Shown here: positions 1 through 26,558 of the stretch, in pieces
Layout of the letters: every line of letters starts with the position of its first letter
How positions within the stretch are numbered: the stretch's first letter is position 1
IMG/VR virus record: IMGVR_UViG_3300025889_000813
Span: 1-26,558 of that record
Direction: 5' to 3' (one strand)
Length of the DNA stretch: 26,558 nt
Source: a virus
The notes under the pieces: generated by a model
Database searches by the model: none
What the model was told of the DNA's origin: nothing
What the model saw: the letters and a program-made list of their open reading frames with translations, nothing else
Translations under genes and position numbers: made by a program

Positions 1-195
1 TATGTGGATGATATCACCCTCAAGCAACCCGAGGTGGATATGGTCCTCCATGACAACAACGTGATCGAAGTCAAGAGCGCTTACGGTGATGCCGAGGTAG
101 ACCTGTACGGTGAGAACGCTGTCCGTCTCACGGAGGCGGTGATCGATGCGCTGCAAGAATTGGAGAAGTCTAACAAGCAAACCCCTGAGTCATGA
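1..195 (+). CDS. Hypothetical small phage protein, 5' end may lie outside the window
   Basis: The frame is open to the left edge (the first codon read is TAT), so the true start may be upstream; a GTG at position 4 is the only internal start near the edge and would give 63 residues. The product is acidic, with alternating hydrophobic and charged residues (IEVKSAYGDAEVDLYGENAV) and then a predicted amphipathic helix (AVIDALQELEKSN). I do not recognise a family. It ends in QTPES, encoded by one copy of the junction repeat, and its stop overlaps the next start as ATGA, so the two genes are probably translationally coupled. Confidence 0.6.
   Translation, partial: YVDDITLKQPEVDMVLHDNNVIEVKSAYGDAEVDLYGENAVRLTEAVIDALQELEKSNKQTPES
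179..195 (+). repeat. Junction repeat copy 1
   Basis: Reads AAACCCCTGAGTCATGA. It encodes the C-terminal residues of the first gene and carries the ATG of the next. The same sequence recurs at 354-370, and close variants occur at 497-513 and 907-924. Confidence 0.6.
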
Positions 196-341
196 AGACT
201 GAAGTCATCACCTACCGCACACCCAGCACCCTGAAAAGCCGATACGACCAATACCGCTACCTGTTCAATGACGGTAACGGCAACGACGAACGCACAGGCC
301 AACCCCTTATGACCTTTGAGGAATGGCTCGAAAACTCCTAA
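192..341 (+). CDS. Hypothetical small phage protein (49 aa)
   Basis: Begins MKTEVITYRTPSTLKSRYDQ and ends in an acidic FEEWLENS tail. The start is fixed by a 4-nt ATGA overlap with the preceding stop, and the frame is clean for 50 codons ending in TAA. There is no recognisable domain; the centre (NDGNGNDERTGQPLMTFEEW) is polar and probably loop-rich. It is followed by a 25-nt gap that consists almost wholly of the junction repeat. It belongs to a run of very small early-type genes. Function unknown. Confidence 0.55.
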   Translation: MKTEVITYRTPSTLKSRYDQYRYLFNDGNGNDERTGQPLMTFEEWLENS

Positions 342-370
342 ACCCAAACCCTGAAACCCCTGAGTCATGA
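342..370 (+). repeat. Junction repeat copy 2 (long form)
   Basis: A 29-nt copy made of ACCCAAACCCTG followed by AAACCCCTGAGTCATGA. It matches 895-924 except for one extra C in that copy. Here 342-366 is non-coding and the last bases are the start of the zinc-finger gene. At 895-917 the same DNA codes for the end of the upstream protein. Confidence 0.65.
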
Positions 371-513
371 AGTGCGAAACCTGTGACGGCTCCGGCCTAA
401 TTGTGACAGCAGTGAAGTCTGTTCTTTCGTTTTACTGCCACCCTACCATCGATGATGGTACTGAACTAATAGAAACTTGCGACGAGTGTCGCTCAAAAAC
501 CCCTGAATCGTGA
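367..513 (+). CDS. Small DnaJ-like zinc-finger protein (48 aa)
   Basis: A 48-residue protein with a CETCDGSG motif at residues 3-10 and CDEC at 38-41, with C24 and H25 between. The CxxCxGxG pattern is that of the DnaJ/HSP40 cysteine-rich zinc-binding domain. Here only one such motif plus a closing CxxC remains, enough for a single zinc site (C3, C6, C38, C41). There is no J domain, so it is not a chaperone cofactor as such; a small zinc ribbon used for protein or nucleic-acid binding is a reasonable inference. The start follows junction-repeat copy 2, and the stop overlaps the next GTG start by 4 nt. Confidence 0.65.
   Translation: MKCETCDGSGLIVTAVKSVLSFYCHPTIDDGTELIETCDECRSKTPES
497..513 (+). 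repeat. Junction repeat copy 3 (variant)
   Basis: Reads AAACCCCTGAATCGTGA, two substitutions from copy 1. The second turns the downstream ATG into GTG. It encodes KTPES at the end of the zinc-finger protein. Confidence 0.55.
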
Positions 514-917
514 GCAAAGCAAAGCAAACCACCCCGATGACCTTCTCTGAGTTGGTCGATGAAACCGTAGAATACTACACCAACAACCCCCGTTCGAGAG
601 CCGTATACAACGGCCCTTGCGTGTACGCAGGGCCGAACGGTGAACGATGTGCAGCGGCACGTCTGTGCGACGAGTCACGCACTCAATTTATTGACATGGA
701 GGGTGGTATATGGAGCAGCGTACAAAGGTGGGCTGCCCTCAAGCCTGAGTACGCACACTTTAGCGTGGAGCAAATCGATGCCCTGCAACACCTGCACGAT
801 TATGATGGAAATTGGCTCAAGCCTGACGGTGAGAGAGGTACTGAAGGTCTGAGTAAAGAAGGCAAGCACGCCGTTGAATTTATCAAGGAAAATTACCCAA
901 ACCCTGAAACCCCCTGA
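510..917 (+). CDS. Hypothetical phage protein (135 aa), GTG start
   Basis: Starts at a GTG in a 4-nt GTGA overlap with the previous stop; no ATG in this frame gives a better fit. The N-terminal half has CVYAGPNGERCAAARLCDE (about residues 37-55), a Gly/Cys-rich segment of a kind I associate with uncharacterised phage proteins. It is followed by a helical stretch (FSVEQIDALQHLHDYDGNW) and the C-terminus HAVEFIKENYPNPETP, whose last residues are encoded by the junction repeat. Three cysteines in the middle could bind metal or form a turn, but the pattern is not a standard zinc finger. Function unknown. Confidence 0.7.
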   Translation: MSKAKQTTPMTFSELVDETVEYYTNNPRSRAVYNGPCVYAGPNGERCAAARLCDESRTQFIDMEGGIWSSVQRWAALKPEYAHFSVEQIDALQHLHDYDGNWLKPDGERGTEGLSKEGKHAVEFIKENYPNPETP

Positions 918-924
918 GTCATGA
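895..924 (+). repeat. Junction repeat copy 4 (long form)
   Basis: Thirty nucleotides matching 342-370 with one inserted C. Positions up to 917 code for the end of the 135-residue protein (NPETP, stop), and 921-923 is the ATG of the next gene. Confidence 0.65.
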
Positions 925-1073
925 ACAAGTTCGATTGGGTTAACAACCAACTGAAGATGAATCACGGTTCATTTCACACCGCCATGCTTCGGGCATGGTG
1001 CAAAGCCTCGCCTGATAACAAAGCACGGCTCGAAGAGTCATTCCCTGAATTCTTCAAATTCGATCAGTCATGA
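921..1073 (+). CDS. Hypothetical small phage protein (50 aa)
   Basis: Begins MNKFDWVNNQLKMNHGSFHT and ends in EEFFKFDQS-like acidic/aromatic sequence (FPEFFKFDQS). It starts 3 nt after the previous stop, inside the junction repeat, and its TGA overlaps the next ATG as ATGA. The middle (TAMLRAWCKASPDNKARLEESF) looks helical. No family recognised. Clean frame, overlap at the 3' end and position in a run of co-directional small genes support it as real. Confidence 0.55.
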   Translation: MNKFDWVNNQLKMNHGSFHTAMLRAWCKASPDNKARLEESFPEFFKFDQS

Positions 1074-1330
1074 AACCATTTGAAGCAAACGACCTCATTG
1101 CAGAGTTTATGGGCTGCGATCCATTGTACGCTGAGAGATACCACCTCTTTTGGGATGCCCTGATGCCTGTCATCACCAAGCTGAAAAGCATTGATGCTGA
1201 TTGGGTTGATCAAGAAGCACAGCACATCATAGATGACATTGACGATGCGCTGACCTGCTGTTGGGGCATTGATGAGGTACACCGATACACGGTGGAGGCC
1301 ATTATGAATTACAACGAATACAAGTCATGA
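1070..1330 (+). CDS. Hypothetical phage protein (86 aa)
   Basis: An acidic, probably all-helical protein beginning MKPFEANDLIAEFMGCDPLY. Residues 40-60 (DADWVDQEAQHIIDDIDDAL) are strongly acidic. It is linked to both neighbours by ATGA overlaps, which fixes the start. I recognise no conserved domain. Small acidic early proteins like this are often host-takeover or anti-defence factors (DNA mimics or inhibitors), but nothing in the sequence proves that here. Confidence 0.65.
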   Translation: MKPFEANDLIAEFMGCDPLYAERYHLFWDALMPVITKLKSIDADWVDQEAQHIIDDIDDALTCCWGIDEVHRYTVEAIMNYNEYKS

Positions 1331-1710
1331 AACTACTCCTCTCGCACGGACGCACCCACCCAACCGAAGAGTTGAAGGGGTGGGGCCCTAGCGGACAGCC
1401 CATCGATCACATCAACTCCGCACACTTCACACCAACACACCTCGTGCTTGAACGTAACTATCAGCCGCCGATCATGCTCCGCATCGTTGATGACCTAGTG
1501 GTCGGGCCGGACGGTATGTTCTACGGTGACCTCGAGTTCCAGGACGATGAGAATTTGTGTCAAGGTCAGCTGATGGTGACCACCTGTGACCGCAAGCAGT
1601 TGTGTGGCTATGTCCACATCACCTACCTGACAACCTTCAGTTGCGACATCGACATCGACAACCTGCCGGATCTCTTTCCGAACGGTTCAATCCGAGAAGT
1701 ACATCGATAA
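1327..1710 (+). CDS. Hypothetical phage protein (127 aa)
   Basis: Begins MKLLLSHGRTHPTEELKGWG. The start is set by the ATGA overlap with the upstream stop. The sequence predicts mixed beta structure (PPIMLRIVDDLVVGPDGMFY, QLMVTTCDRKQLCGYVHITY) and an acidic DIDIDNLPDLF segment near the C-terminus. The first hydrophobic residues are too few for a signal peptide. A 'PDGMFYGDLEFQDD' acidic loop is notable, but I assign no family. An 18-nt gap separates it from the next gene. Confidence 0.65.
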   Translation: MKLLLSHGRTHPTEELKGWGPSGQPIDHINSAHFTPTHLVLERNYQPPIMLRIVDDLVVGPDGMFYGDLEFQDDENLCQGQLMVTTCDRKQLCGYVHITYLTTFSCDIDIDNLPDLFPNGSIREVHR

Positions 1711-1728
1711 CCCCCTAAAACTATCACT

Positions 1729-2058
1729 ATGGGATTCTTCAGTTGGAAAACACAAGACACCGATCGCAGTATCGCAAACCGGTACTCTCGCCGAAAGACC
1801 TTCACCGTCATCATGACCGATGACAGAGGCAACTGCTACAAGGAACAGAACTACGAAGGCTACGGAGTCTTCGGGGGCAAGGACTACTATGTCCTGCTTG
1901 ATGAGATGAACGGAGGTGTCGGTGACCGAAACGCTGGGATCGAACTGGCCTTCAGTGACAAGGAGTACATCTCACCCAGCTTGTCTCAGTGCGGTGACTA
2001 CTATGATGGTAAGGCGCCCGATGATTGTCTCGACCAAGGATTCTTTTACGAGGATTGA
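1729..2058 (+). CDS. Conserved-type hypothetical phage protein (109 aa)
   Basis: Begins MGFFSWKTQDTDRSIANRYS and contains YEGYGVFGGKDYYVLLDEMN at about residues 43-62. This combination of an N-terminal GFFSWKT motif and a central GYGVFGGKDYY motif is one I recall from many uncharacterised phage proteins of similar length, so it is probably a widespread but functionally unknown family. The start follows an 18-nt gap containing CCCCCTAAAA, a faint echo of the upstream junction repeat. No catalytic residues can be named. Confidence 0.75.
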   Translation: MGFFSWKTQDTDRSIANRYSRRKTFTVIMTDDRGNCYKEQNYEGYGVFGGKDYYVLLDEMNGGVGDRNAGIELAFSDKEYISPSLSQCGDYYDGKAPDDCLDQGFFYED

Positions 2059-2059
2059 T

Positions 2060-2245
2060 ATGGCGTACAAAGTAATCTACATCGAGAACGGCAAGCGCCA
2101 TGACAACAACCTGATCATCGAGCGCAGACCTGTGGGTCACGTCAAATTCTTTGAAGCCTACCCCGCTTGCAAGAAAGGCCCCTACTTCGCCAAGTTTAAC
2201 TGCGACATTGTCTACGAAAAAGTAAACCAAGAGTCTGATGAATAA
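2060..2245 (+). CDS. Hypothetical small phage protein (61 aa)
   Basis: Begins MAYKVIYIENGKRHDNNLII and continues through VGHVKFFEAYPACKKGPYFA to a YEKVNQESDE tail. The frame extends further upstream, but the ATG at 2060, one base after the preceding stop, is the likely start because upstream starts would lie deep inside the previous gene. Predicted beta-rich and lysine-rich. Its 3' end overlaps the next gene by 8 nt. No family recognised. Confidence 0.6.
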   Translation: MAYKVIYIENGKRHDNNLIIERRPVGHVKFFEAYPACKKGPYFAKFNCDIVYEKVNQESDE

Positions 2246-2456
2246 AGCAAAGCAAGCAATCTGCAAAGCCCTAGACGGACACAGCGTCCGCATCGGGGGC
2301 TCTAGTGCGACAGCACTACTTATGTACGGGCCCTTCCACGGTGTGGTTGTGCGAGTACATCAAGACGGACAGCACACCAAGTATTTCTTTGACCCCGCTA
2401 TCGACAGCGAGATGCGGGCGTGTAAGCAACTAGTTCAATTAATCCTAAATACGTAA
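2238..2456 (+). CDS. Hypothetical small phage protein (72 aa)
   Basis: Begins MNKAKQAICKALDGHSVRIG. The middle (SSATALLMYGPFHGVVVRVH) predicts beta strands, followed by a helix (DSEMRACKQLVQLILNT). The start lies 8 nt inside the preceding gene. The MNKAKQ opening resembles the MSKAKQ opening of the 135-residue protein at 510, which may be chance or a duplicated gene start. Function unknown. Confidence 0.6.
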   Translation: MNKAKQAICKALDGHSVRIGGSSATALLMYGPFHGVVVRVHQDGQHTKYFFDPAIDSEMRACKQLVQLILNT

Positions 2457-2461
2457 CCACA

Positions 2462-2779
2462 ATGGGACGCACTAAAGACCTGCGGGATAACATCCCGCTC
2501 AGCCCCGGATCATTCGGGTCAATGGAAGAGTTCGCAGATGCCATCGGATGGGATCTGGGTAAGCCTGCTCCCCAAGAGCCAATCACTAGCAATTCCCTGT
2601 TCATGGAATTTGTGGATGACCTAGCCACTCAGTTGACTGAGATCATTCATCCCTCACCATGGGTAGAGGACGCACACGGCACACTTATCTTGACAGATAA
2701 GGCCCAAGACACCTACATCAGCGTGTACGAGGAGATCGAAATCAAGTTGGAACATTTGTTGAACGAATTAAATCGCTAA
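2462..2779 (+). CDS. Hypothetical phage protein (105 aa)
   Basis: Begins MGRTKDLRDNIPLSPGSFGS. The rest is acidic and helical (SMEEFADAIGWDL, FMEFVDDLATQLTEIIHP, VYEEIEIKLEHLLNELNR). The start follows a 5-nt gap, the stop is 1 nt from the next ATG, and there is no Shine-Dalgarno sequence. No domain recognised; an oligomeric or partner-binding helical protein is a loose inference. Confidence 0.65.
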   Translation: MGRTKDLRDNIPLSPGSFGSMEEFADAIGWDLGKPAPQEPITSNSLFMEFVDDLATQLTEIIHPSPWVEDAHGTLILTDKAQDTYISVYEEIEIKLEHLLNELNR

Positions 2780-2780
2780 C

Positions 2781-3032
2781 ATGAGCAAGTCTTTAACGGT
2801 CGGCATTGAGATCCGACTCACCGACGAGCTGCCTATAGTAAACGGCAGCCCCTGTGCTGCGCTTCAAGTTCTTGAGGAACTGAAGCGTGGAATCCACGAC
2901 CGCAGTGAATACTTTCACAAAGGACGTGAAGGAATGTCCCCTCTCACCACGTCACTAGACACGGTGCTGCAGGAAGTAACTAACCTGATCGATGCACACA
3001 TCGACTCGATCAAAAAGAACGCAAAGGTATGA
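2781..3032 (+). CDS. Hypothetical phage protein (83 aa)
   Basis: Begins MSKSLTVGIEIRLTDELPIV and is predicted to fold as a short beta region followed by helices (CAALQVLEELKRGIHD, TVLQEVTNLIDAHIDSIKKN). It starts 1 nt after the preceding stop, and its stop overlaps the next start as ATGA. No recognisable family. Confidence 0.6.
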   Translation: MSKSLTVGIEIRLTDELPIVNGSPCAALQVLEELKRGIHDRSEYFHKGREGMSPLTTSLDTVLQEVTNLIDAHIDSIKKNAKV

Positions 3033-3244
3033 GTGGTTTATCGTACTTCATGGGAGGTGGCAGCAGTCTGACCATTACCTACACCCACGGATTCACCCTC
3101 TTTGGATACTTCGTGACGTCACCATTTGACGGATCGTTCATGAAGACAATCTATGAGTTTGCAGTAGAGTGCTACGACGATCTAGATGAGCGAGCATTCT
3201 ACATCCAGGGCGAGCAAGACCAGCGCAAGATGTGTTTGAACTGA
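3029..3244 (+). CDS. Hypothetical small phage protein (71 aa)
   Basis: Begins MSGLSYFMGGGSSLTITYTH; aromatic-rich in the first half (FTLFGYFVTSPFDGSF) and acidic in the second (YDDLDERAFYIQGEQDQRK). It is coupled to the upstream gene by an ATGA overlap. It is the last gene of the left-hand cluster, and its stop is followed by an 84-nt gap containing a promoter. No family recognised. Confidence 0.6.
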   Translation: MSGLSYFMGGGSSLTITYTHGFTLFGYFVTSPFDGSFMKTIYEFAVECYDDLDERAFYIQGEQDQRKMCLN

Positions 3245-3262
3245 CCAATGTTCATAACTCGT

Positions 3263-3294
3263 TTTGCAAACAGAGTGAATAAGTCCTAGATTTG
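3263..3294 (+). promoter_or_regulatory. Bacteroidota-type promoter upstream of the parB-like gene
   Basis: TTTG at 3263-3266 and TAGATTTG at 3287-3294 are separated by 20 nt, matching the TTTG-N19/20-TAnnTTTG consensus recognised by the Bacteroidota primary sigma factor. It sits in the only sizeable gap (3245-3328) of the left arm, leaving an AT-rich leader of roughly 30 nt before the ATG at 3329 with no Shine-Dalgarno sequence. It probably drives the recombination/SSB operon and may restart transcription after the small early genes. Confidence 0.75.
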
Positions 3295-3328
3295 TTCACG
3301 GATTCAATCCACAATAATTCAATTCACT

Positions 3329-4099
3329 ATGCAGGAATTCAGCAACGGTGTCAAGTACACCACTAACTACGGTATGTTCAAGCTGGACATCCGAAACCGA
3401 GACGTCAAGAAGTCTAAGGTTGACCTCATCATCGAGGGCGTAAAGAGGTATGGGAAGATTATCCAGCCTATCACCATCGATATTCAGGGAGTAGTAATCG
3501 ACGGGCAGCATCGTCTGTCTGCAGCTCAGACTCTCGGCATTGAAGTTCCATACGTTGTAAGCGATGGACTCTTCGATCCGCAGCAAGTCCTAGTCATGAA
3601 CACCTACGGTTCACAATGGACTCAGAAGGATCACGTCAAACACTTCGCCGTCCAAGGCAATCCCAACTATCAGAAGTTGTCCGACCTGATTAAGCAGGTC
3701 GAGGACAATGGTATGCAGATCTCCTTGAGGAGTTTACAAAGTCTTGCTCAAGGCCACATGGGTGTGGACTCAAGGCTTGGCAACAACGCATCAATCAGGA
3801 GCGGCGGATGGAGGTTCCGAGAGGACCCGAAGTGGTGCCTCCATGTCTTGGATCAACTGAAACACGTTGAGACACTGACCCCTATCATCAAGAGTGGCCG
3901 CTTCCTCCTCTGCCTGAGCAACCTGATGAGGACTCAGAAAGCATTCGATCCGAAGCGTTTGATGCAGCAGATCAACAAGTTCCCCGAAGAAGTCAAGAAA
4001 ACACGTAGCACGCTCGATTGCTACCGCAACATCGAGGACGTGTACAACTTCTACAAGTTCGACAAGAATCGTTTAATCTTTAACTACGAGAATCTATGA
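3329..4099 (+). CDS. ParB-like (ParB/Srx fold) protein
   Basis: A 256-residue protein with the ParB N-terminal-domain signature VVIDGQHRLSAAQTLGIEVP at residues 55-74, preceded by a helix-strand stretch (IIEGVKRYGKIIQPITIDIQ) as in the family. The fold is used by ParB CTPases, by nucleases and by sulfiredoxin. Phage members of this size, outside a parA context, are usually annotated as ParB-like nuclease-domain proteins. There is no ParA partner nearby. The C-terminal two thirds (R/K-rich, with FREDPKWCLHVLDQLKHVET) is not recognised and may bind DNA. It is the first gene after the promoter and overlaps erf by ATGA, so a recombination or regulatory role is inferred from position. Confidence 0.75.
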   Translation: MQEFSNGVKYTTNYGMFKLDIRNRDVKKSKVDLIIEGVKRYGKIIQPITIDIQGVVIDGQHRLSAAQTLGIEVPYVVSDGLFDPQQVLVMNTYGSQWTQKDHVKHFAVQGNPNYQKLSDLIKQVEDNGMQISLRSLQSLAQGHMGVDSRLGNNASIRSGGWRFREDPKWCLHVLDQLKHVETLTPIIKSGRFLLCLSNLMRTQKAFDPKRLMQQINKFPEEVKKTRSTLDCYRNIEDVYNFYKFDKNRLIFNYENL

Positions 4100-4710
4100 G
4101 CATCGTAAAGACATTGAGCAAGATCCAAGCAGAGCTCAAAGCTCCCAAGGGCCAACGCAATACGTTTGGCAAGTACAATTACCGCAGCGCCGAGGATATC
4201 CTTGAGGCTGTGAAACCTCTGACCGCAAAGAATGGTCTCATCTTGACGCTGTCGGATGAGATGGAGTTGATCGGGGACCGCATCTATGTCAAAGCCACAG
4301 CCCGACTCACCAACGGTGAGCAGGAGGTGGTCACTGTAGCCTTCGCTCGAGAGGAGGCTAGCAAGAAGGGCATGGATGCATCCCAGGTCACAGGTGCGGC
4401 ATCAAGCTACGCTCGTAAGTATGCGCTCAACGGTTTGTTCTGCATCGACGACAACAAGGACAGCGATGCAACCAACACCCACGGCAAGGCAGAACCAAAG
4501 CCTGCAGCTAAGAAGCCAGCAGCCAAGAAGCCTGCGGCTAAGAAGGCAGCGCCAATCGATCTGTTTGAGAAGTCCCTTGAGCACATCGGTGCATCTAAGG
4601 ACCAAGTTGCCGCAGCGAAAGCTGTCCTCAACAAGTACGCTGATGAGTTTACTTCCGATCAGCGCAAGCAGCTGGAGCAGATCGCTAGCCTAGCTAAGAC
4701 CCTTAGCTAA
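4096..4710 (+). CDS. erf: Erf-family single-strand annealing protein
   Basis: A 204-residue protein. Residues 10-52 (IQAELKAPKGQRNTFGKYNY, then RSAEDILEAVKPLTAKNGLI) and 99-122 (TGAASSYARKYALNGLFCID) carry the hallmarks of the ERF superfamily (PF04404): the FGKYNYRSAEDI core and the SYARKYAL...DSD motif. Such proteins coat single-stranded DNA and anneal complementary strands during phage recombination. A flexible linker with PAAKK repeats (131-153) joins a small C-terminal helical domain (154-204). It lies directly upstream of a RecE-like exonuclease (1-nt TAATG overlap), the usual exonuclease/annealase pairing. The start is fixed by the ATGA overlap with the ParB-like gene. Confidence 0.9.
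   Translation: MSIVKTLSKIQAELKAPKGQRNTFGKYNYRSAEDILEAVKPLTAKNGLILTLSDEMELIGDRIYVKATARLTNGEQEVVTVAFAREEASKKGMDASQVTGAASSYARKYALNGLFCIDDNKDSDATNTHGKAEPKPAAKKPAAKKPAAKKAAPIDLFEKSLEHIGASKDQVAAAKAVLNKYADEFTSDQRKQLEQIASLAKTLS
4501..4545 (+). repeat. Three in-frame 15-nt PAAKK repeats in erf
   Basis: Three tandem 15-nt units each encode PAAKK (residues 136-150), followed by a partial AA unit. The copies differ only at synonymous third positions, so the protein repeat, not the DNA, seems to be what is kept. It resembles the lysine/alanine/proline tails of histone H1-like proteins. Confidence 0.85.
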
Positions 4711-5462
4711 TGGAATTAGCACTGAAGATCAGCCAGGAGTACGGGAAGGGATACCTCTCGTACTCCTCTATCAAACTAGCGCTCCAGGACATGAAGCTCT
4801 TCGAGATGAAGATGCGTGACCAGCTGAAGTTTGAGACCCCCGCCCTTTCGTTCGGCAAGCTCTACGATTGCATGCTGCTGACCCCTGAAGATTTCGATAC
4901 TCAGTTCGTCATCCTCGATGATGATGAGATCTGCAAAGAGATCGGTGGCAAAGCACCCAAGCGCACCAAGGCTTATGCTGAATGGCTAGAAGGCATCAAC
5001 GATGGGAGGCACCTTGTCTCGAAAGAGGATGTCAAGAAAGCTGAGGAGATGATCGTCCGATTGAAGGTGACGGGCGTGCATGAGATCGCTCTCCAGGGCG
5101 ACAAGCAATACGAGTTCAACGATTTCATCGGCGAGGTTCCGGTGCGTGGATTCCTTGATGTCCTGGGCGATGGTTATATCACCGACAGCAAGACAACCCA
5201 GAAGCTGGACAAGTTCAAGTGGTCGGTCCGTGACTTCGGTTACGACATCCAAGCGTACATGTACAGCGAGGTGACCGGCATCAAAGACTTCCGATGGGTG
5301 GCCCAGGAGAAAGCGTACCCATTTGCAGTCGGCCTGTACTATGCTAGCGAAGAGACGCTAGAGTTCGGCAAGAAGAAGTTCGACAAAGCCGTGCAACGAA
5401 TTAAGGAATACCTAGAAGAAGGTATCCCGCATGACGAATACTATCACACTGAAGTAATATGA
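4710..5462 (+). CDS. RecE/RecB-like PD-(D/E)XK exonuclease
   Basis: A 250-residue protein with the layout of phage exonucleases of the RecE/DUF3799 (PDDEXK_1) type. LSYSSIKLAL near the N-terminus is followed by ALSFGKLYDCMLLTPEDFD (45-63), the core GFLDVLGDGYITDSKTT (147-163) and DIQAYMY (179-185). Likely catalytic residues are D150, D159 and K161, with Q181 and Y185 as the QxxxY motif of RecB-family nucleases. The predicted role is 5'-3' resection of double-stranded ends, giving single strands to the Erf protein encoded just upstream. Its stop overlaps the next gene by 4 nt. Length is normal for the family. Confidence 0.88.
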   Translation: MELALKISQEYGKGYLSYSSIKLALQDMKLFEMKMRDQLKFETPALSFGKLYDCMLLTPEDFDTQFVILDDDEICKEIGGKAPKRTKAYAEWLEGINDGRHLVSKEDVKKAEEMIVRLKVTGVHEIALQGDKQYEFNDFIGEVPVRGFLDVLGDGYITDSKTTQKLDKFKWSVRDFGYDIQAYMYSEVTGIKDFRWVAQEKAYPFAVGLYYASEETLEFGKKKFDKAVQRIKEYLEEGIPHDEYYHTEVI

Positions 5463-5695
5463 TAAAAGAAGTAGCAGACCTGACCGGGGCGGACACACAC
5501 ACAGCTAGCTTGCTAGCCGTTCGGTACCTGGTAAAAGAAACCGACATGAGCTACCAGCAGGTAGCCAACAAGACCGGGATTGATCGTGACCCACTCTTTG
5601 CGATGTGGTTGACATCTAACAATCGCTGGTACATAAAGTCTTTCCGGGACATGTACGCACAAGTCGTGTCTCATTTTTCAAATCCCCAAACTTAA
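5459..5695 (+). CDS. Small HTH protein, possibly DnaA-domain-IV-like
   Basis: A 78-residue protein. VADLTGADTHTASLLAVRYL, then VKETDMSYQQVANKTGIDRD and PLFAMW, reads as a helix followed by a helix-turn-helix. The order (long helix, 'ETDMSYQQVANKTG', recognition helix) is reminiscent of the C-terminal DNA-binding domain of DnaA, though the RDHSTV signature is degenerate (IDRDPLFAMW). Coupled to the exonuclease gene (ATGA) and just ahead of ssb, so a role in replication or regulation of this block is plausible. A generic HTH regulator is the alternative. Confidence 0.5.
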   Translation: MIKEVADLTGADTHTASLLAVRYLVKETDMSYQQVANKTGIDRDPLFAMWLTSNNRWYIKSFRDMYAQVVSHFSNPQT

Positions 5696-5699
5696 AGCT

Positions 5700-6002
5700 A
5701 TGGGAGCAATCATCAGTGGCTCAATCAACTTGAGCAAACTCAACAAGGATCGCCTGTACAAAGGCAAGGACGGCAGCACGTATTACAACTTTGACTGCTA
5801 CATTAACGATGAGACCGGCAAGTACGGTCACAACGTGTCACTGGCAGACCACCAGGACAAGGAGGAACGTGAGAAGAAGACCCCTCGCAACTACACCGGC
5901 AATGGCCGTGTGGTCTGGACCGATGGCAACATCGTTGTCGCAGAAAAGATGGAGCAGCAAGAGGCTGCTGCTTCTACGGAGGAAGATGACCTACCGTTCT
6001 AG
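5700..6002 (+). CDS. Single-stranded DNA-binding protein (SSB-like)
   Basis: A 100-residue protein ending EEDDLPF, the acidic tip with terminal Pro-Phe by which SSB proteins recruit replication partners. The body (GSINLSKLNKDRLYKGKDGS, then TYYNFDCYINDETGKYGHNV) predicts an OB-type beta barrel, with a short acidic, Gln/Ala-rich linker from about residue 84. Length is shorter than cellular SSB (about 170) but usual for compact phage SSBs. It closes the recombination operon, 4 nt after the HTH gene, and is followed at once by a hairpin and a tRNA. The OB assignment comes mainly from the tail and context. Confidence 0.75.
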   Translation: MGAIISGSINLSKLNKDRLYKGKDGSTYYNFDCYINDETGKYGHNVSLADHQDKEEREKKTPRNYTGNGRVVWTDGNIVVAEKMEQQEAAASTEEDDLPF

Positions 6003-6009
6003 ATCGGGA

Positions 6010-6028
6010 TGGGGTGTTTAGCACCCCA
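6010..6028 (+). terminator. Hairpin after ssb (weak terminator or processing site)
   Basis: A perfect 7-bp stem TGGGGTG/CACCCCA with loop TTTAG, starting 8 nt after the ssb stop and ending 8 nt before the tRNA-Arg. No run of T follows, so termination would be inefficient. A 3'-end-stabilising or processing hairpin between mRNA and tRNA is as likely. Confidence 0.5.
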
Positions 6029-6035
6029 CCCTCCT

Positions 6036-6107
6036 GCCCCTGTAGTTCAACGGATAGAACAGCGGTTTCCTAAACCGTCGATCCAAGTTCGATTCTTGGT
6101 GGGGGTA
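6036..6107 (+). tRNA. tRNA-Arg (anticodon CCT)
   Basis: A full cloverleaf: acceptor GCCCCTG/TGGGGGT (with G-U pairs), D arm GTTC...GAAC, anticodon stem GCGGT/ACCGT with loop TTCCTAA (anticodon CCT at 6069-6071), a 4-nt variable loop, and T arm CCAAG-TTCGATT-CTTGG. The discriminator is A and CCA is not encoded. It reads AGG codons, which recur in the phage genes. Confidence 0.93.
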
Positions 6108-6137
6108 CAAAACTTTACACATCAAACCAATAGAGAG

Positions 6138-6329
6138 ATGAAACAGATAAGATCATGGTGGCGCAAGTTCCTGCGCCGAGACACCATCTACGTGGTGACT
6201 CACATAGTAGGGGGAAAGAGATACGTTGTTCTAGCTTGTCACGATGAGATGGAAGCGTTGGAATACGCAGAGAGGTTGACGGAGTTTGATGGTAGTACCT
6301 TTACCGTAGATAAAACGGAGCTAATATGA
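6138..6329 (+). CDS. Hypothetical small basic protein between tRNAs (63 aa)
   Basis: Begins MKQIRSWWRKFLRRDTIYVV and contains a beta-like stretch (VVTHIVGGKRYVVLACHDEM) then a helix (EALEYAERLTEF). The frame stays open upstream through the tRNA, but a protein start inside or before a tRNA is implausible; the ATG at 6138, 30 nt after the tRNA, is chosen. The Trp/Arg-rich amphipathic N-terminus could bind RNA or membrane. The stop overlaps the DUF3310 gene start by ATGA. No family recognised. Confidence 0.65.
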   Translation: MKQIRSWWRKFLRRDTIYVVTHIVGGKRYVVLACHDEMEALEYAERLTEFDGSTFTVDKTELI

Positions 6330-6565
6330 GCTATGATCAAATCAACCCGGACCACTACAAGAAGTTTGGTACGGAGGTGTGGCAACAGATGATTGCGTTG
6401 TACGGTGCTGAGAAGTACCTTGCGTTCTGCGAATTAAACGCATTCAAATACCGCATGAGAGCAGGGTTGAAACCTGGGCAGCCTGCACAACAGGATATTG
6501 AGAAGGCTCTGTGGTATGAAGAGCAAATTAAATCCCTGATAGGTAAAGGGAAGCAACGAGGTTAA
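6326..6565 (+). CDS. DUF3310 protein (T7 gp1.7-like)
   Basis: A 79-residue protein matching DUF3310: INPDHYKKFG at 6-15, LAFCELNAFKYRMRAGLKPG at about 32-51, and DIEKALWYEEQI near the C-terminus. The family includes phage T7 gp1.7, reported as a nucleotide (dTMP/dGMP) kinase, though most members are short and untested. It is translationally coupled to the small gene upstream and lies between two tRNAs, consistent with a nucleotide-metabolism or early role. The domain is nearly the whole protein. Confidence 0.85.
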   Translation: MSYDQINPDHYKKFGTEVWQQMIALYGAEKYLAFCELNAFKYRMRAGLKPGQPAQQDIEKALWYEEQIKSLIGKGKQRG

Positions 6566-6572
6566 ATGCCTT

Positions 6573-6654
6573 GCCGATGTGGTGAAATTGGTAGACACGC
6601 TAGACTTAGGATCTAGTGCTTCACAGCGTGGGGGTTCGAGTCCCTTCATCGGCA
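6573..6654 (+). tRNA. tRNA-Leu (anticodon TAG)
   Basis: A type II tRNA. Acceptor GCCGATG/CATCGGC pairs perfectly, the D arm is GTG...CAC, and the anticodon stem CTAGA/TCTAG has loop CTTAGGA (anticodon TAG at 6607-6609). The variable arm is 13 nt (TGCTTCACAGCGT), and the T arm is GGGGG-TTCGAGT-CCCTT. The discriminator is A and there is no encoded CCA. It begins 7 nt after the DUF3310 stop and reads CUA (and by wobble other CUN) codons. Confidence 0.95.
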
Positions 6655-6716
6655 CGAAGTTTTATCAATAACCGACTCTGGTTAACGTAGACTACTTCAG
6701 ATTTTTGGTTCTAGGA

Positions 6717-6741
6717 GTGGGGAGTACAACGGTATCCCCAC
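6717..6741 (+). other. Hairpin in the inter-tRNA gap
   Basis: GTGGGGA (6717-6723) pairs with TCCCCAC (6735-6741). Inside it TAC (6725-6727) can pair with GTA (6732-6734) around an AACG loop, leaving a single bulged G. No T tract follows (CACCTTATTT), so it is more likely a structured RNA or processing element than an efficient terminator. Confidence 0.5.
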
Positions 6742-6758
6742 ACCTTATTTAAACATCC

Positions 6759-6790
6759 GAGGGGGGTAGCAATGTCGTTCCACCTCCCTC
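6759..6790 (+). other. Hairpin just upstream of tRNA-Arg(TCT)
   Basis: GAGGGGGGT (6759-6767) pairs with ACCTCCCTC (6782-6790) over 9 bp with one central G-U pair and a 14-nt loop. It ends 4 nt before the tRNA. The same C-rich strand could instead pair with GTGGGGAG at 6717-6724, so alternative folds are possible. The whole gap 6655-6794 has no supportable gene. Confidence 0.45.
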
Positions 6791-6794
6791 ACTT

Positions 6795-6871
6795 GCTCCC
6801 GTAGCTCAGCCGGATAGAGCATCTGCCTTCTAAGCAGACGGCCACTGGTTCGAATCCAGTCGGGAGTACCA
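6795..6871 (+). tRNA. tRNA-Arg (anticodon TCT), CCA encoded
   Basis: Acceptor GCTCCCG/CGGGAGT, D arm GCTC...GAGC, anticodon stem TCTGC/GCAGA with loop CTTCTAA (anticodon TCT at 6829-6831), and T arm ACTGG-TTCGAAT-CCAGT. The discriminator A is followed by an encoded CCA (6869-6871), unlike the other two tRNAs, which suggests a separate origin. It reads AGA and, by wobble, AGG. Confidence 0.95.
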
Positions 6872-6910
6872 AGGCTAAAGTGACCCGCCTAAAAGTGGTT
6901 GCATATCAGT

Positions 6911-6928
6911 AATCCCGATGTTGGGATT
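6911..6928 (+). other. Short hairpin between tRNA-Arg and the terminator
   Basis: AATCCC (6911-6916) and GGGATT (6923-6928) form a 6-bp stem with a GATGTT loop. Flanking ATCA and TGAT could extend it imperfectly. It may help 3' processing of the tRNA transcript; no further function can be read from it. Confidence 0.35.
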
Positions 6929-6945
6929 CTGGGTGATTAGGAATG

Positions 6946-6976
6946 CCCCCGTGGGTGGGAACCTGCGGGGGTTTTT
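6946..6976 (+). terminator. Intrinsic terminator after the tRNA cluster
   Basis: CCCCCG (6946-6951) pairs with CGGGGG (6966-6971). An inner GGT/ACC pair around GGGA adds stability, and TTTTT (6972-6976) follows directly. It is a textbook Rho-independent terminator and the strongest in the window. It separates the tRNA/DUF3310 transcript from the downstream replication genes, which therefore need either readthrough or their own promoter. Confidence 0.85.
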
Positions 6977-6990
6977 ATTACAGTAGCACT

Positions 6991-7362
6991 ATGAAAAAAT
7001 TTATCACCAGCGTCATGCTGATGGCATCCCTATCGATGATGTCTCAGGATGCTATGTTCTTGTTCAGTGAAGCCTGTCGGTACGACAAGGCGAACAACAG
7101 ATCTTGCTTCGACAACAGTGGGCAGGTCTTGCTCTATGGCAAAGAGGTTATCGTGGAGTTTGACGAGGGTGCCATCTTTATGTTTGAGATCGTTGAAGTC
7201 ATCGCACGAAACACCGATCAAGAAACAGGATACACCTACACTGATTACAGGATAGTCTCATCTGAGGTTGGTCCACACACCCCATTTGTCCTCCAAGTAT
7301 TCGATGCTGGATTGGTGCAGATTGGATACAGAGATGGATCATTCACACAATACCGACCATGA
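6991..7362 (+). CDS. Putative exported phage protein (123 aa)
   Basis: The ATG at 6991 gives MKKFITSVMLMASLSMMSQD, a short basic N-terminus with a hydrophobic core that looks like a Sec signal peptide with cleavage near residue 18. An upstream in-frame ATG at 6943 would lie inside the terminator stem and is rejected. The mature part has two cysteines in ACRYDKANNRSCF that could form a disulfide in the periplasm, then beta-rich sequence (EVIVEFDEGAIFMFEIVEVI, ending YRDGSFTQYRP). No family recognised. It begins 14 nt after the terminator T tract and overlaps the next gene by ATGA. An envelope or superinfection-exclusion role is only a guess from export. Confidence 0.7.
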   Translation: MKKFITSVMLMASLSMMSQDAMFLFSEACRYDKANNRSCFDNSGQVLLYGKEVIVEFDEGAIFMFEIVEVIARNTDQETGYTYTDYRIVSSEVGPHTPFVLQVFDAGLVQIGYRDGSFTQYRP

Positions 7363-7856
7363 CAGAGCATACCGATACCCGTGAGAAGCTGATCTACAAG
7401 ATCAAGGAAGAGTACCTAGAGCTGGTGCAGATGGATGATGAGGACACCCGTAAGCGGGAGTTCGTGGAGATGAGAGCAGCCCTCATGAATAACATGATGA
7501 GGGTATGCCAGGACAATGAGGTGGCAGCTCAGTGGGGCAAGCATCGCACCACAACGTATCACGCCAGGAAGAGTCACACTATGTATTGGCGAAGTTCACC
7601 ACTCTACAGGAATTGCTACATCATAGCAGAGCAGCTAGTCGATAAGCATAGCCTAGACCTGCTGAGTACCACCAACAAGCGTATGGGCAGGGGCGGCAGG
7701 AGTGACGTGCTCACCACAAGGAATACACTACAAAACGAATTGATGACCTTGAGACTGGAAGCCGACGAGCTTACAGATGAAATAGATAGGCTGATGCGAG
7801 AGCGTGATCGGATCAGAACCAGGATCAATATACTTGATGGAGGACAGCTGCAATGA
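7359..7856 (+). CDS. DnaA-domain-IV-like DNA-binding protein with coiled coil
   Basis: A 165-residue protein. Residues 35-75 (MMRVCQDNEVAAQWGKHRTT and TYHARKSH) resemble the C-terminal helix-turn-helix of DnaA, where the signature is R-D-H-(S/T)-T-V-x-H-A; here GKHRTTTYHARK (60-71) aligns well. There is no AAA+ domain. Residues 117-158 (LQNELMTLRLEADELTDEID onward) form a strong heptad coiled coil, probably for dimerisation. Placed directly before the primase-helicase and overlapping it by ATGA, it may be an origin-recognition or helicase-loading factor; that is inferred from the domain and position. Confidence 0.65.
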   Translation: MTEHTDTREKLIYKIKEEYLELVQMDDEDTRKREFVEMRAALMNNMMRVCQDNEVAAQWGKHRTTTYHARKSHTMYWRSSPLYRNCYIIAEQLVDKHSLDLLSTTNKRMGRGGRSDVLTTRNTLQNELMTLRLEADELTDEIDRLMRERDRIRTRINILDGGQLQ

Positions 7857-9634
7857 TTACGATTTACAAGTCCGTATACGAGACTGAGAAACCCAACTAC
7901 ATATCATTAGACAAGGCCCTGGAGAGAATCAAGTCTGGGCAGCAGCTGGAGCGTATCAATGACATACGTAACGGCGACCGTGATCAGAAGATCAAGCTGC
8001 CCATCGTTCTCTTCAGTGGTAAGTTCGCTAGCCGCAAGGACGAAGACCTGCGCCAGCACAGCGGCTTTATCGTCCTAGACTTTGATCACATCAACGTACC
8101 TGAATCTAAGAAGGTACTAGCTACAGACAAATACGTACATGCATGCTGGGTGTCACCATCGGGCGATGGACTCAAGGCCCTGGTGCGTGTAACCAATCCC
8201 GACAAACATCGTGAACACTTCCGTGCCCTCTGCGAATACTTCGATAGTCAGTACGGGCTGGAGGTAGATCCCAGCGGCATCAACGAGAGCCGTGCGTGCT
8301 TTGAATCATACGACCCAGAGCTCGTGCAGAACGGAAGCTCCGAGAAGTTTGGGGGTATGGCTTTTGAGAAGACCACCGAGCAGGTAGCTAGCATAGGTAC
8401 AGACACAGATTACTCGAAGCTATACCTGGCTGCATGCATGATCAGGAAGGCTCAGGATGGAGAGAAGCATACCGCCTTGCTCAAGGCATCTATCTTGATG
8501 GGTGGATACATCGCAGCAGGTAGGGTAGAGGAGGAGGAAGCCCTGCGTGTCCTGGAGAGGGAGATTTCCCGCAAGGATATCGACAGCCTCGACCGAGCCA
8601 TGAAGACGGTGTACGATGGTATCGAGCAGGGTAAGAGAGCGCCTATTGGAGAGACAGTACAGGCAGAGGACGCAGCTCGAAGAGAGCTGCTCCTTAACGA
8701 CGGTGACATGTCCTTCATGTCTAGCGATAAGGATGACCTCGAGTGGATACTGAGCTTCAAGCGTGGAGAGTTTGAGCTTGGCCTGACTACAGGCAACACG
8801 CTGTTGGATCGCAACTTCAGATACAAGAGGGAGTACACTATGATCAGCGGGCACAGCTCTATCGGTAAGACCACCTTCATGATCTACCTGATGGTAGGTG
8901 CTGCGATCAATCACGATTGGAGGTGGATCATATACAGCGCTGAGAACAACACAGCGTCCATCAAGATGCGTATCATGCAGTTCGCTACAGGTAAGGCGCT
9001 AGGTGAGATGACCATTCACGAGATTAGTGCCTACATGCGCTGGGTTAGTGATCACTTCGTGGTGATCAACAACGAGCGGACGCTGTCCTACAGTGATGTG
9101 CTGGTATTCGCAGAGAAGATATGCCGTAGCCGCCAGATTGATGGGCTGCTGATCGATCCCTACAACGCACTACGCATAGACCTATCCGCTAACCGTGGCG
9201 TAGGTGTACACGAGTATCACTACGAAGCGGCTAGTGAGTTCCTGGCTTTCTGCCAACGTATGAACATAGCGGTGTGGGTAAATGCCCACAGCGTAACCTC
9301 ATCACAACGACAGAAGGGTGACGACGGCCTGCCTGTCGCTCCGTTTGCCGAGGACACAGAGCATGGTGGTAAATGGGTGAACAGGTCAGACAACTTTATC
9401 ACCCTGCACAGAAAGATCCACCACCCCGAGCCGGACAGACGCAGGGAGGTAGAGCTACATGTCAGGAAGATCAGGAACCAGGAGACTGGTGGTGAGCCCA
9501 CACCTCTTGACAGCCCGTTTATCTTCCGCATGACCGAAGACAAGTCAACCTTCGAGATGCTGGGTCCTTGGCCTAACCTGTTTCAGCACATCAACATGGA
9601 CTTTGTGGAAAAGCAAATGGAGATCGACGGATAA
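7853..9634 (+). CDS. Primase-helicase: VirE_N/BT4734-like N-terminus fused to SF4 helicase
   Basis: A 593-residue protein. Residues 1-160 match the VirE_N/BT4734-like primase-type domain: FIVLDFDHI with D76 and D78, SPSGDGLKALVRV at 101-113, and INESRACFESYDPEL at 143-157, the usual order of this archaeo-eukaryotic-primase relative. Residues about 300-560 form a RecA/DnaB-type ATPase: Walker A GHSSIGKT at 333-340, Walker B GLLIDPYNAL with D435, and a VNAHS motif near 477-481. It lacks the T7-type TOPRIM primase. The likely role is unwinding and priming at the phage fork. It overlaps the DnaA-like gene upstream (ATGA). Confidence 0.85.
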   Translation: MITIYKSVYETEKPNYISLDKALERIKSGQQLERINDIRNGDRDQKIKLPIVLFSGKFASRKDEDLRQHSGFIVLDFDHINVPESKKVLATDKYVHACWVSPSGDGLKALVRVTNPDKHREHFRALCEYFDSQYGLEVDPSGINESRACFESYDPELVQNGSSEKFGGMAFEKTTEQVASIGTDTDYSKLYLAACMIRKAQDGEKHTALLKASILMGGYIAAGRVEEEEALRVLEREISRKDIDSLDRAMKTVYDGIEQGKRAPIGETVQAEDAARRELLLNDGDMSFMSSDKDDLEWILSFKRGEFELGLTTGNTLLDRNFRYKREYTMISGHSSIGKTTFMIYLMVGAAINHDWRWIIYSAENNTASIKMRIMQFATGKALGEMTIHEISAYMRWVSDHFVVINNERTLSYSDVLVFAEKICRSRQIDGLLIDPYNALRIDLSANRGVGVHEYHYEAASEFLAFCQRMNIAVWVNAHSVTSSQRQKGDDGLPVAPFAEDTEHGGKWVNRSDNFITLHRKIHHPEPDRRREVELHVRKIRNQETGGEPTPLDSPFIFRMTEDKSTFEMLGPWPNLFQHINMDFVEKQMEIDG

Positions 9635-9639
9635 CTTTG
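9632..9639 (+). promoter_or_regulatory. Candidate Bacteroidota -7 element
   Basis: TAACTTTG (followed by C) fits TAnnTTTG exactly and begins in the stop codon of the primase-helicase gene, 27 nt before the nuclease ATG at 9666. The nearest upstream TTTG (9602-9605) is 26 nt away, longer than the usual 19-20, so the -33 box is poor. Possible internal promoter. Confidence 0.4.
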
Positions 9640-9665
9640 CAATGGTTTGCGTATCATATACCGAT

Positions 9666-10127
9666 ATGCCAAACAAAAAACGCAAGGCCAGATCGAAAGC
9701 GAGAGGGCATCGAAGGGCAGGGCACACATTGAAGAGTGCGCTTGAGGCGTACTGCTTTGATAGGCTCAAGGACACTAAGCTAAACTTCGAGTACGAAGGG
9801 GAGACGTTTTACCTGATGGATGGATTCAGGTATGCTGGAGTGTACCACAAGATGACTAAGGGCAAGGACGTGATGACCAACAACACGAACCGAGCGGTCT
9901 TAGGTATCAAGTACACTCCTGACTTTGTCTCTCACGAACACAAGTTCATCATCGAGACGAAAGGGTATGTCCACGGACAGCACACATTCCCGATGAGATG
10001 GAAGCTGTTCCTACGATACCTGGTGGAGAAGGGGATGGATGACTACATGCTGTTCATCCCCAAGAACCGCAAGCAGGTTGATGCGGCCATAAAGATCATT
10101 CAAGATGAGCTTGGAAAAGCTAAGTGA
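9666..10127 (+). CDS. PD-(D/E)XK endonuclease (DUF1064 / endonuclease I-like)
   Basis: A 153-residue protein from the ATG at 9666, chosen because earlier in-frame starts (9603, 9642) overlap the primase-helicase gene or precede the candidate promoter's transcript start. The N-terminus is very basic (PNKKRKARSKARGHRRAGH). LKSALEAYCFDRL supplies a glutamate (E27), YTPDFVSHEHKFIIETKG (83-100) supplies D86, E97 and K99, the E/PD...ExK nuclease core, and RWKLFLRYL follows. The arrangement resembles DUF1064 and T7 endonuclease I-type resolvases. A role in resolving branched DNA before packaging is likely by analogy. Confidence 0.75.
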   Translation: MPNKKRKARSKARGHRRAGHTLKSALEAYCFDRLKDTKLNFEYEGETFYLMDGFRYAGVYHKMTKGKDVMTNNTNRAVLGIKYTPDFVSHEHKFIIETKGYVHGQHTFPMRWKLFLRYLVEKGMDDYMLFIPKNRKQVDAAIKIIQDELGKAK

Positions 10128-10338
10128 GCAGTATCACATATGCTGCGATGAGATCCAACGCATCACCACGATGCTTTACGAGGAGGTGTTGCACGACTCG
10201 AAAGGTATCCCGGTGCATGACTGGGAACGAGTCATTGATTCCGTGAAGCGATTACGCCAGGGGATCAAGGCTGAGACTGACACCATCATTGAGGTGTGCC
10301 GAGAGTACAGCGAGAGTAAACAAAAGAATGAGCACTAA
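10105..10338 (+). CDS. Hypothetical small helical protein (77 aa)
   Basis: Begins MSLEKLSEQYHICCDEIQRI and ends in a polar YSESKQKNEH tail. It is predicted to be two or three helices (DEIQRITTMLYEEVL, WERVIDSVKRLRQGIKAETD). It overlaps the upstream nuclease by 23 nt and the downstream nuclease by 11 nt, so it is squeezed between two nuclease genes. Coupling suggests a partner for one of them, but there is no sequence evidence for that. Confidence 0.6.
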   Translation: MSLEKLSEQYHICCDEIQRITTMLYEEVLHDSKGIPVHDWERVIDSVKRLRQGIKAETDTIIEVCREYSESKQKNEH

Positions 10339-10753
10339 TAAGAGGTTCGACAAGTATCTGTATCGGAAGTATGACGAGCAGGCAAAGCAAGCTGCCAGGG
10401 CACTATTGTCCAGGAGTGGCTTTGTTGTAGTCGATAACCCAGACAAATACGCTGCGGATCTCATCGCTCAGAAAGGCGATAAGCCTTCATTCTTTGTTGA
10501 GGTAGAAGTCAAGGATGTCTGGAAGGGAGACACCTTCCCCTATGATTCTCTTCAGATACCTGAGCGCAAGAAGAAGTTCGTTGTACACAGGACAGTGTTC
10601 ATGATCTGGAACAGCGAGATAAATCACTGCGCTTCCTTTTGGAGTGACTCCGTATGGGGGTCTGAACTAAAGGTAATACCAAACAAGAAAGGCCCAGAGG
10701 GAGAGAAGTTCTTTCAGATCCCACTGAGCAAAATTAAATTCAGCAAGCTATGA
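10328..10753 (+). CDS. Second PD-(D/E)XK nuclease-like phage protein
   Basis: A 141-residue protein from the ATG at 10328; a longer start at 10289 would overlap the upstream gene by 50 nt and is less likely. YAADLIAQKG (41-50) supplies D44 and FFVEVEVKDVW (55-65) supplies E60 and K62, a D...(E)xK core. FPYDSLQIPERKKKF follows, a block I associate with a group of small phage PD-(D/E)XK proteins. A helix at 14-30 (KYDEQAKQAARALLSRS) precedes the core. It differs clearly from the nuclease at 9666, so this is not a recent duplication. Substrate unknown. Confidence 0.65.
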   Translation: MSTNKRFDKYLYRKYDEQAKQAARALLSRSGFVVVDNPDKYAADLIAQKGDKPSFFVEVEVKDVWKGDTFPYDSLQIPERKKKFVVHRTVFMIWNSEINHCASFWSDSVWGSELKVIPNKKGPEGEKFFQIPLSKIKFSKL

Positions 10754-10830
10754 ACTGGGTAAGCACTACAACCTGGCCCTGGACGTGTGATGTGCAGTAC
10801 AAGGATGGCTGCTTAGTCTTTCTTTACTGA
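10750..10830 (+). CDS. Possible 26-aa peptide at the convergent junction
   Basis: An ATG in an ATGA overlap with the preceding stop opens a 26-residue frame, MNWVSTTTWPWTCDVQYKDG plus CLVFLY. The peptide has three Trp and two Cys. Its last 18 nt overlap the 3' end of the holin gene on the opposite strand. The coupled start is the only support; it could be chance. Confidence 0.3.
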   Translation: MNWVSTTTWPWTCDVQYKDGCLVFLY

Positions 10831-11259
10831 TGCGCCGAAGTAGTATGCGAAGATGTTTCCGATCACGACACCTTCGATCATACCCATCAGGTGAATGAAC
10901 AGCTCGTTCTCTTTCACCGACTCGATGTATACCACGGCATAGATGGTGAACATAAATGACAGCAACCCCACGATACCAGTGATCACCATCATCCAGTCGA
11001 TCTTACCAGTAGCCTTCACTACCTCTACCTCACGCTGACGTGCTGAGGCACGGTCAGCAGACTCCAGCTCGAAAGCCATCCTAGCGAACTCAGCCTTCTG
11101 GCTTGGGTCTAGGTCTGGGTCGTTCTGGATCAGGTTCTTCACCACACCAAGGGCACCCTGGTCGGGTAGCAAATCCCCAACCACATCCAACACTTTAGGG
11201 GCGTTGGTGCTCAACCAACCGCCCAGCTTTGTGTCCTTAAACTTCTTCCTGTCACTCAT
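10813..11259 (-). CDS. Holin (GTA_holin_3TM-like)
   Basis: A 148-residue protein. The N-terminal soluble part (LGGWLSTNAPKVLDVVGDLL) is followed by ESADRASARQREVEVVKATG (66-85), a motif I associate with the GTA_holin_3TM family (PF11351). Two clear transmembrane segments follow at 89-112 (WMMVITGIVGLLSFMFTIYA) and 121-142 (FIHLMGMIEGVVIGNIFAYY), with a short charged tail SVKKD. It would form the inner-membrane lesion that starts lysis. It is the last gene of the minus-strand lysis cassette and overlaps the lipoprotein gene by ATGA; its 3' end meets the plus-strand genes head-on. Confidence 0.8.
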   Translation of the reverse strand: MSDRKKFKDTKLGGWLSTNAPKVLDVVGDLLPDQGALGVVKNLIQNDPDLDPSQKAEFARMAFELESADRASARQREVEVVKATGKIDWMMVITGIVGLLSFMFTIYAVVYIESVKENELFIHLMGMIEGVVIGNIFAYYFGASVKKD

Positions 11260-11786
11260 ATCCGTACAAAGTAATAATAAACCGTCCCACTAGATCGCAC
11301 CACATCAAGTGTCCATGTATAGATACCTTCGTAGCCTACGTAGTTAGCATCGTTCGTTTCATCATACGGCGTTCGATGCATCCATCCGAATACGATATCG
11401 GGATCTGATCCTGTATAGGTCAGCCATGTATTGCCCTCCCCGAAGTCATCGAACGGGGTGAAGTCTGTTAGCGGAGGGTAGTCTGGTTCGGGTGCTGCAT
11501 AACCACCAACTCCCGCAAGCAGGTCTGGGGTATCTACGACCTGGTCATCATTCAAGTCGAATGCAGATGGGTTGGTTAACCAGTCACCAAGCAGCTCTAG
11601 CATTACCGATGCATTGAAGTGATAGGTGTTGCTTCCGTCAGGATACTCTGCTCTGTAACAGTGATAGTTGCCTTGCAGTATATCACCCAATGATTGATAG
11701 GATGCTCTGGTATCTTGAGCTTGAGGTGTAATCTCTTTTGTGCAACTCAGAAGCAGTAGAGGTACCATAAGTAGTGTTGCTCTCAT
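11256..11786 (-). CDS. Lipoprotein with a dockerin/EF-hand-like loop
   Basis: A 176-residue protein with a type II signal peptide, MRATLLMVPLLLLSC, lipidated at C15. Acidic/basic residues right after it (TKE) loosely recall Bacteroidota lipoprotein export signals. FDLNDDQVVDTPDLLAGVGG (76-95) fits an EF-hand/dockerin calcium loop: D77, N79, D81, D85 and D88 at positions 1, 3, 5, 9 and 12. The C-terminal half is aromatic and beta-rich (NTWLTYTGSDPD, YEGIYTWTLDVVRSSG). Between spanin-like and holin genes it may be the outer-membrane spanin, but it is large and globular for that. A virion or surface-modifying protein is the alternative. Confidence 0.7.
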   Translation of the reverse strand: MRATLLMVPLLLLSCTKEITPQAQDTRASYQSLGDILQGNYHCYRAEYPDGSNTYHFNASVMLELLGDWLTNPSAFDLNDDQVVDTPDLLAGVGGYAAPEPDYPPLTDFTPFDDFGEGNTWLTYTGSDPDIVFGWMHRTPYDETNDANYVGYEGIYTWTLDVVRSSGTVYYYFVRI

Positions 11787-12217
11787 TTGATTATGTATTT
11801 CTGTACATACTCTCTAGAAACCTTTCTGGATTGGATGGTATCTCTGTGTATGTAGGTTTCTTCTCCGTAGGTTTTGGCGTACTCAAAGACATTGTAAATC
11901 ATTACGCTGTCAGGCTCGACTTCTACTTCCACGGTGTCGTACACGATCTCTTTCAGCCCCTGCTCATACTCAATCACCTCAGCTTTTAATGTAACCATCT
12001 CCTCAACCATAACCTCAACCTTCGTTTCTGCTTTAGTTACAGCCCTATCAATCCTGTCCTCAATGCTGATAACGACAGTATCCTGAACAACAGTTGTCAC
12101 CGTGTCAACCACAATCACATTCTCAAAAGTATTGAGAGGAGCATCACCACAGTTTCGAAGCAGTAATACTACCACAACGATTAGCGTAACTAGTATGTAC
12201 CACTTACCTGTTTTCAT
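11783..12217 (-). CDS. Membrane-anchored coiled-coil protein (possible inner spanin)
   Basis: A 144-residue protein: short cytoplasmic MKTGKW, one transmembrane segment at about 7-20 (YILVTLIVVVVLLL), then a periplasmic domain rich in Val/Glu/Thr (VIVVDTVTTVVQDTVVISIE). A helical coiled-coil region covers roughly 52-90 (EDRIDRAVTKAETKVEVMVE onward). LRNC after the membrane span is not a good lipobox. Topology and cassette position fit an inner-membrane spanin of the Rz type. It overlaps its neighbours by 14 and 4 nt. No sequence family recognised. Confidence 0.6.
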   Translation of the reverse strand: MKTGKWYILVTLIVVVVLLLRNCGDAPLNTFENVIVVDTVTTVVQDTVVISIEDRIDRAVTKAETKVEVMVEEMVTLKAEVIEYEQGLKEIVYDTVEVEVEPDSVMIYNVFEYAKTYGEETYIHRDTIQSRKVSREYVQKYIIK

Positions 12218-12461
12218 ACTCGGTAAGAACTTCTAGTCTCGCAGCAGTGCGAGCTAGGACGCTATCACTGTGATGCAGCCTTAATGATAAGGCTTCAATC
12301 TTGGCCTCTAGGTAGAACACTCTCTCACCACAGCTTTCGATCTGGTTGGTGTAGTTTATTCTGTTGTCTATATACAGATACCCCACCGCCAGCGTTACTA
12401 AGAAGAACACTGCCATCGTGGGGTTTTTTACAAACTGATCAAATGATAGGGGTGCCTTCAT
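12204..12461 (-). CDS. Small membrane protein with periplasmic coiled coil (spanin-like)
   Basis: An 85-residue protein with one transmembrane segment at about 15-32 (TMAVFFLVTLAVGYLYID) followed by a heptad-rich helix (YLEAKIEALSLRLHHSDSVL, ARTAARLEVL). N-in topology with a periplasmic coil is typical of Rz-type inner spanins, so it competes with the 144-residue neighbour for that role. It starts in a TAATG overlap with the amidase stop and overlaps the next gene by 14 nt. It is one of two similar membrane-coil proteins in the cassette. Confidence 0.6.
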   Translation of the reverse strand: MKAPLSFDQFVKNPTMAVFFLVTLAVGYLYIDNRINYTNQIESCGERVFYLEAKIEALSLRLHHSDSVLARTAARLEVLTEYENR

Positions 12462-12889
12462 TAGTACATGTCAGCAAACTTCTCCTTAACGATAAAGCTA
12501 GGGCAAGCCTTGGCTGAGAACTCATTGTGTCCGTGGATGGTCATGTCTGCATCAAACAAAGTACGCAGAGACAAGACCAGCATACGGAACGCCTTGTTCT
12601 GCTCCGGGGTCATGGTGTCGTTTGGCTTACCCTCTTTGTCAATGCCGCCGATATAGCAGATGCCAACTGTGTCAGCGTTGTGTCCCTTAGTATGGGCGCC
12701 TGATCTATCCAAGGGTCGTCCTTGAGATACAGACCCATCGAGATGGATAACGTAATGGTATCCGATATCCGACCATCCCCTACCTTTTGGTTTAGGATCT
12801 GTGTGCCACTTGCGAATGGTTTCAACCGAGTACTCCCTACCTTCTTTGGTTGCAGAACAATGCAGGATGATTCTGTTTAGTTCTCTCAT
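12461..12889 (-). CDS. N-acetylmuramoyl-L-alanine amidase, T7-lysozyme-like endolysin
   Basis: A 142-residue Amidase_2 enzyme that cuts the bond between N-acetylmuramic acid and L-alanine in peptidoglycan. It aligns with T7 lysozyme almost end to end: IILHCSATKEGREYSVETIR, GWSDIGYHYVIHLDG, and HGHNEFSAKACPSF. The zinc ligands are H10, H121 and C129, and the catalytic residues equivalent to T7 Y46 and K128 are Y44 and K127. There is no signal peptide, so release needs the holin. T7 lysozyme also inhibits T7 RNA polymerase, but no such polymerase is visible here. It starts 1 nt after the giant gene's stop, at the head of the lysis cassette. Confidence 0.93.
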   Translation of the reverse strand: MRELNRIILHCSATKEGREYSVETIRKWHTDPKPKGRGWSDIGYHYVIHLDGSVSQGRPLDRSGAHTKGHNADTVGICYIGGIDKEGKPNDTMTPEQNKAFRMLVLSLRTLFDADMTIHGHNEFSAKACPSFIVKEKFADMY

Positions 12890-12890
12890 G

Positions 12891-15800
12891 TTATTTGCTT
12901 AGAGCCCTCTCGAGGAGGATGTTGTTTATGGATTGCTCTGACTTGAATGCCAGGTATACAAACAAGAAGTTCTCATACCTGCTGTATTCGTCAGGTGACA
13001 TTGATTCCTCCTTAGCCCGCATCACCGCAGCGATTTTCTTTGGTGTCTCCCTGGTTAGTCTACGCACTTCTTTCATGTGCTCCTTGTACTCTAATGGCAT
13101 GTTGCGCTGAAGGATTTGCTCAGCTATAGCAGGGTCCAGCGCCTTCATGAATCTGCTGATACTAGTGCCTCTGGATAGGGTGGCGGGATCGTTCTCTGCC
13201 TGCATCTTCAGAATCGAAACCAGGCGATCTACGTCAGTGTTCTTTGAAGCATTGAGCATAGCCTTGATCTCAGGATCTCCACTCATAGCCTTCGAGACGA
13301 GCTCGTATGCTGCGAGCTCTTCCTCAGAAGAGAGGGCTCTATCGATGGCCTGGTTGTCCATAGCTTTCGAGAAGTACTCCATCTCCTTGACTCCAACACC
13401 CATCATGTTTGCACCCATCAATCCCAGCCTCAACATGTGGCTAGTCCTGAAATCATCTTGGTCTTCTGGGCGAATGAACCGCTCCCTTCCTGATCCACTG
13501 ATATAGGATTGGCCATCATTCTCAAGGACAGCGTAACTCTTCTGCACGTCCTTCATCATATCGCCAGCAGGCCCGATACCGTCAAGCAGGGTGTTGGTGA
13601 ATGTGATGAAAGGCGTTTCATCTTCAACCGCTAGTCTCTGAACCAAGCCTCCGTAGGTTGGCATAGCGTCACCGTACTTCTTGTACAGCACGAACTTGTC
13701 CATCTTTTCAAGCCCTGGCATGTCATAATCGGACTCATTGAAGAAGACATAGTAGTTGAATGCATCCTTAGCTGTGTCATCGATGATTGAAGTCGACGGA
13801 GCCGGCAGCATATCTACTACTGTCTGCACACCTGAGTCCCGCAGCAGCTTGTCTGGGATGTGGTCGGTGAACTTCTCCTCATCGTCGTCGTCACCACTTA
13901 GCGCAGACCACAGGTATGAGAACGCAGCTAGCGTCAACTTACTTGCGACGCTGAACATGTAGGCGCCGGCGGCGGTGGCGGCTAGACCTTTAGCACCATC
14001 GACTCTTGATTCTGCGTCTGAGTCAAAGCTAAGCAGCCTTCCGAAGTCAGCGGTGACAGATCGTTTAGTGTTGATAGCGAAGCTCTGGAATGGCAGCAGC
14101 ATCTGCATCAGCACCCTACCGAACCCATTGTTTTTCTTGTAGACAGCAGCGGCCATCCTTGCGCTCGATGTGTTCTGGTCTTTCTCTACCATGTTGTCGG
14201 CATACGCCAGTGCCTCCATGTTAGGATTAGCAGACTGCTCCTTCCAATCGATGCTGTACGCTGAATCAGCCAGCCCATTGTTGACCAGGTAGTTAGCATA
14301 GTATGCGTAGAACGAGCTGATCGCTACCACTTTATCGGTGGTTCCAAGTGTCCACATAGACTTCTCAGTGAACTTGTCTCGTGCTGCATAGAACAGCTTC
14401 TTGTCATAGGTAACACGCCCGGTAAATGGATCGATGTTACCAGCCTTGTAGTCACGGGAGAAGATAGCGCTGAGCTTCAAGAGCTCGAGCTTATCTGACG
14501 AGATCTTAGGTTTGACATCACTGAAGAACCTGATCTTCCCGTTACGGTCCCTGCCCGCCACAGTCAGTGCCAGGTTGGTTGCTGTCTCCTGGAGGTAGTA
14601 GATCATCACCGTGGGGTTCTTCGCCACGTTCAGCATCGTAGCAAAACCAACAGTACCCTGCTTGAATAGCTGGATAATCACCGACGCAAATGCTCTCACT
14701 ACCGCAGCAGCCCTGAACATCTCTATCGGATTGAATGGTATCTCCACGCTGCCGAAGTTCATGTGCTGACGGAAGATGAACGGCTCGCTCTGATTGTCAC
14801 CCATCAGGTAGTCATCGATCTGCTGTTCCAATGCCATCTTCACCTTGTCGTTCATCATCTGAGATGCCTCTGACGATTGGAAGGTGTACTTCATTGCCAG
14901 CACATCACCGATTGTATTCATGATGAAATTGTTCTCCCTGAGAGCCCTTTCGTTCAGTCGGATAAAGTCCAGCCCCAGCACAGCGTTCGAATCGATCGCA
15001 CGATTCTCCCGCTCGAAGGTTGATCCAGGAACCTTAGTATACCCAGCCTTACCCACCTGTGTCATTGTGGATAGTAGCTTCGACCTCAGCTCCATTACGC
15101 TGCCAACCTCCGGCTTATCACTCTTCTTCCTTACACGGAATGCGGTATACGAGGGGACAACTTCTAGCTGCTTAGACAGGAATCGTTCCGTAAATTGCTC
15201 CAAATCTGGACGGGCGGCTTCGTGCATCTGCACCATGAAGTCGACCATCTCTACAAGCGCAGGCTTTTCTGCCTCGACCTTAGCTTGCAATTCCTGCAGG
15301 CTTTCGACGCCATCAAACAGGAAATCAAGTGCTCTCTGGTGTTGCTCCATTACGCCCTTGCCAAACATCTTGTTCTTGACGTTGTAATCCAGAGTCGCTG
15401 TCATTGCCTCTCTCAAAGCAAGGAACCATGAAGCCTCGTTGTGACCCCTTGATGGCATCTGCCTAGACATAGAGTAGATCTGCATGATGGCCTGCGAGTA
15501 CTGAGATGTAATGATCTTATCAAACCTAGCTGCAACCCTATCCTGCGTAGTCACCCCGTACTTCTTGTGGATCTCCTTGATCTTGTTACCAAGGGCGTTA
15601 GCTACTTGGATGTGCTGCTGCTCATGCCTGTTCACGGACATGATTACATTCTGCAGACCCAACGCAACCTTGATCCTTGCGATATCGATGTTGCTTGCGG
15701 CGAATGCGTTCCTGATGAAGCTGCTGAGGTTGTCAAAGATTTGACCCAGGACTTTTGGCCTAGCCTTGATTCCTGACTTGGTCAGATCCTTGATCTTGCC

Positions 15801-18800
15801 TGGATTGTCTACAACACCCCTAACGATTGCGGCCATGTACCCCAAACCGTTGATGCCTCCGTTGACCAGGTAGTCATTTATCTTGTACTCCAACGCAAGC
15901 AGGTGATGCTTCTCCAGCTGCGACAGCCTAACCAATGTGGCACCACCCAAGTCTGCTGGGTTGTTGGTACCGAAGATCATTGCGAAGTCCGGGTTCATCA
16001 ACAACTCATCCCCATGCATCACTAGCTTGGGCAGGATACCTTCGGTAAGGATGAGGTCTTTCTGTATATCAAGTTCGGCGGCCTGGTCTTTTGCTATCTC
16101 TTCCAAGATTGTTTCCAGATCCTGTACGTTATTGGGATCGAGCTTAAGTTCCTTGGCCTTCTTGTTGATGTCCTTCTCGATCTTAGTGAGCCTTGCTTGG
16201 TCGAACTTGTCAAGGAGCTTTTTGAGCTCCTCGTCAAAGGTGGTCTTCTTGCCAGCCTTGGTGGCTTTGTCAAGATTCTGTTGCGCCTTGACTCTGATCC
16301 TGGCATCCATCGTAGCCGCTTCAATAGCCTTGAACACAGTGGCCTCGGTCATCAAGCCTTGAGCCTCTAGCAATTGGGTGGTGGTGATGATGATGTCCCC
16401 ACCTTTGTCCTTACCGAATCGGGCACGGCGCATGCTTTGGTTCACCCTCTCCATCAGGTCGATAAGCGCCTCGATCTCTGTCTCTGGGATGTACCTGGTA
16501 TTGATACCCGCCAGTATCGCCGCTACGTTTCTGTATGAACCAAAGTCTTTTTGCTTTGCCTTTTTCTTGAGGGTCTTTTGGATATCTTCTGCCTTCTTCC
16601 TGCTCTTCATGTACTGCTCCATCGCAGCCTTCTGGTCCTGCTGATCGAAGATCACAGCCAGCTGATCTAGGAACGTATCGATGTAGTCCATCTCATTCCC
16701 CTCCAGCTTCTGAGCGGATACATTAGCAGCCTTACCCATGATGGTAAAGAACTGCTTGATCTGTGCTGCCGTGAATCGATTGGATGTTCCAGCATCCTTC
16801 TTCATCCTCGCTGCAATCAGCTTCTTCGCCTCCTTGGTAAACTCCTTGATGGTGGATACCTTGTTCTTGAGCTGGCCTAGCTCATCACGTAGGTTCTTTG
16901 CTTGAGTGGACAGCTTATCCATATCCCTCTGCAACTTGCGCTGGATCTTCTGCTGTTCCTGGATAGCTTGCCTACGACCTCTAGCTTGGTGCTTGGCTTT
17001 CTGGTAAGTGCTTTCAGCCTGCTCAGTAGTCATACCAGCTGCGGTCAGGATCTGAATGATGTCTGACTTCAGCGGTTTGATTACGAGCTGGGCGCTAGGT
17101 TCGAGAACCAGCTTGCGGTTCTTACCCTTGCCTTTCATCTTCAGGGTATAGCCCTGCTCGGTCATGGCTTGCATGATTGTGTTGACGATAGGCTGCGTCT
17201 TCTTGGATTGATCGCCTTGGCTTGTAGCCTCCTGCATCTCGAAGATCAGGTCACTCAGCACATTCACGTCAAGGCCAGTGGCAGCTGCAGCCATGTCAAT
17301 CTCTTCCGAGACATCAATGCTCATGGTGTTCCTACCACCGATATAACCGATGTATTTACCACGAGCTTGCTCGGGACCGTACTTATCTACGTAGTCCTGG
17401 AACGATACAGTATTCCCTTGTGCGTTGGTTACTTCAGGGAATATGTCAATAGCGCTGTACGATTGATTGAATATCATCGTCTCAACAGGGACCTTGTTCC
17501 CGTTCTCATCTACAGCTCGGATGACATAAGAGTATGATGGGTGGTAGTCTGGATCACCAGGCTCAGGCTGCACCACTTGTAGGTCGCCAGATGTCCTGAT
17601 AGCTAGTAGCACGTCACCTCGATTGTGTCCAACGCTCAAAGGCTCCGCCATCATTTCGGCCAGCGCATTGTATGTTGGGAGGTTGCCGAACCTTACAGAG
17701 GTTCGCAACTCAGCCTTGCCAAGAAGAGACTCCAAGAAAGCCCTACGTTCATCGAAGGTCATACTTGAATTAGTAAAAGTCTCAATTATCGCAAGGTCCA
17801 ATGTCTTGAGTCTAGGGTTGTCTGATTTCACCCTAGACAGGTAGATGTCTCGATACGGAAGCAGAGCCTTCTTGCTCAATGCCTTCTTGATCCTAGCATG
17901 TGCTTCCTTCGTAGATATCTCCTTGTCCAGTATGGCCTGCCTCATCATACCAATAGCTGTTAGCTGCATATTGATGTTGGACATGTGGCTGTCAGGATTC
18001 ATCAGGGCAGGCAGCAGGTATCTGTATCCGTCGCTGTTCTCCGCCATCCCCTTGACGATGGCGTTGGCTTTCTGAAGTGACTGCGAGGCCCATACATTGC
18101 CTGTCCTTGCTGCGTAAAGAATGCCACCGAGGTATTCGTAATCACCCATCGTGCCTACAGTCTGCCTGTCTGCAAATGTCAGGGCAGCTACAATCTTACC
18201 CAGAGAGGACAGATCCTGACCAGTCATTACATTCGACAGAAGGTTCGCCGGTCTGGATAGATTGAGATCAGATAGAGGTTGAGTTTTACTACCCAGCTCA
18301 GTTGCATCCACGGTGGTGCCAGTAGAGCTAGCGTCGGTTGACACATCCCCAGAGAATATACCATCCCTATCCATCACCGGTGTATCCGATGCCTTACTAG
18401 ATGCAGTCAATGATGCTTCAAAGAACACCTTCTGGTCTGTTCTAGTTACATCTTCAGTCGAGGCTATGTTAGACTCAAGCATGGATGGATTCATGAAACG
18501 ACGCTGTGCGTTTCTTGCTTCGACCTCTCCAGCTAGCGCACCATAAATAGAGTCGTTCAGTCCTACACTCTCATTCGACGCTTCAAAGGCATCAATAATC
18601 CCTTGGCTGCCAATCTCACCAGTCACATCGTCTGCTCGGCGGTAGAGATCGGCCTGCAATTCATTAAGCTGGTTCCTTATGTCAGATTGCCTTTTTTGTA
18701 GCTCCTTAAGTTTTTCAATGCCTTCCAAAGAAAGCTCCAGCCTAATCATCGCAGCGAAAAGCGGGCTTGCCTCTTTCTTGACAGTCCTGTAAGTATCCCT

Positions 18801-21800
18801 AAGCGGCTCCAATGCCCGCAGGTCTTCTACTACTTGCTTGATTACCGCTAGGTTTGCTTCGAGAAAAGATCGAAGCTCTGGATCTTGTACGTTTCTGATA
18901 AGAGCATCATACAACGCAGCACCAGCCTCAATTTTTAATAGACGATTCGCATCATCCCTAAGGGATCTGTATTCATCAAAAGATTTTCCCCGGCGTGCAT
19001 TACGACGTTCAGAATGATACTCTTGCACCGCCATAGACATGAGGGTGGAACCAAGGTTCCCGCCAACAGCAAATCCTTCGATCTCTTGGATGGCGTGCTG
19101 CACCTCGTGAATCAATGTGCTCTGACTAAGCACTGACTGCCGAGCATCGTAGCTGTCCGCTGTCTCTGGTTTTGAATCTAGCCTTTCTCCACCACGACCG
19201 GTCCTTTGCATGCGATCTAAGTCACGTCCTCCGTGGTATATGATTATGTTCCGAGGGTTGCTGTCATAAGATCCATAGGTGAACCCGGTGCCCTCCCTGA
19301 CCTGTACTGTGATATCTGCAAGCTCAGGGTACATCTCCATAAGCTCCCCCTGGATAAAGTCACTCAGCAAGAAATCTTTCCCGATGTCATCCATAGTAAA
19401 TTCACGAGTCAGCATATCGGGTATCTCATAGCGCCACTTGCCGTCAGCGCCACGTTCCCATCCAGTCATCACATAGATATCCTGCTCGCTATACAGCCTA
19501 TTGCCCTTGTTGTCTAGCTGTGACTCAAGTAGGTTAGCTGTATTGTAGTGTGATCGGACGCCTTCAGATAGGTTAGCGTTAGCACCAATAATCTGATTCT
19601 TGGCTTCACGCTCCTCGTCGCTGGTCTGTGGCTTGAAATTGCGGGGGACCTTCACATCCTGTGCAGCCCTCATGATATCGGAGGTGTCTTCGACTGCCTC
19701 GCCTCTGCTCATCTGACCGGTAGCCCTGTTGATCGCATCAACAACCTGCTGTAGCTTAGGGTCTTTCACCTTGCCACCGAGCTTCTCCTTGACGAAGTCA
19801 CGCAGGGCTTTGATCGAGTTCTTACGCATGCTGATGTCTGCAGAACCAGACGTAAGGTCTGCCTTGATTTCAGTGAGCACCTCATCGGCGATCCTGTAGT
19901 CAGAGAGGACAGTGTCGATCAGGATCTTCCTAATCTTAGCGGGGTCACCACCAGCAGCTATCAGCTTCTCAACAATGTCTTGCATCGCAGCTGGATCTAG
20001 AATCTGCTGGAGTATACCCGTGATAAAGTCTAGCTTGCTGTTTAGGTATTCGCCAGACATGTTGCGTAGGAAGTGTGCAGCCAATCTCCTGGTGCCACTC
20101 TTGGTCTCGTCTCTGTTCTCGTTGCGTATCTGCGCTGCGTGGAATGCTTCGTGGTACGCAGTGTTGGCCTTGAGCGCTGGCATGAACAGGTGAACGTCAC
20201 CGGTCTCGGTGATGAACAGTCCCGATGCCAAGCCCTGCTCACCAGTAGCTTTCGTGTAGGCTTTCATTGTTCCGTGCAGGAACACCCTGCCAGTACCACC
20301 GTTTGCAGTGATAGTGGCGATAGCCTTGGCTACATTCCTCAGTCCCTGCACAATCTCTTCACGGGTAGAGAATCGTGTTGTCACAATCTTACCCTTAGCG
20401 ATGATCCTCTCGATCAGTGTGGTGGCGTTGTCAGCATCGAGTTCGACAGTGTTGCCACGACCAACCCTTCCGTAGTCAGCCACCTCTGGATCAACTCTAC
20501 CGACCTCATCCAGCACAGCGAGTGTATCTACAGAGTCAAGCATGCCGTTGATGTAGTCGGCCTCGTTTTGGTACTTAGACTCGACAGCGAACTTAGCCTC
20601 GAATGCAGCTCTGGTTTGGTTCTGTAGATCCTGGATCTCCGCCTCCAGTACTGCGACGGTTTCCGTATCGCCGTCTTCTTTGGCTTTAGCTAGACGAGCT
20701 CGCTTTCTGCGAGCCTCGGCTCTAGCCATCGCAATCTTCTGATTGTGTCCGAAGATCTCCATGACATCTTCGTCAGACATCCTGCTGAGGAACTCAAGGT
20801 CACGGCTAGCGATCCGCTGCATCTGTTCCTGCACCTTGATGATCTCTCTCCTGATGCTGGACTTCTCGTCGTCAGTCTTAGCCTTATTGAGATCAGCCTT
20901 GAGCTTCTCCATTTTTGTTTGGAGCTTGATGTGATCTCGGGTAGATATACTAGACAGGTACGACACGCTCTTCATGACACCTACCTGTATTGAACCCGCA
21001 GCAAGGCCGATTGCAAAAGAATCTGCGACCTGGTACCACGATACAGCTAGCTTGTCAATCTGGCTCTCCTTAGCGTTGATCTGTGATTGTATCAGTAGCT
21101 TATTCTCGCCACTGATACCTTCTGTCTGCATATCGATTTGAAGCTGCTCGATCTCACGCCTCAATCCCGTCCTCTCAGCCATGTTTCTCAGGCTGGCATC
21201 AGCGATAGCAACCAAGCCTTCCTCGATACCCTCCTCAAAGAACATGAAGGCACGAGACCCGGTAGTCTTTGTCCACGTTTTGTTTACCGCCTTGAGGAGC
21301 CCCTTTTCAGCAGGGATAGCACCCCATAGCAAGCCTGTAGTTTTTCTAGCAGACTTGCCTAGTGACTTGCGGACAGCGTTCACCACCCCGAGCTCTGTTC
21401 TCATGAACAGACGCTCTGACACAAACTCTACACCTGCAGCCGTTAGGCCATAAAGAAACTTCTCACCCTCTGAGAGGTTAGGATTCTTGTCAAGTTCTTC
21501 GATCATAGCTCCACCAGAACCCATAGCCATAGCTCCGAGGGTTAATGAGGTGGTTCCGGTAAACATCCCGGCTATCTGTATTCCGATCTGGGGTAAAGCA
21601 TCCTCAACCCCAGCCATAAACATAATGTGACCGGCCTCGAAGTCACCTCTAGCATAGTTTTCCATTACACCCCTCTCCATCTGATCAAGGGTGACACCCT
21701 TATGCAGGACTTGAGCTTGTTGAATCCCAGCGGAAATCTCACTCCACGACATGGTCTGGCCCTCCGGTAAATCCAATTTTCTTGCGAGGGTCTCTTCGGC

Positions 21801-23399
21801 TCTGGGGATGTCTCCTATAGTCAAGGCATAAACGACAAGCGGATCAAATACCGCCATTGGATCAGCGGCTGCCCTCTCCTTCATTGCAGATTGAAAAGAA
21901 GATAACATGTTCTGAGTACCATACATGATGCTACCTACAGTTGTAAATAGGTTGACTGCATGGTCTTCGCTTCCGGTGGCCGAATAAATGCTTTCTTTGA
22001 TCCTCTTTCCGATGTATGCAGCGGAGTTAAAGTAGTTCGTTACAGTGGATTCCCCAGTCTCTACAATCGTATCAAGGATGTTGTTGTCCAGGATGTCTCT
22101 GATATCGTAAGCCCTTCTGTCTAGAGCTAGTACCTCATTGGCTTCGTTGTAGGCGTTAACCAGATCAACCTGGTTACCCATCATTTCCTTCAGGATCGAC
22201 TGCTTGTCGTCTTCAGCGAGCGCTCTGTTGTAGCGCTCTACATAGTCGTTCACCTGCGATACCACATCTTTCTTAGCAGCCTGAGCATTGACTACCTCGG
22301 ACCTCGCTGTCCAATATCCTGCGATGTCGATGTACTTCTCAGGGGTAAGCTCCTCCCCGATAGAGTTGTAGTATTCTTCAGCGGACTCAAAAGTCGATAG
22401 CCTCTCGGGCATCAGCTCCTGTGCAGCAGCGAGCTGTTCCTCGTTCTCGGGCTTGTAGCTAGGGTTTATCTTTTCGAGTGCGTCTTCGTAAAATGGTACG
22501 ATGTTACCGTCCTCATTCTCTACTGTAGGTATATTGGCGATCTGGTCGCTGGTGTACCGGGAAAACGAAAACGCATCGTTCGTGATCGATACCTTTCTGA
22601 ACTCCTTATTGGGGATAAGGTCTTTTGACTCTGTGATCAGCCCAGACCTAGTCATGACATTAACAGCCAGGTCTTTGGTTACCTGGGCGTCCTTAAATAT
22701 CTTGACGTGCTTATATGAATCGTAAAACTCCGATGCCAAGCGTTCAGCATCGGCAGCAGACATGGGCGCTCCAGGAACCATGTTGTTTTTCTGCATCCAT
22801 TTCTTGGCCTCACGGTAGACAAAGTAATCCCTCTGGGCTACGATTGCGGGATCAGGTACGACACCGGGTGTGGTGTATGCCTCCCTCATCTTCTTCTGCT
22901 CTTTCTCGTACAGGATGCTGGCATCCTCTTCTGTGTACGTTACCCCTGACCCCTCTCCATAGCGTTGATCGGGTGTCTGCTGAAGAGCTATGTATGGATC
23001 GGGATCTAGATCACCCAATCCATACTCCGCATTGTCACCAAACAAACCTTGAAGGAAATCAACCCTAGATGCTTCAGCTTGTGCCTGTATATCGGCAGCT
23101 GTCTGTGTATCACGAGGATCTTCTACGCCTGTATCGCCTGATGGCAATCCTATACTGGTGTAGTAGTCGGAAGAAATAGCCGACTCTTTTTTTTTAGGAT
23201 TCACACCAAAGATATACACCAGGTCTCTTCTGGAGCCCTCGAATCCTGCACTATCCAGTGTCCTGTAGATGGATTCAAACCCGTCTGGATTGCTAAGCAC
23301 CTTGTCTTTGAGCGCATCCATGTCGCCGGCAAAACCTTCATCATGCAATGTCTGCAATAGCAAATCCTGTAGCTCGGATTTCTGTGGATCTCCGTTCAT
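12891..23399 (-). CDS. Giant polyvalent virion protein (3502 aa) with two zincin motifs and LPD23-like domain
   Basis: One unbroken 3502-codon frame. HEAFH at 1083-1087 (after LFITETGDVHLFMPALKANT) is a zincin motif of the MPTase-PolyVal kind. Residues about 1285-1455 fit LPD23: TGWERGADGKWRYEI, then HEVQHAIQEIEGFAVGG with HExxH at 1431-1435; GEVEARNAQRRF follows near 1622. Hydrophobic stretches lie at about 599-634, 792-815, 2896-2945 and 3135-3166, the last followed by an acidic GDDDDEE. Coiled coils lie near 825-865, 895-935, 1565-1595 and 2130-2200. Polyvalent proteins are packaged and enter the host with the phage DNA; the proteases may process virion or host proteins. No polymerase motif seen. 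It follows the GH19 gene after 21 nt and precedes the lysis cassette. Confidence 0.85.
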   Translation of the reverse strand: MNGDPQKSELQDLLLQTLHDEGFAGDMDALKDKVLSNPDGFESIYRTLDSAGFEGSRRDLVYIFGVNPKKKESAISSDYYTSIGLPSGDTGVEDPRDTQTAADIQAQAEASRVDFLQGLFGDNAEYGLGDLDPDPYIALQQTPDQRYGEGSGVTYTEEDASILYEKEQKKMREAYTTPGVVPDPAIVAQRDYFVYREAKKWMQKNNMVPGAPMSAADAERLASEFYDSYKHVKIFKDAQVTKDLAVNVMTRSGLITESKDLIPNKEFRKVSITNDAFSFSRYTSDQIANIPTVENEDGNIVPFYEDALEKINPSYKPENEEQLAAAQELMPERLSTFESAEEYYNSIGEELTPEKYIDIAGYWTARSEVVNAQAAKKDVVSQVNDYVERYNRALAEDDKQSILKEMMGNQVDLVNAYNEANEVLALDRRAYDIRDILDNNILDTIVETGESTVTNYFNSAAYIGKRIKESIYSATGSEDHAVNLFTTVGSIMYGTQNMLSSFQSAMKERAAADPMAVFDPLVVYALTIGDIPRAEETLARKLDLPEGQTMSWSEISAGIQQAQVLHKGVTLDQMERGVMENYARGDFEAGHIMFMAGVEDALPQIGIQIAGMFTGTTSLTLGAMAMGSGGAMIEELDKNPNLSEGEKFLYGLTAAGVEFVSERLFMRTELGVVNAVRKSLGKSARKTTGLLWGAIPAEKGLLKAVNKTWTKTTGSRAFMFFEEGIEEGLVAIADASLRNMAERTGLRREIEQLQIDMQTEGISGENKLLIQSQINAKESQIDKLAVSWYQVADSFAIGLAAGSIQVGVMKSVSYLSSISTRDHIKLQTKMEKLKADLNKAKTDDEKSSIRREIIKVQEQMQRIASRDLEFLSRMSDEDVMEIFGHNQKIAMARAEARRKRARLAKAKEDGDTETVAVLEAEIQDLQNQTRAAFEAKFAVESKYQNEADYINGMLDSVDTLAVLDEVGRVDPEVADYGRVGRGNTVELDADNATTLIERIIAKGKIVTTRFSTREEIVQGLRNVAKAIATITANGGTGRVFLHGTMKAYTKATGEQGLASGLFITETGDVHLFMPALKANTAYHEAFHAAQIRNENRDETKSGTRRLAAHFLRNMSGEYLNSKLDFITGILQQILDPAAMQDIVEKLIAAGGDPAKIRKILIDTVLSDYRIADEVLTEIKADLTSGSADISMRKNSIKALRDFVKEKLGGKVKDPKLQQVVDAINRATGQMSRGEAVEDTSDIMRAAQDVKVPRNFKPQTSDEEREAKNQIIGANANLSEGVRSHYNTANLLESQLDNKGNRLYSEQDIYVMTGWERGADGKWRYEIPDMLTREFTMDDIGKDFLLSDFIQGELMEMYPELADITVQVREGTGFTYGSYDSNPRNIIIYHGGRDLDRMQRTGRGGERLDSKPETADSYDARQSVLSQSTLIHEVQHAIQEIEGFAVGGNLGSTLMSMAVQEYHSERRNARRGKSFDEYRSLRDDANRLLKIEAGAALYDALIRNVQDPELRSFLEANLAVIKQVVEDLRALEPLRDTYRTVKKEASPLFAAMIRLELSLEGIEKLKELQKRQSDIRNQLNELQADLYRRADDVTGEIGSQGIIDAFEASNESVGLNDSIYGALAGEVEARNAQRRFMNPSMLESNIASTEDVTRTDQKVFFEASLTASSKASDTPVMDRDGIFSGDVSTDASSTGTTVDATELGSKTQPLSDLNLSRPANLLSNVMTGQDLSSLGKIVAALTFADRQTVGTMGDYEYLGGILYAARTGNVWASQSLQKANAIVKGMAENSDGYRYLLPALMNPDSHMSNINMQLTAIGMMRQAILDKEISTKEAHARIKKALSKKALLPYRDIYLSRVKSDNPRLKTLDLAIIETFTNSSMTFDERRAFLESLLGKAELRTSVRFGNLPTYNALAEMMAEPLSVGHNRGDVLLAIRTSGDLQVVQPEPGDPDYHPSYSYVIRAVDENGNKVPVETMIFNQSYSAIDIFPEVTNAQGNTVSFQDYVDKYGPEQARGKYIGYIGGRNTMSIDVSEEIDMAAAATGLDVNVLSDLIFEMQEATSQGDQSKKTQPIVNTIMQAMTEQGYTLKMKGKGKNRKLVLEPSAQLVIKPLKSDIIQILTAAGMTTEQAESTYQKAKHQARGRRQAIQEQQKIQRKLQRDMDKLSTQAKNLRDELGQLKNKVSTIKEFTKEAKKLIAARMKKDAGTSNRFTAAQIKQFFTIMGKAANVSAQKLEGNEMDYIDTFLDQLAVIFDQQDQKAAMEQYMKSRKKAEDIQKTLKKKAKQKDFGSYRNVAAILAGINTRYIPETEIEALIDLMERVNQSMRRARFGKDKGGDIIITTTQLLEAQGLMTEATVFKAIEAATMDARIRVKAQQNLDKATKAGKKTTFDEELKKLLDKFDQARLTKIEKDINKKAKELKLDPNNVQDLETILEEIAKDQAAELDIQKDLILTEGILPKLVMHGDELLMNPDFAMIFGTNNPADLGGATLVRLSQLEKHHLLALEYKINDYLVNGGINGLGYMAAIVRGVVDNPGKIKDLTKSGIKARPKVLGQIFDNLSSFIRNAFAASNIDIARIKVALGLQNVIMSVNRHEQQHIQVANALGNKIKEIHKKYGVTTQDRVAARFDKIITSQYSQAIMQIYSMSRQMPSRGHNEASWFLALREAMTATLDYNVKNKMFGKGVMEQHQRALDFLFDGVESLQELQAKVEAEKPALVEMVDFMVQMHEAARPDLEQFTERFLSKQLEVVPSYTAFRVRKKSDKPEVGSVMELRSKLLSTMTQVGKAGYTKVPGSTFERENRAIDSNAVLGLDFIRLNERALRENNFIMNTIGDVLAMKYTFQSSEASQMMNDKVKMALEQQIDDYLMGDNQSEPFIFRQHMNFGSVEIPFNPIEMFRAAAVVRAFASVIIQLFKQGTVGFATMLNVAKNPTVMIYYLQETATNLALTVAGRDRNGKIRFFSDVKPKISSDKLELLKLSAIFSRDYKAGNIDPFTGRVTYDKKLFYAARDKFTEKSMWTLGTTDKVVAISSFYAYYANYLVNNGLADSAYSIDWKEQSANPNMEALAYADNMVEKDQNTSSARMAAAVYKKNNGFGRVLMQMLLPFQSFAINTKRSVTADFGRLLSFDSDAESRVDGAKGLAATAAGAYMFSVASKLTLAAFSYLWSALSGDDDDEEKFTDHIPDKLLRDSGVQTVVDMLPAPSTSIIDDTAKDAFNYYVFFNESDYDMPGLEKMDKFVLYKKYGDAMPTYGGLVQRLAVEDETPFITFTNTLLDGIGPAGDMMKDVQKSYAVLENDGQSYISGSGRERFIRPEDQDDFRTSHMLRLGLMGANMMGVGVKEMEYFSKAMDNQAIDRALSSEEELAAYELVSKAMSGDPEIKAMLNASKNTDVDRLVSILKMQAENDPATLSRGTSISRFMKALDPAIAEQILQRNMPLEYKEHMKEVRRLTRETPKKIAAVMRAKEESMSPDEYSRYENFLFVYLAFKSEQSINNILLERALSK

Positions 23400-23420
23400 C
23401 TTGATGATATATGTTGTGTG

Positions 23421-26249
23421 TTATCGCTTTACTCCGGTGTACTCATCCATCTTTCTCAGCCCCTCTTTGCCGACCGGATATCCGAATGGATCTTTACCTC
23501 CCGATATAGTCCTGTATACCAATACGTTCGACTCAGCCTGAGTCATGTTGTCGATATCGATTCCCATCTCTTTAGCTTGAGCGCCGTAGTTCTTGTTAAT
23601 GAACCAAGATGTAACCCTTTCAGCTGTTCCGGGTTCGAGTACAAGATCGGGATTATCTACCAATCTTTCGTCGCCGAATAGAGCTTTAGAGGCGGCCCTG
23701 TAGTTAGCCTTGCCTGTCAGCTGGATGTACGTTCGGCCACGATACTTGTACCCATCTCCGGGCTTATCATTGCCGAGATAGTTGCCTTTGTAGCCGTATG
23801 TTTTTTCAAACAGCGCCGGACCGTTTTTCACCAGTTTCTTGAGCTCCTTCTTAGCTGCATCGTCCTTCGGTACATACTTCTTAACGATCTTCCTGCCATC
23901 CTCATTTAGTTTGAAGCTGCCATCATCATTCTTCTCGTAGATGGGCAAGGCAAGACCCTCCTTGTACATTCTGTAACCGAATACCTCAAGGATTCTCCTG
24001 ACACTCTTGTAGGTTGCATCTTCGACCCTATCTCGCTGTCCTCCCGATTCTTTCTCAGTTGCGGCCTCTACCGACTTAATGATCATGTCGTTGAGTCCAT
24101 AACCCTTGAGCTCTTCTTGGAAGGTCGGTACCTCGCTTGGTACTTCAGCTGATCCCAAGGTCATTGCACCTTGGGACTCCATCCTAGCTAGAAACTCCTC
24201 TTCAGTCTCACCTGGCACTGCCATATCTGGTACGGATGGAACATCCTGCACAAAAGGATCGGCTACTGCTGTAGCATCTTGAGGTGTTGGCTGATTGAAA
24301 ATCCTACGGAAGAAGTCTCCGACACGGCTTGTCTTCCGGCCCTCCTCTTGATCTTCTTGATCTTCCGCTGGGTCTATTACCTTCTTGTCTTCCATCTCCT
24401 CCTCTTCGGAGTCAACGACAGCGGGCGACACGAAGTCTTCATCCTTCGTTTCCTCCTCCTGCACTTGGACTGGCATCGGCTTCTCTTCCTCCTCCTCGAT
24501 TACTGTCTCGCTGGAGGCGTCGATAACCATACCCTCCTCACCGTCAGGAGCATTATCACCTACTCCTAGTAACTCATTTGCCTTTTTCGCATTTGGATTC
24601 ACATAGGACCCTGCAGGCTGAGTTGATTTCGCTTCATTGATAAGATCCTGATCTTCTGGGGTCTCAACCACACCGAGTTGAAGCTGAGCCATACCCAGAG
24701 CTTGTGTGAAGTTAGGGGTAGCTTTGTTCTTCTGCTCTTGGGTTAGCAGAGCATTGTTCAGCGAATTGAATAGATCGGGGGATTCTTTAGGATCTACAAT
24801 ATCCGAACCCTTACGTCGCAACTCCAGTAGTTGGACACCGCTAACTCCTAAGGCATCAGGGTTCTTCAAAAGGTTTTCAAGCAGATCAGTGTCTACGTTG
24901 ATCCTGTACGCCTTGACGTTACCATTTGCATCGAGAATAGCGTCCTGGGTTTTAATCTTCTGGTTATCGATGACGACATCTTGTGCGTATGTCGACAGAG
25001 GTAGATCGTAAAGAGGATCTGTTTCGGGATTGATCCCAGATTCACTTGCCCAATTCATGATCGCAGCATCTGCTGTTGGTGTCACCACCCAGTTGCCGTC
25101 CGGTAATTTCTCATACTGGCCTCCGAATACGTTTTTGATATCAGCAGTAGGGGTACCAGCAGCATCGATCGCACTCTTCATGCCTGCTGGCATTACACCC
25201 TTCTGGGTGTTGTAATACCCTTGAGCGTGAATCCTCGCAGCGTCTCTAGATTCCTCCAGCTGTTTTGTGCTCAAATCTGGATGCAGCTTCTCAGCTTCCT
25301 CTATGGTAAGATCGAATTTAAGTTCGCCGTCTACGAATTTGATGCTGGTCGCAGTTTTTCCCTGATCGTTTTGTTTTGTAAAAGCTGCATCTGGCATACG
25401 GTCGTTAATCCTGTCCAACTCACCTTGAGTGATCTGTTGATCACCCTGCCTATGCATGGCCTTGTAACCATGCAGCTTGATAGTCCCGACAGATTCAGGG
25501 GCTATCACATTGATGTAGTTGTCATACGTACTGGTCGCCAGTTCATCGAACTTATCCTGCTTGAGTTCGTACATCTCCATCTTGTTTCCAACCTGCCTGT
25601 ACTCGTACAGCTCGGGGGCCTGAGCCTTGAAAGTCTTGTCTGAAACTTCAGCCACCTCCAAGAAACTGTGCTTGAACTGGTCCTCTACAATCGTCGGTGG
25701 CATCGGCAGATTCGCTGCGTTAGATGCAGTTATCGTAGACTCAAAGTATGGGACCTCGCCAACCATGATCACGCCGTCTGGGCTTACGCTGTAATTTGGA
25801 GCTTCTGAAAACTTTTCAAAATACTGCATTGCCTCCTCGTAATTGGTAGCGTAACTGGGGTCAGTCATTACCATGTTGATGGACTTAGCCAAGGTCTGGC
25901 TACCGAATTGACCGTCCTGAAGGATGTTCTCGTACTGAGCTTTCTGACGAGCCACCTTTTCCATGTTCTCTTGAGTCTTGTTGCCCTCGTAAGCTACCTC
26001 AGCCTTCATCCATTCGTCAAGCGCAAGCTGAACACCACCCTTGTACTTAATACCAATCTGCCCAGGGACAGTAGTGATTGCCGCTGTACCTATGCCGAGT
26101 GAGTTCTCGAGCTGCTTGCGTTCAGCATCCCGCTCCGCAAGAACACCTTTGATGGGGTTGGAAAAGGCTGCACCGGCAGCTTGACCGATGGCTCCGTAAT
26201 CGATGTTAGGAGCTAAGAAGCCTGTCTTGAATTTTTGTCCCTCAGCCAT
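23421..26249 (-). CDS. Internal/ejected virion protein with C-terminal GH19 muramidase-like domain
   Basis: A 942-residue protein. Residues 1-570 (from MAEGQKFKTGFLAPNIDYGA) are an unrecognised, helix-rich structural region. Residues about 580-645 form a very acidic linker (IEEEEEKP, DSEEEEMEDKK, EDQEDQEEG). Residues about 715-942 form a GH19 chitinase/endolysin domain: KESGG with probable catalytic E734, then KYRGRTYIQLTGKANYRAAS near 832-851, the most conserved block of GH19. Such domains cut the glycan strand of peptidoglycan. Placed among virion genes and beside the polyvalent protein, it probably opens the wall at entry, like the transglycosylase of T7 gp16. It overlaps the upstream gene by 8 nt. 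Confidence 0.82.
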   Translation of the reverse strand: MAEGQKFKTGFLAPNIDYGAIGQAAGAAFSNPIKGVLAERDAERKQLENSLGIGTAAITTVPGQIGIKYKGGVQLALDEWMKAEVAYEGNKTQENMEKVARQKAQYENILQDGQFGSQTLAKSINMVMTDPSYATNYEEAMQYFEKFSEAPNYSVSPDGVIMVGEVPYFESTITASNAANLPMPPTIVEDQFKHSFLEVAEVSDKTFKAQAPELYEYRQVGNKMEMYELKQDKFDELATSTYDNYINVIAPESVGTIKLHGYKAMHRQGDQQITQGELDRINDRMPDAAFTKQNDQGKTATSIKFVDGELKFDLTIEEAEKLHPDLSTKQLEESRDAARIHAQGYYNTQKGVMPAGMKSAIDAAGTPTADIKNVFGGQYEKLPDGNWVVTPTADAAIMNWASESGINPETDPLYDLPLSTYAQDVVIDNQKIKTQDAILDANGNVKAYRINVDTDLLENLLKNPDALGVSGVQLLELRRKGSDIVDPKESPDLFNSLNNALLTQEQKNKATPNFTQALGMAQLQLGVVETPEDQDLINEAKSTQPAGSYVNPNAKKANELLGVGDNAPDGEEGMVIDASSETVIEEEEEKPMPVQVQEEETKDEDFVSPAVVDSEEEEMEDKKVIDPAEDQEDQEEGRKTSRVGDFFRRIFNQPTPQDATAVADPFVQDVPSVPDMAVPGETEEEFLARMESQGAMTLGSAEVPSEVPTFQEELKGYGLNDMIIKSVEAATEKESGGQRDRVEDATYKSVRRILEVFGYRMYKEGLALPIYEKNDDGSFKLNEDGRKIVKKYVPKDDAAKKELKKLVKNGPALFEKTYGYKGNYLGNDKPGDGYKYRGRTYIQLTGKANYRAASKALFGDERLVDNPDLVLEPGTAERVTSWFINKNYGAQAKEMGIDIDNMTQAESNVLVYRTISGGKDPFGYPVGKEGLRKMDEYTGVKR

Positions 26250-26558
26250 TGCTTTCTTTTTCGAATCGTTCTAGTAGTCGCCTCACAAACTTGTGGAGCG
26301 GGGAGTCGCCTTGCTTGGCGAGCTGCAGCAATCTCTTAGACTGCTCTGGATTGAATACGTATTCACCGCCGGTCAACTCAGCAACCTTGTCTCCGTCGTT
26401 GTTGGTTACATGGAGTGGGTTGCGTTTGTGAGAAAACTCTCCAGGAGTTTTCGTCACTTTGACCCTTCTCTTCTCAACCTTACCTCCCTCTTCCAGGAAC
26501 ATACCTACGCCCCCACCGGCGATGCCCGCAACACCTGTTGCGATGTTTGCGAAGTTTT
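26242..26558 (-). CDS. C-terminal part of a probable structural protein (runs off the window)
   Basis: The frame is open to the right edge: before the first internal ATG (26502) it reads NFANIATGVAGIAGGGVGMF without a stop, so the ATG is not the true start. The visible end has a glycine-rich hydrophobic stretch, then EEGGKVEKRRVKVTKTPGEF, SHKRNPLHVT, VAELTGGEYVFNPEQSKRL and a helical charged tail. The 'GEFSH.NPLHV...GGEYVFNP' pattern is one I recall at the ends of tail or ejection proteins in Bacteroidota phages. Its 3' end overlaps the GH19-protein gene by 8 nt. Family not certain. Confidence 0.65.
   Translation of the reverse strand, partial: NFANIATGVAGIAGGGVGMFLEEGGKVEKRRVKVTKTPGEFSHKRNPLHVTNNDGDKVAELTGGEYVFNPEQSKRLLQLAKQGDSPLHKFVRRLLERFEKESNG

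Follow-up and report, generated by a model that had tools for sequence, protein, structure and literature searches.

The window, a linear virus record of 26,558 bases, encodes one giant open reading frame, P0001, which runs without interruption from 23399 to 12891 over 3502 codons. An earlier reading of the letters alone (the sequence-only reading) had described a single 3502-residue frame with HEAFH at residues 1083-1087 and HEVQH at 1431-1435; length, frame and motifs all proved exact, and the strand of the gene is corrected here to minus. P0001 and its two neighbours are arranged as follows.

12461..12889, minus strand: 142-aa Amidase_2 protein, probable endolysin, directly downstream of P0001
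12891..23399, minus strand: P0001, giant ORF of 3502 aa with zero cysteines
23421..26249, minus strand: 942-aa gene directly upstream in the transcript, GH19/endolysin-like C-terminus, zero cysteines

A gap of 21 bases separates the 942-aa gene from that of P0001, and the order of the two, lysozyme followed by giant, is the same as in phage AF. The 942-aa protein, close relatives of which were not found in viral contigs, is a probable co-ejected lysozyme. The record also encodes a BT4734-like primase-helicase, an ERF protein and three tRNAs. As the primase is nearest to those of phages of Flavobacteriia, the host probably belongs to the Bacteroidota; the annotation of Maribacter phage Panino, which has the nearest primase, contains no comparable giant. 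Because no head or tail genes are in view within the 26.5-kb fragment, we infer the morphotype of the phage, which was probably short-tailed.

Close relatives of the whole of P0001 were found neither in viral contigs nor in genomes, and megablast among phages gave zero matches. LPD23 was the sole Pfam match at E values up to 0.1, a PDB sequence search with the full-length protein returned only noise, and Foldseek with a 681-residue model gave no significant match. By tblastn, residues 1312-1543 matched giants of Pseudomonas phage AF, the F116 group and a gut phage, while residues 1-1039 and 1661-3300 were without a phage match. The membrane-active stretches previously proposed for the chain are weak, with one 19-mer exceeding 1.6 on the Kyte-Doolittle scale, at residues 2894-2912. 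Along the gene, GC3 was about 0.49-0.59 up to residue 2100 and about 0.60-0.66 beyond, and GC2 was lowest (0.31-0.34) at residues 2101-3000. Within P0001 we distinguish the following features.

19653..20399, minus strand: zincin A domain, residues 1001-1249 (HMM span, AlphaFold core, structural alignment)
20139..20153, minus strand: HEAFH, residues 1083-1087, with H1083 and H1087 predicted as zinc ligands and E1084 as general base
19881..19883, minus strand: E1173, predicted third zinc ligand of site A
18402..19631, minus strand: LPD23 and zincin B module, residues 1257-1666 (HMM E 7.5e-65, the window itself being among the 54 training sequences)
19416..19493, minus strand: LPD23 core (TGWERGADGKWRYEI), residues 1303-1328 (Pfam PF18838)
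19095..19109, minus strand: HEVQH of site B, residues 1431-1435
18555..19052, minus strand: helical insert between HEVQH and the third-ligand helix, residues about 1450-1615 (model)
18510..18530, minus strand: GEVEARN, residues 1624-1630, with the predicted third-ligand Glu of site B (E1625 or E1627)
15612..15626, minus strand: HEQQH, residues 2592-2596, a third HExxH that is probably accidental
13860..14261, minus strand: conserved module near the C-terminus, residues 3047-3180, with a GDDDDE stretch at its end (HMM)

Judged by conservation and predicted structure, site A is a genuine zincin site with a complete HExxH plus Glu ligand set. An HMM built from 13 relatives and the window spans residues 1001-1249, and across these 14 sequences the only invariant columns are H1083, E1084, H1087 and E1173; where relatives have a second site ahead of LPD23, their alignment to this span is collinear, linker included. 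In the AlphaFold model, HEAFH (model residues 99-103) lies on helix 96-109 and E1173 (model residue 189) on helix 184-200, preceded by helix 29-47 and strands 55-58, 76-79 and 84-88, in agreement with the zincin core of a helix, three strands, the HExxH helix and the Glu helix (PMC5512222). The structural matches that fit the domain are the zincins lethal factor, Certhrax and PPEP-1, at modest Z-scores of up to 7.6. Among giants, 62 of the 63 matches of the HMM above 12 bits fall on an HExxH. The HMM also gave weak matches to the HExxH domain of the N4 virion RNA polymerase (vRNAP; HELVH, 8.6 bits) and to the HELGH site of P1 DdrB (10.3 bits), which are suggestive at most because one reversed sequence scored 14.4, with the rest at 7.1 or below.

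Site B likewise is, from its conservation and modeled fold, a genuine zincin site with HExxH and third-ligand Glu complete. LPD23 exceeds the curated cut-off in P0001 (PF18838, E 3.9e-8, 33.4 bits against 27) and was matched by all 54 members of the module. The earlier placement of HEVQH inside an LPD23-like domain holds insofar as LPD23 is present, but the domain lies about 100 residues before HEVQH rather than around it. An alignment of the tblastn relatives reads TGW..GADGKWR.E, then HE[VL]QHA[IV]Q..EGFA.GG and finally GEVEARN, and every DGKWR[FY]E locus having enough sequence (102/102) carries an HExxH downstream. As a highly variable insert defeated HMM alignment, the third ligand was read by a motif test: GExE[AS] follows the HExxH in 94 of 95 loci, compared to 2.7 expected in shuffles, with both E1625 and E1627 invariant across the 54 module sequences. 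Across relatives, HExxH and GExE[AS] lie 23 to 219 residues apart, and the distance is about 188 in the window, where the insert is helical in the model and may be a lid or a substrate-binding part. Hence, LPD23 forms the front of a zincin module in which a very variable insert precedes the third-ligand helix.

Structure predictions for site B point the same way. The AlphaFold model of the window places HEVQH (model residues 447-451) on helix 430-457 and GEVEAR on helix 639-652, and a compact relative, L019, folded at a pLDDT of 86.7 with site B helices at 149-171 and 188-201. The top PDB neighbours of the latter were IrrE/PprI, the VgrG2b effector domain, a Spartan-type DNA-protein-crosslink protease, selecase and lethal factor; as the Z-scores are low (5.3 at best), the case for a zincin here rests on the agreement of these neighbours together with sequence conservation. 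Profile scans with module members matched the DUF6782 putative metallopeptidase (22/54) and SprT-like proteins (7/54), and a profile match to the PDB gave IrrE at E 0.16. In a second structure comparison, the 681-residue model returned zincins for A and helical-bundle noise for the insert. Overall, the models show a zincin core, with a Glu helix after the HExxH at both sites, and the earlier proposal of two independent zincin motifs is borne out, each having an HExxH and a conserved third-ligand Glu in a different domain type.

More than one zincin per chain is, by these sequence counts, the rule among LPD23-zincin giants. A profile scan with the LPD23-zincin alignment recovered 372 relatives in viral contigs and 213 in genomes, from many phyla, and 79 of the 102 giants whose LPD23 zincin is complete contain another HExxH, compared to 4.6 in shuffled sequences. 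The second motif lies upstream of the LPD23-zincin site in about 20 giants, at a distance of 257-343 residues (348 in the window), and downstream in AF and F116, with further insertions between the sites in some giants. Thus the pair in P0001 is real but not exceptional, as the sequence-only reading had made it, given that at least two sites occur in 79/102 relatives. Among polyvalent phage proteins, 36% carry one to five metallopeptidase (MPTase) domains and about 8% of those more than one (PMC5512222), a lower share than the multi-site fraction in the LPD23 subset. Multiple metallopeptidase domains, with self-processing or host attack as their role, were proposed for such proteins in 2017 (Iyer et al., PMC5512222), and P0001 therefore joins a kind that is already known.

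Several relatives vary this architecture. L122, a 5592-aa protein from an Aeromonadaceae MAG, has three LPD23-type HExQH sites and further HExxH motifs, and L051, from a viral contig, has two LPD23-type HExQH sites in one chain. L005/L006, L014, L031 and L081 carry about 310-430 extra residues between zincin A and LPD23 relative to close relatives, as if a further domain had been swapped in. The F116 giant (L004, 5370-16731) is annotated as two genes (gp59, 2129 aa; gp60, 1649 aa) and that of Baskent_P6 (L002, 5455-16803) as a single 3782-aa protein, likely owing to a frameshift or a sequencing difference.

The statement that about 1800 residues on the C-terminal side lack an assignment holds only in part: residues 3047-3180 match a conserved module. 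An HMM built only from other giants, started at L017 and with the window absent from training, matched window residues 3047-3179 at E 8e-12; no decoy exceeded the training threshold, and the best reversed decoy reached 0.45. An iterative search started from the window, whose weak first step was lost once decoys were added, is not used as evidence. The module occurs in 40 of the 96 giants with a visible end, at 79-98% of chain length, and its carriers match PLxRFG/DarB-like podoviral giants and PHROGs that include 'DarB-like antirestriction'. No Pfam family matched it. For LPD38 (PF18857), considered as its identity, Pfam gave no match in the window record and none in the controls, and the likeness of the module to T7 gp16 was discarded at 6.3 bits, within background.

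The complete absence of cysteine is, as a compositional signal, the best evidence here that P0001 is ejected. Judging from the cysteine frequency in the rest of the window's genes, about 44 would be expected in 3502 residues (P about 6e-20). Zero cysteines are likewise found in the proven ejected proteins P22 gp7, gp20 and gp16, T7 gp15 and gp16, N4 gp50, gp51 and gp52, and JC1 gp67-69, and in the lysozyme and giant of AF, while most other virion proteins of the P22, T7, N4, JC1 and AF phages have some. Pooled cysteine content was 0.12% in the giants versus 0.98% in the other ORFs of their loci, with the giant lower in 81 of 84 loci; cysteine is absent from 13 of 14 tandem-zincin giants, and the gene immediately upstream of the giant is cysteine-free in 39 of 58 cases, with other positions mostly containing cysteine. 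Exceptions to the pattern, which was noticed post hoc, are P1 DarB (9 cysteines), F116 gp59 (4) and T7 gp14 (1), and the N4 major capsid protein and N4 gp57 are cysteine-free too. Cysteine is mentioned neither in an ejection-protein review (PMC8954989) nor in the N4 structure paper (PMC12633501), older literature being outside this scope. With composition, gene order and homologues in agreement, P0001 is very probably located in the virion.

We propose that P0001 is the largest ejected pilot protein of its phage, packaged whole, with its two zincins acting as peptidases after delivery, a reading to which we assign a probability of roughly 55%. Encoded beside the lysozyme gene, P0001 would be packaged as a single cysteine-free chain, leave the head by threading its small domains one after another down the tail, and refold in the host envelope or cytoplasm. 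Zincins A (HEAFH and E1173) and B (LPD23, HEVQH and GEVEARN) would then act as zinc peptidases, most likely on host or co-injected proteins and less so on the P0001 chain itself, and the C-terminal module may be a packaging or ejection part common to podoviral giants. That P0001 resides in the virion and is ejected, that its zincins are catalytic, and what they cut and what this module does, we infer from the features above and from better-characterized systems.

Of these systems, N4 vRNAP (gp50) resembles P0001 in its length of about 3500 aa, an HExxH domain, a large helical C-terminal part and zero cysteines, but it has a single HExxH and no match to the LPD23 module, and a T7-type RNA polymerase domain was not matched by Pfam in P0001. 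The N4 protein is proposed to cross a channel of ~35 Å as a string of domains, with the HExxH domain intact (PMC12633501). JC1 gp69, a 4515-aa protein for which purified virions yielded 51 unique peptides (PMC9144972), shares with P0001 an A-like HEAFH site and the lack of cysteine; the C-module HMM gave no score for gp69 itself. The C-terminal module is common to the window and to relatives matching podoviral PLxRFG/DarB-like giants such as those of the F116 group, Klebsiella LASTA and JC1 (gp69). It is all that is shared with DarB-like antirestriction proteins: their LPD36-MTase-SF2 (adenine methylase-helicase) dyad was not matched by Pfam in P0001, and methylase, helicase and ART domains were likewise not matched there. 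Like P0001, T7 gp16 is without cysteine, and its operon position is comparable, that of a large, final ejection protein encoded behind other internal proteins, but it has its own lysozyme domain, whereas in the window a lysozyme-like domain is encoded by the gene next door. The polyvalent MPTase proteins (PMC5512222) are also giant multi-domain phage chains with LPD and MPTase domains; in P0001 the pair differs in being of two different zincin types, in the recurring order A, LPD23, B, and LPD23 is absent from the main text of that paper. The AF and F116 giants have B and then a second site, unlike the A-then-B order of P0001.

In the alternative in which one or both zincins cut P0001 itself, in the capsid or after ejection, separate working proteins would be freed from the chain. 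Such self-processing has been proposed for polyvalent proteins generally, P1 DdrB is processed before packaging (PMC5512222) and its HELGH site is the one detected by the site A HMM; furthermore, both zincins lie mid-chain, flanked by large arms without assignment. Nevertheless, N4 vRNAP, which keeps an HExxH domain, is reported to enter the particle unprocessed (PMC5512222), and 'no evidence of degradation' was seen in the full-length protein made recombinantly (PMC12633501). P22 gp7 is processed by host OpdA, according to its record annotation, and a conserved candidate cleavage junction was not identified in P0001. As the N4 protein stays intact and relatives with the LPD23-zincin module also carry effector domains (ART-PolyVal in F116), we mildly prefer host or co-injected targets. 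The earlier suggestion of self-cleavage into several ejected proteins is not supported, and we consider self-processing unlikely, though still the strongest competitor of delivery of an intact chain.

It is less likely again that catalysis is irrelevant and that the zincin folds, with or without bound zinc, are compact beads that help in packaging, refolding or docking. In the beads-on-a-string model of N4 vRNAP, subdomains of 250-300 aa are sized to the tail channel (PMC12633501), and the HExxH-containing MPTase region of N4 is required for encapsidation (PMC5512222), so that a zincin could serve as a zinc-holding structure or in packaging only. Against this, the HExxH general-base Glu and the third-ligand motif vary no more than the His ligands do, and because a structural zinc site would need no HExxH Glu, a purely structural reading is disfavoured. 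Finally, that the HExxH motifs are chance occurrences or degenerate remnants has a negligible probability and is refuted for sites A and B, since 0.025 motifs are expected from the composition of P0001 and both sites are conserved in relatives with their third ligands, even if one motif of the three, HEQQH at 2592, does look accidental. This motif, overlooked in the sequence-only reading, sits in a helical stretch, and relatives of the surrounding region (2480-2900) were not found even by iterative search; it is probably a chance motif.

A broader idea, which we hold tentatively and at slightly less than even odds, is that phage proteins bound to exit the capsid, travel down the tail and traverse the oxidising periplasm exclude cysteine as a general rule, and that P0001 is such a cargo with two delivered metallopeptidases. 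Under this rule, selection would purge disulphide-forming residues from chains that are thousands of residues long. If it is true, ejected cargo would favour zincins as an enzyme class, since they hold zinc on His and Glu alone, and ejection proteins would be recognisable from sequence, providing a cheap test for giants of unknown function. For the family, the finding that LPD23 giants normally keep at least two intact zincin active sites suggests a genome-delivered activity that is maintained by selection, and P0001 opens the question of what injected phage zincins cut, which may be addressed in relatives available in culture, Pseudomonas phage AF among them.
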